Source: Streptomyces griseoviridis
Lineage (GTDB): Bacteria > Actinomycetota > Actinomycetes > Streptomycetales > Streptomycetaceae
DNA: 64,000 bases
Assembly (NCBI RefSeq): GCF_005222485.1
Contig: NZ_CP029078.1
Coordinates: 744,001-808,000, forward strand
Direction: 5' to 3'
The notes beneath the pieces are model-generated. The model saw only the letters and a program-made list of their open reading frames with translations. It was not told the origin of the DNA and made no database searches. The position numbers were made by a program, and so were the translations under genes. Shown one piece after another: positions 1 to 64,000 of this stretch; position 1 is the first letter of the stretch; every line of letters starts with the position of its first letter.

Positions 1-582
1 GTCAGGCTCGCCGAACTGCCCCGGCTGCTGCGCGACCGCAACCTGCGGATAGCCACCCTCGTCACGGCCGCCATGGTGACCGGCCACTTCGCCGCGTACA
101 CCTATGTGGCGCCGTTCCTCGAACAGGACGCGGGCATCCCCTCCCACTGGGTCAGCGGCCTGCTGCTCCTGTACGGCGTCGCCGGCGTCGTCGGGAACTT
201 CGCGGGCGGCGCCGCGGCGGCCCGCGCGCTGCGCGCCACCACCCTCAGCTGCGTCCTGCTGCTCGCCACCGCCGTCGTCCTGCTGGTGGCGAACGGCAGT
301 TGGCACCCGGGCACGGTGATCCTGCTGCTGGTGTGGGGCGTCGCGTACACGGCGCTGCCGGTCTGCCTGCAGACGCTGGTGTTCGCCAGCGCCCCGCAGG
401 CCGCGGAGGCGGCGACCTCGCTGTACATCTGCGCGTTCAACGTGTCGATCGCGCTCGGCGCGCTCGTCGGCGGCTGGGCCGTGGACGCGTCGGGGCCGTC
501 GTCCGTGATGTTCCTGGGCGCCGGATTCAGTGTGCTGGCCGCCCTGTTGATGACCCGGTACCGCGTCGAGCGCGCCGACTAG
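1..582 (+). CDS. MFS transporter, C-terminal part (5' truncated)
   Basis: The reading frame is open from base 1, so the gene begins outside the window; 193 residues remain. About six hydrophobic segments alternate with short basic loops, and the protein ends in a short charged tail (YRVERAD). The pattern of a Gly-rich helix followed by a conserved 'NVSIALGALVGGWAVD' segment is typical of the C-terminal half of DHA1-type major facilitator drug or sugar exporters. It would act in the cytoplasmic membrane as a proton-coupled exporter; the substrate cannot be told. The threonine aldolase starts 28 nt downstream and may be co-transcribed. Family assignment is good, substrate unknown. Confidence 0.8.
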   Translation, partial: VRLAELPRLLRDRNLRIATLVTAAMVTGHFAAYTYVAPFLEQDAGIPSHWVSGLLLLYGVAGVVGNFAGGAAAARALRATTLSCVLLLATAVVLLVANGSWHPGTVILLLVWGVAYTALPVCLQTLVFASAPQAAEAATSLYICAFNVSIALGALVGGWAVDASGPSSVMFLGAGFSVLAALLMTRYRVERAD

Positions 583-610
583 CGACCGCTCCCACCTCCC
601 GGAGGCTGCG

Positions 611-1639
<1,029 letters not shown>

Positions 1640-1865
1640 ACGGGGCCGTTCCGGCGGCCACTTGGAAGGCCGGGCCGGCCGGGGGGCGGGCTCGCGGCCC
1701 CAACGGGGGTGCCTGAGTCGGCGATCGGGCTCCTCCTCCCGGGCGCGACACCGCACCCCCGCACCCCCGCACCCCCGTCCCACCGGGCCCCGGCACCACG
1801 CGCCGACCGCCCACCGCTCAAGGCCCGTTGCCCGTCACCCGTCGCCCTCTGTCCCGGGAGCGCCC

Positions 1866-2945
1866 ATGTCCATGTCCCGCCCGTCGCGTGACCGTGCCCC
1901 GGCGGCCGGTCGTGCGGCGCCGCCCCGGCCCGCCGCCGTGCCCGCGCCCCCGTCGGGCACGGCCGGGTCCGGGGTGCTCCCGTTGGTCGCGGCCGTCGCG
2001 GGCGGCGCCGCGCTGGCCCTGGAGTCCGTGGTCAACGGCCGGCTCGGTGAGCACGCCGGGTCGGTGTCGGCGGCCGTCTGGTCCAACACGCTCAGCCTCT
2101 GTGTCGCGGCGGTGGCCGCGCTGTTCCTGCCGCGCCTCGGGCCGGCGTTCGGGGCGCTGCGGGCCGCGCTGCGGGCCCGGTCGCTGCGGCCGTGGCACTG
2201 TCTCGGCGGGGTCGCGGGCGGCAGCATGGTGCTGACGCAGGCGCTGACCGCCGCCGCGCTGGGGCCGGCCGCGTACACGCTGGCGCTGGTCGCCGGCCAG
2301 ACCCTGTGCGCGGTGGCGGTGGACCACCTCGGTCTCGGTCCCGGTGGCCGGCGCCGGGCCACGGCCAGGCGGCTGGCGGGCGGGCTGCTCGCGGTCTGCG
2401 CGGTGGCCTTCCCGGTGCTGGCGGCGCCGGACGCGGGCCGCGCGCTGGCGCTGGCCGCGCTGCCGTTCCTCGCCGGGTGCGCGCTGTCCTGGCAGATGGC
2501 GGTGAACGGCCGGGTGGACGAAAGCTGCGGGCACCATCCGTACCCGGCGGTCCTGCTCAGTTTCGCCGCGGGTACCGCCCTGATGGTCGCCGCCCTCGCG
2601 GTGCTCGCGGTCTCCACCGGGCTGCCGCGGCCAAGGTCGGGACCGCTGTGGCACTTCACGGGCGGGCTGCTGGGCTGTGTGGTGGTGCTGACGGCGGTGC
2701 TGACCGTGCGCAGGATCGGGGTGCTCGCGGCCGGGCTCGGCATGATCAGCGGTCAGGTGCTCGGCTCGCTGCTGCTCGGCCCGCTGCTCGGCGAACCGCC
2801 CGCGCACCAGGGGCTCGTGGCGTTCGGGGCGGTGCTGCTGATCGGCGCGTCCGTGCTGGCGGCGCCCACCGGTCCACGGCCGGCTCCGGTGGCCGCGGGC
2901 GGGCCCAGACGACGCGGGGACGGCGGTGCGGACGGGGGGAACTGA
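1866..2945 (+). CDS. DMT-superfamily transporter (YdcZ/DUF606 type, duplicated)
   Basis: Membrane protein of 359 residues with about ten hydrophobic segments arranged as two similar halves; each half has the opening pattern 'ALE/QMAVNGRL/V' that I associate with DUF606/YdcZ drug-metabolite transporters (compare ALESVVNGRLGEHAG near residue 50 and SWQMAVNGRVDESCG near residue 210). It probably exports a small metabolite. The ATG at 1866 is chosen because GGGAG lies 5 nt upstream; an open frame continues back to 1662 but is proline/arginine-rich and shows no family similarity. A GBL-receptor-like TetR gene starts 5 nt after its stop, so regulator and exporter are probably one transcript. Confidence 0.82.
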   Translation: MSMSRPSRDRAPAAGRAAPPRPAAVPAPPSGTAGSGVLPLVAAVAGGAALALESVVNGRLGEHAGSVSAAVWSNTLSLCVAAVAALFLPRLGPAFGALRAALRARSLRPWHCLGGVAGGSMVLTQALTAAALGPAAYTLALVAGQTLCAVAVDHLGLGPGGRRRATARRLAGGLLAVCAVAFPVLAAPDAGRALALAALPFLAGCALSWQMAVNGRVDESCGHHPYPAVLLSFAAGTALMVAALAVLAVSTGLPRPRSGPLWHFTGGLLGCVVVLTAVLTVRRIGVLAAGLGMISGQVLGSLLLGPLLGEPPAHQGLVAFGAVLLIGASVLAAPTGPRPAPVAAGGPRRRGDGGADGGN

Positions 2946-2950
2946 GTCCG

Positions 2951-3571
2951 ATGCCCCGACAGCAACGCGCCGTCCGCTCCCGTGAGGCCATCGTCCGGGC
3001 CGCCGCGCAGGTCGTCGACCGGTACGGTCTGAAGGCGGCGACCCTCACCAGGGTGAGCGAGGCGGCCGGACTCTCCAAGGGCGCGGTCTACTTCCACTTC
3101 GCCGACAAGGACGCGCTGGCCTCCGCGCTGGAGCAGGAGGCGGTGCGGGCGCTCGACACGCTGGCCGCGGCGCGCGGCCCCGGGACCGGGCAGGCGCTTG
3201 CGGCGCTGGTGGCGACGTCACGAGAGCTGGCCCGGCTGCTGAGCGAGGACGTGGTGGTGCGGGCCGGGTTCCAGGTGAGCTGCGACCGGGCGGACGGCGA
3301 AGTCCCGCTGCTGCGCGGCCGGTTGGTGGCGCTGCTGCTGCGGCTGCTGGAGGACGCCAGGCGGGACCGGAGTCTGCCGCCCGGCGTGGTGGCCGAGGAC
3401 GTCGTCGCCACCGTGCTGGCGCTGACCGTGGGGGTGCAGATCCTGTCCCGTCAGCCGGGCGCGGCCCGGGAGGCGTCCCAGGTGGTGGAGCACTTCTGGC
3501 GGGCCGCGCTGCCCGGTCTGACGGCGGCCGGGCGCCGTGAGGAACCGCGGCCGGGCGACCCGGCCGGGTGA
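2951..3571 (+). CDS. TetR-family regulator resembling gamma-butyrolactone receptors (ArpA/ScbR type)
   Basis: A 206-residue TetR protein. The N-terminal helix-turn-helix (about residues 10-55: SREAIVRAAAQVV, then SEAAGLSKGAVYFHFADKDAL) has the RxxREAIxxAAAxVF and GAxYFHFxxK spacing typical of ArpA/ScbR receptors. The ligand domain carries 'EDVVVRAGFQVSCDRA' and ends with 'VLALTVGVQILSRQ', both reminiscent of that subgroup. It probably represses the preceding exporter gene, 5 nt upstream, until a small signalling ligand binds. No butenolide synthase lies in the window, so it may be an orphan or pseudo-receptor that senses something else. TetR assignment is firm; receptor subfamily is inference. 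Confidence 0.85.
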   Translation: MPRQQRAVRSREAIVRAAAQVVDRYGLKAATLTRVSEAAGLSKGAVYFHFADKDALASALEQEAVRALDTLAAARGPGTGQALAALVATSRELARLLSEDVVVRAGFQVSCDRADGEVPLLRGRLVALLLRLLEDARRDRSLPPGVVAEDVVATVLALTVGVQILSRQPGAAREASQVVEHFWRAALPGLTAAGRREEPRPGDPAG

Positions 3572-3578
3572 GTGGCGG

Positions 3579-4400
3579 TCAGCAGGCGTGCGCGGGGTGG
3601 CGGACGGCCCGCGCGAGGTGGCCGGCCAGGGTGCGGGGGTCCTGGGCGTGGGCGAGGTGGCCCTGTCCCGGCATGACGACCACCCTGGCCCTGGGCAGCG
3701 CGGTCGCGAACGCGGCGAACGCCTCGCCGTAGGGCGCGACGCCCTCGTTGTCGCCGCCGAGCAGCAGGGTGAGGGGCGGCAGGTCGAGGGCGGCGAGGGC
3801 CGCGAGGTCCACGGGATGGTCGTCGAGGGCGGTCAGTTCGCGGGCCAGGGGCGCGGCCAGCGGGCGCAGGACGTCCCAGACGGGGGTGGCGCGCAGGCCG
3901 TTCACGTACGCGGCGGAGAAGCCGGACACGTCGCGGTTGACGATCTCCACGGCGCGGTCGAGGTCGCCTGCGGCGTCGGCCTCCCGCAGGGCGGGCAGTG
4001 CCGCGCGGCCGAAGGGGCGGGCGACCGGCTCGTAGAGGGTGAGGGAGCGGACGGCGGCGGTGCGGCGGGCGGTGGTCTCCAGGGCGACGAGTCCGCCGAA
4101 GCTCCAGCCGAACAGGTCCACGCCCAGGTGCGGGCCCTCGGCCGCGGTGATCTCGTCGAGGACCCGGGTCAGGTCGTCGATCTCGGTGCGCAGCGAGTAG
4201 TCCGCGCCGAGCGGACCGCTGGGGCCGCGTCCGCGCCGGTTCAGCACGTAGACGGGTCCTGGGACGTCCAGCGCGTCGACGACGGGCTGCCAGCCGGCCG
4301 CGTCGGCCATCACCCCCGGGACGAGGAGCAGGGGCCGGCCCGTTCCGGCGCGGCGGGTGAGGGTGAGCGGGACTCCGTCGCGTTCCACGCGTGTCAGCAC
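3579..4400 (-). CDS. alpha/beta hydrolase
   Basis: A 273-residue alpha/beta-hydrolase fold protein. The nucleophile elbow is GWSFG with Ser100; a late acidic residue (LLLGGDNEGV) and a C-terminal His (MPGQGHLAHAQDP) complete a plausible triad. The oxyanion region near the start reads LLLVPGVMADAAGWQPV. Start GTG at 4400 is preferred over the longer TTG at 4442 because AGGAGG lies 9 nt before it. It converges on the TetR gene with a 7-nt gap. Substrate is unknown; esterase, lactonase or haloperoxidase-like activities are all possible. A lactonase next to a GBL-receptor-like regulator would be interesting but is not shown by sequence. Confidence 0.85.
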   Translation of the reverse strand: MLTRVERDGVPLTLTRRAGTGRPLLLVPGVMADAAGWQPVVDALDVPGPVYVLNRRGRGPSGPLGADYSLRTEIDDLTRVLDEITAAEGPHLGVDLFGWSFGGLVALETTARRTAAVRSLTLYEPVARPFGRAALPALREADAAGDLDRAVEIVNRDVSGFSAAYVNGLRATPVWDVLRPLAAPLARELTALDDHPVDLAALAALDLPPLTLLLGGDNEGVAPYGEAFAAFATALPRARVVVMPGQGHLAHAQDPRTLAGHLARAVRHPAHAC

Positions 4401-4514
4401 GGTGCGGTTCCTCCTGGGGAGACGGTGGGGCGGCGTGCCCAACGACCAGGTAGGCGCGGTGTAACGGCGGATTCCGGCCGGTCGCGGGTGCTTCGGCCGG
4501 GTGGAGCGCGCGAG

Positions 4515-4544
4515 GGGCCCGGCCGCTGTCCGGCGGCCGGGCCC
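4515..4544 (-). terminator. strong hairpin after the galactanase gene
   Basis: A perfect 12-bp GC stem (4515-4526 with 4533-4544) closes a 6-nt loop 13 nt past the galactanase stop. No T tract follows, as usual in Streptomyces. Confidence 0.75.
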
Positions 4545-4557
4545 TGGTGTGCGGCGG

Positions 4558-6120
4558 TCAGCGGTGGCTGAACCACGCCATCGAGGTGAGCGCCCGGTCG
4601 TCGAAGCCGAACAGGGCCTGGTTCTCCCAGCCGTTGCCGGAGGACGCGTCGGCCGGGTCCCAGCCGTTGCCGGTGACGGCGGTCCAGGTCGCCTCCCAGT
4701 AGAAGACGCCCAGGCCGCGGCCGCCCGGGACCGCCTCGACGACGTTGGCGACGGCGTTCATCCACGCCAACTGGCCCGCGGCGGAGGCCGGGTAGCCGGC
4801 GACGAGCTTGTCGGTGGTGTCGATCTGGTTGGCCAGCGAGTCGTCGCTGTCGAGACGGAAGGGGTAGGACGTCTCGGCGATGAAGACGGGCTTGCCGTAG
4901 CGCGCGGCGGTGTCGTCCAGGGTGGCCTGGGCGGCGGCGAGCGAGCCGTGCCAGAAGCCGTAGTAGGAGAGCCCGATCAGGTCGTGACTGATGCCGTACG
5001 TCTTGGCGTTGTCGAACCACCAGCGGACGGTGCCGTCGTCGCCCGCGTTGGCGAGGTGCAGGGCGACCTGGGTGCCGGTGGAGACGGCCTTCGCGGCGCT
5101 GTAGCCGGAGTTGAGCAGTCCGGCGAGCTGCGACCAGTTGGCGGTGGAGCCCTCGGACCAGAGCATGCCGCCGTTGATCTCGTTGCCGACCTGGACCATG
5201 TCGGCGGTGGTGCCCTGCGCCTTGAGGGCGTTGAGCACGTCGTAGGTGTGGTTGTAGACGTCGGTCTTCAACTGGCTGTAGGAGTGGGTGGCCCAGGCGG
5301 CGGGCTTGGTCTGCTTGCCGGGGTCGGCCCAGGTGTCCGAGTAGTGGAAGTCGACCAGCAGCTTCATGCCGGCCGCCTTGACGCGCTTGGCGACGGCCAG
5401 CACATGCGCCTTGTCGTTGTAGCCGTCGGCCGGGTTCACCCAGACCTTGAGGCGCGCGTAGTTCATGCCGGCGTTCTTCAGGATGGTGACCGCGTCGCCC
5501 GTGGTGCCCGAACTGCTCTTGTAGACACCGCCCTTCGCCTCGCTCTTGGCGAGCGAGGAGATGTCGGAGCCCTTGATCGACAGGCCGGTCGAGCCGGACG
5601 CGAACGTCAGGTCGTCGACGTTGATCCAGTTGCCCGCGTTGGCGTCGGAGGTGACGCTGATCGTGCACTGGTTGTCGGTGACGGCGATCGAGGTGACGAT
5701 CCGCACCCAACTGCTGCTGGAGACCGGCAGGTCGGTGCGCTGCTCCGGGCTGCCGCAGTTCTTCAGGGCGAGGTGGGCGGCGTTCTGCCCGCCGCCCGAG
5801 CGGACCCACGCGGTGAGGGTGTAGGTGCCGTTGGTGAGGCCCGACAGGTACTGGTACGTCTCGACCTTGTAGGCGCTCGACGCGTAGTGGGTGAGGCGGT
5901 AACTCCCGCTGTGGCCACCGGACTCGGTGTAGGAGGCGGCGGTGTCGCCGTACTCGGACCAGCCGGCCGGGACGGCCGCGCCCGCGCCGTCGGACTCGAA
6001 CCCGGCGTTGGTGAGGGTGCCGGCCGCGGTGGCGGTCTGGGCGGGCAGGGCGGTGAGGGCGAGCCCGGCCAGGAGCGGCAGCAGCAGGGCCCTGAGCGCG
6101 CGTCTGGGATGGAACATCAT
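4558..6120 (-). CDS. secreted arabinogalactan endo-beta-1,4-galactanase, GH53
   Basis: A 520-residue exported enzyme that cuts beta-1,4-galactan (pectin side chains). Residues 1-33 are a Sec signal peptide (basic MMFHPRRALR, hydrophobic core, cleavage near AQTATAA). Residues 35-175 form a jelly-roll carbohydrate-binding module (NAGFESDG start, NWINVDDLTF end). Residues 180-520 are the GH53 barrel: acid/base Glu314 in VGNEINGGMLW and nucleophile Glu416 in FIAETSYPF. The next gene upstream on the same strand is a GH42 beta-galactosidase, and a sugar ABC importer diverges beyond it, so this enzyme likely supplies galacto-oligosaccharides for import. Family and catalytic residues are clear. Confidence 0.95.
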   Translation of the reverse strand: MMFHPRRALRALLLPLLAGLALTALPAQTATAAGTLTNAGFESDGAGAAVPAGWSEYGDTAASYTESGGHSGSYRLTHYASSAYKVETYQYLSGLTNGTYTLTAWVRSGGGQNAAHLALKNCGSPEQRTDLPVSSSSWVRIVTSIAVTDNQCTISVTSDANAGNWINVDDLTFASGSTGLSIKGSDISSLAKSEAKGGVYKSSSGTTGDAVTILKNAGMNYARLKVWVNPADGYNDKAHVLAVAKRVKAAGMKLLVDFHYSDTWADPGKQTKPAAWATHSYSQLKTDVYNHTYDVLNALKAQGTTADMVQVGNEINGGMLWSEGSTANWSQLAGLLNSGYSAAKAVSTGTQVALHLANAGDDGTVRWWFDNAKTYGISHDLIGLSYYGFWHGSLAAAQATLDDTAARYGKPVFIAETSYPFRLDSDDSLANQIDTTDKLVAGYPASAAGQLAWMNAVANVVEAVPGGRGLGVFYWEATWTAVTGNGWDPADASSGNGWENQALFGFDDRALTSMAWFSHR

Positions 6121-6198
6121 GGTCCGTCGTCCCTTCGACGAGATGGCGAGGGGATGCCCTGCGAGCGGGCCGCGCCCGCGTGCGGATCGCTCCGCCGC

Positions 6199-6227
6199 GG
6201 GACGCGCCCGGCCGCGGGGCGCGTCCC
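6199..6227 (-). terminator. hairpin in the gap before the galactanase gene
   Basis: An 11-bp perfect stem (6199-6209 with 6217-6227) with a 7-nt loop lies 79 nt before the galactanase start. It could be a second terminator for the beta-galactosidase transcript or a leader structure of the galactanase mRNA; position alone does not decide. Confidence 0.45.
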
Positions 6228-6262
6228 CTCTCGGGGTCCCTCCCGGGGAGCGGAGGGCGTTC

Positions 6263-6300
6263 CCCTTCGCCCGCGGCTCGCAGCTCGCGCGGGCGAAGGG
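6263..6300 (-). terminator. terminator hairpin after the beta-galactosidase gene
   Basis: A perfect 13-bp stem (6263-6275 with 6288-6300) with a 12-nt loop begins 8 nt beyond the beta-galactosidase stop codon. Such a stem implies that galactanase and beta-galactosidase are at least partly separate transcripts, although both are read leftward. Confidence 0.7.
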
Positions 6301-6307
6301 AGTGGGC

Positions 6308-8329
6308 TCAGCCGTCGAGTCGTACGACCCGGACGGCTCCGGCCGGGACCGCGAGGCGGCCCGCGGCGCGTTCGCCGGTGAGCAGCTCGGTGCCGGCGCT
6401 CTCCAGTGCCACCTTGGCGTCGGCGGCGGTGTGGTTGATCGCGAACAGGAAGGTGCCCGACTCGCCTGTGCGGCGCACCACTTCGACGTCCCGGGGCAGG
6501 TCGGCGCGCGGGGCGAGGCGGGCGTCCTGGCCGGCGCGGGCGAGGACGGCGTCCAGGCCGTCGGCGGCCAGGCGGGTGGAGACGTACCAGGCGGTGCCCT
6601 CGCCGAGGCGGTGCCGGGTGACGGCGGGGCGGCCGGCGGTCAGGCCGTCGGCGTAGCTCCAGACGGTCTCGGCGCCGCGCGGCACCACGAACTCGGTCCA
6701 CACGTCGGCGCCGAGGGCGAGGCCGTCGGGTCCTTCGAGCCGTACCGCCTGACCGGCCAGGAGTGGGGAGAACTCCTCGACGGTCAGGCCGAGGACGTCC
6801 CGCAGGGCGCCCGGGTAGGGCCCGTCGTGGACGGCGTCGTGCTCGTCGACGATGCCGGAGAAGTAGGAGACGACGAGGGTGCCGCCGCCTTCGACGTAGG
6901 CGCGCAGGTTGTCGCCCGCGGCCTCGGTCATCAGGTAGAGCGCGGGCACCACGACCAGGGGGTAGCGGGACAGGTCGGCCTCGGGGTGGGCGAAGTCGAC
7001 GGTGAGGTGGCGGTCGTAGAGGGCCTCGTAGAAGGCGTCGGCGCGTTCGCGCGCGTCGTGGTCCTCGCTGGGCCGCCACTGGAGGTTCTGCGCCCACCAG
7101 GAGTGCCAGTCCCACAGGACGGCCGCGTCGGCGTCGGTGCGGGTGCCCTTGACGGGCGTCAACGCGTCGATGGCGGCGCCGAGTTCGACGACCTCGCGCC
7201 AGACGCGGGTGTCGGTGCCGCCGTGCGGGAGCATCGCCGAGTGGAACTTCTCGGCGCCGCGGCGGGACTGCCGCCACTGGAAGAACAGGGCGCCCTCGGA
7301 GCCGCGGGCCACGTGGGCGAGGGAGTTGCGGGCCATCTGGCCGGGGGCCTTGGCGGGGTTGCGGGGCTGCCAGTTGACGCCCGAGGTGGAGTGTTCGAGG
7401 AGGAGCCAGGGGGCGCCGCCCGCCACCGAGCGGGTGAGGTCGGCGGCCATCGCGAGGTTGACGTGGGTGCGGCGGCCGTCGGTGATCAGGTAGTGGTCGT
7501 TGGTGACGAGGTCGACCTCGCGGCCCCAGGCCCAGTAGTCGACGGAGTCGCACTGGCTGAGGGCGGTCATGAAGTTGGTGGTGACCGGGATGCCGGGCGC
7601 GAGGCGGTGCAGGATGTCCCGTTCGGCGACGAAGTTCTCCCGCATGGTGGCGTCGGCGAACCGCTTGTAGTCGAGGGCCTGGCCCGGGTTGCCGACGGTC
7701 GGGGCGGTGCGCGGCGGGGTGATCTGCTCCAGGTCGGCGTAGCGCTGGCCCCAGAAGGCGGTGCCCCAGGCGGCGTTGACCGCGTCGACTGAGCCGTGCT
7801 CGGCGGCCAGCCAGCGGCGGAAGTGGGCGGCGCAGGAGTCGCAGTAGCAGGCCGAGACGGGGACGCCGTACTCGTTGTGGACGTGCCAGAGGGCGAGCGC
7901 GGGGTGGTCGCCGTAGCGTTCGGCAAGCCGGGTGGTGATGTCCGCTGCGGCGGCCCGGTAGTCGGCGTTGCTGTGGCAGATGGCGCCGCGGGAGCCGAAG
8001 GCGAGGCGGACGCCGTCGGCGTTGACCGGCAGCGCGTCGGGGTGGTCGCGGTAGAACCAGGCGGGCGGGACCACGGTCGGGGTGCCGAGGTCGACGCGTA
8101 TGCCGTGTTCGTGGAGCAGGTCGAGGAGCCGGTCGAGCCAGCCGAAGTCGTGTTCTCCGGGGGCGGGTTCGAGCAGCGCCCAGGAGAAGATCCCGACGCT
8201 CACCAGGGTGACGCCGGCCTCGCGCATCAGCCGGACGTCCTCGTCCCAGACGGATTCCGGCCACTGCTCCGGGTTGTAGTCCCCACCGAAGGCGAGCCTG
8301 GTGAGGCCCTTGGGGGTGGTCTCCGGCAT
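6308..8329 (-). CDS. beta-galactosidase, GH42
   Basis: Cytoplasmic enzyme of 673 residues (no signal peptide) that removes terminal beta-galactose from imported oligosaccharides. GH42 landmarks: GGDYNPEQWPE at residues 15-25, acid/base Glu153 in HVHNEYG, nucleophile Glu312 in LLLEHSTSGVNW. A four-cysteine zinc site expected for this family is present (Cys118, Cys161, Cys163, Cys166). After the barrel come the trimerisation and small beta domains. It is divergent from the ABC importer genes, with LacI-type operator-like palindromes between them, and upstream of the GH53 galactanase. Together they form a galactan-degradation locus. Assignment is secure. Confidence 0.95.
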   Translation of the reverse strand: MPETTPKGLTRLAFGGDYNPEQWPESVWDEDVRLMREAGVTLVSVGIFSWALLEPAPGEHDFGWLDRLLDLLHEHGIRVDLGTPTVVPPAWFYRDHPDALPVNADGVRLAFGSRGAICHSNADYRAAAADITTRLAERYGDHPALALWHVHNEYGVPVSACYCDSCAAHFRRWLAAEHGSVDAVNAAWGTAFWGQRYADLEQITPPRTAPTVGNPGQALDYKRFADATMRENFVAERDILHRLAPGIPVTTNFMTALSQCDSVDYWAWGREVDLVTNDHYLITDGRRTHVNLAMAADLTRSVAGGAPWLLLEHSTSGVNWQPRNPAKAPGQMARNSLAHVARGSEGALFFQWRQSRRGAEKFHSAMLPHGGTDTRVWREVVELGAAIDALTPVKGTRTDADAAVLWDWHSWWAQNLQWRPSEDHDARERADAFYEALYDRHLTVDFAHPEADLSRYPLVVVPALYLMTEAAGDNLRAYVEGGGTLVVSYFSGIVDEHDAVHDGPYPGALRDVLGLTVEEFSPLLAGQAVRLEGPDGLALGADVWTEFVVPRGAETVWSYADGLTAGRPAVTRHRLGEGTAWYVSTRLAADGLDAVLARAGQDARLAPRADLPRDVEVVRRTGESGTFLFAINHTAADAKVALESAGTELLTGERAAGRLAVPAGAVRVVRLDG

Positions 8330-8355
8330 GGATCTCTCCCGAGTTATCGATCATT

Positions 8356-8369
8356 TGGGAACGTGCACA
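8356..8369. promoter_or_regulatory. probable LacI-family operator, beta-galactosidase side
   Basis: TGGGAACGTGCACA matches the other palindrome in this intergenic region (8445-8458) at 11 of 14 positions, including the central CG. It lies 27 nt upstream of the beta-galactosidase start, where a repressor would block that promoter. The site is imperfect. Confidence 0.5.
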
Positions 8370-8416
8370 CACATCATTGACGGTGCGAGCCCAACATAAC
8401 CGCACAGCAACAACCA

Positions 8417-8447
8417 TTGACAAGTGTCCGGGATGTTTCTCTACTGT
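8417..8447 (+). promoter_or_regulatory. promoter of the sugar ABC importer operon
   Basis: A consensus -35 TTGACA (8417-8422) is followed after 19 nt by TACTGT (8442-8447) as -10. The spacing is a little long; TCTACT at 8439 with 16 nt is an alternative. The -10 overlaps the palindrome at 8445-8458. Confidence 0.5.
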
Positions 8448-8458
8448 GAACGCTCACA
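8445..8458. promoter_or_regulatory. LacI-family operator, importer side
   Basis: TGTGAACGCTCACA is a near-perfect palindrome with the central CG typical of LacI-family sites. It overlaps the -10 of the importer promoter, and the LacI gene is the last gene of that operon, so autoregulated repression relieved by a galacto-sugar is likely. Confidence 0.7.
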
Positions 8459-8512
8459 GAAGCATGGCAGGCCCTCGCAGCAGGCGCGGGCCCCAGGTCA
8501 GGGGAGAAATCC

Positions 8513-9826
8513 ATGCCCATCACGAAGCACAGTCGCCTCGTGGCCACCACCCTCGCGGTCGCCCTCGGCTCCACCGCCCTCGCCGCCTGCGGCTCGGACG
8601 ACGACAAGGCCGCGTCGGGGCCGGTCTCGCTGACGTACTGGACCTGGGCGCCCGGCATGGACAAGGTCGTGGACCTGTGGAACAAGGGGCCGGGCAAGAA
8701 GGACCGGATCACCGTCACGGTGAAGAAGCAGGCGTCGGGCGACACCCTGGTCACCAAGATCCTCACCGCGCACAAGGCGAAGAAGGCACCCGACCTGGTG
8801 CAGGCCGAGTACCAGGCGCTGCCGACGCTGGTCAGCAATGACGCGCTCGCCGACATATCCGGGGACGTGGGCGACGCCAAGGGCAAGTTCGCCGCCGGCG
8901 TCTGGCAGCAGACCACGCTGGGCACGGACGCCGTCTACGCGGTGCCGCAGGACATCGGACCGATGATGTTCTACTACCGCGAGGACCTCTTCAAGAAGTA
9001 CGGGCTCAAGGTCCCCACCACCTGGGAGCAGTTCGCCGAGACCGCCCGCGCCCTGAAGAAGAAGGCACCGGACACCGACCTCACCACCTTCTCCGCCAAC
9101 GACTCCGGTCTCTTCGCGGGCCTCGCCCAGCAGGCGGGCGCCAAGTGGTGGACGACCTCGAAGGACACCTGGAAGGTCGCCATCGACGACCCCGCCACCG
9201 AGAAGGTCGCCACGTTCTGGGGCGACCTCGTCAAGGAGGGGGCCGTCGACAACCAGCCGATGTACACCCCGGCCTGGAACAAGGCGCTCAATACCGGCAA
9301 GCAGATCGCCTGGGTCAGCGCGGTCTGGGCGCCCGGCACCCTGAACACCGCCGCGCCCGACACCAAGGGCAAGTGGGCCATGGCCCCGCTCCCCCAGTGG
9401 TCGGCGACCGAGGACGTGACCGGCAGCTGGGGCGGCTCCTCGACGGCCGTCACCACGGACTCCGCGCACCGGTCCGCCGCCGCCAGGTTCGCCACCTGGC
9501 TGAACACCGACGGCGACGCGCTCAACGCGCTGGCCAAGGAGAGCGGCATCTACCCCGCGTCCTCCTCCGCCCAGCTCTCCGGCGCCTTCACCACCCCGCC
9601 CGACTACTTCGCGAACCAGCCCGACTTCTACACCAAGGCCGCCGAGATCGCGAAGACCACGGCACCCTCCGCCTGGGGCCCGAACGTGAACGTCGCCTAC
9701 ACCACGTTCAAGGACGCCTTCGGCGCCGCCGCCAAGAACAAGTCGGACTTCGCCGCCGCCCTGCGGACCATGCAGGACGCCACCGTCGCCGACATGAAGA
9801 AGCAGGGCTTCGGAGTCTCCGAGTGA
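8513..9826 (+). CDS. sugar ABC transporter solute-binding lipoprotein
   Basis: A 437-residue extracellular lipoprotein that captures a sugar for import. The signal peptide ends in a lipobox (ALAAC, Cys26), followed by the acidic linker GSDDDK. The mature part begins LTYWTWAPG, a start shared by cluster-1 (MalE-like, CUT1) oligosaccharide-binding proteins, and length matches them. AGGGGAG is placed before the ATG. The downstream permease gene overlaps its stop codon (GTGA). Context with GH53 and GH42 enzymes points to beta-1,4-galacto-oligosaccharides as ligand; that is inference. No ATPase gene is nearby, so a shared MsiK-type ATPase elsewhere is expected, as in other Streptomyces CUT1 systems. 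Confidence 0.93.
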   Translation: MPITKHSRLVATTLAVALGSTALAACGSDDDKAASGPVSLTYWTWAPGMDKVVDLWNKGPGKKDRITVTVKKQASGDTLVTKILTAHKAKKAPDLVQAEYQALPTLVSNDALADISGDVGDAKGKFAAGVWQQTTLGTDAVYAVPQDIGPMMFYYREDLFKKYGLKVPTTWEQFAETARALKKKAPDTDLTTFSANDSGLFAGLAQQAGAKWWTTSKDTWKVAIDDPATEKVATFWGDLVKEGAVDNQPMYTPAWNKALNTGKQIAWVSAVWAPGTLNTAAPDTKGKWAMAPLPQWSATEDVTGSWGGSSTAVTTDSAHRSAAARFATWLNTDGDALNALAKESGIYPASSSAQLSGAFTTPPDYFANQPDFYTKAAEIAKTTAPSAWGPNVNVAYTTFKDAFGAAAKNKSDFAAALRTMQDATVADMKKQGFGVSE

Positions 9827-10794
9827 CCACCGCGCGCCGCACGCCGTCCGGGGCCGAGGGGGCCCCGGACGGCCGCACCTCCTCCGCCACCCTCAGAAGG
9901 GCACGGAGCGCCCCCTACTTCTTCCTCGTCCCCGCCGCGCTCCTGTTCGCCCTGTTCTTCGCGCTGCCCATCGGGTACGCGGTCTGGCTCAGCCTGCACA
10001 AGGTGCACGTCTCCGGCCTCGGCCTCGGCTCCGGTGCCCGGGAGGAGGTCTGGGCGGGCCTGGAGAACTACACCGACACCCTCACCGACAGCGAGATGGT
10101 CGGCGGCGCGCTGCGGGTGCTGGGCTACGGATGCGTCGTCGTCCCCGTGATGCTCGGTCTGGCGCTGCTGTTCGCGCTGATGCTCGACTCCGACAAGGTC
10201 CGCTTCACGCCCTTCACCCGGCTCGCGATCTTCCTGCCGTACGCCATCCCCGGTGTGGTGGCCGCGCTGCTGTGGGGCTTCCTCTACCTGCCGGACGTCA
10301 GCCCCTTCTCCTACGTGCTGGAGAAACTGGGGCTGCCGCAGCCCGACCTGCTCGACGGCGGCCCGCTCTACCTCGCCCTCTCCAACATCGCGGTCTGGGG
10401 CGGCACCGGCTTCAACATGATCGTCATCTACACCGCGCTCCAGGCCATCCCCGTCGAGGTGTACGAGGCGGCCAGGCTGGACGGCGCGACGCCGCTCCAG
10501 ATCGCGCTGCGGATCAAGATCCCGATGGTGGCGCCCTCCCTGGTGCTCACCTTCTTCTTCTCGATCATCGCCACGCTCCAGGTCTTCAACGAGCCGACCA
10601 CCCTCAGACCGCTCACCAACTCCGTCTCCACGACCTGGAGTCCGCTGATGAAGGTGTACCAGGACGCCTTCGGCAACGGGGACATCTACCGGGCGGCGGC
10701 CGAGGCGACGATCATCGCTCTGGTCACGCTGGTCCTGTCGTTCGGCTTCCTGCGAGCCGCGAACCGCCGCACCAAGCAGGAGGCCGCCCGATGA
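9823..10794 (+). CDS. sugar ABC transporter permease, MalF/UgpA type
   Basis: A 323-residue inner-membrane subunit with six predicted membrane helices after a basic, hydrophilic N-terminal stretch of about 30 residues. The EAA loop that docks the ATPase is present as VYEAARLDGATPLQIALRIKIP in the second half. The GTG start overlaps the binding-protein stop by 4 nt (GTGA), indicating translational coupling. It pairs with the MalG-like permease that follows and with the lipoprotein before it to import an oligosaccharide, most likely a galactan fragment. Family assignment is secure, substrate inferred from neighbours. Confidence 0.93.
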   Translation: MTTARRTPSGAEGAPDGRTSSATLRRARSAPYFFLVPAALLFALFFALPIGYAVWLSLHKVHVSGLGLGSGAREEVWAGLENYTDTLTDSEMVGGALRVLGYGCVVVPVMLGLALLFALMLDSDKVRFTPFTRLAIFLPYAIPGVVAALLWGFLYLPDVSPFSYVLEKLGLPQPDLLDGGPLYLALSNIAVWGGTGFNMIVIYTALQAIPVEVYEAARLDGATPLQIALRIKIPMVAPSLVLTFFFSIIATLQVFNEPTTLRPLTNSVSTTWSPLMKVYQDAFGNGDIYRAAAEATIIALVTLVLSFGFLRAANRRTKQEAAR

Positions 10795-11696
10795 GTTCCA
10801 CAGCCGTCCGCGAGGCCGCCCCGGCGGCGGGCACCGCTCCCGGCACCGCCCAGGGCCCGCCGCCGCGCCGCCGGATCGCGCTGGTCCCGACGGTCGCGCT
10901 GCTGCTCGGCGCCGTCTACACGCTGCTTCCGGTGGCGTGGGTGGTGATCGCGTCCACCAAGTCGGGCAGCGAGCTGTTCTCCACCTTCACCTTCCTGCCC
11001 GGCTCGGGCTTCGTCGACAACGTCAAGGACCTCGACGCCTACCGCGACGGCGTCTACTGGACCTGGATGGGCAACTCCGCCCTGTACGCGGGTCTCGGCG
11101 CCCTGCTGTCGACCGTGGTCTCCGCGCTCAGCGGCTACGCGCTCGCGACCTACCGCTTCCGCGGTCGCGAGACGATGTTCAACGTGCTGCTCGCCGGTGT
11201 CCTGATGCCGCCGATCATCCTCGCCATCCCGCAGTACCTGCTGCTGGCCAAGGCCGACCTGACGGACTCCTACCTGTCGGTCCTGCTCCCGCAGATCCTC
11301 TCCCCCTACGGCGTCTACCTCGCGCGCATCTACGCGGCGGCGGCCGTGCCCACCGACGTGGTGGAGGCGGGACGGATGGACGGCGCGGGCGAGTGGCGGA
11401 TCTTCACCCGGGTCGCGCTGCCCATGATGGTGCCGGGCATGGTGACGGTCTTCCTGTTCCAGTTCGTCGCCGTCTGGAACAACTTCCTGCTGCCGTACAT
11501 CATGCTCAGCGACGACGAGCGCTTCCCGATCACGCTGGGTCTTTACACGCTCCTCGAACAGGGCGCCAACACCCCGGCCCTGTACACCCTGGTGATCACC
11601 GGCGCGTTCCTCGCGGTGATCCCGCTGGTCGCCCTCTTCCTGGTCATCCAGCGGTTCTGGTCGCTCGATCTGCTCTCCGGAGCCGTAAAGTCATGA
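10791..11696 (+). CDS. sugar ABC transporter permease, MalG/UgpE type
   Basis: A 301-residue membrane subunit with six helices; the EAA loop reads VVEAGRMDGAGEWRIFTRVALPM, with the conserved Gly. The N-terminal 25 residues are Ala/Pro/Gly-rich and cytoplasmic. The start ATG overlaps the previous stop by 4 nt (ATGA), and its own stop overlaps the LacI start in the same way, so binding protein, two permeases and regulator form one translationally coupled operon. MalG-type permeases always pair with a MalF-type partner, here the preceding gene. Confidence 0.93.
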   Translation: MSSTAVREAAPAAGTAPGTAQGPPPRRRIALVPTVALLLGAVYTLLPVAWVVIASTKSGSELFSTFTFLPGSGFVDNVKDLDAYRDGVYWTWMGNSALYAGLGALLSTVVSALSGYALATYRFRGRETMFNVLLAGVLMPPIILAIPQYLLLAKADLTDSYLSVLLPQILSPYGVYLARIYAAAAVPTDVVEAGRMDGAGEWRIFTRVALPMMVPGMVTVFLFQFVAVWNNFLLPYIMLSDDERFPITLGLYTLLEQGANTPALYTLVITGAFLAVIPLVALFLVIQRFWSLDLLSGAVKS

Positions 11697-12724
11697 CCAT
11701 GAGCAACACGGGGGGCCGGCCGAGACCGCCGACGATCCATGACGTCGCCCGCGAGGCAGGGGTCTCGCGGGGCACCGTGTCACGGGTGCTCAACGGCGGT
11801 CACTACGTCAGCCCGGCCGCCCAGGACGCGGTCAACGCCGCGATCCGCAGGACGGGTTACGTCGTGAACCGGCACGCCCGCTCACTGATCACCGGGCGTT
11901 CCGACTCGGTCGGCTTCCTGCTGACGGAACCCCAGGAGCGGTTCTTCGAGGACCCCAACTTCAATGTCCTGCTGCGGGGTTGCACCCAGGCGCTGGCCGC
12001 GCACGACATCCCGCTGCTGATGATGCTGGCCGGCACCGAGGACGAACGGCGGCGCCTCACGCGGTACATCACCGCCGGGCACGTCGACGGCGTGCTGCTG
12101 GTCTCCAACCATTCGGGCGACCCGGTCGCCGAGGAGCTGCGGGCGGCGGGCGTCCCGCTGGTCGCCTGCGGCAAGCCGATCGGGCTCGGGTCCAAGGTGA
12201 GCTACGTGGCGGCCGACGACCGGGACGGCGCCCGGGACATGGTGCGCCATCTGCTGTCGCTCGGCCGCCGCCGGATCGGCGTGGTCACCGGACCGCTGGA
12301 CACCCCGGGCGGGGTGGAGCGGCTGGCCGGGTACCGGGAGGTGCTCGCCGAGGCGGGCATCGAGGGCGACGAGCGGCTCGTGGTCTCCGGTGACTACAGC
12401 CGGGCGAGCGGCGAGGCGGGCGCCGAGCTGCTGCTGTCCCGGGCCCCTGACATCGACGCGGTGTTCGTGGCGTCCGACCTGATGGCGCAGGGCGTGCTGC
12501 TGGCCTTCGAGCGGGCCGGACGGCGCGTTCCCGAGGACATCGCGGTGGGCGGCTTCGACGACTCCCCTGCCGCCGTCTCGGCCCGCCCCGAGCTGACCAC
12601 CATCCGCCAGCCCTGGGACCGGATCAGCGCGGAGATGGTGCGCGTCCTGCTGGCCCAGATCGGCGGCGAGGACCCGGCCGCGGTGATCCTGCCGACGGAG
12701 CTGGTGCGCCGCGAGTCGACGTGA
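11693..12724 (+). CDS. LacI-family transcriptional repressor
   Basis: A 343-residue regulator. The LacI helix-turn-helix and hinge are at residues 14-65 (TIHDVAREAGVSRGTVSRVLNGG, VNRHARSLITGRS), followed by a periplasmic-binding-protein-like sugar domain with the dimer and inducer segments VFVASDLMAQGVL and VGGFDDSPAA. Translation probably starts at the ATG at 11693, which overlaps the permease stop (ATGA); an ATG 6 nt later is also possible. It likely binds the two operator-like palindromes at 8356-8369 and 8445-8458 and so controls both the importer operon and the divergent beta-galactosidase. The inducer is presumably galactose or a galacto-oligosaccharide. Confidence 0.93.
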   Translation: MTMSNTGGRPRPPTIHDVAREAGVSRGTVSRVLNGGHYVSPAAQDAVNAAIRRTGYVVNRHARSLITGRSDSVGFLLTEPQERFFEDPNFNVLLRGCTQALAAHDIPLLMMLAGTEDERRRLTRYITAGHVDGVLLVSNHSGDPVAEELRAAGVPLVACGKPIGLGSKVSYVAADDRDGARDMVRHLLSLGRRRIGVVTGPLDTPGGVERLAGYREVLAEAGIEGDERLVVSGDYSRASGEAGAELLLSRAPDIDAVFVASDLMAQGVLLAFERAGRRVPEDIAVGGFDDSPAAVSARPELTTIRQPWDRISAEMVRVLLAQIGGEDPAAVILPTELVRREST

Positions 12725-12857
12725 CGGCGGCCTGCGGGCCCCGAAGCCGGGTGGGCCGGGGGAAGCCGGTCAGGATCGGAGAAGCGTCCGGCGCCGCGGC
12801 GTTCTAGCGTGAGGGCATCGGCGAGAGGCGCCGGTGCCGCACCACGAGGAGCCCGTC

Positions 12858-13208
12858 ATGACCGCAGGCGTGAAGACGATCATCTACCCCGTCAAGGACA
12901 TCGAGCGGGCGAAGGCGCTGTTCACGGCGTTGCTGGAGACCGAGCCCTATGCGGACGAGCCGTACTACGTCGGCTTCAAGGACGGCGGCCAGGACGTCGG
13001 CCTCGACCCCAGCGGCCCGTCGAAGGGGCTGACCGGGGCGGTGCCGTACTGGCACGTCGACGACATCAGGGCCCGGCTCGCCGCGCTGGTGGCGGCGGGT
13101 GCCGAGGTGCAGCAGGACGTCCAGGACGTCGGCGGCGGCCGGCTGATCGCCGCCGTCAAGGACGGGCAGGGCAACTTCGTCGGCCTGCTCCAGGACCCGC
13201 CGGCCTGA
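12858..13208 (+). CDS. VOC (glyoxalase/bleomycin-resistance fold) protein
   Basis: A 116-residue single VOC protein made of two beta-alpha-beta-beta-beta modules (VKTIIYPVKDIERAKALF at the start, PYWHVDDIRARLAALVAAGAE in the middle, KDGQGNFVGLLQ at the end). Members bind a metal and act as glyoxalases, dioxygenases or drug-binding proteins; the metal ligands here cannot be assigned with confidence. GAGGAG lies 6 nt before the ATG at 12858, which I prefer to the in-frame ATG at 12834. The MarR gene follows 70 nt later on the same strand. Specific role unknown. Confidence 0.85.
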   Translation: MTAGVKTIIYPVKDIERAKALFTALLETEPYADEPYYVGFKDGGQDVGLDPSGPSKGLTGAVPYWHVDDIRARLAALVAAGAEVQQDVQDVGGGRLIAAVKDGQGNFVGLLQDPPA

Positions 13209-13234
13209 ACCCGGCCCCGGATGCGCCCGCACTA

Positions 13235-13248
13235 GTTGCACAGTCAAC
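13235..13248. promoter_or_regulatory. possible MarR autoregulatory site
   Basis: GTTGCACAGTCAAC has inverted 4-bp ends around a 6-nt centre and lies 31 nt before the MarR start. Short dyads of this form commonly overlap promoters of MarR genes. Assignment rests on position only. Confidence 0.35.
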
Positions 13249-13278
13249 GAACGGTCGCTCCGGTGTTACCGTGCAGGT

Positions 13279-13698
13279 ATGGCAGTGAAGACGGTCGAGA
13301 CGGTCGGCCCCCGGCTCGAAGAGAGATGGCGGGGCATCCTGGCGGTCCATGCCCGAGCGCTGTGCGAGATCGACCGCGCCCTGCACCCGCACGGCCTGGG
13401 CGCCAGCGACTTCGAGGTGCTCGACCTGCTAGTGACCGAGGCGGCCGACACCGCCCCCGGCGGACCCGCCGGCCAGTGCCGGGTGCAGAACCTGGCCGGG
13501 CGGGTGCACCTCAGCCAGAGCGCGCTGTCCCGGCTGATCGGCCGGCTGGAGAAGGACGGCCTGGTGGAGCGCTCCGTCTGCGCGGAGGACCGGCGCGGCG
13601 TCTGGGTCGCCCTCACCGAGAAGGGCCGCGCCCTGCACACCCTGGCGCTGCCGCTGCAACGCGCGGCCCTGGCACGGGTGTTGGGCGAGGACATCTAG
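13279..13698 (+). CDS. MarR-family transcriptional regulator
   Basis: A 139-residue winged-helix protein. The recognition helix region reads LAGRVHLSQSALSRLIGRLEKDGLVER and the wing is SVCAEDRRGVWVALTEKGRAL, both standard MarR features. It would act as a dimer on a short palindrome, possibly the dyad at 13235-13248 upstream of its own start, with a small phenolic or oxidant ligand. The VOC gene just upstream is a plausible target or partner because MarR genes often sit beside resistance or detoxification genes. The effector is unknown. Confidence 0.88.
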   Translation: MAVKTVETVGPRLEERWRGILAVHARALCEIDRALHPHGLGASDFEVLDLLVTEAADTAPGGPAGQCRVQNLAGRVHLSQSALSRLIGRLEKDGLVERSVCAEDRRGVWVALTEKGRALHTLALPLQRAALARVLGEDI

Positions 13699-13740
13699 CC
13701 GGCACCTCAGCCGCGGGGCCGGTCGGCGCGCCGTCGACCG

Positions 13741-14364
13741 TCAGGCTTCCGCGGGATCGGGTGCCGCCCCCCGCAGGATGAACTCCAGTACCTCGTCGAG
13801 CCCTTGCCCCGGCTCCTCGTCAGCGGTGTCCGGCGGCAGCATGCCGGTGGCGGCGAGGTCGGCGTAGCCGTGCAGGGCCGCGAAGACCGGCAGGGCGACG
13901 CCCATCACGGGCCCCTGCCGCACCTCGCCCCGCCGCTGGCCGTACTCGATGAGGCTGATGGCGTGGTCCGACCAGCGGAACGCGACCGCGACCAGCGCCT
14001 TGGACGCGTCGGGATCGTGCTTGGTCGAGTACATGAGGTCGAGCAACTCGGCGTTGGCCGAGGCGAATGAGACGTACGCGTGCACCAACGCCCGCAGCCG
14101 CTCGGCGAACCCGTCGCCGAGCCCCTCCTGTGACGCCTCGGCGGTCGCCGCGAGCCGTTCGAAGCCGTCCAGCGCGAGCGCGTCCAACAGCGCCTGCTTG
14201 TCCTTGAAGTGACGGCTGGGCGCGGCGTGGCTGACGCCCAGGTCCCGGGCGAGTTCGCGCAGGGACAGGGCGGCCGGCCCCCGCTCGCGGAGCGTCTCCT
14301 CGGCGCGGGTCAGCAGGGCGGCACGGAGGTCTCCGTGGTGGTAGCGGCGCGGGCTGGTCTGCAT
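13741..14364 (-). CDS. TetR-family repressor with WHG-type C-terminal domain
   Basis: A 207-residue TetR protein. The DNA-binding domain is at residues 5-60 (YHHGDLRAALLTRAEETLRERG, then ELARDLGVSHAAPSRHFKDKQALLDAL). The C-terminal domain has the look of the TetR_C_WHG group (AELLDLMYSTKHDPDASKAL; PVFAALHGYADLA). The start is taken as ATG 14364; an ATG seven codons earlier (14385) is possible, and neither has a good ribosome binding site. It diverges from an SDR oxidoreductase across a repeat-rich 214-nt region carrying five copies of CATTGTTG, so it probably represses the SDR gene and itself from several sites. Confidence 0.88.
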   Translation of the reverse strand: MQTSPRRYHHGDLRAALLTRAEETLRERGPAALSLRELARDLGVSHAAPSRHFKDKQALLDALALDGFERLAATAEASQEGLGDGFAERLRALVHAYVSFASANAELLDLMYSTKHDPDASKALVAVAFRWSDHAISLIEYGQRRGEVRQGPVMGVALPVFAALHGYADLAATGMLPPDTADEEPGQGLDEVLEFILRGAAPDPAEA

Positions 14365-14391
14365 GCGGGCCAGTGTATCGACCATGTGTCT

Positions 14392-14571
14392 GACGCCTAC
14401 ATTGTTGACGGCGCCCCCATTGTTGGCGGTGACACCATCGCGACGACGCCCCCGGCACGCCCACCACTCCTTCCTGCCTGCCGCCTCGGACGACAGCTTG
14501 TTGTCATCGCCATCATTGTTGACGGTGCAATCATTGTTGTCATTGACAGCATTGTTGGCGACGCCTACATT
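14392..14571. repeat. five CATTGTTG boxes between 12-bp direct repeats
   Basis: The octamer CATTGTTG occurs at 14400, 14418, 14514, 14532 and 14550, all in the same orientation, with exact 18-bp spacing within each group (14400/14418 and 14514/14532/14550). The exact 12-mer GACGCCTACATT occurs at 14392-14403 and 14560-14571. Base composition is clearly less GC-rich than the neighbours. The region separates the TetR and SDR genes and is best read as an expanded multi-site operator or a minisatellite that grew from one. Confidence 0.7.
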
Positions 14572-14578
14572 TGGAGGC

Positions 14579-15490
14579 ATGACTTCTACCGCACCCTCCA
14601 AGTGGAACGTGACCGACATCCCCGACCAGAGCGGCCGCACGGCCGTGGTCACCGGCGCCAACAGCGGCCTCGGTATCGCCACGGTGGAGGCGCTGGCGGG
14701 CGCGGGCGCCCATGTGGTGCTCGCCGTCCGCGACCCCAGGCGCGGCGAGGCGGCCGCCGCCCGCATCCCCGGCAGCGTCGAGGTGCGCCGCCTGGATCTG
14801 GCCGACCTCGCCTCGGTGCGGGAGTTCGCGGCCGGCTGGCGGGGCGATCTCGACCTGCTCATCAACAACGCCGGTGTCATGAACATCCCCGAGTCGGCCA
14901 CCAAGGACGGCTTCGAGACCCAGTTCGGCACCAATCACCTGGGCCACTTCGCCCTGACGAACCTGCTGCTGCCGCATCTCACCGAGCGCGTGGTGACGGT
15001 GTCGTCGGGCGCCCACCGGATGCCGGGCACACCCCGAATCCACTTCGACAACCTCGACCTGACCGGCGAGTACGCGCCCATGAAGGCGTACAGCCAGTCC
15101 AAGCTCGCCAACCTCCTCTTCACGCTCGAACTCCAGCGCAGGCTCACCGCGGCGGGCTCCCCCGTGCGGGCGACGGCCGCGCACCCCGGCTGGGCGGCGA
15201 CCAACCTCCAGAGCCACGACGGAAGCGCCGTGCGCCGCGCGTTCATGCGGGTGGGCAACCGGCTGGTGGCCCAGGACAACCGCGCGGGCGCGCTGCCGAC
15301 GCTGTACGCGGCCGTCGCGGACCTGCCCGGCGCGAGCTACGTCGGACCCGACGGCTTGGGCGAGATGCGCGGGGGTCCCGCGCTGGTCGGCCGGTCCGCG
15401 GCGGCGAGCGACCCGGTGGCGGCACGGCACCTGTGGACGGTCTCCGAGGAGCTGACCGGCGTCACGTTCCCGGTGCCTGCGGCCGTGTGA
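14579..15490 (+). CDS. short-chain dehydrogenase/reductase
   Basis: A 303-residue Rossmann-fold oxidoreductase of the retinol-dehydrogenase/WW-oxidoreductase-like group. NAD(P)-binding motif TGANSGLG near residue 23, structural NNAGV near 95, catalytic Ser in VTVSSGAHR and the YSQSK active site (Tyr and Lys) near 173. Start ATG 14579 gives the usual family N-terminus (SKWNVTDIPDQSGRTAVVTGANSG), but GGAGG ends only 1 nt before the ATG, which is too close for a normal site; a leaderless message is possible. It is divergent from a TetR gene that probably controls it. It overlaps the convergent membrane-protein gene by 29 nt. Substrate unknown. Confidence 0.88.
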   Translation: MTSTAPSKWNVTDIPDQSGRTAVVTGANSGLGIATVEALAGAGAHVVLAVRDPRRGEAAAARIPGSVEVRRLDLADLASVREFAAGWRGDLDLLINNAGVMNIPESATKDGFETQFGTNHLGHFALTNLLLPHLTERVVTVSSGAHRMPGTPRIHFDNLDLTGEYAPMKAYSQSKLANLLFTLELQRRLTAAGSPVRATAAHPGWAATNLQSHDGSAVRRAFMRVGNRLVAQDNRAGALPTLYAAVADLPGASYVGPDGLGEMRGGPALVGRSAAASDPVAARHLWTVSEELTGVTFPVPAAV

Positions 15491-16589
15491 CGGAGGAGTC
15501 GGGCGGCTCCTGGCCGGGACGGCGGTCGACGGGCCGCAGGGGCGGGATCGGCACCGTCGGGAAGTCACGCGGGCCGGTCCAGAGGGCGGGCACCGCGTCG
15601 CAGCGGCGGCACAACTCGTAGGCGACGGCCTCGTAGTTGACGCGCCAGCCGGTGAAGTCGGGCCAGGCGTCGGCCGGGGCGCGCTCCGCGCGGAAGCCGG
15701 CCCGGTCGAGCATGACGACCGCCTCCTCGAACTCCGGGTAGGAGAGCAGGATCGGCCCCGCCGGGTCCGGATCGGCGTCGAAGGGGACCCGTAGGGCGCG
15801 GGCGATGTCCCGCAGGGCGGTGAAACCGGCCCGCAGGGTCAGGCGCGCCTGCGGTGGCGCGGTGCGCGGGGAGAGCGCGAGGTGCAGGGCCGCCGCGTCC
15901 ATGACGGCGACCAGCCCGACCAGCCAGTGCCGGTAGGGGCGGGGCGAGCGGAAGGCCACCAGGACCGGGTAGCTGGAGTGGCTCTCGCCGACGTCCGAGG
16001 CGAGCAGCTCCCAGGACCGGTACAGCTGCGGCAGCGCGGTCTCGGTCTCCACCAGCCACTGACGGGCCAGGATCTCCGGCCCCCAGGCGGGTTCACCCGC
16101 GCGCGACTCCAGCAGCGTCACCTCGAGCTCCCGCCGGTTGTAGGCCGCGTAGAGGGTCGGCAGGTAGGCGATCTGCAGGGCGATGAGCACGGGCCCCGTG
16201 GCCGCGGCGAGGAAGTCGAGGGCGGACAGCCGCTGCCGGACGTCACTGGCGAAGCCCAGCGTGAAGAGGCTGGAGCCCGCCTCCTGGAACGACGTGTCCC
16301 AGGGCAGCCCCGACCGGGCGTGCAGCAGCAGCCCGTATCCGGCGAACGCGCCGCCGAGCCAGGTGGCGAGCATGCCGATCAGGATCAGTGGGGCGAGCCA
16401 GGCCTGCGCGCGGTCGATGGCGCGGTATCCGCCGCGCGGCGCGCCCAGCCGCAGCAGTCGTCGCAGCACCCACCACAGCCGGAACACCAGCGCGGAGTAG
16501 AGGCCGCGCGGCACCACCAGGGTGCGCAGGACGCTGACCCCGAGTACCGCGAGCAGCAGGCCGCCGGCCACGCCGGAGATCCATCCCAT
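15462..16589 (-). CDS. integral membrane protein with K+-channel-like pore region
   Basis: A 375-residue protein: N-terminal membrane helix (residues 5-22), a second (65-90), a re-entrant-looking segment FQEAGSSLFTLGFA (101-114), a third helix (126-148) and a 220-residue soluble C-terminal domain. The TM-pore loop-TM layout and the S/T-x-x-FTLGF motif recall two-TM potassium channels, but the TVGYGD selectivity signature is absent, so it may be a degenerate or differently selective channel. The soluble domain is not recognised. The 3' end overlaps the convergent SDR gene by 29 nt. Function unknown; channel-like assignment is tentative. Confidence 0.6.
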   Translation of the reverse strand: MGWISGVAGGLLLAVLGVSVLRTLVVPRGLYSALVFRLWWVLRRLLRLGAPRGGYRAIDRAQAWLAPLILIGMLATWLGGAFAGYGLLLHARSGLPWDTSFQEAGSSLFTLGFASDVRQRLSALDFLAAATGPVLIALQIAYLPTLYAAYNRRELEVTLLESRAGEPAWGPEILARQWLVETETALPQLYRSWELLASDVGESHSSYPVLVAFRSPRPYRHWLVGLVAVMDAAALHLALSPRTAPPQARLTLRAGFTALRDIARALRVPFDADPDPAGPILLSYPEFEEAVVMLDRAGFRAERAPADAWPDFTGWRVNYEAVAYELCRRCDAVPALWTGPRDFPTVPIPPLRPVDRRPGQEPPDSSVTRPQAPGT

Positions 16590-16665
16590 GCCTCATTGTG
16601 ACCCGGTCGGGCCCACGACGAACGCCGACGGCGGCCGACCTCGCGCTCGTCGCGGCGGACATGGA

Positions 16666-16711
16666 GAGGGCCCGGCTGCTCCCGCTGCGCGCGGCGGGCG
16701 GCCGGGCCCTC
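16666..16711 (-). terminator. terminator hairpin after the SseB gene
   Basis: An 11-bp outer stem (16666-16676 with 16701-16711) encloses a shorter inner CCCGC/GCGGG stem, starting 16 nt after the SseB stop. Confidence 0.65.
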
Positions 16712-16726
16712 GTCGAAGAACGGGCC

Positions 16727-17116
16727 CTAGGTGCGGGCCAGCAGGGTGCGCACGCCCTCCGAGGTGAGGGTCAGCGGGTGGGCGGAGCCCGGGTCGATGC
16801 TGAGGGAGAGTTCCTCGGTCGGCCACTGCGAGGCGAGCGCGCCCAGCGGGACCAGGCGGTAGCGGGAGACGGAGGGGAGGACGCCGGCCAGTTCGCCCTC
16901 CGAGGTGAAGACGGGCACGATCGGGTCGCCGCCCGGCTGCTCCAGGATGGGCAGCGCCACGACGGCCGGGTCGGCGGTGGCCTCCGGGTTGGCGTCCTCG
17001 GGAACCGGCACGAGGACGTCGCTCTGCGCGAGGGTGTCGAGGGCCGCGGTGTTCTCGGTGTCGACGGCCAGCGCGTCCAGTGCCTGCCGGGCCGGCGTGT
17101 CGGTGTTCTCGTTCAT
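16727..17116 (-). CDS. SseB-family protein
   Basis: A 129-residue acidic protein with the layout of SseB N-terminal domain proteins: a variable first 25 residues, then 'AALDTLAQSDVLVPVPED', a middle strand 'VVALPILEQPGGDPIVPVFTSEGELAGVLP' and a C-terminal 'LSLSIDPGSAHPLTLTSEGV'. The ATG at 17116 is preferred because AAGGAG lies 7 nt upstream. SseB proteins are widespread in Streptomyces, usually cytoplasmic and of unclear function. A terminator follows; upstream lies a long repeat region, so the promoter must lie near or in it. Confidence 0.75.
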   Translation of the reverse strand: MNENTDTPARQALDALAVDTENTAALDTLAQSDVLVPVPEDANPEATADPAVVALPILEQPGGDPIVPVFTSEGELAGVLPSVSRYRLVPLGALASQWPTEELSLSIDPGSAHPLTLTSEGVRTLLART

Positions 17117-17269
17117 GGGTGTCTCCTTGCCGGACCGGCGGGTCCGGCGGTCGGGACGCCCTGGAGCCCTCCTGGCCCAAGGCACGGTTCAGCGACGCGT
17201 ACCCGATCCGGACGCGGGCATTCCTCCCTGCCGGGAGCGGTACCGACGTCCGCCCGGAGGGTCGGGAGG

Positions 17270-17760
17270 CGCGACGGCCTCACGCCGGGAGGACCTACGG
17301 GACAGTGTCGGCCCGGGGGGGGCCGGGATGCGCCGCCCTCACGGCAGGACGGCCTGCGGGACACCACCGACCCGCGCCTCCCGACACCCGCCGGGAGAGC
17401 CGGGAGGCGCTGCCGCCCCACACCGGGACGGCCACCGCCCCCACCCCTCCCGACACCCGCCCGGAGAAACCGGGAGGCGCCGCCCCCTCACGCCGGGAGG
17501 ACCTACGGGACAGTGCCGACCCGGGGGGATGCGCCGCCCTCACGGCAGAACGGCCTGCGGGACACCACCGACCCGCGCCTCCCGACACCCGCCGGATGAG
17601 CCGGAAGGCGCCGCCGCCCCACACCGGGACGGCCACCGACCCCCACCCGGAGGACCGAGGCGCCGCCCCCTCACACCGGGACGGCCACCGACCCCTACCT
17701 CTCCCGACACCCACCCGGAGAAACCGGGAGGCGCCGCCCCCTCACGCCGGGACGGCCCGC
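17270..17760. repeat. mosaic tandem-repeat region, about 200-bp period with about 30-bp submodules
   Basis: The 700 nt between the SseB and PanE-like genes contain no convincing gene. A unit starting at 17279 recurs at 17487; the spacing is 208 bp at its start and 201 bp after a 7-nt indel. Within and beyond the two units a core close to CGGGAGGCGCCGCCCCCTCA recurs about six times (near 17270, 17401, 17471, 17603, 17656, 17729), alternating with modules such as ACACCGGGACGGCCACCG and GATGCGCCGCCCTCACGGCA. Several frames are open but encode only low-complexity Pro/Arg/Gly repeats. Likely a decaying minisatellite. Confidence 0.75.
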
Positions 17761-17817
17761 CGGACACCGCCGAACCCCGCCTCCGTACGGCCCAGGGGAC
17801 ACCGCTGCTCCCCGCCC

Positions 17818-18690
17818 CTAGCGGGCCCCCGCGCGGGCGTGCAGCTGTTCCGTCAGCCGCTCCAGTTCGGCCGCCGTCGCCGGTGAGGTGTCGCTGAGGC
17901 CGCTGTGCACGGCCGTCGGGCTCCGCAGAAAGCGCCGCAGCGAGGGCACGAGCAGTCCTTCCGGCAGTGTCCGCAGCGCGGCGAACCCGCGAGGGACCGG
18001 TGCCGTCGGCAGGGCGGCCAGGTTCCGCCGCATGAGGTGGAGCATCGCGCGGACCGCGTCCGGGTCGTCGGCCAGCGCCGCCGGCCCGCCCGCCGCGTAC
18101 GCCGCCTGCCCGAGCGGCACCGTGAACGCGGCGTGCGTCGTGAGCCAGGCGTCCATCCGCGACTCCGGCCTGGCGTTGATCCCGGCGGCGCGGAACGCCC
18201 CGACGACGCGTTCCAGTCGCGGGGTGACGCGGCCGTCGGGTTCGCCGACCGGTATCGCGACCCGGCGGGTCAGCAGGCTGGGCGCGCGCCGGCGGACCAC
18301 GTCGCCGTCCCTCGTGCCGCCGTCCGCGGGGAAGCCGAGCAGCACCCGCCCGGCGCCGATCCCCGCGCCCAGCGGCTCCGCGCCGCCCGCCCAGGCCAGC
18401 AGGAAGAGCACGTCCCCTCCGAGACCGGCGAGCGATTCCAGGACCGTGTCCACCTGGTGGGTCCTGACGAAGACGGCGACCAGGTCGTACCCGCCGGCCG
18501 GGTCCTCGACCACCGGCACGGGTATCCGCCTGACCCCGGGACGGCCCTCCTCGGCGAGCAGCACCCCGCTTCGCCGCAGGGCGGCCAGCCGCTCGCCCCG
18601 GGCGAGGAGCGAGACGTCGTGCCCGGCCTCGTGCAGACGGGCGGCGAAGAGGCTGCCGAGGACCCCAGCGCCGTACACGAGCAGTTTCAT
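17818..18690 (-). CDS. ketopantoate reductase-like (PanE/ApbA fold) protein
   Basis: A 290-residue protein with an N-terminal NAD(P)-binding motif (MKLLVYGAGVLGSLFAARLHEAG) and the PanE C-terminal helical domain. Canonical ketopantoate reductase converts ketopantoate to pantoate, but the region that normally supplies the catalytic Lys and Asn (W-x-K-L-x-x-N) reads AWLTTHAAFTVPL here, lacking both. It is therefore probably a paralogue with another substrate or role rather than the housekeeping PanE. Start ATG 18690 is where family similarity begins. It diverges from a TetR gene across a perfect palindrome and is probably repressed by that regulator. Confidence 0.78.
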   Translation of the reverse strand: MKLLVYGAGVLGSLFAARLHEAGHDVSLLARGERLAALRRSGVLLAEEGRPGVRRIPVPVVEDPAGGYDLVAVFVRTHQVDTVLESLAGLGGDVLFLLAWAGGAEPLGAGIGAGRVLLGFPADGGTRDGDVVRRRAPSLLTRRVAIPVGEPDGRVTPRLERVVGAFRAAGINARPESRMDAWLTTHAAFTVPLGQAAYAAGGPAALADDPDAVRAMLHLMRRNLAALPTAPVPRGFAALRTLPEGLLVPSLRRFLRSPTAVHSGLSDTSPATAAELERLTEQLHARAGAR

Positions 18691-18723
18691 GACCACCGAC
18701 CGCCTTCTCTCACGGGAATTCAA

Positions 18724-18744
18724 ACGTTCGTTTAAAACGAACGT
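18724..18744. promoter_or_regulatory. perfect palindromic TetR operator
   Basis: ACGTTCGTTT (18724-18733), one central A, then its exact reverse complement (18735-18744). It lies 33 nt before the PanE-like start and 16 nt before the TetR start, and just upstream of the TetR -10 (TAGAGT, 18748-18753), so one dimer or tetramer could repress both genes. Confidence 0.8.
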
Positions 18745-18760
18745 CTGTAGAGTACGGCAC

Positions 18761-19390
18761 ATGGCGCCACCCGATACCCGCACCCAGCTCCTCGACGCGG
18801 CCGAACGCCTCTTCGCCGAGAACGGATACCGAGGCACCTCGGTCCGCGCGATCACCGACCTCGCCGGAGCGAACCTGGCCGCCGTCGGCTACCACTTCGG
18901 CTCGAAGGCACGGCTCCTCGCCGAGGTCGTCCGCCGCGTGGTCGATCCCCTCACCGCCGCCCAGCGCGCGGGGCTCGACGAACTGCTCGCCCGCACCCCG
19001 GACCCGCCGGTCGCGGACCTGGTGGAGGCGTTCGCGGGGCCGCTGTTCGACGAGATGCCGGCCGGCGACGAGAGCGGCGCCAGGAGATCCCGGCTGATCA
19101 TGACGATCCTCAGCGACCCGGCCGAGGAGGCGCGCAGTTGGACCGGCCCGGACGAGGCCGCGGTCAGCGAGCGCTATCTCGCGGCCTTCGGGCGCGCACT
19201 GCCCGGACTTCCCCCGGAGGAGCTGCTGTTCCGGATGCGGGGCATCCTCGCCGTGACGGCCGTGGACCGCGCCGAGGTCCACAACCGGCCCTCCCCCGGC
19301 TGCCCGACCCCGGCGGCGGGCGAGACGGCCAAGCGCTGGGCGATCACGTTCCTGACGGCGGCGATGAGCGCGCCACCGACCGGGACGTGA
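18761..19390 (+). CDS. TetR-family transcriptional repressor
   Basis: A 209-residue regulator. HTH domain at residues 5-52 (TRTQLLDAAERLFAENGYRGTSVRAIT, then GANLAAVGYHFGSKARLLAEV), followed by a CecR/YbiH-like ligand domain (LVEAFAGPLFDEM; SRLIMTILSDPAEEARSW). The -10 TAGAGT ends 7 nt before the ATG, so the mRNA is probably leaderless. The 21-bp palindrome immediately upstream is its likely operator, shared with the divergent PanE-like gene. Effector unknown, possibly the PanE-like enzyme's substrate. Confidence 0.9.
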   Translation: MAPPDTRTQLLDAAERLFAENGYRGTSVRAITDLAGANLAAVGYHFGSKARLLAEVVRRVVDPLTAAQRAGLDELLARTPDPPVADLVEAFAGPLFDEMPAGDESGARRSRLIMTILSDPAEEARSWTGPDEAAVSERYLAAFGRALPGLPPEELLFRMRGILAVTAVDRAEVHNRPSPGCPTPAAGETAKRWAITFLTAAMSAPPTGT

Positions 19391-19845
19391 CGACGCGGTC
19401 GGGGGTGAGGGCGCCCCCGCCGACGCGAAGTCAACTCACTCGCGCATAAGGAGGGTTGAATCCACCACCCCCACAACTGCGCTTCACGGGGCGGCCATCC
19501 GGGGTCACCCTCCCCGCCGGTCGCGACGACCGCCGCCGGACACCCTTACGCCGCAGGGAAGTTCGGCACGACGCCGTCGAACCACCGGAGTGGGGGTCCA
19601 CGGTCGTCCGGAGGGGGGACCCCGGACAGCCGCGACCGGGCGCGTCCGGTGCCGGAGGCGCCGTCGCGGAGCCCTCCGTCCGAGGTGGTGTTCGAACGCA
19701 GGCGAGCCGGTCGTCGCACCCCCTCGTTCCCGTGGCCATTGCGGCCCTGAGCTGGGACGATGACCTCTGACAGGCAGGCTGGGTCGAGCCGGGCTACCTT
19801 CAGGAGCGGCAAGGATTTCGTCCTCCAGTTCGAGAGGCATGTCCC
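19391..19845. other. 455-nt gap, no gene recognised
   Basis: Several overlapping frames are open on both strands, but none has a family resemblance, and their composition is Arg/Pro/Gly shadow-like. GAGAGG before the ATG at 19846 is the ribosome binding site of the next gene. I see no tRNA, hairpin terminator or clear promoter. Confidence 0.4.
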
Positions 19846-20265
19846 ATGACAGCAGTAGCGAAGACCCGCCGGTTCCGGATGGCCGCGATAGGCACCGCCT
19901 GCGCGGCGGCCCTGCTCGCCGGTGGAGCGGGCGCCACCGTCGCCGCCGCCGACCAGCCCGCGGCCCCGGCGAGTCACACGGCCACGCCGCCGCACAAGGC
20001 CAGGATCACGGTCACGTCGAACAAACACTCCGTCAAGGCCAAGGAGACCGTCCGGCTCACCGGCTCGGCCACCGGCCTCAAGGACGGCGAGAAGCTCACG
20101 GTGCAGCACTACAAGAACGGCAAGTGGACGACGCTCCACTCGTCGACCACCGTCAGGAAGCACCTGTACAGCACCGACGTGAAGCTCAACGAGAAGGGCA
20201 CCTGGAAGCTGCGGGTGGTGCACGGCGGCACGCACTCGGCGACCACCACCGTCAAGGTCAGCTGA
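19846..20265 (+). CDS. small secreted beta-sandwich protein
   Basis: A 139-residue exported protein. Residues 1-35 are a signal peptide (basic VAKTRRFRM, Ala/Gly-rich core, cleavage near VAAADQ). The mature part is Lys/Thr-rich; residues 52-139 look like a single Ig-like sandwich of the type found in bacterial surface and sugar-binding proteins (ITVTSNKHSVKAKETVRLTGSATG, VQHYKNGKWTTLHSS, WKLRVVHGG). GAGAGG precedes the ATG and a strong terminator follows. No catalytic motif. Probably binds cell wall or polymer, but that is a guess. Confidence 0.75.
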   Translation: MTAVAKTRRFRMAAIGTACAAALLAGGAGATVAAADQPAAPASHTATPPHKARITVTSNKHSVKAKETVRLTGSATGLKDGEKLTVQHYKNGKWTTLHSSTTVRKHLYSTDVKLNEKGTWKLRVVHGGTHSATTTVKVS

Positions 20266-20284
20266 CCGGCGTCGACGGGCCTTC

Positions 20285-20320
20285 CCCGTCGTACACCCCG
20301 CACGAGGGGTGTGCGACGGG
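20285..20320 (+). terminator. terminator after the small secreted protein gene
   Basis: A 15-bp stem with one central mismatch (20285-20299 with 20306-20320) and a 6-nt loop, 20 nt after the stop codon. Read the other way it also lies beyond the gnd remnant's stop. Confidence 0.75.
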
Positions 20321-20389
20321 TCGCCCCGTTCCGGACCCGGCGGTTCATTCCTCTCGATCGCCTTGCACCACAGTCATCGTGACGCTGCG

Positions 20390-20746
20390 TCAGATCGGCG
20401 TCTCGACACGGTCGGGGGTCGCCCGGTGAGTGCGGAACGCTCCCGGCCGGTCGGTGCGCGGGGAGCCGTGGGCGCCGAAGTGGTCGCGCCGGCGCCGCAG
20501 AAGCGCGGCGGGCAGCCGTCCCGCGCGCCGGGTGTCGTAGTGGGCGTGCCCGACCCGCGAGGCGAACCCCGCGGCCTCGGCCGCGGCTGAGCGCGCGCGT
20601 GACCCCGCGGGCAACCCGGCGCGGGCGGCCAGCCGTTCGCCCTGCGAGGACGCGGCGCGGGCGAAGGTGGCCCGCGCGACGGCGGTCACGGGCGGTCCGA
20701 GGTCGAGGGCGGCCCGCACGGTCCACCGCCCGGTGCCCTTTCGGGG
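20390..20746 (-). pseudogene. remnant of 6-phosphogluconate dehydrogenase (gnd), 5' truncated with internal deletion
   Basis: In the leftward frame, translation from 20746 gives PRKGTGRWTVRAALDLG, then PPVTAVARATFARAASSQGE, which is the KGTGRWTV substrate-domain block of decarboxylating 6-phosphogluconate dehydrogenase. After about 20 unrelated residues it jumps to FASRVGHAHYDTRRAGRLPAA and RRDHFGAHGSPRTDRPGAF, the conserved C-terminal block, ending at a stop at 20390. The N-terminal NADP domain and roughly 130 residues between the two blocks are missing, and an in-frame TGA sits directly before the first block. It is therefore a decayed fragment, not a functional enzyme. Only a GTG at 20719 could start it. 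Confidence 0.75.
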
Positions 20747-20843
20747 TCACCCACAGGAGGGAATCCGGGCTTTTCGGGCACGAACGGCGACGGCCGGGCC
20801 GTTCCCATTGTGCGGGGCCGTCCACGACCGGATCGGAGACACC

Positions 20844-21509
20844 ATGACCACCATTGCCATCGTCGGAGCCGGTCCCGGTCTTGGCGCGGCCGTCGCGCGC
20901 CGGTTCGGGCACGAGGGGTTCGCCGTCGCGCTCGTCGCCAGGGACCGGCGGCGGCTGGACACGTTCGCGGCGGAGCTGGGCGCGGCGGGCGTCACGGCCG
21001 GGAGCTTCCCGGCGGACGTGCGGGAGCCCGCGTCGCTGACGGCCGCGCTGGCCGAGGCGGCCGAGGTGCTCGGTCCCGTCGAGGTCCTCCAGTACAGCCC
21101 GGTCCCCCGGCGTGACTTCATGCGGCCCGTCCTGGAGACCGGGCCGGACGACCTGACCGGGCCGATCGAGTTCTCCGTGTACGGTCCGGTCGCCGCGGTG
21201 CGGCAGGTGCTGCCCGGGATGCGGGGTCTCGGCCGGGGCACCCTGCTCTTCGTCAACGGCGCGACGGCCGTCGTCCCCGAGCCGGAGCGGGCGGGCACCT
21301 CGATCGCGTTCGCCGCCGAGGGCGCGTACGCGCACCTGCTGCACGAGCGGCTGGCCCCTGACGGCATCCACGTGGCGCAGCTGATCATCCCCGGGGCGAT
21401 CGTCGTCGGGCATCCCCGCAAGGACCCGGCGGTCCTGGCGGATCTGCTGTGGGAGCTGCACCGGGGACGGGAGGGGTTCCGGTGCTTCGCCGACGACCTG
21501 GACTCCTGA
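20844..21509 (+). CDS. SDR-like Rossmann protein lacking the catalytic Tyr-Lys motif
   Basis: A 221-residue protein with an N-terminal dinucleotide-binding motif (IAIVGAGPGLGAAVARRFGHEG) and the general SDR core (LVARDRRRLDTFAAELG; SFPADVREPASL). The usual NNAG is replaced by QYSPVPRRD, and the expected YxxxK reads AYAHLLHERLAPDG, with no Lys four residues after the Tyr. It belongs to a divergent SDR subgroup that may bind cofactor without classical catalysis. The ATG at 20844 follows GGAG by 5 nt. It adjoins the 5' end of the gnd remnant, so an insertion or rearrangement here may have destroyed that gene. Confidence 0.78.
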   Translation: MTTIAIVGAGPGLGAAVARRFGHEGFAVALVARDRRRLDTFAAELGAAGVTAGSFPADVREPASLTAALAEAAEVLGPVEVLQYSPVPRRDFMRPVLETGPDDLTGPIEFSVYGPVAAVRQVLPGMRGLGRGTLLFVNGATAVVPEPERAGTSIAFAAEGAYAHLLHERLAPDGIHVAQLIIPGAIVVGHPRKDPAVLADLLWELHRGREGFRCFADDLDS

Positions 21510-21692
21510 CGTCCGCGGGGCACGGGCGCCGGCGGGGGACGGGCGGTCGCCGGCGGGGCGCTCGCATCCGAGGTCCACGCGGGGCCCGTTCCGCGCCTGT
21601 CGGCCGGGCGGTGTCCGGTGGTGGGGCCCCGCATCCGGCCCCGCACGGCGCGTGTTTATCATATGAGCGCCGCCTAGCTCGAAAGATGAACT

Positions 21693-23138
21693 GTGACTGT
21701 CAACGACGACTCGTTCAGCAACTGGAAGACCCGCGAGGAGATCGCGGAGTCGATGATCCCGATCATCGGGAAGCTGCACCGCGAGCGGGACGTCACCGTC
21801 CTGCTGCACAGCCGCTCCCTGGTGAACAAGTCGGTGGTCAGCATCCTCAAGACCCACCGTTTCGCCCGGCAGATCGCCGGCGCGGAGCTGTCGGTCGTGG
21901 AGACCCTGCCGTTCCTGCGGGCGCTCACCACGCTCGACCTCGGCCCCTCCCAGATCGATCTGGCGATGCTCGCCGAGACCTACCGAGCGGACGAGCGGGG
22001 TCTATCGGTGGAGGCGTTCACCGCCGAGGCCGTCGCCGGCGCCACCGGCGGCAACAAGATCGAGCGCGGCGCCGGCCGTGACGTCGTCCTGTACGGCTTC
22101 GGGCGGATCGGCCGCCTGGTGGCCCGGCTGCTGATCGAGAAGGCCGGTTCGGGCAACGGACTGCGGCTGCGGGCGATCGTGGTGCGCGGCGGCGGCGAGC
22201 AGGACATCGTCAAGCGCGCGTCGCTGCTGCGCCGGGACTCCATCCACGGCCAGTTCCAGGGCACCATCACGGTGGACGAGGAGAGCGGCACGATCCTCGC
22301 CAACGGCAACGCGATCAAGGTGATCTACGCCGACGACCCGTCGGAGATCGACTACACCGCGTACGGCGTGCGGGACGCCATCCTCATCGACAACACCGGC
22401 AAGTGGCGTGACCGCGCGGGCCTCTCGCAGCATCTGCGCCCCGGGATCGACAAGGTGGTGCTGACCGCGCCCGGCAAGGGTGACGTCCCGAACATCGTGC
22501 ACGGCGTCAACCACGACACCGTCAAGCCCGATGAGCGGATCCTGTCCTGCGCCTCCTGCACCACCAACGCGATCGTGCCGCCGCTGAAGGCGATGGACGA
22601 CGAGTACGGCGTGCTGCGCGGCCATGTGGAGACGGTCCACTCGTTCACCAACGACCAGAACCTGCTGGACAATTACCACAACTCCGAGCGCCGGGGCCGG
22701 TCCGCGCCGCTGAACATGGTGATCACCGAGACGGGTGCCGCCTCCGCCGTCACCAAGGCGCTGCCCGACCTCAAGGCGCGGATCACCGGCAGTTCGATCC
22801 GGGTGCCCGTGCCGGACGTGTCGATCGCGATCCTCAACCTGCAACTGGCCCGCGAGACCTCGCGGGAGGAGGTCCTCGACCATCTGCGGGAGGTGTCGCT
22901 GACCTCGCCGCTCAAGCGCCAGATCGACTTCACGACGGCGCCCGACGCGGTCTCCAGCGACTTCATCGGCTCCCGCCACGCGTCGATCGTCGACGCGGGC
23001 GCCACCAAGGTCGAGGGCGACAACGCGATCCTCTACCTCTGGTACGACAACGAGTTCGGCTACTCGTGCCAGGTCATCCGGGTCGTCCAGCATGTCTCGG
23101 GCGTCGAGTACCCGACGTTCCCGGCCCCGGCGGTCTGA
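21693..23138 (+). CDS. long-form glyceraldehyde-3-phosphate dehydrogenase (GapB type)
   Basis: A 481-residue GAPDH, about 140 residues longer than glycolytic GapA because of an N-terminal helical extension (residues 1-128). NAD(P) motif GFGRIGRL at 135-142; active-site SCASCTTNAI with catalytic Cys289; the His partner is in HVETVHSFTND; the C-terminal YDNEFGYS motif is present. Such long enzymes, as in Corynebacterium GapB, interconvert glyceraldehyde-3-phosphate and 1,3-bisphosphoglycerate and often favour gluconeogenesis with NADP; cofactor choice here cannot be read from sequence. GTG 21693 is used; the ribosome binding site is weak. A strong hairpin follows. No other glycolytic gene is adjacent. 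Confidence 0.92.
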   Translation: MTVNDDSFSNWKTREEIAESMIPIIGKLHRERDVTVLLHSRSLVNKSVVSILKTHRFARQIAGAELSVVETLPFLRALTTLDLGPSQIDLAMLAETYRADERGLSVEAFTAEAVAGATGGNKIERGAGRDVVLYGFGRIGRLVARLLIEKAGSGNGLRLRAIVVRGGGEQDIVKRASLLRRDSIHGQFQGTITVDEESGTILANGNAIKVIYADDPSEIDYTAYGVRDAILIDNTGKWRDRAGLSQHLRPGIDKVVLTAPGKGDVPNIVHGVNHDTVKPDERILSCASCTTNAIVPPLKAMDDEYGVLRGHVETVHSFTNDQNLLDNYHNSERRGRSAPLNMVITETGAASAVTKALPDLKARITGSSIRVPVPDVSIAILNLQLARETSREEVLDHLREVSLTSPLKRQIDFTTAPDAVSSDFIGSRHASIVDAGATKVEGDNAILYLWYDNEFGYSCQVIRVVQHVSGVEYPTFPAPAV

Positions 23139-23170
23139 GCCGGGGCCCGGACCGCGCCCCCGGGTGGTCG

Positions 23171-23202
23171 GGCGTGCCGGAGCGGGGGTTCTCCGGCACG
23201 CC
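23171..23202. terminator. bidirectional terminator between convergent genes
   Basis: A perfect 12-bp stem (23171-23182 with 23191-23202) with an 8-nt loop lies 32 nt after the GAPDH stop and 6 nt after the convergent flavoprotein stop. Confidence 0.8.
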
Positions 23203-23208
23203 GTCCCG

Positions 23209-25080
23209 TCAGGTGGCCGTCGCCGCGGCCGCCGCCCGTCCCGCCTGGCGGCCGGAGAAGAGGCAGCCGCCCAGGAAGGTGCCTTCGAGAGAGCGGTAGC
23301 CGTGCACTCCGCCGCCGCCGAAGCCGGCGACCTCCCCGGCCGCGTACAGACCGGCTATGGGTGAGCCGGTCGGGCCCAGGACCCGGCCGGAGAGGTCGGT
23401 CTGGAGGCCGCCGAGGGTCTTGCGGGTCAGGACGTTCAGCCGCACGGCGATCAGCGGACCGGCGGAGGGGTCCAGGATCTTGTGCGCGGACGCGGTGCGG
23501 CTGAGGGAGTCGCCGATGTACGCGAGGGCGTTGCGGATGCCCATGACCTGGACGTCCTTGGTGTACGGGTTGTCGATCTCGCGGTCGCGGGCCTCGATCT
23601 GCCGCTTCAGGTCGGCGAGCCGCACCAGGTCGTTCCCGGTCAGCTTGTTCATCCCGGTGACCAGGTCGGCCAGCGAGGTGGCGACGACGAAGTCCGCCCC
23701 CTTGTTCTTGAACCTCTCGATGGGCTCGGGGGTCTGCCAGATCCGGGAGAGCAGTTGCCAGACGTTCTTGTCGGTGAGGTCCGGGTTCTGTTCGGAGCCG
23801 GAGAGCGCGAACTCCTTGGCGAGGATCTTCTGGGTGGTGACGAACCAGGAGTAGTCGTAGCCGGACGCGGTGATCGAGCCCAGCGTGTGCAGGGTGTCGT
23901 AGCCCGGGATGTCGGGGGTGCCGAAGCGTCTGCCGGTGGCGTCGAACCACATCGAGGACGGTCCCGGCAGGATCCGGATGCCGTGGTTGGGCCAGATCGG
24001 GGCGTAGTTGCGCAGGCCCTCCGTGTAGTGCCACATCCGGTCGGGGTTGACGATCCGGGCGCCCGCCTGCTCGGTGATGCCGAGCATCCGGCCGTCGACG
24101 TGCGCGGGCACCCCGGTGACCATGAACTTCGGCGGTGTGCCGAGCCGGGCCGGCCAGTTCTGCCGGATCAGGTCCTGGTTGGCGCCGATGCCGCCGGAGG
24201 TGACGACCACGACGGGGGCGCGCAGCTCGAAGTCCCCGACGACCGTGCGGGAGCTGGGGGTGCCGCGTGCCGCGCCGCTCGGTTCGAGGATCGCGCCGCG
24301 CACACCGGTCACCACTCCCCCGGTGGTCACCAGGCCGTCGACCCGGTGCCGGAACCGGAAGCCGACCTTCCCGGCCGCGACGGCCGCCCGCACCTTCTTC
24401 TCGAAGGGTTCGACGACGGCGGGACCGGTGCCCCAGGTGACGTGGAAGCGGGGCACCGAGTTGCCGTGCCCGTGCGCGAGTCCGCCGCCGCGCTCGGCCC
24501 AGCCGACGATCGGGAACCACTGCACGCCGAGCCCCGCGAGCCAGGAGCGCTTCTCCCCTGACGCGAAGTCCACATAGGACTCGGCCCACTTGTAGGCCCA
24601 GTGGTCCTGGCCCTTCGGGTCGTCGACGCCCCGGTCGAAGCCCGCCGTGCCGAGCCAGTCCTGCCAGGCGAGGTCGCGCGAGTCCTTGACGCCCATGAGC
24701 CGCTGCTCGTCGGAGTCGACGAGGAACAGCCCGCCGAAGGACCAGAACGCCTGCCCGCCGAGACTGGCCTCCGGCTCCTGGTCGAGGAGGAGCACCTTGC
24801 GCCCCGCGGCGGCGAGTTCGGCGGTCGCGACCAGCCCGGCGAGGCCGTGTCCGACGACGATGGCGTCCGCGTCCTGGGACTCGGCGCCGAACGCGGGGGA
24901 CGCCTGGGCCGCGAGCGCCGCGCCGGCCAGCACACCGCCGGCCACGGTGAGGGCGTGCCTGCGGGTGACCCCGGTGGCGGGGCCGGGGAGCGCGCCGCCG
25001 GTCCCGTCCGCCGGGCCCGTCGCGCGGGCCGTGGGCGCGGTGTCGAGGGGCGGGTGCGCGGTGTCTGCCATGGGTGCCAT
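23209..25080 (-). CDS. Tat-exported FAD-dependent dehydrogenase (KsdD/fumarate-reductase flavoprotein family)
   Basis: A 623-residue flavoprotein. Residues 1-70 hold a long hydrophilic leader and a twin-arginine signal (VTRRHALTVAGGVLAG, cleavage near SPAFGA), implying folded export. The FAD site is VVGHGLAGLVATAELAAAG plus LLLDQEPEASLGGQAFWSFGG; the C-terminal flavin-binding block is GLYAAGEVAGFGGGGVHGYRSLEGTFLGGCLFSG. This domain order matches Streptomyces 'FAD-binding dehydrogenases' related to 3-ketosteroid delta1-dehydrogenase and fumarate reductase; substrate unknown. Start 25080 has GGAAGG 5 nt upstream. A PucR-type regulator is divergent and probably controls it. Confidence 0.88.
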   Translation of the reverse strand: MAPMADTAHPPLDTAPTARATGPADGTGGALPGPATGVTRRHALTVAGGVLAGAALAAQASPAFGAESQDADAIVVGHGLAGLVATAELAAAGRKVLLLDQEPEASLGGQAFWSFGGLFLVDSDEQRLMGVKDSRDLAWQDWLGTAGFDRGVDDPKGQDHWAYKWAESYVDFASGEKRSWLAGLGVQWFPIVGWAERGGGLAHGHGNSVPRFHVTWGTGPAVVEPFEKKVRAAVAAGKVGFRFRHRVDGLVTTGGVVTGVRGAILEPSGAARGTPSSRTVVGDFELRAPVVVVTSGGIGANQDLIRQNWPARLGTPPKFMVTGVPAHVDGRMLGITEQAGARIVNPDRMWHYTEGLRNYAPIWPNHGIRILPGPSSMWFDATGRRFGTPDIPGYDTLHTLGSITASGYDYSWFVTTQKILAKEFALSGSEQNPDLTDKNVWQLLSRIWQTPEPIERFKNKGADFVVATSLADLVTGMNKLTGNDLVRLADLKRQIEARDREIDNPYTKDVQVMGIRNALAYIGDSLSRTASAHKILDPSAGPLIAVRLNVLTRKTLGGLQTDLSGRVLGPTGSPIAGLYAAGEVAGFGGGGVHGYRSLEGTFLGGCLFSGRQAGRAAAAATAT

Positions 25081-25283
25081 GCGTGCCTTCCGGTGCGGGA
25101 CGGGAGGGGCGGGAGACACCGGCACGTCGAGAAGGTGCGAAGGGTGTTCCCACGGGAAACGCGCTGTTACCGTCGGTAGCCCACAGGAAACCAGGTCGCA
25201 ACGTCGGCGCGATAGTGGGCGATCGTCAACGCGGCCACCGCTTCGTTGTGTCCCGGCCACAGCGGTCGGGCGGAAGAGGGACC

Positions 25284-26456
25284 ATGACCGTCCTGCAGGG
25301 GCCCGAGCCGGTCACCGAGATCCTGCGGAGCATGGCCGTCGACACGGACGTGTGCGGCGAGCTGGTCCGCGCGGCCCGCAGCCGCTCCCCCGAACTGTCC
25401 CGGCTCACCGAGGCGCAGACCCGCTCGCACGTGCTGGCCGTGATCACCGGGGCCGCCCCCTGGTTCGCGGCGCTCAACCGGGCCGAGGCCGTCGACGAAC
25501 AGGACTTCGGGGCCGCGCTGCTGCTGGGCGCCGACCGGGCCGCGCAGGGCGTCCCGATGACCGCCGTGCTGCGGGGCGTGCAGGCGGCGACCACCCGGGT
25601 GGTCGAACTCGTCGTGGACCGCTGCCGTTCGGCGGGCGTCCCCGACAGCCTGCTGCTCTCGGTGGTGCTGCGGCTCAAGGAGTACGGCGACGCCGTGGAA
25701 CGGCACGTGGTGCACGGCTACCGGGCGGCCGAGCAGCGGTCACCGCGCCGACCGGCCCGGATACGGGCCGAGTTGCTGCGCCGTCTGCTCCTCGACGGGG
25801 AGGTGCCGTCGGCCCGCGAGCTGGCCGGGGCGGGCATCCGCCCGAACGCCGAAGGGCTCCACCACTGCTTCGCGGCGGCCCCCGCGCTGCCCGGCGCCGT
25901 GTTCACCGCGCGGGCGGTCTCGACGGTCCTCGACGGGCGTCTGGCCGGCCTCTGCGCCCGCTTGCCTGAGCCCGCCGACCTCGACGCCCGGACGCTGGTC
26001 GTCGTCGCGCCCGCGGCGGGGCCGGCCGAACTGCGGTCGCTGTACCGGCTGTGCGCCCACGCGGTGGACCTGGGGCACGGTCGGGGGCTGCGCGGCCGGT
26101 ACGAACTCACCGACTTCGCGGCCGAGTTGGCTCTGGACCGGCAGCCGTTGCTGGGCGCGCACCTGAGCCGCAGACTGCTCGGCCCGCTCGATCCGGCGGA
26201 CGGCTTCCACCGCCAACTCGCGCTGACCGCAGTGGCGTTCCTCGACAACGGCCGCCGTCTCGACCAGACCGCGTCCGCCCTCTTCACCCATCCCAACACG
26301 GTCCGCTACCGGCTCGGCAGGCTCCAGGACATCACCGGCGGCTCCCTCACCGACCTTCCCTCGGACGGCCGTTCACGGCTGCTGTCCACCCTGCACTGGT
26401 GGTGGGCGCTGACGGACTGGCTCCGCCAGGAAGGACCGCGCGCCGATCGGGCGTGA
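25284..26456 (+). CDS. PucR/CdaR-type transcriptional regulator
   Basis: A 390-residue activator-like protein. The N-terminal 170 residues form an all-helical sensor (SRLTEAQTRSHVLAVITGAAPWFAAL; GADRAAQGVPMTAVLRGVQAAT), the middle is a GGDEF-like degenerate domain, and the C-terminus is the PucR helix-turn-helix (LDQTASALFTHPNTVRYRLGRLQDITGGSL). Such regulators respond to purines, sugars or other small metabolites. GGAAGAGG precedes the ATG. It diverges from the Tat flavoprotein gene across 203 nt, the usual arrangement of regulator and target. Effector unknown. Confidence 0.88.
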   Translation: MTVLQGPEPVTEILRSMAVDTDVCGELVRAARSRSPELSRLTEAQTRSHVLAVITGAAPWFAALNRAEAVDEQDFGAALLLGADRAAQGVPMTAVLRGVQAATTRVVELVVDRCRSAGVPDSLLLSVVLRLKEYGDAVERHVVHGYRAAEQRSPRRPARIRAELLRRLLLDGEVPSARELAGAGIRPNAEGLHHCFAAAPALPGAVFTARAVSTVLDGRLAGLCARLPEPADLDARTLVVVAPAAGPAELRSLYRLCAHAVDLGHGRGLRGRYELTDFAAELALDRQPLLGAHLSRRLLGPLDPADGFHRQLALTAVAFLDNGRRLDQTASALFTHPNTVRYRLGRLQDITGGSLTDLPSDGRSRLLSTLHWWWALTDWLRQEGPRADRA

Positions 26457-26480
26457 CCGGTGCGCGGTGGGGCGGCCGGG

Positions 26481-28529
26481 TCAGGAGCTGTGCACCGTGA
26501 CCTCGTTGAGCGAGTAGCCCCAGGCGGTGCCGCGTTGGAGGCCGTGGACGCGGAGGTAGCGGGCCGGTGTGCCGGTGAAGCGGGCGGTGTCGAGGCCGCC
26601 GTCACCGGTGGTGGTGGACCAGGCGGTCGACCAGTTCACGCCGTCGGTGGAGAGTTCGACGCGGTAGCTCCTGCCGTAGGCGCGCTCCCAGTCGAGGGTG
26701 ACCCGTGCGACGCGGTGGGTGGAGCCGAGGTCGACCTGCCACCACTGGTCGTCGCTCCAGTCGCTGGCCCAGCGGGTGGCCCGGTCGCCGTCCACCGCGC
26801 GCCCCGCCCGGTAGCTGGTGAAGGGGTTGGACTCCGTCGAACTGGCCGTCGCCGCGGCCCCCTTGGCGAGATCGACCGCCGCCCGATGGCCCTCGGTCGA
26901 TCCCCAGGTGCCGAGGTAGGACTCCGCGCCCCGGAAGAGGTCGTCCACCACGCCCTGGCCGCCGACCCGCCGGATGTCCTCGATCCAGTCCGGGATCATG
27001 CCGACGTGGGCGGCGCCGTCGGTGTTGAGGTCGAAGGTGCGCTGCCCGGAGGTCTGCCGGTCGACGACCGAGCCGCCGTCGGCGCTCCGGAACGGGTAGA
27101 CGACCCGGTCGGCGGCGTCGGCGCCGCGCGGGGCGGGGTGGTCGCCGATGCCGTTGAAGTCGGTGCCGAAGCCGTATCCGACGCCGTACGCGGTGCGCAG
27201 CGCCCGCGTGCGGGCGGCCTCGGCGGTGAACGCCTCGGAGCCGTGCATGTACTGGGCGACGAACCCGCCCAGGGAGTAGACCCGTTCGGTCCAGTTCAGG
27301 TCCATCCAGCTGTGCGAGGAGAGCACGCCGGGATAGGACGCGGCCTCGAAGATGTCGAGCGCCTGGCCGGTCGCCTTCACGCTCATGTGGTCGACCTCCA
27401 GCATCATCTTGCGCTGCATCATGCCGCGTACGGCGTACTCGCCGAGGTCGGTCAGCCCGCGCACATTGCACCGCGCGCCGCTGTCGTAGGCGGGGACGCG
27501 CACGCCGGCCGGCAGGTCGCCCTCCGCCGCGGAGGCCGCGGTGCCGATCGGGTTGTCGGCCTGCGGGCCCTTGCACGTCTCGGTCTGCCAGAAGGTGCCC
27601 GTGGACAGGAACTGCCCGACGTTGATGGCGGTGCCGAGGCCGCCCTCGTCGAAGCGGACGCCGCAGAGCGCGTTGTCGAACTTGTGGCACAGGAACATGC
27701 TGCGCACGCCGAGCGCGTACAGCTCGTCGAGGCCCTTGTCGATGTCGGCCTTGCCGCACTGCGCGATGTCGAGGATCTGCTTGCAGCCGAACGGCTCGGA
27801 GGTCTCGACGCCGAGGACGACGGCCAACTTGCCCTGTTCGACGACCTGTCGGGCCTGCGCGCTGTCGGTGACGATCCGGAACCAGCCCTTGCCCGGACCG
27901 CCGTACTGGGTGTCGATGAACGCCTGGAGGTCGTAGGTCAGCCGGGCCTGGAGCCGGATGGACGTCATCTCGTCACAGCTGCGGACCTTGAACGGATAGA
28001 CCGAGCAGATCATGCCGTTGGTGACGAGGTCGTTGACGAGCACCCGCTGCCCGCCGCGCCAGGCCCGCTCCACCCAGGCGTAGTAGTTGGCCTGGTGGGT
28101 CATGGAGTCGTAGGCGGGCCAGTCCTTGAAGGTCGGCCAGCCGGTCGGGTCGTGCTTGCCGTCGCCGCCGTGGGTGATGTAGTCGAAGAGGGCGAGCGAG
28201 CCGTCCGGATAGTGCTCGGGACAGTCGGCGAGCGCGTCGGCGACCCCGGCGGCGGAGAACACCTTGCCGCAGATCAGCCGCCCGCCGAAGGCCTCGTTGG
28301 AGAAGAGGTGGTTGTGCGCGTCGACGAACCCGCGCACCTCGCCCCGCGCGTCGGTCCCGGTGAAGGGTTCACCGGTGACGCCGGTCCGCACATCGGCCTC
28401 GGCCCTGGCGACCGGCTCCCACCAGTCGCTCCCGGCGGCCGAACTGGGCGTGGGCGCGATGGCGACGGTCAGCAGCAGAAGCAGCAGGGAGACGAGCGTG
28501 ACGTGCCTGATACGCCGGCGTCGAGCCAT
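26481..28529 (-). CDS. secreted M19-like peptidase (amidohydrolase fold) with discoidin domain
   Basis: A 682-residue exported protein. Residues 1-32 are a signal peptide. The central 500 residues are a metallo-amidohydrolase barrel related to membrane dipeptidases: HxH-type VDAHNHLF, then LGVETSEPFG (bridging acid), EVDHMS, VLSSHSWMD and GTDFNGIGDHP as later metal ligands. Eight or more cysteines (GRLICGK, CSVYPFKVRSC, FGCKQILDIAQC) suggest disulfides. Residues 555-682 are an F5/8 type C/discoidin (CBM32-like) domain (ASSTESNPFTSYRAGRAVDGD; WWQVDLGSTHRVARV). It probably docks on a glycan surface. It is clearly longer than canonical dipeptidases (about 400 residues). GGGGA precedes the ATG. 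Substrate unknown. Confidence 0.82.
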   Translation of the reverse strand: MARRRRIRHVTLVSLLLLLLTVAIAPTPSSAAGSDWWEPVARAEADVRTGVTGEPFTGTDARGEVRGFVDAHNHLFSNEAFGGRLICGKVFSAAGVADALADCPEHYPDGSLALFDYITHGGDGKHDPTGWPTFKDWPAYDSMTHQANYYAWVERAWRGGQRVLVNDLVTNGMICSVYPFKVRSCDEMTSIRLQARLTYDLQAFIDTQYGGPGKGWFRIVTDSAQARQVVEQGKLAVVLGVETSEPFGCKQILDIAQCGKADIDKGLDELYALGVRSMFLCHKFDNALCGVRFDEGGLGTAINVGQFLSTGTFWQTETCKGPQADNPIGTAASAAEGDLPAGVRVPAYDSGARCNVRGLTDLGEYAVRGMMQRKMMLEVDHMSVKATGQALDIFEAASYPGVLSSHSWMDLNWTERVYSLGGFVAQYMHGSEAFTAEAARTRALRTAYGVGYGFGTDFNGIGDHPAPRGADAADRVVYPFRSADGGSVVDRQTSGQRTFDLNTDGAAHVGMIPDWIEDIRRVGGQGVVDDLFRGAESYLGTWGSTEGHRAAVDLAKGAAATASSTESNPFTSYRAGRAVDGDRATRWASDWSDDQWWQVDLGSTHRVARVTLDWERAYGRSYRVELSTDGVNWSTAWSTTTGDGGLDTARFTGTPARYLRVHGLQRGTAWGYSLNEVTVHSS

Positions 28530-28669
28530 GGTGAGTCCCCACGTCCATGTCATCTTGTCATGACTAGTGCAAGTTACCGACGAGGATCGCCAGAAGGTAA
28601 GAGCGAGTCAAGAGCGGGGGCGCACGGCGTGCCGACCGGGGATGACGACCGCGGGTAGATCAACCCCCG

Positions 28670-30217
28670 TCAGACTGCGACGAGTTGCCGCATGACGGCG
28701 ACCGGCAGAACCGGATTGGCGGCGACCGCCTCCCGCACGGAGGCGTCGCCGTCGGCGAGCAGCTCGCCGAGGGCGTTGACGGGGAGGGCGGCACGCGCCG
28801 CCGCGACGCGTCGGCCGTCCAGGTCGGTGAGGCAGGGGAGCAGGACCGGGGCCGTGGCGTGCGGATGGCGGGCGATCACACGCAACACCTTGGGCGCCGG
28901 GGGGCGGTGCGCGGCCAGCGACAGCAACAGGGCCGGGGACGCACCGGGGTTCTCCGCCACCTTCACGACGACCCGCACGCCGTGCCGCTCCACCATCGCC
29001 GTCAACTGCTGCTCCCCGAGGCCCGGATGAGGGGCGACGGCGTTGACCACCTTGGCGTCGGGATCCCGGGCCAGCGCGTCCCGGACGTCGTCGGGCAGAT
29101 CGCGCCGCCGGGCCACCAGCATCCGCACTCCCGGGTGCGCAGAGGCGGCGAGGGCGGTGATCTCGGCGCGCGTGGCGGAGTCGAGACAGGGCAGCGGAGA
29201 CCGGCCCTGGCCGCGCAGCCCCGCCAGCCGGGGCAGCAGGTCGAGGGGCAGGCAGGGGTGGCGGGCGAGCCGGCCCAGCACCTCGGGGTCGGGGTCGGCG
29301 GCCAGGGAGCGGATCAGCCGCGCGTCGATCCCGGGGTTGTCGGCGAGGTCCGCCCGCACCCGCGGGTCAGGGTCCCGGGCCAGCAATTCGTAAGCCGGGC
29401 GCGGCAGATCGGGGCGAGATGCCAGGTGGCGGCGGAGCAGCGCGCAGGGGGTGCCGGCGAACCGGGCGGCGACATCGGCGGGGGTCGCCGGGTTGCGCAG
29501 GGCCTGCTCGTGGATGTGCCGCTCGGCGGTCCGGTGACGGCCGTCGCACTCGGTGTCCGGGAGGAAGACCTCCGTGCCGTCGCAGAACGGGCATAACCGT
29601 GCCGGGGGTTGCGGCCCGCCGGCCAGCAGGGCGGCCAGGGTGGCGGGCGGGGTCGCCTCGTTGGCCGCGACCGAGCGGCGGACATCGGTGTGCGGATGGG
29701 CCGCGAGCCCCGCGAGGAGCTCCGGTGAGCAGGTCCAGACTGCGAGTTCCGCGACGACGGCCGCCGCCGGGTCCGTGGCGAGTCGGCGCACCACGTCGGG
29801 CGGGAGCCCGGGACAGGCCGCCAGCCGCTCGCGGTGCTCCACGGAGGGTGCGCCGACGAGCAGCCGGGCCCAGCTCCGACGGTCGGCGTCGCCGGGGAGG
29901 CGGGGGCGCTCGGGACGGTCGGCGTCGTCAGGAGACCGGGGCCCCTCCGCGCACCCCGTGTCCCTCTCCAGCAGGGCGAGGGTGAGGCGGGGGCGGGCCA
30001 TGGGGTCGGGGTCGGCGGTGATCAGCAGCGATCGGCGGGCGAGCCGGACGGCCGCGTCCTCACAGCGGGAGGCGAGCGCGGCCGTCTGCGCGCTGCTGAG
30101 GTCCGGGCGCTGGGCGAGCCGGTCGGCGAGGTCCGCGTCCGCCCCGGCGATCAGGCGGTCGGCCACCTCGGCCGGCAGCGCGGGGTTGGCCGCCAGCCCG
30201 TACAGAACGTCGTTCAC
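28670..30217 (-). CDS. leucine-rich-repeat-variant (LRV) protein
   Basis: A 515-residue protein built from repeated helical units of about 24 residues with the theme 'A-x-x-P-x-L-P-x-x-V/L-x-x-L-A-x-D-P-D-x-x-V-R' (for example ARDPDPRVRADLADNPGIDARLI, LAADPDPEVLGRLARHPCLPLDLL, LARDPDAKVVNAVAPHPGLGEQQL). This is the LRV/HEAT-like solenoid common in Streptomyces, used for protein binding. A non-repeat insert near residue 210 contains CPFCDG and a nearby TECDGRH, perhaps a small zinc site. There is no signal peptide, so it is cytoplasmic. The GTG at 30217 begins the first repeat. No partner is evident. Confidence 0.8.
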   Translation of the reverse strand: MNDVLYGLAANPALPAEVADRLIAGADADLADRLAQRPDLSSAQTAALASRCEDAAVRLARRSLLITADPDPMARPRLTLALLERDTGCAEGPRSPDDADRPERPRLPGDADRRSWARLLVGAPSVEHRERLAACPGLPPDVVRRLATDPAAAVVAELAVWTCSPELLAGLAAHPHTDVRRSVAANEATPPATLAALLAGGPQPPARLCPFCDGTEVFLPDTECDGRHRTAERHIHEQALRNPATPADVAARFAGTPCALLRRHLASRPDLPRPAYELLARDPDPRVRADLADNPGIDARLIRSLAADPDPEVLGRLARHPCLPLDLLPRLAGLRGQGRSPLPCLDSATRAEITALAASAHPGVRMLVARRRDLPDDVRDALARDPDAKVVNAVAPHPGLGEQQLTAMVERHGVRVVVKVAENPGASPALLLSLAAHRPPAPKVLRVIARHPHATAPVLLPCLTDLDGRRVAAARAALPVNALGELLADGDASVREAVAANPVLPVAVMRQLVAV

Positions 30218-30391
30218 GGGATCATCGTGGCGCAGACACCGCCGGCGGGCCTCTTGTTTTCCGCCGAGGCGCGCACCGCACCCGGGAAGTGCGAACCACG
30301 CCGAAGGGTGAGCATCCGCCGACCGCGCCCCGCGCTACAACCACCGGCCCGCTGCCCCGCCGCCCCACCCCAGCTCCCCCGCACCGGAGTT

Positions 30392-30406
30392 GTACACCTG
30401 CTGTAC
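30392..30406. promoter_or_regulatory. short dyad upstream of 30472 gene
   Basis: GTACACCTGCTGTAC has 5-bp inverted arms and a 5-nt centre, 65 nt before the next start. It could be an operator; no regulator is adjacent. Confidence 0.25.
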
Positions 30407-30471
30407 TGTGCCCCGCCCGGCCACCCCTCTCTTCACCCCCGGCCACCCCTCTCCCCTCCGGAGGCTCCCTC

Positions 30472-30927
30472 ATGTCGCCCCGTCTGTCCGTTCGTTCCGG
30501 TTTCGCTCCTGACGCGCCGGGCGACGCCGTCGTCGTTCTCGTCGTCGATCCGGACGGCGCTCCCGGGGAGCGGGCGGTGGCCCTGCTCAGCGGGTACTGC
30601 TACGAGGGGGACGGCGCGGTCCATCTCGTGCGGACCGACGGGTGGGCCGAGCGGGAGGTGGACGGGGAGTCGCTGCGGCTGGCGGTCGCCGTGTATCCCG
30701 TCGCCTTGGCTCACGTGGGCGTGGAGGCGGGTGAGTTCGCCGAGCGGTCGGCTGTCGATCCGGAGGCCGTGATCGTGCTGCGGGCGCGGACGGCGCTGCC
30801 CTCGGCGCCGGTCGGTCGCCTCTCGGACGCCACGGCCGTGTTCTCGGCCGCTCCGGAGGTCTCCGTCGACGAGCTGCTCGCCTCGGACGACTGGCCGATG
30901 GTGCTGGCGCCCCCGCCCGGGGACTGA
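30472..30927 (+). CDS. hypothetical protein
   Basis: A 151-residue acidic soluble protein that I do not recognise. GGAGG lies 7 nt before the ATG, and codon use is typical of the replicon, so it is a real gene. The sequence alternates strands and short helices (VVVLVVDPDGAPGERAVALLSGYCYEG; LRLAVAVYPVALAHVGVE) and ends in an acidic tail (ELLASDDWPMVLAPPPGD). No signal peptide, membrane segment or catalytic motif. The hairpin 20 nt downstream may terminate it, though that hairpin pairs slightly better when read on the other strand. Confidence 0.65.
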   Translation: MSPRLSVRSGFAPDAPGDAVVVLVVDPDGAPGERAVALLSGYCYEGDGAVHLVRTDGWAEREVDGESLRLAVAVYPVALAHVGVEAGEFAERSAVDPEAVIVLRARTALPSAPVGRLSDATAVFSAAPEVSVDELLASDDWPMVLAPPPGD

Positions 30928-30946
30928 ACCCGGCCCGGACGTCAGC

Positions 30947-30980
30947 GGGCCCCGGGAGCGGTATCCAGCTCCCAGGGCCC
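30947..30980 (-). terminator. terminator hairpin ending the permuted tRNA-like transcript
   Basis: Two arms of 13 nt (30947-30959 with 30968-30980) pair around an 8-nt loop. On the leftward strand the central pair is G-U, on the rightward strand C-A, so it folds better as the end of the leftward RNA unit, 51 nt past the second tRNA-like element. It may also serve the convergent gene ending at 30927. Confidence 0.65.
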
Positions 30981-31030
30981 AGAGGTGCCACCCACTTGCG
31001 CACACCGGCGGCGTTTAAGGCCGTGGATCA

Positions 31031-31111
31031 TTCTGAGGTCGACGCGTTCTACCTTTGAACTACCGCGCCATGAGAGAGGCACAGGAGGGACTTGAACCCC
31101 CATTCGTCGAC
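31031..31111 (-). tRNA. circularly permuted tRNA-like element 2 (3' half first; anticodon position CAG)
   Basis: Read leftward, the 3' half comes first: anticodon-stem strand GTCGACG (31111-31105), AAT, T stem GGGGG (31101-31097), T loop TTCAAGT, CCCTC, then acceptor strand CTGTGCC (31084-31078) and T77. After a 7-nt linker comes the 5' half: acceptor GGCGCGG (31069-31063), TA, D arm GTTC-AAAGGTA-GAAC, G, anticodon strand CGTCGAC (31044-31038) and loop CTCAGAA (31037-31031). Acceptor strands pair 7/7 (two G-U), D stem 4/4, anticodon stem 7/7, T stem 4 Watson-Crick plus one G-U. D-loop GG, T33-equivalent and TTC are present. Flanks beyond the open anticodon end also pair (31019-31023 with 31121-31125). 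Confidence 0.72.
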
Positions 31112-31175
31112 GATCGTCCGCGGCCGGGCGATCCGGCGTTCGGTGGCGAATGCTGAGACTTGAGCGAGAATCTGA

Positions 31176-31260
31176 GATTCAGGGGGCCGCCTCTACCGAT
31201 TGGGCCACCCCGGCACGTGTGCCGGGGGAGGGATTCGAACCCCCACCTGCCACCCCTGGT
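31176..31260 (-). tRNA. circularly permuted tRNA-like element 1 (3' half first; anticodon position GAA)
   Basis: Read leftward, the 3' half comes first: anticodon-stem strand GGGGT (31256-31252), a 7-nt variable loop, T stem GGGGG (31244-31240), T loop TTCGAAT, CCCTC, acceptor strand CCCCGGC (31227-31221), A. A 5-nt linker leads into the 5' half: acceptor GCCGGGG (31214-31208), TG, D arm GCCC-AATCGGTAG-AGGC, G, anticodon strand GCCCC (31187-31183), loop CTGAATC (31182-31176). Acceptor pairs 7/7, D stem 3/4, anticodon stem 5/5 (one G-U). The GAA sits at 31180-31178. TCAGATTC (31175-31168) pairs 7 of 8 with GAAGCTGA (31267-31260) beyond the open anticodon end. Whether it is ligated, charged or translated is unknown. 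Confidence 0.72.
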
Positions 31261-31330
31261 CAGCTTCGACTTCAGTGTCAGCTTGCGCTCATCGCGCCAC
31301 CCCCCGCTCGCACGAGGGGCGTTCAAGGGG

Positions 31331-32062
31331 CTACCTGAACAGGTAGCCGAACACGGCGTCACCCACCCGCTGGTCGGTGACCTCGGCGCCGTTGGCCTCC
31401 TCGCGGGCGTACTTGACGGCCTGCTGGAGCCTCTCGACCCGGTCGAGCAGCTCGTTGACCCGGCGGGCGGGCAGCGCGCCGGAGAACTTGACCGTGGTCC
31501 AGTAGCCCACGGGCACGTCCTCGTAGTACACCTCGACCTGCGCCGGGTGCTTCTCGGTGGCCTCCGCCTTCACGTGGTTGCGGGGCACCTTCTTGGTGCG
31601 GATGGTCCGCACCGGCTCCGTCTTCCAGGCGTCCGTCGACGGGTCGAGCGCCCACGACTCGGAGGCGTCGAGCACCGGCAGCTTCCGCACGAACGTGTGC
31701 AGATCGGTGAGTTGCTTCTCCAGGAAGAGGAGGTAGGGCACGGGGACGTCGGCGAGCAGCACGGTGCCGTCGACCACCACGTCGGCCGCGGCGGTGCGGT
31801 TGGCCCAGTCCTTCGTCGCCGTCACGTCGAACAGCCGGGTGAGGGTGGAGGCCGTGGCTCGCAGCACGTCCTCGGCCATGACCTGAACACGCGTGGACTC
31901 GGGCGGGAGTTGCTCGCCCTCCTCGTCCTTCGGCTGGTAGGTGCGGGAGATCCCGGCGAGCAACGCGGGCTTCTGCACGTCGTGGTGAGCCTGCGTCAGC
32001 TCCTGGAGCGACTTCGACTTGACGCCTTTTTCGACGGCGATGATCTGATTGAGCTTGGGCAC
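31331..32062 (-). CDS. conserved protein of unknown function linked to permuted tRNA-like RNAs
   Basis: A 243-residue soluble protein starting at GTG 32062. It opens LNQIIAVEKGVKSKSLQELTQAHHDVQKPALLAG and contains VVVDGTVLLADVPVPYLLFLEKQLTDL, a basic stretch TIRTKKVPRNHVKAEATEKH and the C-terminal helix LDRVERLQQAVKYAREEANG. I recall similar proteins as an uncharacterised, widely scattered family but know no function. There is no signal, membrane segment or nuclease/ligase motif that I can identify. A -10/-35 pair places transcription start at the GTG, so it is leaderless. The two permuted tRNA-like elements follow 70 nt after its stop on the same strand, then a terminator, so protein and RNAs are probably one transcript; an RNA-binding or RNA-processing role is inference. 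Confidence 0.75.
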   Translation of the reverse strand: MPKLNQIIAVEKGVKSKSLQELTQAHHDVQKPALLAGISRTYQPKDEEGEQLPPESTRVQVMAEDVLRATASTLTRLFDVTATKDWANRTAAADVVVDGTVLLADVPVPYLLFLEKQLTDLHTFVRKLPVLDASESWALDPSTDAWKTEPVRTIRTKKVPRNHVKAEATEKHPAQVEVYYEDVPVGYWTTVKFSGALPARRVNELLDRVERLQQAVKYAREEANGAEVTDQRVGDAVFGYLFR

Positions 32063-32068
32063 CCGAGG

Positions 32069-32097
32069 AAGCTACCAAGCCCGTACCTCCCACGTCA
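32069..32097 (-). promoter_or_regulatory. promoter of the 31331-32062 gene and tRNA-like RNAs
   Basis: On the leftward strand TGACGT (32097-32092) is followed after 17 nt by TAGCTT (32074-32069), and 6 nt later by the GTG start. This fits a sigma-70-type promoter producing a leaderless mRNA; there is no ribosome binding site. Confidence 0.5.
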
Positions 32098-32164
32098 CCC
32101 GTATTTTCCGCTGGTAGCACCGCCCCACCGGCGCCCCGCGGAGCGCCGGCCCTACCCTGGGCCG

Positions 32165-32770
32165 GTGACCGCACCGCACCCCGACACCGACTTCACGCTG
32201 CTCCTGCACGCCTACGGCACCGCGGCCGACACCCCGGCCCGGCTGCGCGACCTCGTCTCGCGGGACGAGCGGGCCCGCGCGCGGGCGCTCCTCCACCTCG
32301 ACTCCGCGATCGTGCACCAGGGCACGCCGTGGACCGCGACCGGCCCGGTGGCCGCCCACGTCTGCGCCCTCGTCGGCCGGGACGCGCTGCCCGACGACCG
32401 GACCCTGACCGGTGTCCTCGCCTTCCTCCACGACGTCGCGCAGGCGGCCGTGCTCGTCGCCGACGACCTGGACGGCCTCGCCCACCCCGCGGGACGCGAC
32501 GTCGACGCCGAGGTGGCGGCCCTGCTGAACGGCCCCGACCCGGAGGAGGGGCACGATCTGATCTACGAGGACGCCGAGTTGGCGGACGCCGTGATGGCCC
32601 GCGCGGTGCTGTCCTGCCGCGAGGTCCTGCCCGCCGTCGCGGCGTCCGCCGCCCACGCGCTGACCCACCCGGACGACCAGGTCCGCGCGGCGGCCGAGGA
32701 GACCGCCGCCATGGCGCGCGAGGCGACCGACCTCGTCGCGGCGCAGAGGGCGAACACCCGTTGCGCGTAA
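32165..32770 (+). CDS. HEAT-like helical protein
   Basis: A 201-residue all-helical cytoplasmic protein (FTLLLHAYGTAADTPARLRDLVSRDERARARALLHLDSAIVHQG; AGRDVDAEVAALLNGPD; AHALTHPDDQVRAAAEETAAMAREATDLV). The pattern of short helices with VRAAA-type repeats suggests a small HEAT-like repeat protein for protein-protein contact; no enzyme motif. GTG 32165 lies 6 nt after TACCCT (32153-32158), so it is probably leaderless. It diverges from the gene at 31331-32062 across about 100 nt. Role unknown. Confidence 0.72.
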   Translation: MTAPHPDTDFTLLLHAYGTAADTPARLRDLVSRDERARARALLHLDSAIVHQGTPWTATGPVAAHVCALVGRDALPDDRTLTGVLAFLHDVAQAAVLVADDLDGLAHPAGRDVDAEVAALLNGPDPEEGHDLIYEDAELADAVMARAVLSCREVLPAVAASAAHALTHPDDQVRAAAEETAAMAREATDLVAAQRANTRCA

Positions 32771-32821
32771 GGGACTTGCTCCCGCCGGGCCGTCACCCGT
32801 CCCCGCCGCTCACCGCCCGTG

Positions 32822-33301
32822 TCACTCGGTGCCGGGTGCCTCGAACCAGGCCGGTTCGTCGGACAGCGCCTGCTTGATGCGGAAGCGGTGGAAGTCCGCC
32901 AGCTCGGGCAGCTCGTCGAGCGCGAACCAGGCGACGGCCAGCGACTCGTCGTCGTTGACCCTGGCCTCCCCCGAGACGGCCCGGCACCGGAAGCACAGAT
33001 CCATGAACTGGCAGCGGTCGCCGTTGGGGAAGGTGACCTCGCGCCCGGACCTGACGGTGATCAGCCGCTCGACGTCGACCACCACGCCCGTCTCCTCCTC
33101 CACCTCCCGCGCGATGGCCGTCGCGGGCTGCTCGCCGGGGTCCGGGATGCCGGAGATCAGCGCCCAGCGGTGGTTGTCCGCGCGCTGCCCGAGCAGCACC
33201 CTGCCCTCGTCGTCGAAGACGACGGCGCTCACCCCGGGCAGCCAGAGCAGCTCGTGGCCCGCGAAGGCCCGGATCTCACGGATGAAGTCAGGAGTAGCCA
33301 T
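32822..33301 (-). CDS. Nudix hydrolase
   Basis: A 159-residue Nudix-fold pyrophosphohydrolase. The Nudix box is complete: GIPDPGEQPATAIAREVEEETGV, with the REVEEETG metal-binding helix. The preceding strand VVFDDEGRVLLGQRADNHRWALISG and the later FMDLCFRCRAVSGEA are typical of NUDIX proteins acting on nucleotide diphosphate derivatives in the cytoplasm. It begins at ATG 33301 and stands alone between a HEAT-like gene and Lnt. Substrate cannot be predicted. Confidence 0.9.
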   Translation of the reverse strand: MATPDFIREIRAFAGHELLWLPGVSAVVFDDEGRVLLGQRADNHRWALISGIPDPGEQPATAIAREVEEETGVVVDVERLITVRSGREVTFPNGDRCQFMDLCFRCRAVSGEARVNDDESLAVAWFALDELPELADFHRFRIKQALSDEPAWFEAPGTE

Positions 33302-33390
33302 GGCCCGACCCTAACCGTGCCGATCACGGCCCTCCCACGGGACGCGGACCGCGTCGCACGGCCAGGAGCGCCCCGGGGCGTGCCGTCGCC

Positions 33391-34998
33391 CTACGCGTCC
33401 GCCGGGCGCCGTCCGCGCACCCCGGCCGTGACCGCCCAGCCGAGTCCGCCCGCGGCGATCAGCACCAGGGCGGTCTCGGGCAGCACGCCGAGCCGGGTCG
33501 CGGGCGTCTGCGCCGAGCGCAGCGGCACCTTCTGCACCAGGTGGTCGGCGACGAACATGGCGGTCCTCCGGGTGATGGTGCCGTCCGGCATGATGATCGC
33601 GCTGACGCCGCTGGTGACCGGCACGGTGACGGTCCTGCTGTGCTCGACCGCGCGGACCCGGGACATCGCGAGCTGCTGGTAGGTCATCTCGCTGCGGTCG
33701 AAGGTGGCGTTGTTGCTGGGCACGGAGATGATCTGGGCGCCGTCGGTGACCTCGGAGCGCACCGCCCAGTCGAAGGCCGCCTCGTAGCAGGTGACCAGGC
33801 CGACCTCGGCGCCGCCCATGGCGAAGACGCCGGGCCGGGTGCCGCGGCTGAAGTCCTGGCGGACCATCGACGTCCAGTCGCTGTTGATCGCGCCGATCAG
33901 GGACCGCATCGGCAGGTACTCGCCGAACGGCTGGATCTGCCGCTTGTCGTAGGTGTCGACGGGGCCCTTCCGCGGGTCCCAGAGGATCTGCTCGTTCCAG
34001 AGCTTGCCGTCGCGTTCGACGACCCCGCCGACCGAGATGGGGACGCCGATCGACCTGGCGGCCTCGTCGATGACCGCGCGCGCGTCGGCGTTGGCGAACG
34101 GGTCGACGTCGGAGGAGTTCTCCGGCCACAGCACGAAGTCGGGCCTGGCGACCTTGCCCGCCTCGACGTCGGCGGCCAGCCGCTCCGTCTCCCGCGCGTG
34201 GTAGTCGAGGACGGCCCGGCGCTGGGCGTTGAAATCCAGGCCCGCGCGGGGCACGTTGCCCTGGATGACCGCGACGGTGACGGTGCCGTCCTCCGCCCTG
34301 TCGCTCACCAGGGTCCGGGCGGCGAGCGCGCCCGCCACCGGCAGGACCACGCTGACCAGGGCGACGACGGCGGCCGGCCGCCGTACGGCCCTGGTGCGGC
34401 GGCCCTCGACGGCGAGCCGGACCGTCGCGCAGAGGCCGAAGCCGCACAGCACCACGCCGAAGCCGAGCACCGGGGTGCCGCCGACCGCGGCGAGCGGCAG
34501 GAAGATCCCGTCGGCCTGGCCGAAGGCGACCTTGCCCCAGGGGAAGCCGTGGAAGGGCACGCGCGCGCGTGCCGCCTCGCCCGCGATCCACACCGCCGCC
34601 GCCCACAGCGGCCACCCGGGCAGCCGGGAGACGGCGGCGACACCCGCGCCGACCAGCGCGACGAACAGGGCCTCGATCGCGACCAGCGCGATCCACGGCA
34701 CCGGGCCGACCTCGACACCCGTCCACACCAGCAGCGGCAGCAGGAACCCGAGGCCGAAGAGGTAGCCGAGACCGAGGGCCGCCTTCCAGCCGCGTCCGCG
34801 CAGCACCCAGCCGAAGCCCGCGAAGGCGGGCACGGCGAGCCACCACAGGGGGCGCGGCGGGAAGCTGACGTAGAGCAGCGCTCCGAAGAGGGCGGCGGCG
34901 AGGGCCGGGACGCAGCGCTTCAGACGCGCCGCCCAGGAGACGGGCGCGACCTGCGACGACTGGTCGGAGGTGGCCCCGGAGGGTGCGGTGACGGTCAC
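33391..34998 (-). CDS. lnt: apolipoprotein N-acyltransferase
   Basis: A 535-residue membrane enzyme that adds the third acyl chain to the N-terminal Cys of lipoproteins. About seven N-terminal membrane helices (first near residue 30: CVPALAAALFGALLYVSFPP) precede a carbon-nitrogen-hydrolase domain with the triad Glu (VLWPENSSD), Lys (VDTYDKRQIQPFGEYLP) and Cys (GLVTCYEAAFDWA), then a C-terminal helix. Length is normal. GTG 34998 is chosen because TACACT (-10) ends 6 nt before it, giving a leaderless mRNA; the longer frame to 35085 lacks similarity. It would process lipoproteins such as the sugar-binding protein at 8513. Streptomyces usually carry more than one Lnt. Confidence 0.92.
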   Translation of the reverse strand: MTVTAPSGATSDQSSQVAPVSWAARLKRCVPALAAALFGALLYVSFPPRPLWWLAVPAFAGFGWVLRGRGWKAALGLGYLFGLGFLLPLLVWTGVEVGPVPWIALVAIEALFVALVGAGVAAVSRLPGWPLWAAAVWIAGEAARARVPFHGFPWGKVAFGQADGIFLPLAAVGGTPVLGFGVVLCGFGLCATVRLAVEGRRTRAVRRPAAVVALVSVVLPVAGALAARTLVSDRAEDGTVTVAVIQGNVPRAGLDFNAQRRAVLDYHARETERLAADVEAGKVARPDFVLWPENSSDVDPFANADARAVIDEAARSIGVPISVGGVVERDGKLWNEQILWDPRKGPVDTYDKRQIQPFGEYLPMRSLIGAINSDWTSMVRQDFSRGTRPGVFAMGGAEVGLVTCYEAAFDWAVRSEVTDGAQIISVPSNNATFDRSEMTYQQLAMSRVRAVEHSRTVTVPVTSGVSAIIMPDGTITRRTAMFVADHLVQKVPLRSAQTPATRLGVLPETALVLIAAGGLGWAVTAGVRGRRPADA

Positions 34999-35209
34999 CC
35001 GGGGAGTGTACGGCGCGTGACCATGGAGCCGACAGCGCGGCCCTGGGCGCCGGACGGCGGGACGGACCGGGGTGGGCGGTCGCATCCTTCCTGGGTGGCT
35101 CTGCCCAACTCATCCCCAAAACGCCCCTCAGCCGTTACGGTGGCCGAAACCCCCGTCGTCCGGTCGCCGCGCGCCCGGCCGGCGGGGCCGTACTGGGTCG
35201 GGGGGCGGG

Positions 35210-36292
35210 GTGGCTGTCACCGGGTTGACGTCCGACGGTGGTCCTGGGGAGGACCCCGAGAGACGAAACGTTTCTGATGCGGCGGGCGTGGTGGTCCTCG
35301 GGGCCTGTGCCGCGTGGTCGCTGATCTCCGCGGGCGCCCACGACGGGCGTCCCGAGGGTGTGCTGCTCGCGATCCTCGCGGTGGCCGCCGGGTACGCGGC
35401 GGGCCGGATCGGCGGGGTGCTGCTGCCGGTCGGCACGCCCTGCGCGGCGGCGCTCGCCGGGCTGGTGCTGACGGTCGCCGTACCGCACCTGGCCCCCGGT
35501 CCGCGGTTCGCCGCGCCGCTCGGCCAGGCGGGCGCCACCGCCGGCCTGCTGGCCCTCAGCACGGGGGCCGCGTGCTGCGCCGCGTGGAGCGCCGGCAACC
35601 GGGCCGCGCGGCCGGCCCTCGGCGCGCTGGCCGTGGCGATCACGGTGACCGCGGCCGTCGTCGGTTCGATGGCCGGATTCGTCGCCTGCGCCGCCGTCCT
35701 GCTGTGCTCGGTGGCCGCCGGACGGCTGCGCGGGCGCGGCCCCTGGCTCGCCGGTGCGGCCGTGACGGTCGCCGCGGCGACCGGACTGACCTGGGCACTC
35801 GCCGGGGACTCGGTACCCGAGGGGCCGTCCGACGCGCTGGCGGGGCAGCTGACGGGACACCGGATCGAGCTGTGGCGTGACGCACTGCGCCTGGCGCGCG
35901 ACCACCCGGCCCTCGGGGTGGGCCCCGGCCGTTTCGGCGAGCTGAGCACGGCGGCGACCGGCATCGCGGCCCCTGACGGCCGCCCGCACTCGGCGCCGCT
36001 GCAACTCGCCGCCGAGCAGGGAGTCGTCGGTGTGGTGCTGCTCGCGGCGGGGTTCTGCTGGGTGCTGTACGCCCTGTGGCGTTCGCCGCGCCCCACCCCG
36101 GTGGTGCTCACGGCGGCCGCCGCGCTGACCGTCCTCGCGGTGGTCGCCACTGTCGGCAACGCGCTCAGCTTCTCCGCCGTGGCGGTCGGCGCGGGTCTCC
36201 TAGCGGGTCTCGCGACGGCGCGGCCGCCGGCCGAGGAGCCGACGTGCGAGAGGCAGGACGTACCGGTGTGGGACGACCGGCTGACGCCGTGA
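35210..36292 (+). CDS. O-antigen ligase-like polytopic membrane protein
   Basis: A 360-residue protein with about ten hydrophobic helices and one extracytoplasmic loop carrying GHRIELWRDALRLARDHPALGVGPGRFGEL, which resembles the Wzy/WaaL C-terminal loop (R-x-x-x-W ... G-x-G-x-G-x-F). Such proteins transfer or polymerise lipid-linked glycans at the outer face of the membrane. Gram-positive members are of uncertain function. The GTG at 35210 is preceded by GGGGGCGGGG; the upstream open frame is Pro/Arg-rich and not conserved-looking. A neighbouring glycosyltransferase at 37798 could belong to the same glycan pathway, but there is no operon link. Confidence 0.75.
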   Translation: MAVTGLTSDGGPGEDPERRNVSDAAGVVVLGACAAWSLISAGAHDGRPEGVLLAILAVAAGYAAGRIGGVLLPVGTPCAAALAGLVLTVAVPHLAPGPRFAAPLGQAGATAGLLALSTGAACCAAWSAGNRAARPALGALAVAITVTAAVVGSMAGFVACAAVLLCSVAAGRLRGRGPWLAGAAVTVAAATGLTWALAGDSVPEGPSDALAGQLTGHRIELWRDALRLARDHPALGVGPGRFGELSTAATGIAAPDGRPHSAPLQLAAEQGVVGVVLLAAGFCWVLYALWRSPRPTPVVLTAAAALTVLAVVATVGNALSFSAVAVGAGLLAGLATARPPAEEPTCERQDVPVWDDRLTP

Positions 36293-36302
36293 GCGGGTGG
36301 GC

Positions 36303-36848
36303 TCAGCGCACCGTGCCGGGGGTGGCCGGCCGCAGCCGGTCCCTGATCACCAGGACGGCGGCCTCGGCGTCGTCCACGGTGATGGTGAAGCTGTGGCCGT
36401 CCCACAGCCGCAGCACCACGCCCTCGCCGCGCCGCACCACGACGGCGGTGCCCTTCTCGGGCCGCCAGCGGTAGCCCCAGCCGCCCCACTGGCGCGGGGT
36501 GACGTACGGGGCGAAGTCGGCGCCGGCCACCTGGGTGAGCGGAATGCGGCGGCGCGGCAGCCCGATGTGGCCGCAGCGCACCTCCACGGAGTCCTGGTCG
36601 AGCCGCAGGTCGACGTGGACGAAGGCGAGGGTGCCGAAGAGGATCAGCAGCCCGGCGGCGATGCAGCCGACGACGGCCATGGCGAGCGGGGCGACCCCCG
36701 AGGTCCACGCGGAGTCGACGGCCAGCTCGATGCCGAGCGCGAGGAAGGCCGCGCCGCCGACCGCGAGCAGCCACTGGACGCGGTTGGTCGCGCGTCCCGT
36801 CCAGACGTCGGGATGCGGGGTGATGTCGCCGTCGAGGTGGTCCCTCAT
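36303..36848 (-). CDS. two-TM membrane protein with PH-like domain
   Basis: A 181-residue protein: about 25 cytoplasmic residues, two membrane helices (WLLAVGGAAFLALGIELAV; LAMAVVGCIAAGLLILFGTLAFV) and a C-terminal soluble beta-rich domain (LRLDQDSVEVRCGHIGLPRRRIPLTQVAGADFAP; YRWRPEKGTAVVVRRGEGVVLRLWDGHSFTITVDDAEAAVLVIRDRL) resembling bacterial PH domains. ATG 36848 lies 7 nt after TAATCT, giving a leaderless mRNA, and is preferred to the GTG 18 nt upstream. Function unknown; such proteins are common single genes in actinomycetes. Confidence 0.75.
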   Translation of the reverse strand: MRDHLDGDITPHPDVWTGRATNRVQWLLAVGGAAFLALGIELAVDSAWTSGVAPLAMAVVGCIAAGLLILFGTLAFVHVDLRLDQDSVEVRCGHIGLPRRRIPLTQVAGADFAPYVTPRQWGGWGYRWRPEKGTAVVVRRGEGVVLRLWDGHSFTITVDDAEAAVLVIRDRLRPATPGTVR

Positions 36849-36953
36849 GGCTACGAGATTACCCACGTTTCGGCGCGCGGGTCCCGGGTCGGGGAGAGTG
36901 GTTCCGCCGACCGGGGGTGCCCGGAGCCACTCGCTCCGCTTCCGTCCCCGTGG

Positions 36954-37739
36954 TCAGCGCGCGGGCGTGACCGCCTGGAGGAACCGGCCTTCGGCGTACG
37001 CGAGGGCGGGATCGGGGAGGCTGCCCTCATGGCCGCTGAGCAGCACCGTCAGGGTGCCGCTCGTCTGCACGCCGGTGACCGGCTGCGCGCCGAGCCTGCG
37101 CAGCGCCTGGGCGGCGACGGCGCCCGCGGAGCCGTGCAGCACGAGCGGCGGGCGGCCGGGGCGCTGGACGGCGTTGCGGATGCGTTCGGCGACGAGTTCG
37201 TAGTGGGTGCAGCCGAGGACGACGGTCGTCACGTCGTCCGGGGTGAGCGCCGCGGCGGCGGTGACCGCGGCGTCGACGGCGGCGGCGTCCGCGTGCTCCA
37301 CGGCCTCGGCGAGACCGTGGCAGGGCACCTCGGTGACCCGGACCCCGCCGGCGAAGTCGGCGATCAGGTCGCGCTGGTAGGGGCTGCCGGTGGTGGCCGG
37401 GGTCGCCCAGATCGCGAGCGGCCCGCCGCCCGCCGCGGCCGGCTTGATCGCCGGGACCGTGCCGATGACCGGCAGGGCGGGTTCGAGGCGGGCCCGCAGG
37501 GTGGGCAGCGCGTGGACGGTGGCGGTGTTGCAGCCGACGATCAGGGCGTCGGGCCGGTGCGCGGCGGCGGCCTGCGCGACGGCGAGGGCCCGCCGGGTGA
37601 GGTCCTGCGGTGTCCGCGGGCCCCAGGGCATGCCCTCCGGATCGAGGGAGAGCACGAGATCTGCGTCGGGCCGCAGACGCCGTACCGCGGCGGTGGCCGC
37701 CAGTAGACCGATTCCGGAGTCCATGAGCGCGATCTTCAC
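36954..37739 (-). CDS. aspartate/glutamate racemase-family protein (MurI-like)
   Basis: A 261-residue protein with the cofactor-independent racemase fold. Both catalytic cysteines are present: LIVGCNTATVHAL (first) and VVLGCTHYELVAERI (second), together with the N-terminal LMDSGIGLLAATAAVRRL. It would interconvert L- and D-glutamate or a related amino acid. GTG 37739 follows TATCGT by 6 nt (leaderless) and diverges from the HpnB-like gene. It is probably a paralogue of the housekeeping MurI because the family motif DSGVGGL is altered to DSGIGLL. Substrate is not certain. Confidence 0.85.
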   Translation of the reverse strand: MKIALMDSGIGLLAATAAVRRLRPDADLVLSLDPEGMPWGPRTPQDLTRRALAVAQAAAAHRPDALIVGCNTATVHALPTLRARLEPALPVIGTVPAIKPAAAGGGPLAIWATPATTGSPYQRDLIADFAGGVRVTEVPCHGLAEAVEHADAAAVDAAVTAAAALTPDDVTTVVLGCTHYELVAERIRNAVQRPGRPPLVLHGSAGAVAAQALRRLGAQPVTGVQTSGTLTVLLSGHEGSLPDPALAYAEGRFLQAVTPAR

Positions 37740-37797
37740 CCGGCCACGATAGACGATGAGCCGGTGACGGCCCGTCCGATGGGGCAGACTTCGCGAG

Positions 37798-38988
37798 GTG
37801 AGCGCCATCGTGTGGATCGCCGCCGTGTCCCTCGTCGCCTGGCTGTGGCTGCTGCTGTGCCAGGGCTTCTTCTGGCGCACGGACGTCAGGCTGCCGCCCC
37901 GCGAGGATCCGGGGCGGTGGCCGTCGGTGTGCGTGGTGGTGCCCGCGCGCGACGAGGCGGCCGTGCTGCCCGCGAGCCTGCCGTCGCTGCTCGCGCAGGA
38001 CTATCCGGGCCCGGCCGAGGTCTTCCTCGTCGACGACGGCAGCACCGACGGCACCGGGGAAGTGGCCCGCGCGCTGGCCGCGGAGCACGGCGGGCTGCCC
38101 CTGACAATCACCTCCCCCGGCGAACCGCCCGCGGGCTGGACGGGGAAGCTGTGGGCGGTGCGGCACGGCATCGCGCTCACCCGCGCGCGTGAGCCGGAGT
38201 TCCTGCTGCTGACGGACGCGGACATCGCGCACGCCCCCGACAGCCTGCGGACGCTGGTCGCGGCGGCCGGCTCGGACGGCTCAGGCCGGTTCGACCTGGT
38301 CTCGCAGATGGCGCGGCTGCGGGTGGAGAGCGGCTGGGAGCGGCTGGTGGTGCCGGCCTTCGTCTACTTCTTCGCCCAGCTCTATCCGTTCCGCCGGATC
38401 GGCCGGGCGGGGTCACGGACGGCAGCGGCGGCGGGCGGCTGTGTGCTGCTGCGCGCGGACGTCGCCGAGCGGGCGCGGATCCCGGACGCGATCCGGCACG
38501 CCGTCATCGACGACGTGGCGCTCGCGCGGGCGGTCAAGGGCGCCGGCGGTCGTGTCTGGCTGGGGCTGGCCGAGCGGGTGGACAGCGTGCGGCCCTATCC
38601 CCGGCTGGACGACCTGTGGCGGATGGTGTCGCGCAGCGCCTACGCCCAACTGCGGCACTCCCCCGCGCTGTTGGCCGGGACGGTGGCCGGTCTCGCGCTG
38701 GTCTACCTGGTGCCGCCGGTGGCGCTCGCGGTGGGCCTGGCGGCCGGGAACGCGGCCGTGGCGGTGCCCGGCGGGCTCGCCTGGCTGGTGATGACGGGCA
38801 CCTATCTGCCGATGCTGCGGTACTACGGACTGCCGTCCCGGCTCGCCCCGCTGCTGCCGTTCACCGCGTTCCTCTACCTGCTGATGACGGTGGACTCGGC
38901 GGTGCGGCACTACCGGGGGCGCGGCGCGGCCTGGAAGGGCCGCACCTACGCGCGCCCCGCGCCGGTCACGGACGAGCCGTCGCCCTGA
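37798..38988 (+). CDS. hpnB: HpnB-like membrane glycosyltransferase (GT2)
   Basis: A 396-residue protein with one N-terminal membrane helix, a GT-A domain (SVCVVVPARDEAAVLPASLPSLLAQDYPG; VFLVDDGSTDGTG; LLLTDADIAHAPDS with the DxD metal site; VIDDVALARAVKGAGG), three C-terminal membrane helices and a terminal WKGRTY. This arrangement matches hopene-associated glycosyltransferase HpnB. No squalene-hopene genes lie in the window, so a hopanoid role is not supported by context. GTG 37798 follows CAGACT by 7 nt, implying a leaderless mRNA, and diverges from the MurI-like gene. Acceptor unknown. Confidence 0.85.
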   Translation: MSAIVWIAAVSLVAWLWLLLCQGFFWRTDVRLPPREDPGRWPSVCVVVPARDEAAVLPASLPSLLAQDYPGPAEVFLVDDGSTDGTGEVARALAAEHGGLPLTITSPGEPPAGWTGKLWAVRHGIALTRAREPEFLLLTDADIAHAPDSLRTLVAAAGSDGSGRFDLVSQMARLRVESGWERLVVPAFVYFFAQLYPFRRIGRAGSRTAAAAGGCVLLRADVAERARIPDAIRHAVIDDVALARAVKGAGGRVWLGLAERVDSVRPYPRLDDLWRMVSRSAYAQLRHSPALLAGTVAGLALVYLVPPVALAVGLAAGNAAVAVPGGLAWLVMTGTYLPMLRYYGLPSRLAPLLPFTAFLYLLMTVDSAVRHYRGRGAAWKGRTYARPAPVTDEPSP

Positions 38989-39001
38989 CCGGCGCGGGAG
39001 G

Positions 39002-40300
39002 TCACTTGCGGCCGGGTGTCCAGTTCATGCCCCAGCCGTAGACGTGGTCTATGGTCCGCTGCGGGCTGACCCCGCGTTCGGGCACCAGGTAGCGGGCCTC
39101 GCGCTGGACCATCAGGTCGTCGCCCGTGTTGGTGAGCAGGGCGAGGGCGCAGACGGTGGACGGGACGGTGCACTCGTCGAGCGAGAAGTCGATCGGCGCC
39201 CCGAACTGCGGTTGCAGGGTGACCGTGGCGTGCAGGTCGGCGAAGGAGCGCGCGCCCTCGTAGATGGTGACGAAGACGAGGATGCGCCGGAAGTCGCGGG
39301 TGTGGTCGAGGTTGACGGTGAGGTTCTCGCCGCTCTCGACGGCGCCCGTGCGGTCGTCGCCGTCGAGGTGGATGTACGGCGGGCGGTGCAGGGCGCCGAA
39401 GGAGTTGCCGAGGGCCTGCACCACGCCCTTCCTGCCGTCGGTGAGTTCGTAGAGGGCGCACAGGTCGAGGTCGAGGTCCGCGTGCCGGGCGACGGCCCGG
39501 CCGCGCTTGCTGCCCCACCCCGAGAACTGTTTGCGCGACTGCCAGTTGAGGTTCACGCGCAGCGCGCCCGAGGTGCCGCCCTGCTTGGCGAGCGAGACCG
39601 CGGGGGCCGCCTTGGTGAGCGTGACCTTGGTCAGCCGGACCGGCGCGGCGGGCGCGACCGGCGGCGGGGTGACCGGCGGGGGCGGGGCGACGGGCGGAGC
39701 GGCCGGGGGTGGCGGGGCAACCGGGTTGTGGGGTGCGGGAGTTGCGGAGGGTGGCGGCGGTGCGGCGGCGGGCGCGCGCTGCGGCTCGTCGACCGTGATG
39801 CCGAAGTCGGTGGCGAGGCCCTCGAGTCCCGTGCTGTAGCCCTGGCCGACGGCGCGGAATTTCCAGGCGCCCTGGCGGCGGTAGAACTCACCGAGCAGGA
39901 AAGCGGTTTCGACGCTCGCGCCCGCACTGTCGAAACGAGCGATCACACCGCCCTGGGCCGCGTCGGTGACCTCGATGTAGAGGCCGGGGACGCTCCCGAA
40001 CGTCCCGCCGTCGGCGGAGGCCACGAGGACGATCTTCTCGACGGCGGGCTCCACGCGCGCGAGGTCGACGAGCAGGGTGTCGGTGACGCTGCCGCCGCCG
40101 TCCCGCTTGCCCTCGTGGCGGACCGCTCCCGAGGTGTGGGCGGGCTGGTTGTAGAAGACGAAGTCGCCGTCGGAGCGCACCTTTCCGCCAACCAGCAGCA
40201 GGGCCGAGGCGTCCGCGTCGGGCACTTCGGGCCCCGACCGCCAGCCCAGCTCGACGCGGAGCGCCGTCGTCGGCACCGGCGTGTTCTGCCCCTTCGCCAT
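39002..40300 (-). CDS. two-domain TerD-family protein with proline-rich linker
   Basis: A 432-residue cytoplasmic protein. Residues 8-180 are a TerD domain ([103 protein letters not shown]) with the Asp-rich calcium-binding segments. A linker of Pro/Ala/Val repeats (about 190-240) joins a second, divergent TerD-like domain ([45 protein letters not shown]). TerD proteins take part in tellurite, stress and surface-signalling modules. GAAGAG lies 6 nt before ATG 40300. It stands alone, without the other ter genes. Confidence 0.9.
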
Positions 40301-40598
40301 GGTCATCTCTTCGCCCCCATCACGTGTCACCGCACCGGGCCGTGTCCCGGCTGCCGTTCGGGTACTTCCACGCACAACCTATTCTCCAGGGCCGCGAAGT
40401 CCCACGAGGGGCACGGGAAGACGCCCGTCAACCTCCGGTAACCCGTGCGGAACTTGGGCTTTACACGATCCGAACGCGGGTACCCGCCCCTTTTTGGCAA
40501 GTTCGCTCGCATTGGGGATACGCGACTACCCCCGACACGGAAAACAACCCTCTTATCGGTCTCCCCAACCAGCACATCGTGGGCTTAACTTATGTGCC
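40301..40598. other. 298-nt intergenic region between divergent TerD and Pro/Gln-rich genes
   Basis: AT content is higher than average from about 40440 to 40598. TAACTT (40586-40591) ends 7 nt before the ATG at 40599, a leaderless start. On the other strand, TAGGTT about 80 nt before the TerD start is a possible -10. No RNA gene or hairpin seen. Confidence 0.4.
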
Positions 40599-41027
40599 AT
40601 GACCTCCCCCCGCTCCACTTATGGCGGCGGCTTCTACTCCGCCTCCTTCCCGGACACTCCGATCTACGACCGGCTCGTGGCCGAGCGGGGCACCCCGCAG
40701 ATCGCGCCGATCCGGGTCCCCGCGGCCTACGACATCCCGAGCAGCCACCTGCCCGCGCTGCCGTCGGCCCTGCCCGCCCTCCCGGCGGGACCGTCCCAGC
40801 CCGTCTACGGCTACCCCCAGACGGCCCAGCCCGCCCCGCTCCAGCAGGCCCCGGCGGCCTACATCCCGCCGCAGGCCGTGCCGCGCGGATACCCCGGCCA
40901 GCAGCAGCCGCAGCCCCAGCGCCCGATGCCCTCCGGTTACGAGGCGATGCGCCCCGCGGCTCCCCGGCCCGCCCCGGCCCAGTACCAGGACCCGTACAGC
41001 AACCAGCAGCAGTACCGCGGTTACTGA
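40599..41027 (+). CDS. Pro/Gln/Tyr-rich hypothetical protein
   Basis: A 142-residue protein of low complexity. The first 45 residues look conserved in style (YGGGFYSASFPDTPIYDRLVAERGTPQIAPIRVP), the rest is Pro, Gln, Ala and Tyr-rich and probably disordered (YGYPQTAQPAPLQQAPAAYIPPQ; PYSNQQQYRGY). No signal or membrane segment. The ATG is 7 nt after a TAACTT -10, so the mRNA is probably leaderless. I recall such short proteins with a conserved 'YDRLVAERGTPQIAPIRVPA' segment in many Streptomyces, without function. The MOSC gene follows 44 nt downstream. Confidence 0.75.
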   Translation: MTSPRSTYGGGFYSASFPDTPIYDRLVAERGTPQIAPIRVPAAYDIPSSHLPALPSALPALPAGPSQPVYGYPQTAQPAPLQQAPAAYIPPQAVPRGYPGQQQPQPQRPMPSGYEAMRPAAPRPAPAQYQDPYSNQQQYRGY

Positions 41028-41071
41028 GTCGCCGCGCGCCGACTGTCAGTGCGGCCTGGCACGATGAGGTC

Positions 41072-41986
41072 ATGGGGAACGCACGGCTGAGGTCGATCCA
41101 TGTCCATCCGGTCAAGTCGCTCCGGGGCATCGCGCCCCGGCAGGCCGAGGTGGAGCCCTGGGGGCTGGCCGGAGACCGCCGCTGGGTGCTGATCGACGAC
41201 AGGGGAAGGGTCGTCACACAGCGTCAGTGCCCGCGCCTGGCACAAGCCGCCGCCGAGCCACTGCCCGGCGGCGGCGTCCGGCTGTCCGCGCCCGGCCTGC
41301 CGGTTCTCGACGTCGCGCCGCCCCGCTGGGCGCGGACGGTACGGGTGGAGATCTTCCGTGACGAGGTCGCGGGCGTCCCGGCCGAGGACCCCGCCGCGCA
41401 CGCCTGGGTCAGCCGCTGCCTCGGCGCACAGACCCGCCTGGTGCACATGGACGACCCCGCCGTCCGCAGACCCGTGGACCCCGCCTACGCGAGGCCCGGC
41501 GAGACCGTCTCCTTCGCCGACGGCTATCCCCTGCTGCTCACCACCACGGCCTCCCTCGACGCCCTCAACTCCCTGATCTCACAAGGCGATCACCCGGACG
41601 AGGGCCCCCTGCCGATGAACCGCTTCCGGCCCAACGTGGTGGTCGAGGGCACCACCCCCTGGGCCGAGGACGGCTGGACGCGGCTGGCGATCGGCGAGGT
41701 CGTCCTGCGGGTCGCGAAGAGCTGCGGGCGGTGCGTGGTGACCACCACCGACCAGACGACCGGCGCGCGGGGCAAGGAGCCGCTGCGCACGCTCAGCGGA
41801 CACCGCCGGTTCGGCACCAGGCTGGTCTTCGGGCAGAACCTGGTGCCGCTGAACCGCGGCACGATCCAGGTCGGTGACCAGGTCACCGTCCTCGAAGAGG
41901 GCCCTCCGCCCGCCGTGCCCGGTGATCGGGACAGGACGGCCGAGCCGGGAACCGGCGCCGGGGTACGGCGCGTTGGGATGAGGTGA
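41072..41986 (+). CDS. MOSC-domain protein (YcbX/mARC type)
   Basis: A 304-residue protein with an N-terminal beta-barrel domain (LRSIHVHPVKSLRGIAPRQAEVEPWGLAGDRRWVLID) and a C-terminal MOSC domain (NRFRPNVVVEG; KSCGRCVVTTTDQTTG with the conserved cysteine that binds molybdenum cofactor; GQNLVPLNRGTIQVGDQV). Relatives reduce N-hydroxylated compounds using a flavin or ferredoxin partner; here there is no fused ferredoxin. ATG 41072 follows GATGAGGTC. It stands between two unrelated small genes. Enzyme family is clear, partner unknown. Confidence 0.88.
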   Translation: MGNARLRSIHVHPVKSLRGIAPRQAEVEPWGLAGDRRWVLIDDRGRVVTQRQCPRLAQAAAEPLPGGGVRLSAPGLPVLDVAPPRWARTVRVEIFRDEVAGVPAEDPAAHAWVSRCLGAQTRLVHMDDPAVRRPVDPAYARPGETVSFADGYPLLLTTTASLDALNSLISQGDHPDEGPLPMNRFRPNVVVEGTTPWAEDGWTRLAIGEVVLRVAKSCGRCVVTTTDQTTGARGKEPLRTLSGHRRFGTRLVFGQNLVPLNRGTIQVGDQVTVLEEGPPPAVPGDRDRTAEPGTGAGVRRVGMR

Positions 41987-42109
41987 AGGGGGCACCGCGG
42001 CGGGTGGGCGAGGGCCGGGGAAGGTGATTTCGCTCTCTCTTTCGGCGGTCGGCACCGGTCGGGGCGGTGCGAGGGGTTATCACGGAGAGCGAGAAGGGGG
42101 TGTTCGACG

Positions 42110-42715
42110 GTGCGAGCGATGGGCGGACTCTGGCGGTGGCGGCACAACCCGCTGCGCCGTGCGACCGACCTGGTCGAAGCGTGGCTCGCGCTGACGTCCC
42201 TGCTGCTGATCCTCCTGGTCGCACCGGTGATCGGCACGCTCGTCGGCGGCCTCGCCCAGGACACCCTGCAGCGCTCCGTCCGGGACCAGATCAGAACCCG
42301 GCACCTGGTGACGGCGACCGTCGTCCGCAAGCTGTCCCGCTCCCCGCTGGACACCGACCCCGAGACGTCGTCGGCGCACGACCTGCGCAACCGGGTGATC
42401 GCCGACTGGACCGCTCCGGACGGCTCGTTCCACCACGGGCCCACCCTCGTGGAGGGCAAGTCAGCCGACCCGGGCGACCGGTTCGCGATGTGGACGGACG
42501 CGCACGGCGCCGTCGTCGCCCGCCCGCTCGACCCGGCGACCGCCACCACCCACGCCGTCCTCGCCGGCATCGGCGCGGCGCTGCTCACCGCGGGCGCGGT
42601 CGAGGCCGCCAGGCGACTGCTGGTGTGGCGCATGGTCCGTCGCAGATACGCCCGTTGGGACCAGGAGTGGGAGCGGGCGGGTCCCGACTGGGGCAGGACC
42701 GGCGCCGGCAGCTGA
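42110..42715 (+). CDS. two-TM membrane protein, Rv1733c-like
   Basis: A 201-residue membrane protein. It starts with a basic stretch GLWRWRHNPLRRATDLVEAWLAL that runs into helix one (TSLLLILLVAPVIGTLVGGLA), has an extracytoplasmic domain of about 90 residues, then helix two (HAVLAGIGAALLTAGAVEAA) and a basic tail (RRLLVWRMVRRRYARWDQEW). This layout and the RRNPLRR-x-xDxxE motif match the actinobacterial Rv1733c family, of unknown function. GTG 42110 is preceded by AGAAGGGGG. Solo gene. Confidence 0.75.
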   Translation: MRAMGGLWRWRHNPLRRATDLVEAWLALTSLLLILLVAPVIGTLVGGLAQDTLQRSVRDQIRTRHLVTATVVRKLSRSPLDTDPETSSAHDLRNRVIADWTAPDGSFHHGPTLVEGKSADPGDRFAMWTDAHGAVVARPLDPATATTHAVLAGIGAALLTAGAVEAARRLLVWRMVRRRYARWDQEWERAGPDWGRTGAGS

Positions 42716-42823
42716 CCGCACACGGCTCTGGTCAACCCACCGCCCGCGCGCACGCTACGGTGGACCGGCCGACACGCTTTCGGCATCGACCCGCGTACGA
42801 CGAGGTGGGGGCAGAGCAACGCC

Positions 42824-45259
42824 ATGGCACAGGGCACGGTCCAGGTGACGCACACCGGTACATCGCGGTGGCGGCGCCGCACGGGTGAGTACGCGTCGCT
42901 CGCCGCCGCCCTGGAGGCCGCGGCCGAGGGAGACGTGCTCACCGTCGCTCCCGGCACCTATCGGGAGAATCTCGTCATCGAGCGGGCGGTGACGCTGCGC
43001 GGCCCCGAGGGCGCTCCAGGCTCCGTCCGGATCGCCCCGCTGGACGGAGTGCCCCTGACGGTGCGCGCCTCCGCGGTCGTCCAGGACCTGCATGTGGAGG
43101 GCCAGGACTCGGCCGCCCCCGCGCTGCTCGTCGAAGAGGGCGCCCCGGAGCTGACGGACGTGCGGATCGTCACCCGCTCCGCCGCAGGCATCGAGGTGCG
43201 CGGCGGCGCCCGGCCGACCGTGCGGCGCTGCACCGTCGACAACCCGGCCGGGGTCGGCATCGCCGTCCTCGACGGCGGCGGTGGCGTCTTCGAGGAGTGC
43301 GAGGTCGTCGCGGCGGGGCAGTCGGGGGTCGCGGTGCGCGGCGGCGGACACCCGCGCCTCGACCGCTGCCGCATCCACCACACCTCCGGCGCGGGCCTGA
43401 CGGCGACCGGCGAGAACTCCGCCCTGGAGGCGGTGGGGTGCGAGATCTACGAGGTGCGGGGCAGTGGCGTGCAGATCACCGCCCGCGCCACCGCGCACCT
43501 CACCGACTGCGCGGTGCACCGCACCACGGCCGACGGCATCACCCTGGACACCGACGCGGTGCTGACGCTCGCCGACTGCCGCATCCATGACATCCCGGAG
43601 AACGCGGTGGACCTGCGTTCCCGCTCGGTCCTCACCCTGACCCGCACCACGGTCAGGCAGTTCGGGCGCAACGGCCTGTCGGTGTGGGACCCGGGCACCC
43701 GGGTCGACGCCAACCAGTGCGAGATCTTCGACAGCACGGGCGACTACCCGGCCGTCTGGGTCAGTGACGGCGCGACCGCCGTCCTCGACTCCTGCCGGGT
43801 GCACGACGTGCCCGACGCCCTGTTCGTGCTCGACCGCGGCTCCCGCGCCGACGTCGTCGACAGCGACCTCTCGCAGGTGCGCAACACGGCGGTGTCGGTG
43901 AGCGACGGCGCCACCGCGCAGCTCGACGACTGCCGGATCAGGGACGCGGCGACGGGCGCCTGGTTCCGTGACCACGGCAGCGGCGGCACCCTCAACAACT
44001 GCACGCTGGACGGCACCCAGACCGGGGTGATCGTCACCAAGGGCGCCGACCCGACCATCGAGCGGTGCACGGTCGACTCCCCCGCCGAGGCCGGCTTCTA
44101 CGTGTCGGCGGGCGGGCGCGGGACGTTCCTGCACTGCAAGGTGACGGGCAGCGGCGGCTACGGCTTCCACGTGATAGACGGCTGCCGGACGACGCTCCGC
44201 AGATGCCGTACCGAGCGGTGCTCGCGCGGCGGCTACGAGTTCGCGGACATCGGCCCGGACGCGGCGCCCGGCACGGGACCCGACGTCGAGGACTGCACGA
44301 GCGACGAGAGCGGCGGGGTGCGGCCGCCCGCGGCGGAGCCCGTGGTGCAGACGGCCGCGCAGTCCTCCGGGCTGCTCGGCGCGATCCCCGGGCAGCGCAC
44401 CGCGGAACCGTCCGTCCCCGCCGTCCCCGAGGAACCGGCGCAGCCGGCCCGCACCTCCACGGCCGTCCTCGGTGAACTGGACGCGCTGGTCGGCCTGGAC
44501 AGCGTCAAGCGCGAGGTGCGGGCCCTGACCGACATGATCGAGGTGGGCAGGCGCCGCCAGCAGGCCGGCCTCAAGGCGGCGTCGGTCAAACGCCATCTGG
44601 TCTTCACCGGCTCCCCCGGCACCGGCAAGACGACGGTCGCCCGGCTGTACGGCGAGATCCTGCGCTCCCTCGGCGTCCTGGAGAAGGGCCATCTCGTCGA
44701 GGTGTCCCGGGTCGACCTGGTCGGCGAGCACATCGGCTCGACGGCGATCCGCACCCAGGAGGCGTTCGACCGGGCGCGCGGCGGGGTCCTGTTCATCGAC
44801 GAGGCGTACGCGCTGTCGCCCGAGGACTCCGGGCGGGACTTCGGCAAGGAGGCCATCGACACGCTGGTGAAGCTGATGGAGGACCACCGGGACGCGGTCG
44901 TGGTGATCGTCGCGGGCTACACGGCGGAGATGGAGCGGTTCCTGTCGGTCAACCCCGGTGTGGCGTCCCGTTTCTCACGGACCATCACCTTCAGCGACTA
45001 CGGTCCCGAGGAGCTGCTCAGGATCGTGGAGCAGCAGGCCGAGGAGCACGAGTACAGCCTCGCGGAGGGTGCCTCGGACGCGCTCCTGGCGTACTTCGCG
45101 CAGTTGCCGAAGGGCCCGGCGTTCGGCAACGGCCGTACCGCGCGGCAGACGTTCGAGGCGATGGTGGAGCGGCACGCGAGCCGGGTCGCCCAGCTGCCGG
45201 AGCCGAGCACCGACGATCTGACGCTCCTCTACGGCGAGGATCTGCCCGAGTCGGCCTGA
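42824..45259 (+). CDS. beta-helix repeat protein fused to CbxX/EccA-type AAA+ ATPase
   Basis: An 811-residue cytoplasmic fusion. Residues 20-500 form a right-handed parallel beta-helix: about 20 turns of 22-24 residues with the theme 'G-V-x-V-x-x-G-A-x-P-x-L-x-D-C-x-I-x' (for example [40 protein letters not shown]). After a Pro/Ala linker (500-545) comes an AAA+ domain with Walker [10 protein letters not shown] near 595, Walker [10 protein letters not shown] near 654 and arginine-finger region [11 protein letters not shown]. The ATPase resembles CbxX/CfxQ and type VII secretion EccA. The combination suggests a remodelling ATPase that recognises partners through the solenoid. Its 3' end overlaps the convergent gene by 31 nt. 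No esx genes nearby. Confidence 0.88.
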
Positions 45260-47898
45260 GCGGGCGCGGGCTCCTCGGGGCGCGGGCCCGGCAGGGCGGG
45301 GGCGAGCCGGGCGAGGAGCCGGGCGCGTTCCTCGGCGAAGGCGGGGTCGGCCTGGTAGTCGGAGTGGCCGAGGATCGGCGCGGGCAGCGGGTGCGTGGCG
45401 GTACGGCCGTAGGAGAGCGGGTCCTTCAGGGGCGGCCGGTCGACCTCGGGGCCGCAGCCGCCGGGCAGCCTGACCGGGCCGCCGATGGGGTCGGTGAGCC
45501 GGTACAGGTTGCGCCAGCAGTCGACGTCGCGGTGGAGGGCGCCGAGCGCGTCGGGGCCGAAGTGGGCGGGGAACCAGCGGCCGTAGAGGCGTTCCAGCGG
45601 GCAGCCGTAGGTGAGCAGCGCGATCCGGGCGCGGACCGGCGCGGGCAGTTGCCAGGCCGCCGCGGCGGCGAGGACGCTGCCCTGCGAGTGGCCCGAGAGG
45701 ACGAGCCGGCCCCCGGTGGCGCGGGTCCAGGTGGCGATCCGCCAGGTCAGGTCGGGGACAGCGCGTTCCGCGTAGCAGGGTGGGGCGAAGGGGTGGGCGG
45801 CGCGCGGCCAGAAGGTGCCGACGTCCCAGAGGATGCCGATGGTGCGGCGCGCGGCGGGGTCCTTGTAGGCCCGCCTGCCCCAGGTGACGAACAGTATGAA
45901 GCCGAAGCCGATGAGCCAGGACCCGAGGGCCTGGGACGCCTGGGCCGCGCCGTGCACGAGGGCGAAGGCGGGGCGCGCGGCGTCGTCGGGCGGCAGGTCG
46001 GTGGTGAACGCGCCGACCAGGGCGCCGGCGCCGAGCAGCAGGGTGGTGGCGGAGGTGGCGCCGACGAGGAGCGGGGCGCGGTCGGTGAGGGTGGCCATCG
46101 CGCGGGTGGTGGCGATGCGGTGGGTGCGGGCCGGGTCCTCGGGCTCGCCCGGATGGTCGAGGGACACGACGGCCAGTTCGGCGCGGCGCAGCCGCCAGGC
46201 CCGGCGGGCGAGGTGGCCGCAGAGCACGAGCAGGACGACGAGCAGGCTGGGGATGACGGAGGCCTGCCAGGTCAGCAGAACAGGCGGTCCAGGCAGGGCG
46301 GAGCCGGTGCCGTCGAGCCAGTCGGAGACGCGCTGCGAGACGCCGCCCGACATCACCCCGCCGAGCGCGCAGGAGAGCATCGCGACGGCGGGTCCGCCGA
46401 GGCCCCGCAGGGCGGAGCGGCGGTCGGGGCGGGTGGCGTGCAGCAGGCGGGCGGCCACGGCGAGGGCCACGACCAGCGCGCCCTGGCCGAGGGCGAGGGC
46501 GCCGAAGGCGGTGCCGCCCGGCAGCCTGCCGCTCGACTCCCATCCTGGGCGGGCCCAGCAGGCGTGCGCGGCGGTGAGCATCAGCAGGGCGAGCGCGGCC
46601 AGCGGCAGCCGGCGCACCAGATGGGCGTCGAGGTGCCGGTCGAGGCGGTTCTCGCTGCGGCCCCTGCGGCACACCACCCACACCACCATGACGGCCCCGG
46701 CCAGGTGCGCCGCGATCAGCAGCAGCCCCAGGGCGCCGAGTGCCGTCGGGCCGCCCGCGCGGTCGAAGCGGGCGGCGGCCGCGGCGAGCGCGGCGGAGAC
46801 GGTGAGCAGCCCCGCCGCGGTGTGCGCGGCGCGCAGCCGGGCGACCAGGCGGCGGCCGTACCAGAAGCCGGGTCGGTCGAGGGCGGTGTGGTCGGTGTCC
46901 TCGTCGGCCGCAGTCTCCGGCACGCGGTCGAGGGGCTGCTGGGACTCGTAGGCGTTCCAGGTGCGGCGGGAGAGGTACCAGAGCAGCCAGGTGAGCGCGG
47001 CGGGGATCACGGCGGCGACGGCGAGGCGCCGTCCCGGCGGGCTCCACCAGCCGTGGTGCGAGGCGTCGGGTGACAGGAAACCGAGCCAGGTGTGGCGCTC
47101 GGCGCAGACGCGGGCGCCCGCGCACTGCCAGGCGGTGAGGTCGAGGGCGACCTCGCAGACGGCGGCGACCAGCAGCACGGTCAGGGTCAGGCCGGTGAGG
47201 CGGACGAGGAGTCCGTAGCAGCGCACGGTGCGGCGGCGGCCCCGGGAGGCGGGGCGCATCCAGTGGGCGAGGTTGACGACCATGAACGGCAGCAGGAACA
47301 GCCACAGGGCGCGGGCGCCGTTGCCCGAGGTGAGGTTGCACCAGACGTACGCCTCGGGGACCGGGCGGGTCGACCGGTCCGCGGAAGGAGCGCCGGGAAC
47401 ACCGGAAGTGTCGGAAGCACCGGGAGAACCAGGAGTGTCGGTGTGACGATCGCGACCGGCGGGGCCGTCCGCGGTGTCCCCCGGGGCGTGCTTCGAGGAC
47501 CACCCGGCTTCCCCGGCCCGGTCGGGACGGTCCGCTCGGGCGGAACGGTTCGCTCGGCCTGGTCTGCCTGCCCGGTCTGTCGGGGCCGCTGGGCTTGGTG
47601 GGACTTGTGGGGCTCCTGGAACCGCTGTGACCCCTGTGACCCCTGTGACCGCTGTGGCCCCTGTGACCGCTGGGTCCATCGAGTCCCCCGGGTCGGGACG
47701 CTGCGTCCGCCCGGTCTGCTCCGCCCGCTCGATCCGCTCGGCGTCGACGTCCGCCGCGCGCCGGAAGACGGCCGCCGTGTCGTCGCCGGTGATCCGTACC
47801 GTGCGGGGGTCGTCGAGCATCTTCTCGGGTGTGGTGCCGCCCACTCCATGGACCAGGAGTTCCAGGGCGGTGCCGGTGTGTTCGTTGGCCCGTTCCAC
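45229..47898 (-). CDS. large polytopic membrane protein with lipase-like domain
   Basis: An 889-residue protein. It opens with a hydrolase-like strand [29 protein letters not shown], is followed by about 110 residues of low-complexity repeat, then [29 protein letters not shown] and some ten to twelve membrane helices. Near residue 734 a nucleophile elbow [14 protein letters not shown] appears, so the two soluble parts probably form one alpha/beta hydrolase at the cytoplasmic side. Start GTG 47898 has GAGGGAAG upstream. The low-complexity insert contains DNA tandem repeats (see 47619-47672). Its 3' end overlaps the convergent beta-helix/AAA gene by 31 nt. Substrate unknown, perhaps lipid. Confidence 0.75.
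47619..47672. repeat. 9-bp tandem repeats inside the lipase-like gene
   Basis: Six copies of a unit close to CCnCTGTGA in the rightward strand (47619-47672) encode the peptide pattern '[18 protein letters not shown]' leftward. The repeat is in-frame (multiple of three) and sits in the low-complexity insert that separates the first hydrolase strand from the membrane helices. Confidence 0.7.
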
Positions 47899-48188
47899 TG
47901 TCCGCGCTTCCCTCGTGGCCTGCCGTCCGGTCGGTGCCGTGCGGGCCCAGGATCGCTCCTGGGGCGCGTGCGCACACCGCTCGTCACGGAATCTCCCCGA
48001 TCCGGGTGACACCTGTGGCGCGGAGGGGACGGGAGTGACGCGAGCGCACTCGGGTGGTGGGGGGCGCCGGGTCGGGCGGCCCGTGCGAGGATGGGGCGTC
48101 CGCGCACAGGGGGCGGCGAGAACGCCCTTGTCGGAGTGGGTGGGCCGGGCGTGTCGGACGGCTTGAGGCGAAAGGAACCGGAGCGTAC

Positions 48189-49004
48189 GTGAGTGAGAAT
48201 CAGAACCTCCTCGCGGAGCAGCGACGAGCCCTGATCCTGGATGAGGTCCGGCGCCGGGGCGGGGTCCGGGTCAACGAGCTGACCCGGAAGCTCGGTGTGT
48301 CGGACATGACCGTCAGGCGCGATCTGGACGCGCTGGCCCGTCAGGGCGTGCTGGAGAAGGTGCACGGCGGCGCGGTCCCGGTGGTGGAGGCGAGCACCCA
48401 CGAGCCCGGTTTCGAGGCGAAGTCGGGTCTCGAACTGACGGCCAAGGAGGACATCGCGCGCGCCGCGGCCCAGTTGGTCGCGCCGGGGAGCGCGATCGCG
48501 CTGTCGGGCGGGACGACGACGTTCGCGCTGGCGCACCAGCTGCTCGACGTCGCGGATCTCACCGTCGTCACGAACTCGGTGCGGGTGGCGGACGTGTTCC
48601 ACGCGGCGCAGCGGGTCGCGGGCCCCCGGCCGGGCGCGGCCACGGTGGTGCTGACCGGCGGGGTGCGGACCCCGTCGGACTCGCTGGTGGGTCCGGTGGC
48701 CGACCAGGCGATCGGGACGCTCCACTTCGACGTGCTGTTTCTCGGGGTGCACGGCATATCGGTGGAGGCCGGTCTGTCGACGCCGAACCTCGCGGAGGCC
48801 GAGACGAACCGACGGCTCGTGCAGTCCGCGCGCCGGGTCGTGGTGGTCGCGGATCACACCAAGTGGGGTGTGGTGGGCCTGAGTTCGTTCGCGGCGCTGG
48901 AGCAGGTCGACACCCTGGTGACGGACTCCGGGCTGCCGGGCGGGGCGCGTTCGGAGATCGCGGAGCATCTGCGGCTGGTCGTGGCGGGCGAGCGGGAGGA
49001 CTGA
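48189..49004 (+). CDS. DeoR-family transcriptional regulator
   Basis: A 271-residue regulator. The winged helix is at residues 8-62 (LLAEQRRALILDEVRRRGGVRVNELTRKLGVSDMTVRRDLDALARQGVLEKVHGGA). The C-terminal DeoR sensor, an ISOCOT-fold domain, carries the sugar-phosphate signature (IALSGGTTTFALAHQL, VVLTGGV, GLSTPNLAEAETNRRLV, VVVADHTKWG). It would respond to a phosphorylated sugar. The GTG at 48189 has GGAG 6 nt upstream. It is divergent from the lipase-like gene, about 290 nt away, which is not an obvious target; the regulon may lie elsewhere. Confidence 0.88.
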   Translation: MSENQNLLAEQRRALILDEVRRRGGVRVNELTRKLGVSDMTVRRDLDALARQGVLEKVHGGAVPVVEASTHEPGFEAKSGLELTAKEDIARAAAQLVAPGSAIALSGGTTTFALAHQLLDVADLTVVTNSVRVADVFHAAQRVAGPRPGAATVVLTGGVRTPSDSLVGPVADQAIGTLHFDVLFLGVHGISVEAGLSTPNLAEAETNRRLVQSARRVVVVADHTKWGVVGLSSFAALEQVDTLVTDSGLPGGARSEIAEHLRLVVAGERED

Positions 49005-49217
49005 CGCCCGGGGGGGCAGGCATACGGGCCCGGCGGTGTGCTGCGGCCCACGGCCTTACCGCCGCGCGGACTTCGGGGTCGTGGAGCGGGCCTTCGGCGC
49101 TCCCCCTTCGGTGACCGGTGCGTGGGAGCCGGTCCGCGTGGGCAGACACCTGATGGCACGTCAGCTAGGGTGACCTCGCTCGCCCAACTTGCCTTCTCCG
49201 CCCAGGGGGTTCGGCCC

Positions 49218-49688
49218 ATGGTCCACCGACTGCGCCCGGTCGGACTCGACTTCGTCGAGACCGCGCCCGTCCGCCTGGTGTTCGCCCGGGAGATCTCCGC
49301 CGCGCCCGACGCCGTCTTCCACGCGCTCGCCGAGGACATCCCCGGCTGGCCGTCGTGGTTCTCGGCGGTGACGCTTGCTCGGCCGCTCGACGACGGTGCC
49401 CGCCGCGAGGTCCGGCTGCGCGGCGGCGGCCGCTTCGAGGAGACGGTACTGACCGCGAAGGCGGCGGAGCTGTACGCCTACCGGGTCGACGCGACCAACG
49501 CGGCGGGCGCACGGGCCCTCGTCGAGGAGTGGCGGCTGACCCCGGCGGGCCGGGGCACCCGCGTGCAGTGGACGTTCGCGGCGGACGGGACCGCGCCGTT
49601 CCGGCTGGCCGTACGGTCGGCGCGGGCGGGACTCGGCCGCGCCTTCCGGCAGGCGGTCGCGGCGCTGGACGAACGGCTGACCGCGTAG
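49218..49688 (+). CDS. SRPBCC-family (START-like) protein
   Basis: A 156-residue single-domain protein of the polyketide-cyclase/SRPBCC fold: opening strand VRLVFAREISAAPDAVFHALAEDIPGWPSWFSAVTLARPL, middle strands and a long C-terminal helix (AGLGRAFRQAVAALDERL). The fold binds a hydrophobic ligand in a deep pocket; members are used as lipid carriers, cyclases or toxin-like proteins. AGGGGG lies 7 nt before the ATG at 49218. No polyketide genes nearby. Ligand unknown. Confidence 0.85.
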   Translation: MVHRLRPVGLDFVETAPVRLVFAREISAAPDAVFHALAEDIPGWPSWFSAVTLARPLDDGARREVRLRGGGRFEETVLTAKAAELYAYRVDATNAAGARALVEEWRLTPAGRGTRVQWTFAADGTAPFRLAVRSARAGLGRAFRQAVAALDERLTA

Positions 49689-49707
49689 CCGGACAGCCGC
49701 TACGGGG

Positions 49708-49832
49708 GTACGGCAGGCACGGCGGGTATGGCGAGTACGGCAGGCACGGCGGGTACGGCAGGCCAACGAAGACGGCGGGCCAACGGAGACGTTGGGCGGT
49801 GGAGACGTTGGGCCATGGAGACGTTGCGCCGA
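49708..49832. repeat. two adjacent minisatellites (27-bp x2 and 16-bp x3)
   Basis: A 27-bp unit beginning GTACGGCAGGCACGGCGGGTA occurs at 49708 and 49735. A different 16-bp unit beginning GGAGACGTTG occurs at 49785, 49801 and 49817. They lie between an SRPBCC gene and a convergent cysteine-metabolism gene and are not coding. Confidence 0.75.
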
Positions 49833-49960
49833 CGGACGCAGCGGCCCAACGGGTGCGGCTGCCAAGGGTGGTGAGCCGGTGCGGCCGGGTGACGGCCCGG
49901 TTGTCCGCCGGTCACCGCCGGCGCTCGCGCCGGGTTGGCCGGGGTCCGCCGGGGAGCCGG

Positions 49961-51085
49961 TCAGTCGGGCCAGACGCCCGTCTTCAACAACGACTCGATC
50001 GCCGCCGCGTACGGCGCGATGTCCAGTCCCTGGCCGGCCAGCCACTCGTCCGAGTAGTACTTGTCCAGGTAGCGGTCGCCCGGGTCGCAGAGCAGGGTGA
50101 CGACGCTCCCCTGCCGGCCCTCGGCCACCATCTCCGCGACGATCTTCAGGGCGCTCCACAGGCCGGTCCCGGTGGAGCCGCCCGCCTTGCGGCCGATGGC
50201 CCGCTCCAGGGCGCGGACGGCGGCGACGCTCGCCGCGTCGGGGACCTTCATCATCCGGTCGATCGCGCCGGGCACGAAGCTCGGCTCCATCCGGGGGCGG
50301 CCGATGCCCTCGATGCGGGAGCCGCGCTCGCAGGTGACGTCCGGGTCGCCGCTGGTCCAGCCCTCGTAGAAGCAGGAGTTCTCGGGGTCGGCGACGCAGA
50401 TGCGGGTGTCGCGCAGCGTGTAGTGGACGTACCGGGCGAGGGTCGCGGAGGTGCCGCCGGTGCCGGCCGTGGCGACGATCCAGGTCGGCTCCGGGTACCG
50501 CTCCAACTCCAGCTGGCGGAAGATGGATTCGGCGATGTTGTTGTTGCCGCGCCAGTCGGTGGCCCGTTCCGCGTAGGTGAACTGGTCCATGTAGTGGCCG
50601 CCGGTCTCCACCGCGAGGCGGGCCGACTCCTCGTACATGCGTCGTGAGTCGTCCACGAAATGGCACCGGCCGCCGTGGAACTCGATCAGCCGGCACTTCT
50701 CGGGGCTCGTGGTGCGGGGCATGACGGCGATGAAGGGGACGCCGACGAGTTTGGCGAAGTACGCCTCGGAGACGGCCGTCGAGCCGCTGGACGCCTCGAT
50801 GACCGGGCGGTCGGGTCGGATCCAGCCGTTGCAGAGGCCGTAGAGGAACAGGGAGCGGGCCAGCCGGTGCTTGAGACTGCCGGTGGGGTGGGTCGACTCG
50901 TCCTTGAGGTACAGGTCGATGCCCCAGCGCTCGGGCAGCGGGAACCACAGCAGATGGGTGTCGGCGGAGCGGTTGGCGTCGGCCTGGACCTTGCGGACGG
51001 CTTCTTTCAGCCAGTTCCGGTAGCCGTCGTCACTGCGGTCGACGTCGAGGGTCGCGCCGGTACGGGCCTGCTGGGTGGTGCTCAC
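49961..51085 (-). CDS. cds1: PLP-dependent cysteine synthase-family enzyme, Cds1-like desulfhydrase
   Basis: A 374-residue fold-type II PLP enzyme. The aldimine lysine is in [17 protein letters not shown], the phosphate loop is [16 protein letters not shown] and the substrate loop is [15 protein letters not shown]. The sequence fits the longer actinobacterial Rv3684/Cds1 group, which converts L-cysteine to pyruvate, ammonia and H2S, rather than O-acetylserine sulfhydrylase CysK (about 310 residues). GTG 51085 is preceded by AAGGAG with 7-nt spacing. Upstream is a 333-nt AT-richer gap with no gene. The exact reaction needs biochemical support; family is clear. Confidence 0.85.
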
Positions 51086-51418
51086 GACGGTGCTCCTTAC
51101 GGTGGCTGCCGACGACGTCCCACGCGGCCGACACCTCGATCATAGGCACCTTCTTCACGCTTCTCACCTGCATAAACACACCTTTGGGGGCTCAAAGGGG
51201 CGCCTGGGCGCAGGGTCGCGCCGGGTCCGGCGGGCGTCGTCGCGCGTGCGCTCCCGGGCGACCGGTGTGCGCGTGCGGTGCCCACTGGTGCCGACGGGCG
51301 GTCAGGGGGCAGACTGCACATCGGACGTTGACGCACACTGGACCATGTAGGGAGCCGGACCAGGGCCCGCAGGGATCGGGCCCGAGGCGGCGGCGAGGCG
51401 CGCGAGGGGGCGGACAGA
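51086..51418. other. 333-nt gap between divergent genes
   Basis: The AAGGAG site of the leftward gene lies at the left edge. Bases 51158-51190 are unusually AT-rich for the window (CATAAACACACC) and may hold its promoter. GAGGGGG (51403-51409) is the ribosome binding site of the rightward gene. No RNA gene, hairpin or protein family seen. Confidence 0.4.
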
Positions 51419-51745
51419 ATGGCGGAGCCTGAGTTCACGGCGAACGGGGTGCGCATAGAGCAGCGGCTGCGGTCGCTGACCCGGGCGGGACAGGTCCGGA
51501 TCAACGACGGCAGGCTGGAGCTGCTCACCAGCTACGGCAGCGAGATCGACAGCGCGCCGGTGCAGGCGGTGCGGGCGTCCAAGCCCTGGTTCGCGCCCGA
51601 CGGCCGGGCCCTGGCCGACCTCAACGGCAAGCGGTACCTACTGACCCTGGGCGACCACGATCCGGCGCCCGGCCAGCCGGGTCCGCCCGCCGCCGGGCGG
51701 TTCATCGAGGCCGTGCGCAGGGCGGCGGGGCGCAGGCGGGGCTGA
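51419..51745 (+). CDS. small hypothetical protein
   Basis: A 108-residue basic soluble protein. It looks like a short winged or beta-rich domain (FTANGVRIEQRLRSLTRAGQVRINDGRLELLTSYGSEIDSAPVQAVRAS) followed by 'GRALADLNGKRYLLTLGDHD' and a Pro-rich, Arg-rich tail. GAGGGGG 9 nt upstream of the ATG supports the start. I do not recognise a family with confidence. It sits between the Cds1-like gene and an RsbW-like ATPase, both of which have their own promoters. Confidence 0.65.
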   Translation: MAEPEFTANGVRIEQRLRSLTRAGQVRINDGRLELLTSYGSEIDSAPVQAVRASKPWFAPDGRALADLNGKRYLLTLGDHDPAPGQPGPPAAGRFIEAVRRAAGRRRG

Positions 51746-51978
51746 CCGGCGTCCACCGCACCGACGGAGTGACCACGGGGGCGCGAGTTGCGGAAGCTCG
51801 CGCCCTGCGTCACGCTGGTCTCACGTAACTCTGGGTTTACCGGCGATCACGCTGCGAACCAGCCCGCCGGACATGACAAGCGGGCGGCCATGGCCTGAGC
51901 CTCCCCGCATCCGTACTCCGTGTACCTCCGGATCTCTGAGGTCGTTCTCCCACCGCATCAAGTCGGGGAGTCGCAGCC

Positions 51979-52500
51979 GTGAGTCACTCAAGCAGACACT
52001 GCGCGGTGCAGCTTCAAGCACTGCCGCCGCGGATCGGCCAGGTCCGCAGAATCGTATCGGCGCAGTTGCGCTACTGGCATCTGGATCCGCTCATCGACCG
52101 CGCCGCGCTCGGCGTCACCGAGCTGCTGACCAACGTCCACCGGCACGCGGCGCCCGACAAGACCTGCACCGTGGAGATCGAGCTGGTGCTGAACCGGCTC
52201 ACCGTCTCCGTGCGCGACCACGATCCCCGGCTCCCCGAGATGCGGGACGTCGACGCGTCGTCCACCAGCGGGCGCGGGCTCGCCATGGTGGCGGCCGTCA
52301 GCGAGAGCTGGGGGGTGCGCCCGGACGGCGTGTCGGGCAAGGTCGTCTGGTTCACGCTGCCGACCGCGCCCCTGACGGCTCCGCCCGCCCGCGCGCTGCG
52401 GCTCGCCGAGACACCGGCGCACCGGTTCACGGACCTCGACCACGCGCTCGACGGCCCCAGGTCGGGACACGCCCCCGCCCGGTCGGCCGTTGCCGGCTGA
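51979..52500 (+). CDS. GHKL ATPase, anti-sigma factor (RsbW) type
   Basis: A 173-residue single-domain ATPase. The N box is ALGVTELLTNVHRHAA, the G1 box VSVRDHDPRLP and the G2 box STSGRGLAMVAAVSESWGV, with a final strand KVVWFTL. Streptomyces encode dozens of such RsbW-like kinases that bind a sigma factor or phosphorylate an anti-anti-sigma partner. There is no sigma gene or STAS protein next to it. GGGGAG is 8 nt before GTG 51979. The 30-residue C-terminal extension is Pro/Ala/Arg-rich. Partner unknown. Confidence 0.85.
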   Translation: MSHSSRHCAVQLQALPPRIGQVRRIVSAQLRYWHLDPLIDRAALGVTELLTNVHRHAAPDKTCTVEIELVLNRLTVSVRDHDPRLPEMRDVDASSTSGRGLAMVAAVSESWGVRPDGVSGKVVWFTLPTAPLTAPPARALRLAETPAHRFTDLDHALDGPRSGHAPARSAVAG

Positions 52501-52562
52501 CCGGGCGGTGACGTCCGCGTCCTCGACGCGGGCCTCGCCGGGCGGCGCAGAGGTCTTCGGGG

Positions 52563-53018
52563 TCAGCCCGTGGCGCGTGCCGCATCCGCGCGGCGCACCC
52601 GTGCCACGTTCGCCACGGTGGACTCCTTCTGGCTGGGCTCGCCCTCGAACCAGGCGTCGAGGATCTCCTTCAGCAGCGGCTCGGACGTCAGCCGCAGGCT
52701 GAGCGCCAGCACGTTCGCGTCGTTCCAGCGGCGCGCGCCGCCCGCCGTGTACGCGTCAGCGCACAGGGCCGCCCGGACGCCGGGCACCTTGTTGGCGGCG
52801 ATGGAGGCGCCGGTGCCGGTCCAGCAGCACACCACCGCCTGGTCGGCGCGGCCTTCGGCGACGTCACGGGCGGCCGTCTCCGAGCAGACGGCCCACGCCG
52901 GGTCGTCGCCGGGCAGCAGCGCGCCGTGCGTGGTCACCTCGTGGCCCCGCTCGCGCAGTTCGTCGACGAGCGCGCGGGCCACGGTTTTGTCCATGTCGGA
53001 AGAGACGGAGATCCGCAT
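52563..53018 (-). CDS. RpiB/LacAB-family sugar-phosphate isomerase
   Basis: A 151-residue protein of the ribose-5-phosphate isomerase B fold: ISVSSDMDKTVARALVDELRERGHEVTTHGAL, catalytic region QAVVCCWTGTGASIAANKVPGVRAALC, and NDANVLALSLRLTSEPLLKEIL. In canonical RpiB the active-site loop is CGTG/CGSG-x-G with a catalytic Cys; here CCWTGTG keeps a Cys but with altered spacing, so substrate may differ. It lies 20 nt after the ROK gene stop, in the same direction, and may be in that operon, though AGCCTA read leftward (TAGGCT) ends 7 nt before its ATG and could be a separate leaderless promoter. Confidence 0.82.
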   Translation of the reverse strand: MRISVSSDMDKTVARALVDELRERGHEVTTHGALLPGDDPAWAVCSETAARDVAEGRADQAVVCCWTGTGASIAANKVPGVRAALCADAYTAGGARRWNDANVLALSLRLTSEPLLKEILDAWFEGEPSQKESTVANVARVRRADAARATG

Positions 53019-53038
53019 GGCGGTGAGCCTACCCGGGC

Positions 53039-54277
53039 TCAGGCCAACGCCTCCAGCGGGTCGTCGAGCACCGGCTGCCAGGCCAACTCGGCAGCGCCGA
53101 CAAGGCTGTTGTGGTCGAGGGAGCAGGCGAGGATGGGCACGCCGCCGCTCTGGCCCCACAGGCTGCGCTCCGCGACGACGGCGCGCAGCCGCTCGGGGTC
53201 GGCCTCCAGCAGGGTGCGGTGCAGGCCGCCGAGGATGATGCGGTCGGGGTTGAGGATGTTGACGAGTCCGGCGAGGCCGAGGCCGAGGCGGTCGATGAGG
53301 GTCTCGGCGGCGGTGCGGACGCCGAGGTCGTCGTAGCTGTCGCGGATCAGCTCGGCCGCGTGCCGGAGCAGGGAGATCTCGGGTCCCGGTGCCCGGCCCG
53401 CCGCGGTGAGCAGGGCCAGCGGGTCCGTCTCGACGTCGAGGCAGCCGCGGCCGCCGCAGTGGCAGGGGCGGCCCTCGGGGTTGACGGCGAGGTGCCCGAC
53501 CTCCAGGGCGAGTCCCGAACTGCCGGTGTGCAGACGGCCGTCGAGGACCAGGGCGCCGCCCACGCCGCGGTGTCCCGTGGCCACGCAGAGCAGGTCGCGG
53601 GCGCCCCGTCCGGCGCCGTGCCGGTGTTCGGCGAGCGCCATCAGGTTGATGTCGTTGGCGGCGAAGGCGGGTCCGGTGATCCCGGCCGCGCGGACGCACT
53701 CGGCGAAGATCCGCCGCACCGGCACGCCCGGCTCCCAGGCGAGGTGGAGCGGGTTGAGGGCGAGCCCGTCGGGTTCGGCGACCGCGGACGGCACGGCGAG
53801 TCCGGCGCCGACGCAGCGCAGGCCGGTGGAGCGCAGCAGTTCGGCGCCCGCCTCCACGACCGAGCCGAGGACCTTCGCCGGGTCGGCGTCGCCGGTCTCG
53901 CAGCCGGGGGCGGTGGCGACGATCCGGCCGCCGAGGCCGACCAGCGCGGCCCGGAAGCCGTCGGCGTGCACCTGCGCGGCGAGGGCGACGGGGCCGTCGT
54001 CGGCGACCGAGAGCCGGTGCGAGGGCCGGCCCTGGGAGCCGGCCGGGGCGCCGGGGCGGGCGTCGACCCTGATCAGGCCGAGCGCCTCCAGTTCGGCGGC
54101 GACCGCGCCCGCCGTCGCCCGGGTCACCCCCAGTTCGGCGGTGAGCACGGCCCGGGTGGGCGCGCGGCCGGTGTGCACGAGCTCCAGCGCGGGCCCGAGC
54201 GCGCCGCGCCCCCGGTCCAACCGCGTTCTGGAAGTGGTCCCGTCCCCCGCCGTCCGGGGATGCGCGTTGCCGGTCAT
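53039..54277 (-). CDS. ROK-family transcriptional regulator
   Basis: A 412-residue ROK protein. Residues 25-85 form a winged helix (LELVHTGRAPTRAVLTAELGVTRATAGAVAAELEALGLIRV). The ROK domain follows, with the ATP-phosphate region, CVATGHRGVGGALVLDGRLHTGSSGLALEVGHLAVNP and the zinc motif CHCGGRGCLDVE. It is a NagC/Mlc-like regulator that responds to a sugar or sugar phosphate. Its ATG overlaps the stop of the AlkB-like gene (ATGA), and the RpiB-like isomerase gene follows, so a sugar-sensing regulator with an isomerase is plausible; the AlkB link is unexplained. Confidence 0.9.
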   Translation of the reverse strand: MTGNAHPRTAGDGTTSRTRLDRGRGALGPALELVHTGRAPTRAVLTAELGVTRATAGAVAAELEALGLIRVDARPGAPAGSQGRPSHRLSVADDGPVALAAQVHADGFRAALVGLGGRIVATAPGCETGDADPAKVLGSVVEAGAELLRSTGLRCVGAGLAVPSAVAEPDGLALNPLHLAWEPGVPVRRIFAECVRAAGITGPAFAANDINLMALAEHRHGAGRGARDLLCVATGHRGVGGALVLDGRLHTGSSGLALEVGHLAVNPEGRPCHCGGRGCLDVETDPLALLTAAGRAPGPEISLLRHAAELIRDSYDDLGVRTAAETLIDRLGLGLAGLVNILNPDRIILGGLHRTLLEADPERLRAVVAERSLWGQSGGVPILACSLDHNSLVGAAELAWQPVLDDPLEALA

Positions 54278-54975
54278 GAGGGCGAGTCTCCCATGATCCG
54301 TGCGGCGGGCGGCCCCTGCTCGGGCCCGAGGCCGCTGACCCGCAGGGTGACGTTGAGGCGTCCGGTCAGGCCGAGTTGCGGGGGCGCGGTGCCCTGGTGC
54401 ACCCGGGGCACGCCGTGGAAGGCGAGGCGGGCGGGGCCGCCGAAGACGAACAGGTCGCCGCTGCGGAGTTCGACGTCGGTGTACGGCTTGCCGCGGCTCT
54501 CGGTGTTGCCGAAGCGGAAGACGCAGGTGTCGCCGAGGCTCAGGGAGACCACCGGCGCGAGCGAGCGTTCGTCGGCGTCGCGGTGCATGCCCATCCGGGC
54601 GTCGCCGTCGTAGAAGTTGATCAGCGCGATGTCGTAGCCGGGGTGCGCGGCGGCGGGCGGGCCGAGGGCGTCGGCCGCGGCCCGCCGGGCGAGCGTGTCG
54701 AGCCACGGCGGGAACGGTTTGACGGGGCCGCGGTCGCCGTCGGTGACGGTGCGGGCGTAGCCGTAGGGGTACCAGTGCCAGCCGAGGCAGACCTGGCGTG
54801 CGGTCATCGTGCCGCCGCCCGGGGTGCGCACGGTGCGCAGTCCCGCCGGTGGGCGTGCCCACTCCCGGCAGGCCGCGAGCAGCTCCCGCTGCTGCCCGGG
54901 GTCCAGCCAGTCCGGCACATGGACCGCGCCCGGCGTGACCTGGGCTCGGTCGCGTGGAAACAGCTCGGCGTCCAT
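54274..54975 (-). CDS. alkB: AlkB-like 2-oxoglutarate/Fe(II) dioxygenase
   Basis: A 233-residue dioxygenase that would remove methyl lesions from DNA or RNA bases. The iron ligands HxD...H are in MGMHRDADE and AFHGVPRV, and the 2-oxoglutarate-binding RLNVTLR is near the end. The fold start VPDWLDPGQQRELLAACREW and FPPWLDTLARRAA are typical of AlkB. The ATG at 54975 follows AGGA with 7-nt spacing; a GTG one codon earlier is possible. Its stop overlaps the ROK start by 4 nt. Assignment is good; nucleic-acid substrate is inferred from family. Confidence 0.9.
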   Translation of the reverse strand: MDAELFPRDRAQVTPGAVHVPDWLDPGQQRELLAACREWARPPAGLRTVRTPGGGTMTARQVCLGWHWYPYGYARTVTDGDRGPVKPFPPWLDTLARRAAADALGPPAAAHPGYDIALINFYDGDARMGMHRDADERSLAPVVSLSLGDTCVFRFGNTESRGKPYTDVELRSGDLFVFGGPARLAFHGVPRVHQGTAPPQLGLTGRLNVTLRVSGLGPEQGPPAARIMGDSPS

Positions 54976-55030
54976 CACTCCATCCTGCCCGACCGGGCCT
55001 GAGCTGCGGCTCCGCTAGCCTTGACGCACG

Positions 55031-56179
55031 ATGAACGACCGTATGACGACGCCATGGGGTGAGGAGCCGGGTCTGACCCGCTTCCCCGAGGACCCGCGTG
55101 ACCAGTTGCGCGCCTGGGACGCCTCCGACGAGTACCTGCTCGGGCACCTCGCGGACGACAAGGTCCCGCTGACCGGGACGGTCGTGGTGGTCGGGGACCG
55201 CTGGGGCGCCCTGGTCACCGCGCTGGCCGCGCACGAGCCGGTGCAGATCACCGACTCCTATCTCACACAGGAGGCGACCCGGGCGAACCTGGCGCGGGCC
55301 GGGGTCCCGACCGGCACGGTCCGGCTGCTGACCACGCAGGACGAGCCGCCGGGCCGGGTGGACGTGCTGCTGGTGCGGGTGCCCAAGAGCCTGGCGCTCC
55401 TGGAGGACCAGTTGCGGCGGCTGGCGCCCGCGGTGCACGCGGACACGGTGGTCGTGGGCGCCGGCATGGTGAAGGAGATCCACACCTCGACGCTGCGGCT
55501 GTTCGAGCGGATCATCGGGCCGACCCGCACCTCGCTCGCGGTGAAGAAGGCCCGGCTGATCTTCAGCACGCCTGATCCGGCGCTGAAGCGGGCGGCGAAT
55601 CCGTGGCCGTACCGCTACGCGCTGCCCGACGGGGTCGGGCCGGTCTCCGGGCACACGGTCGTCAACCACGCGGGGGTGTTCTGCGCGGACCGTCTCGACG
55701 TCGGCACCCGCTTCTTCCTCCAGCATCTGCCGACCGGGCCGGCGGGCCGCCGGGTCGTGGACCTGGGCTGCGGCAACGGCGTGGTGGGTACGGCGGTGGC
55801 GCTGGCCGATCCGACGGCCGAGGTGCTGTTCGTCGACGAGTCGTTCCAGGCGGTGGCGTCGGCGGAGGCCACGTACAAGGCGAACGGGGTGCCCGGCCAC
55901 GCGGAGTTCCGGGTCGGCGACGGGCTGACCGGGGTGGCTGACGGCAGTGCCGACGTGGTGCTGAACAACCCGCCGTTCCACTCCCACCAGACCACCACCG
56001 ACGCGACGGCGTGGCGGATGTTCACCGGGGCGCGGCGGGTGCTGCGGCCCGGCGGTGAGCTGTGGGTGGTCGGCAACCGGCACCTGGGCTACCACCTGAA
56101 GCTGCGCAAACTGTTCGGCCGGTGCGAACTCGTCGCCGGGGACCGGAAGTTCGTGGTGCTGAAGGCTGTCAGGCGGTAG
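55031..56179 (+). CDS. rRNA guanine-N2 methyltransferase, RlmG/RsmC-like
   Basis: A 382-residue two-domain methyltransferase. The N-terminal half is a degenerate MTase-like domain (VVVVGDRWGALVTALAAHEPVQITDSYL). The C-terminal half has the SAM motif VVDLGCGNGVVGTAVAL, acidic VLFVDESFQAVASAE and the catalytic NPPF in DVVLNNPPFHSHQ, which marks N2-guanine or similar amino-methylation. E. coli RlmG (m2G1835 of 23S rRNA) and RsmC share this architecture; which base is modified here cannot be told. A -10-like TAGCCT ends 9 nt before the ATG. Confidence 0.88.
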   Translation: MNDRMTTPWGEEPGLTRFPEDPRDQLRAWDASDEYLLGHLADDKVPLTGTVVVVGDRWGALVTALAAHEPVQITDSYLTQEATRANLARAGVPTGTVRLLTTQDEPPGRVDVLLVRVPKSLALLEDQLRRLAPAVHADTVVVGAGMVKEIHTSTLRLFERIIGPTRTSLAVKKARLIFSTPDPALKRAANPWPYRYALPDGVGPVSGHTVVNHAGVFCADRLDVGTRFFLQHLPTGPAGRRVVDLGCGNGVVGTAVALADPTAEVLFVDESFQAVASAEATYKANGVPGHAEFRVGDGLTGVADGSADVVLNNPPFHSHQTTTDATAWRMFTGARRVLRPGGELWVVGNRHLGYHLKLRKLFGRCELVAGDRKFVVLKAVRR

Positions 56180-56197
56180 CCGCTCGCCGCGGGCGGG

Positions 56198-57055
56198 TCA
56201 GGCGCGGGCGCGGAGCAGGGCGGTGATCCGCTCCGCCGTCCGCGCCATCGCCTCCCTGCCGACGCCGAGGTAGGCACGGGGGTCGACGGCGTCCGGCCGG
56301 TCGGCGAGCAGGTCGCGGACGGCGCCGGTCATCGCGACGTTGAGGGCGGTGCCGACGTTGACCTTGGTGATGCCGCCGGTGACGGCCGCGGTGAGTTCGT
56401 CGTCGGGCACGCCCGAGGAGCCGTGCAGGACGAGCGGTACGTCCAGAGCGGCGGCGAGGCGCTCGATCAGGCCGTGGTCGAGGACGGCGGTGCGGGTGAT
56501 CATGGCGTGGCTGCTGCCGACGGCGACGGCGAGGGCGTCCACCCCGGAGTCCGCGACGAAGGCGCGTGCCTCGGCGGGGTCGGTGCGGGCGCCGGGGGCG
56601 TGGGCGTCCAGGGCGGGCTGTCCGGGCTTGCCGCCCACCTGGCCCAACTCGGCCTCGATCCACAGCCCTTCGGCGTGCGCCCAGTCGGCGGCGGCGCGGG
56701 TCGCGGCGAGGTTGTCGGCGTAGGGCAGATGGGCCGCGTCGTACATGACGGAGCTGAATCCGGCGTCCGGTGCCTGGCGCAGCAGGTCGTCGCTCTGGAC
56801 GTGGTCCAGGTGCAACGCGACCGGTACGGCGGCCTGTTCGGCGACGGCGGCGGCAGCCCGGGCGAGCGGCAGCAGCCGTCCGTGGTGGAACTTGACCGCG
56901 TTCTCGCTGACTTGCAGGACGACGGGGGCTCCGGCGGCCTCGGCGCCCGCGACGACGGCCTCGGCGTGTTCCAGGGTGATGATGTTGAACGCGGGAACCG
57001 CGGCGCGGTCGGTGGCGGCGCGGGCGACCAGCTCGCCGGTGGTGACGAGGGGCAC
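56198..57055 (-). CDS. class II (zinc) ketose-bisphosphate aldolase, tagatose type
   Basis: A 285-residue class II aldolase. Zinc ligands and active site: ALHLDHVQSDD (first His and Asp), FSSVMYDAAHLPYADNL, EAELGQVGGKPGQ (Glu), VAVGSSHAM (His), VLHGSSGVPDDE (His) and the phosphate site KVNVGTALN. It matches GatY/KbaY/AgaY tagatose-1,6-bisphosphate aldolases more than housekeeping Fba because of its length and SIS-gene neighbour. GTG 57055 is preceded by AAAGGAGA with normal spacing. It follows the AgaS-like gene by 27 nt in the same operon. Substrate inferred from context. Confidence 0.88.
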   Translation of the reverse strand: MPLVTTGELVARAATDRAAVPAFNIITLEHAEAVVAGAEAAGAPVVLQVSENAVKFHHGRLLPLARAAAAVAEQAAVPVALHLDHVQSDDLLRQAPDAGFSSVMYDAAHLPYADNLAATRAAADWAHAEGLWIEAELGQVGGKPGQPALDAHAPGARTDPAEARAFVADSGVDALAVAVGSSHAMITRTAVLDHGLIERLAAALDVPLVLHGSSGVPDDELTAAVTGGITKVNVGTALNVAMTGAVRDLLADRPDAVDPRAYLGVGREAMARTAERITALLRARA

Positions 57056-57082
57056 GGCTGTCTCCTTTTCGGGAAGGGCCGG

Positions 57083-57964
57083 TCAGGGGGCGAGGATCAC
57101 CGAGCGGGTGAGGTGGCGGGGGCGGTCGGGGTCGAGTCCCTTGGCGGCGGCGACGGCGACCGCGAGGCGCTGGGCGCGGACGAGTTCGGCGAGCGGGTCG
57201 AGCCCTGAGGGCACCCAGAGGGCGCCGGTGGCGCGGACCTGTTCGGCGAGTCCCTCGGGGGCGTCGCCGAACATCCAGGTCGCGGTGCCGGTGGTGGAGA
57301 TGCTGATCGGGCCGTGCCGGTACTCCATCGCCGGGTAGGTCTCGGTCCAGGCGAGCGCCGCCTCGCGCATCTTGAGGCCGGCCTCGTTGGCGAGGCCCAC
57401 GGTCCAGCCGGCGCCGAGGAAGGAGAACTGGGCGCACTCGACGAGGCCGTCGGGCAGCGGGGTGGCCAGGGCGGTGCGGGCGTCGGCGACGACGGCGTCC
57501 GTGTGCAGCCCGAGGTGGGCGCGGAGCAGGGTCAGCGCGGTGGTCGCGAACCGGGTCTGGACGACGGAGCGTTCGTCGGCGAACTCCATGACGACGAGGT
57601 CGTCGGCGGCGGTCATGACGGGCGTGTGCGGGTCGGCGGTGATCGCGGTGGTGCGGGTGCGGCCCTTCAACTCGGCCAGCAGGTCGAGGACTTCGGTGGT
57701 GGTGCCGGAGCGGGTGAGGGCCACCACGCGGTCGTAGGCGCGGCCGCGCGGGAACTCCGAGGCGGCGAAGGCGTCGGTCTCGCCCTGGCCCGCGCCCTCG
57801 CGCAGGGCGGCGGCCGACTGCGCCATGAAGTACGAGGTGCCGCAGCCGACGATCGCCACCCGCTCCCCCGGCGCCGGGAGCGCCGCGGTGTGGGCCGCGG
57901 CCAGCTCCGCGGCGCGGGTCCAGCACTCGGGCTGGCTGATGAGTTCGTCCTCGACATGGGTCAT
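57083..57964 (-). CDS. agaS: SIS-domain sugar isomerase/deaminase (AgaS-like)
   Basis: A 293-residue protein with two SIS domains. The first contains VAIVGCGTSYFMAQSAAALRE and VVALTRSGTTTEVLDLLAEL; the second VECAQFSFLGAGWTVGLANEAGLKMREAALAWTETYPAMEYRHGPIS, with the EYRHGP motif of GlmS/AgaS isomerases. It probably isomerises or deaminates an amino-sugar phosphate (galactosamine-6-phosphate in the Aga pathway). GGGAGGGA lies 7 nt before ATG 57964. Transcribed from the promoter at 58001-58028, followed by the aldolase, and divergent from a DeoR gene. Aga pathway assignment is inference from these three genes. Confidence 0.87.
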   Translation of the reverse strand: MTHVEDELISQPECWTRAAELAAAHTAALPAPGERVAIVGCGTSYFMAQSAAALREGAGQGETDAFAASEFPRGRAYDRVVALTRSGTTTEVLDLLAELKGRTRTTAITADPHTPVMTAADDLVVMEFADERSVVQTRFATTALTLLRAHLGLHTDAVVADARTALATPLPDGLVECAQFSFLGAGWTVGLANEAGLKMREAALAWTETYPAMEYRHGPISISTTGTATWMFGDAPEGLAEQVRATGALWVPSGLDPLAELVRAQRLAVAVAAAKGLDPDRPRHLTRSVILAP

Positions 57965-57984
57965 GGCGTGTCCCTCCCAGATGG

Positions 57985-58032
57985 ATGCTTGTTCTTGCAA
58001 GATATAGCTTTCTTTCGAACAGAATCAAGCAT
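57985..58032. promoter_or_regulatory. inverted repeat between agaS-like gene and DeoR gene
   Basis: ATGCTTGTTCT (57985-57995) and AGAATCAAGCAT (58021-58032) are inverted copies (11 of 12 positions). They bracket the leftward promoter and are the likely binding arms of the adjacent DeoR-family repressor. Confidence 0.6.
58001..58028 (-). promoter_or_regulatory. promoter of the agaS-aldolase operon
   Basis: Leftward TTGATT (58028-58023) and TATATC (58006-58001) are separated by 16 nt in an unusually AT-rich stretch, 37 nt before the agaS-like start. Confidence 0.55.
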
Positions 58033-58089
58033 TCGATGGCGGGGCGGGTGCGCTAGGGTCGCCGGGAGAGCGAGGATCGGAGGGTGCGG

Positions 58090-58869
58090 ATGTCGCGTGA
58101 CGCCCGCTGGAACACGCTGCTGGAGCTGCTCGTCGAGCGCGGCCGGCTCGACGTCGAGGACGCCGCCGCCGAGCTGGGGGTCTCCGCCGCGACGATCCGC
58201 CGCGACCTCGACCAGCTCGCCGAGCAGCAGATGCTGGTGCGCACCCGGGGCGGCGCGGTGGTGCACGGGGTGTCGTACGAGCTGCCGCTGCGCTACAAGA
58301 CCGCCCGGCACGCCTCCGAGAAGCAGCGCATCGCCAAGGCCGTCGCGGATCTCGTGACGCCCGGTGAGACGGTCGGGCTGACCGGCGGCACGACCACCAC
58401 GGAGGTGGCGCGGGCGCTGGCCACCCGCGGCGACCTCGGCTCGGGCACCCCGGCGCTCACCGTCGTGACGAACGCGCTCAACATCGCCAACGAGCTGGCC
58501 GTGCGCCCCCAGTTCAAGATCGTGGTGACCGGCGGGGTGGCCCGCGCGCAGTCCTACGAGCTGATCGGGCCGCTCGCCGACGGGGTGCTCGGACAGATCA
58601 CCCTCGATGTCGCCGTGCTCGGCGTGGTCGCCTTCGACCTGCTGGACGGGGCGACCGCGCACGACGAGACGGAGGCCGCCATCAACCGGCTGCTGTGCGA
58701 GCGGGCCGAGCGCGTGATCGTCGCGGCGGACTCCAGCAAGCTGGGGCAGCGGGCGTTCGCCCGGATCTGCCCGGCCGAGACCGTCGGCACCCTCGTCACG
58801 GACACGGCGGCGCCGCCGGAGACGGTACGGCGCTTCGAGGAGGCGGGGATCACGGTCGTGGTGGTCTGA
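58090..58869 (+). CDS. DeoR-family repressor, AgaR-like
   Basis: A 259-residue DeoR protein. The winged helix is at residues 5-58 (WNTLLELLVERGRLDVEDAAAELGVSAATIRRDLDQLAEQQMLVRTRGGAV). The sensor domain has VGLTGGTTTTEVARAL, TVVTNALNIANELAVRPQFKIVVTGG, DVAVLGVVAFD and VIVAADSSKLGQRAFARI. It should repress the divergent agaS-aldolase operon through the repeat at 57985-58032 and release it on binding a sugar phosphate. ATG 58090 is chosen because GGAGGG lies 5 nt upstream; GTG 58084 overlaps that site. Confidence 0.9.
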   Translation: MSRDARWNTLLELLVERGRLDVEDAAAELGVSAATIRRDLDQLAEQQMLVRTRGGAVVHGVSYELPLRYKTARHASEKQRIAKAVADLVTPGETVGLTGGTTTTEVARALATRGDLGSGTPALTVVTNALNIANELAVRPQFKIVVTGGVARAQSYELIGPLADGVLGQITLDVAVLGVVAFDLLDGATAHDETEAAINRLLCERAERVIVAADSSKLGQRAFARICPAETVGTLVTDTAAPPETVRRFEEAGITVVVV

Positions 58870-58994
58870 CCCCGGCCGCGGGGCGGTCGCCGTCCGCCGC
58901 GGCCCGGTCCGGACGGGCCGTGGGCGATCCGCGCGCCGCGCGTCCCGTTTCGGCCTAGGCTGGAGCCTGACGCGGGTCGGGCAGGGAGGCTGCG

Positions 58995-60833
<1,839 letters not shown>

Positions 60834-60888
60834 GCCGTCGGGCGCGTAGCCTCGCACGAGGACCACGACGCTCACGACTGGAGCCGCC

Positions 60889-62403
60889 ATGACGGGCCTC
60901 GACGGCACGCCCTCCCCCGCGACGGACGCCCCGCACACCCCCTTCACCCTGGCCGGGGTGCGGCTCGGCCCCGCGGGCCCGCTGGGCGCCCTGCGGATCG
61001 CGGACGGCCGGATAGCCGCCGTCTCGGACACCGGCGACGGCGACCTCGGCGGGCCCGTGCTCGACCTGGCGGGGCGCACCGTGCTGCCGGGGCTCTGGGA
61101 CGCGCATGTGCACATGGCGCAGTGGGCCGGGAACCGGCGGCGGGTGGACGTCTCGGGGCTGGGGTCCGCGCGGGCGGTGGCCGAGGCGCTGCGCCCGCAC
61201 GCCGGGGAGCAGTCCTCGGGCGAGGTGCTGCTCGGGCAGGGGTTCAGGGACGGACTGTGGCCCGACGCGCCCGACAAGGCGCTGCTCGACGCGGTCTGCC
61301 CCGCCCGGCCGGTCGCGCTGATCAGCGCCGATCTGCACGCGGTCTGGCTGAACTCGGCCGGGCTCGCGCTGGTCGGCAGGTCAGGGCATCCGACGGGGCT
61401 GCTGCGCGAGCACGAGTGCTTCGAGGTGATGCGGACGCTGCCCGAGGTGCCCGCCGACGTCCTGGACGGCTGGGTGGCCGAGGCGGCGCGGGACGCCGCG
61501 GCACGCGGGGTCACCGGGATCATCGACTTCCACTTCTCCGACAACCTCGCCGACTGGAGCCGTCGCGCCGCGGCGGCGCCGCTGGACCTGCGAGTGCGGG
61601 CCGCCGTCTATCCGTCGCGCCTCGACGCGGCCGTGGCGCGCGGGCTGCGCACCGGCGACGTGCTGCCGGGGACCGGCGGTCTGGTCCGGATGGGCCCGCT
61701 GAAGCTGTTCACGGACGGGTCCCTCAACACCCGCACCGCCCTGTGCTGCGAGCCCTATCCCGGACTGGAGGACACCGCGCAGGCGTACGGCGTCGAGGAG
61801 ACGTCCTTGGACGAATTGGTGCGGCTGATGCGGCGGGCCGCCGCGCACGGCATCGAGCCCGCGGTGCACGCGATCGGGGACCGCGCGAACACGCTCGCCC
61901 TGGACGCGTTCGCGGCGGTGGGCTGCCGTGGCCGGATCGAGCACGCCCAGTTGCTCACCGCCGGGGACGTGCCGCGGTTCGCGGAGCTGGGGGTGACGGC
62001 CGGGGTGCAGCCGGCCCACGCGATCGACGACCGCGATGTGGCGGACCGGCACTGGGCGGGGCGCACCGGGCGTGCCTTCGCGTACGGTGATCTGCTCGCC
62101 GCCGGTGCCACCCTGGAGTTCGGCTCGGACGCGCCCGTCGCGCCGCTCGACCCGTGGGTGGGGATCGCGGCGGCGGTGCACAGGACCGGCGACGACCGGC
62201 CCGCTTGGCACCCCGAGCAGCGGGTGCCGGTGCGCTCCGCGCTGGCCGCGTCGGCGTGCGGCCGGTCGCTGATCCGGGTGGGCGACCCGGCGGACCTGGT
62301 GGTCGTCGACGTCGATCCGTCGGCCGCCGACGCGGGCACGCTCCGCGCGATGCCGGTGCACGGCACGCTCCTGGCCGGCCGGTGGACCCACGGACCGGGC
62401 TGA
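60889..62403 (+). CDS. amidohydrolase-superfamily protein, YtcJ-like
   Basis: A 504-residue metallo-hydrolase. The HxH site is VLPGLWDAHVHMAQWAG; downstream landmarks are TGIIDFHFSDN, MGPLKLFTDGSLNTRTAL (Lys that bridges the metals), EPAVHAIGDRAN, GRIEHAQLL and LEFGSDAPVAPLDPW (Asp). Such YtcJ/amidohydrolase-3 enzymes act on N-acyl or cyclic amides or on unknown heterocycles. TGGAG lies 6 nt before the ATG. No biosynthetic neighbours hint at the substrate. Family is clear. Confidence 0.88.
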   Translation: MTGLDGTPSPATDAPHTPFTLAGVRLGPAGPLGALRIADGRIAAVSDTGDGDLGGPVLDLAGRTVLPGLWDAHVHMAQWAGNRRRVDVSGLGSARAVAEALRPHAGEQSSGEVLLGQGFRDGLWPDAPDKALLDAVCPARPVALISADLHAVWLNSAGLALVGRSGHPTGLLREHECFEVMRTLPEVPADVLDGWVAEAARDAAARGVTGIIDFHFSDNLADWSRRAAAAPLDLRVRAAVYPSRLDAAVARGLRTGDVLPGTGGLVRMGPLKLFTDGSLNTRTALCCEPYPGLEDTAQAYGVEETSLDELVRLMRRAAAHGIEPAVHAIGDRANTLALDAFAAVGCRGRIEHAQLLTAGDVPRFAELGVTAGVQPAHAIDDRDVADRHWAGRTGRAFAYGDLLAAGATLEFGSDAPVAPLDPWVGIAAAVHRTGDDRPAWHPEQRVPVRSALAASACGRSLIRVGDPADLVVVDVDPSAADAGTLRAMPVHGTLLAGRWTHGPG

Positions 62404-62417
62404 CGGGCGCACCGCGC

Positions 62418-62445
62418 GGCCGGGCGGGCGGGCGGGCGGGCGGGG
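62418..62445. repeat. (GGGC)n microsatellite
   Basis: About six uninterrupted GGGC units lie just after the amidohydrolase stop. The leftward complement could form G-quadruplex-unfavourable C runs while the rightward strand has spaced G3 runs that could form a quadruplex and slow polymerase. Confidence 0.6.
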
Positions 62446-62446
62446 G

Positions 62447-62486
62447 CGATCTCACGTGTGCTGTCCCGATCTCATGTTTGCCGTCC
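62447..62486. repeat. 20-bp direct tandem repeat upstream of the iron box
   Basis: CGATCTCACGTGTGCTGTCC (62447-62466) is followed directly by CGATCTCATGTTTGCCGTCC (62467-62486), 17 of 20 identical. Function unknown. Confidence 0.6.
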
Positions 62487-62520
62487 GGATCTTCCGTTTC
62501 CCTGGAGGCGATAAGCATGC

Positions 62521-62539
62521 TTAGGTGAGGCTAACCTAA
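62521..62539. promoter_or_regulatory. iron box (DmdR1/IdeR operator)
   Basis: TTAGGTGAGGCTAACCTAA matches the actinobacterial iron-regulator consensus (TTAGGTTAGGCTAACCTAA) in 18 of 19 positions, and the palindrome extends by GC on each side. It lies 109 nt before the start of the next gene and implies repression of that gene under iron-replete conditions. Confidence 0.9.
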
Positions 62540-62647
62540 GCAGCACGCCCGACCGGGAGGCCGTGCCGTGGACGAGTCGTGCCACTCGCCGCCCTCGCGC
62601 CACCGGCCCCCGTGCTCCCCGGGCCATGAACGCGAGGGGACCCCACT

Positions 62648-64000
62648 GTGAGCACCGACGCATCCCGGCACACCACGCTCGACGGCCTGTTCCGTGCGCG
62701 CGCCGAGTCGCACCCCGAACGGATCGCGCTCGTCGACGCCGCCGCCGAGCGGCGCGCCGTGAGCTGGGGCGAGCTGGCCGAGCGGGTCGAGGTCCGCGCG
62801 GCCGAACTGGCCGCCGAACGGGTAGGCGGCCACCGGGTGGTCGTCCGGCTCCCGGGCTCCGCCGCGCTGTTCGAGGAGGTCCTCGCGCTCGGGCGGAGCG
62901 GCGCGGTGCCGGTGGTGGTGCCGCCGGGGGTGCCCGAACCGGTGGCCCGCTCGGTGCGCCGCTTCACCCGCGCCACCGGACCGTGCGACGACGGCGGCCT
63001 CGCCCTGCTCCAGTACGCGGGCGACGGGGTGGGGGCGCCCCGCCTGGTACCGCTCGACCAGGCGGGACTGACCCGCGCGGTGCGGGACCGGGCCGATGTC
63101 CTCGGCGTCGACGAGGACACCGTCCATCTCGTCGTCAGACCCGAACTAACCGTCGGGGTACCGGGGTTGCTCGACTGGCTGGCGGTGCTGTGCGCGGGCG
63201 GCCGGCTGGTCCTGGGCGGCGGGGACGACCCGGACGACGCGTTCGGGATCGTCGCGGCCGAGCGGGTGACGCACACCGCGCTGACCGCGCCGCCCACCGC
63301 CCGGTGGACCGCGGCGGCGGCCGTCACCGCCCACGACCTCACCGCGCTGCGGACCCTGGTGGTGAGCGGCGGCGGCCTCCCCGAGCCGGTGGCGCGGCGG
63401 GTGCTGCCCGCGCTCGGCTGCGCGCTGCGGCAGGTCTTCGGCACCGCCGAGGGGCTGATCGCCCGCACCCGGCGGGAGGACGGCACGGAGGCGGCCCTGA
63501 CCGGGCGGACCCGGGCCGTCTCCGCCGACCACGAGCTGCGGGTCGTCGACCACCGGGACCGGGACGTCCCACCGGGCGCCGAGGGGCAGTTGCTCAGCCG
63601 CGGCCCCGACACGGTCCCCCGCTACTGGCGCTCCCCCGAGCACGACACCCGGCACTTCACGACCGACGGCTTCCACCGCACCGGGGCGGTCGCGAGGACG
63701 ACGGACACCGGCCACCTGGTCGTCGTCCGGGGTCCTGAGCCGGCGGGCGGCCCGGCCGAGGCCGCCCGGGTGGTCCGCCGGCTCCCCGCGCCGCGCGGCC
63801 GGGCCACCCGGCCGCACCGTCCAGAAGGGCAGACCGAGATGCCGCCTCCGATGTTCCCGTACGTCATGCCCGCCCCCGCGATGCTGCCCGCCGACCGGAC
63901 GGGGTGGACCCTCGACGCCGGCCGGGCCGCGCTGGTGGTCCTCAATCTGCAGAACCGGTTCGTGCGCGCCCTCGCACAGGAGGCCGCGCCGGTCGACGAA
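62648..64000 (+). CDS. degenerate aryl-AMP ligase-like domain fused to isochorismatase-like domain (3' truncated)
   Basis: An ORF of at least 451 residues open to the window end. Residues 1-395 resemble 2,3-dihydroxybenzoate-AMP ligases (DhbE/EntE): TTLDGLFRARAESHPERIALVDAA, LRQVFGTAEGLIARTRREDG, YWRSPEHDTRHFTTDGFHRTG. But the nucleotide loop SGGTTGxPK reads AGDGVGAPRLV, and the conserved RTGD is RTGA, so adenylation is unlikely. Residues 397-451 start an isochorismatase domain like EntB/DhbB (FPYVMPAPAMLPADRTGWTLDAGRAALVVLNLQNRFV), where the usual H-D-M-Q is L-N-L-Q, replacing the catalytic Asp. GTG 62648 follows GAGGGGA. The iron box upstream places it in a siderophore locus, perhaps as a scaffold. 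Confidence 0.78.
   Translation, partial: MSTDASRHTTLDGLFRARAESHPERIALVDAAAERRAVSWGELAERVEVRAAELAAERVGGHRVVVRLPGSAALFEEVLALGRSGAVPVVVPPGVPEPVARSVRRFTRATGPCDDGGLALLQYAGDGVGAPRLVPLDQAGLTRAVRDRADVLGVDEDTVHLVVRPELTVGVPGLLDWLAVLCAGGRLVLGGGDDPDDAFGIVAAERVTHTALTAPPTARWTAAAAVTAHDLTALRTLVVSGGGLPEPVARRVLPALGCALRQVFGTAEGLIARTRREDGTEAALTGRTRAVSADHELRVVDHRDRDVPPGAEGQLLSRGPDTVPRYWRSPEHDTRHFTTDGFHRTGAVARTTDTGHLVVVRGPEPAGGPAEAARVVRRLPAPRGRATRPHRPEGQTEMPPPMFPYVMPAPAMLPADRTGWTLDAGRAALVVLNLQNRFVRALAQEAAPVDE

Follow-up and report, generated by a model that had tools for sequence, protein, structure and literature searches.

Organization of the locus

The window, by which we mean the whole 64,000-nt stretch of Streptomyces griseoviridis DNA that was analyzed, carries on its minus strand an open reading frame of 243 aa (31331..32062) that matches the Pfam family DUF7873 (PF25283) with 402.8 bits (E 7.9e-121; cut-off 27). 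Directly downstream of this gene and on the same strand, as are all elements described below, lie two consecutive RNA arms, each of them predicted to consist of a long, irregular basal stem that carries a circularly permuted tRNA-like head at its top. In both heads the elements follow each other in the order T arm, 3′ strand of the acceptor stem, short loop, 5′ strand of the acceptor stem and D arm.

Arm 1 (31152..31282), whose basal stem is internally looped, was delimited by RNAalifold on 23 of 26 bacterial loci and by pair counts on all 26. Its head contains a T arm (31228..31244) with the loop TTCGAAT, which is visible in the sequence and supported by covariation (alignment A3), an acceptor stem (31208..31227) in which CCCCGGC (31227-31221, the 3′ strand, coming first) and GCCGGGG (31214-31208, the 5′ strand) enclose a 6-nt loop, and a D arm (31189..31205) supported by covariation and RNAalifold; the acceptor strands form 7 of 7 possible pairs and covary. 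The stem strands flanking this head (31282-31260 and 31175-31152) show a 6-nt period, like roughly alternating Lys/Arg and Leu codons, which was judged by eye and recurs in many phages and bacteria. Arm 2 (30987..31147) rests on RNAalifold, pair counts and a single-sequence minimum free energy (MFE) fold that yields the same head and inner stem. Its head (31038..31111) comprises a T arm (31085..31101) and a D arm (31046..31060, D stem 4/4), both indicated by covariation, and between them an acceptor stem (31063..31084) formed by 31084-31078 (3′ strand, first), an 8-nt loop and 31069-31063 (5′ strand), with 7 of 7 pairs including two G-U. It is closed by a 7-bp “anticodon” stem (31111-31105 with 31044-31038) that runs on into the basal stem. 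An earlier note on this DNA had described two permuted tRNA-like elements in tandem from the letters alone, and a sequence check found all of the strands it named at their minus-strand positions, with the pairing it gave for both acceptor stems and for the D and anticodon stems of the second element.

A terminator-like hairpin with a GGATAC loop (30947..30980) lies 3′ of arm 2. Hairpins of at least 7 pairs with a GG(A/C)TAY loop were found at 112 of the 209 DUF7873 loci that we fetched (see below) and in 1 of 209 shuffles, and such a hairpin follows the RNA also in phages and in Calothrix.

Distribution of the gene and the tRNA-like heads

Within a set of 41 genomes of relatives, DUF7873 is present in 25 (the own genome of the window included), and in a sample of the phylum it was found in 7 of 396 genomes, all from the genus of the window. 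The family further occurs in 73 phage records, in 176 confirmed viral-contig stretches, 80 of which were fetched. Among bacterial genome contigs it was found in 240 stretches; the 80 fetched from these include Calothrix, Nonomuraea, Actinomadura and Planomonospora. DUF7873 and the heads co-occur in phages of Gordonia, Arthrobacter, Rhodococcus, Rhizobium, Vibrio, Klebsiella and cyanobacteria, as well as in bacterial genomes of Streptomyces, Nonomuraea, Actinomadura, Calothrix and others, and the heads adjoin DUF7873 homologs down to 27% identity.

Heads were detected with a simple scanner and with R1, a covariance model whose 45 input heads all come from phages and viruses. When run on the 64-kb window, R1 picked exactly the two elements of the earlier note (E 1.4e-28 and 3.1e-26), the third match having an E-value of 3.6. 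At 80 viral loci the scanner found 90 heads within 700 nt after DUF7873, distributed over 63 of the loci, against 4 in the 700 nt upstream, a single one on the opposite strand and 0.2 after mononucleotide shuffling. At 80 bacterial loci from named organisms, it found heads in 79 and two or more in 62, but no head either upstream or on the opposite strand. R1 gave 147 plus-strand matches at the bacterial loci L134-L213, all of them after DUF7873 and together covering all 80 loci, and a single minus-strand match (L143); in the bacterial set L001-L032, which includes the window's own locus, it found at least one head in 32 of 32 and two in 27, besides one weak minus-strand match (L028). The phage and virus loci number 97. 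Of these, 44 were counted through scanner heads, many of which are part of R1 itself; the other 53, which are not plainly model sequences and include near-copies of some model rows, were searched with R1, and 49 of them gave a match of at least 28 bits, none overlapping a tRNA called by ARAGORN.

Scanner and model together thus place at least one head at 205 of the 209 fetched DUF7873 loci, a number that includes near-copies and does not stand for 209 independent cases. A good head is absent from L058 and L059, which are alike, from L079 and from L122, which is cut by the contig end. The order of gene and RNA is not absolute, since in L088 the heads precede DUF7873, and in L091 they lie on the opposite strand, some 1.2 kb downstream. 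At L038, from the Microcoleus phage My-WqHQDG, a HEARO RNA and a 425-aa ORF (3950-5461) separate DUF7873 from the heads (R1 matches at 5577-5673 with 24.0 bits and at 5820-5910 with 37.9 bits), as if a mobile element had inserted before them. Five of the 32 bacterial loci (L022, L024, L025, L028 and L032) lack head 1 or have other sequence in its place, yet keep head 2 and the stem motifs on either side of head 1. Such losses would be expected if the stem had one partner and the head another.

The linkage was also examined across 150 genomes of the genus, 70 with and 80 without DUF7873. A strict pattern for the RNA core matched in 49 of them: beside DUF7873 in 47 of the 70 that have the gene, and twice in the 80 that lack it, both times in unrelated sequence. 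Since 23 of the 70, including the window's own genome, escape this strict pattern, it tests absence only in part.

Covariation and folding of the RNA

Compensatory changes in the permuted acceptor and anticodon pairings, which according to the earlier note would prove the fold, were indeed found across phages and bacteria. In the alignment of head 2 (46 sequences) 14 of 16 pairs show two-sided changes, with a covariation score of 0.866 compared to at most 0.195 when the partners are slid; all 7 acceptor pairs are affected, each in 6 to 25 of the 46 sequences. Head 1 (42 sequences) scores 0.629 compared to at most 0.169, and here too every acceptor pair shows two-sided changes, seen in 3 to 23 of the 42 sequences. 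RNAalifold, without being prompted, draws the T arm, acceptor stem and D arm in permuted order on both head alignments. Rows with linkers longer than 14 nt, fewer than 7 acceptor pairs or near-copies had been left out of the alignments A3 and A4, so that their nearly complete acceptor pairing is in part a product of selection. We therefore performed a second test, which is anchored strictly on the T arm and D arm and blind to acceptor pairing. Of 126 distinct strand pairs, 105 are complementary at 6 or 7 of the 7 positions; in 1000 partner swaps this number averaged 11.1 and never exceeded 22. The 21 failing pairs appear mostly to have wrong anchors or to be other sequence.

The heads also have an anticodon stem. 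It forms with five full pairs in 81 of 105 and 89 of 124 heads, compared to swapped means of 28 and 36, and most heads have a one-base gap between D stem and anticodon stem, as in tRNA. On 23 bacterial loci RNAalifold draws two arms, which correspond to 31282-31152 and 31147-30987 of the window; this run leaves out three loci without head 1 from alignment A6, which holds 26 of the 32 loci L001-L032 (omitted: L006, L009, L015, L018, L025 and L032). Counted over the 26 rows, two-sided changes occur in 22 of the 47 pairs that make up the basal stems plus the anticodon stem of arm 1 (score 0.304 compared to at most 0.101 after sliding). The flanks of the heads pair likewise: 80 phage and viral arms share on average 20.3 pairs, compared to 8.9 to 10.3 with swapped partners, and 160 bacterial arms 23.3, compared to 13.7 to 14.9. 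Single-sequence MFE folding forms both T arm and acceptor stem in 57 of the 80 phage and viral and in 132 of the 160 bacterial arms. Arm 2 of the window, folded alone, takes this shape; in arm 1 the acceptor stem forms and the T arm folds differently, as it also does in the fold of the whole region, whose z-score is only -1.96.

A putative ribonucleoprotein

We thus find a two-armed RNA with permuted tRNA-like heads that is linked to DUF7873 and shows no tie to TROVE, the Ro60 protein (see below). The head itself is of a known kind, that of bacterial Y RNAs. According to PMC8394870, YrlA carries its tRNA-like domain on a large basal stem, and both Rsr/Ro60 and PNPase bind it. The locus probably encodes a Y-RNA-like ribonucleoprotein that is independent of Ro and common in phages. 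In such a particle DUF7873 would take the position of Ro60/Rsr on Y RNAs and bind the basal stems. The heads might, more speculatively, pass as tRNA to a tRNA-handling protein, such as PNPase (as for YrlA), a tRNA nuclease or a tRNA-modifying enzyme, and could thereby either tether that protein to DUF7873 or draw it away from real tRNAs.

The protein has Lys or Arg in at least 97% of 69 sequences at a number of positions (e.g., 40, 116, 155, 158, 171 and 208 in the numbering of the window protein), while it is not basic overall (median pI 6.3); the protein alignment (A2) omits L072, which has a stop codon, and near-copies. Its AlphaFold2 model (pLDDT 93.1, pTM 0.69) shows long helices and two long strands, for which our searches returned no convincing fold relative, and the term DUF7873 was not found in the literature searched. 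Several phage records have the RNA within tRNA clusters, as would suit a function in tRNA metabolism in the course of infection; for the copies in bacterial chromosomes, a housekeeping or stress role of the kind proposed for Y RNAs would be fitting. RtcB is encoded in 2 of 29 DUF7873 records.

The position in phage tRNA clusters, together with a head shape that is kept while the sequence varies freely, would also suit an RNA that acts solely as a decoy, soaking up an anticodon nuclease or another tRNA-directed weapon of host or phage, with DUF7873 only protecting or delivering it; a similar, decoy-like role is raised for YrlA in the discussion section of PMC7790460. An anticodon-nuclease decoy would, however, be expected to keep its anticodon loop, a pure phage weapon leaves the occurrence in bacterial chromosomes unexplained, and two DUF7873 proteins gave no match to any PADLOC defense family. 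We consider this explanation unlikely, if the strongest of those that compete with a DUF7873 ribonucleoprotein.

Relationship to YrlA and the Ro60 system

The earlier note knew of no permuted tRNA in bacteria and made no mention of YrlA. Permuted tRNA-like domains were already known there as the heads of YrlA RNAs, and the alignment to the Rfam model shows that the T arm of YrlA precedes its D arm. The RNA of the window shares with YrlA this circularly permuted head with its capped acceptor stem, as well as a large basal stem made from the 5′ and 3′ ends of the RNA, which PMC8394870 describes as a feature of YrlA. With lax Rfam thresholds, YrlA (RF02553) is the best family at both sites of the window (26.7 and 23.8 bits, E 0.0014 and 0.0094), both well below its curated threshold of 69 bits.

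Could these then be ordinary Y RNAs of the Ro60/Rsr system, next to which DUF7873 is a chance or accessory neighbor? Three phage records with both DUF7873 and TROVE (L230, L231 and L232) speak to this point, as each has two R1 heads beside TROVE, which in single-sequence folds also sit on basal stems. Four of these six TROVE-linked heads score 29.4 to 42.4 bits with the Rfam YrlA model (the other two were not listed), and the DUF7873-linked heads of the phage loci L103 and L039 score 38.0 and 35.9 bits; TROVE-linked and DUF7873-linked heads thus lie in the same range, both below the curated threshold, which does not separate them. The same head type thus serves two different proteins, TROVE and DUF7873, and it is mainly on this account that we would put DUF7873 in a Ro-like place.

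The two systems differ in several respects. The partner gene here is DUF7873 and not TROVE, and the RNA follows the gene, whereas it lies upstream of TROVE in L230-L232. The motif TTAAAC, found in 92 of 164 head-2-type 3′ flanks of the DUF7873-linked RNA, can be counted as a further difference from YrlA. Matches to the Ro-binding sequence motif of the basal stem occur in both groups: its 5′ motif is present in 3 of the 6 TROVE-linked heads, and in 55 of 164 head-2-type and 13 of 132 head-1-type flanks of the DUF7873-linked RNA (6 and 22 after shuffling); for the Ro-binding 3′ motif the counts are 30 of 164 and 8 of 132 (9 and 3 after shuffling). In the fetched flanks of the other five of eight TROVE loci (L130-L133 and L233; four from Streptomyces, one from Calothrix) no R1 head was found. 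The own genome of the window has no TROVE match, and no TROVE match was found in 25 of 29 DUF7873 records, some of them fragments, as compared with a match in 4. Among the 150 genomes of the genus, 80 encode TROVE, 41 of the 70 with DUF7873 and 39 of the 80 without it, so that the two genes are not tied to each other. The heads stay with DUF7873 even where its homologs are highly divergent. Ordinary YrlA RNAs of a Ro60 system are for these reasons a rather improbable account of the locus, despite their best-family match and shared architecture.

Comparison with tmRNA, tRNA genes and other RNAs

Reversed acceptor strands around a short spacer are likewise a feature of the permuted, two-piece tmRNAs of bacteria. 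A rescue RNA with a peptide tag would in addition be in line with CCA following the discriminator position in about a third of the heads (58 of 172), and the codon-like period around head 1, as judged by eye, might be taken for part of a tag frame. The period motifs pair with each other as the stem of arm 1, however, and no shared start or stop was seen by eye, nor was a tag frame recognized. The window has no match to the tmRNA family (RF00023) of Rfam, and its RNA differs from tmRNA in having two heads, each with a complete D arm and an anticodon stem. A U70 opposite G3 is the signal for alanine identity. It is present in only 4 of 46 sequences of head 2 and 3 of 42 of head 1. A tmRNA-like function is therefore very improbable. 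In a separate observation, the tRNA cluster of the Gordonia phage Phendrix (L034:1072-1600) contains an Rfam tmRNA match of 89 bits that is unannotated in the record and was not called by ARAGORN.

Permuted tRNA genes are known from algae and one archaeon. With these the heads share the 3′ half in first position, the 7-bp acceptor stem, the T arm with TTC and the D arm with GG, and one might suppose that the halves are joined at the anticodon into tRNAs that decode codons, the encoded CCA of some heads being in agreement with this. The features that the earlier note had put forward as tRNA signatures at the anticodon do not hold up in the wider set: no more than 24 of 81 and 24 of 89 heads have T at position 33, and the anticodon position, read as GAA and CAG in the window, is occupied by 31 and 27 different triplets. 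Because neither U33 nor the anticodon is conserved, and because the anticodon strands, instead of closing a loop, run on into long covarying basal stems, we do not regard the heads as permuted tRNA genes. ARAGORN finds no tRNA gene in the window and Rfam, run with its own thresholds, no match, and the alanine signal is as rare as stated above. Of the earlier reading as tandem permuted tRNAs, the permuted tRNA shape is thus retained, as it is kept by covariation, and the assignment as tRNA genes, which we judge highly improbable, is given up. The CCA found in some heads would be compatible with opened acceptor loops: where it is encoded, tRNA-processing enzymes may cut the loop and produce a tRNA-like 3′ end that might be charged.

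Tandem tRNA genes do mimic a permuted element, as the 3′ part of one tRNA then precedes the 5′ part of its neighbor, and such loci (L222 and others) reach up to 53.9 bits with R1. In the own genome of the window the third R1 match lies between two tandem tRNA-Asn genes, and each of the six further matches that were checked falls in a locus that has tRNA genes, mostly in tandem. Any survey of permuted tRNA-like RNAs must therefore remove tandem tRNAs. That the heads are remnants of such an arrangement, the 3′ half of one copy followed by the 5′ half of the next, is refuted for practical purposes by the pairing of their anticodon strands (81 of 105 and 89 of 124), which unrelated halves would not show, by the covarying basal stems and the order kept across phages and phyla, and there is no tRNA gene in the window or at L007. 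The large ornate RNAs ROOL and GOLLD of phages, finally, are likewise structured RNAs near phage tRNA clusters, but their architecture differs from the tRNA-like one described here, and no Rfam match of this type was found in the window or at 12 phage loci.

Implications for phages and their hosts

The ribonucleoprotein that we propose for DUF7873 and its RNA can be taken one step further. Tentatively, and with slightly less than even confidence, we suggest an unrecognized class of ribonucleoproteins in which DUF7873 is combined with a two-headed tRNA-mimic RNA, which evolved or spread in phages beside and independently of Ro60, and which would couple DUF7873 to the tRNA-handling machinery by recruiting or blocking a tRNA enzyme during infection. 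Bacterial chromosomes might have taken it over later. In the literature searched, which lay outside bioRxiv preprints and the main YrlA papers, we found no description of the double-headed RNA, of its partnership with DUF7873 or of its spread in phages.

Y RNAs have so far been understood as RNAs of Ro60. If our interpretation is correct, the permuted tRNA head, usually in two copies, would also be coupled with an unrelated protein in phages and bacterial phyla alike, and tRNA-mimic tethering RNAs would be a wider device than this single partnership suggests. It would further provide a first lead on DUF7873 and would make it testable how tRNA-rich phages handle tRNA metabolism.
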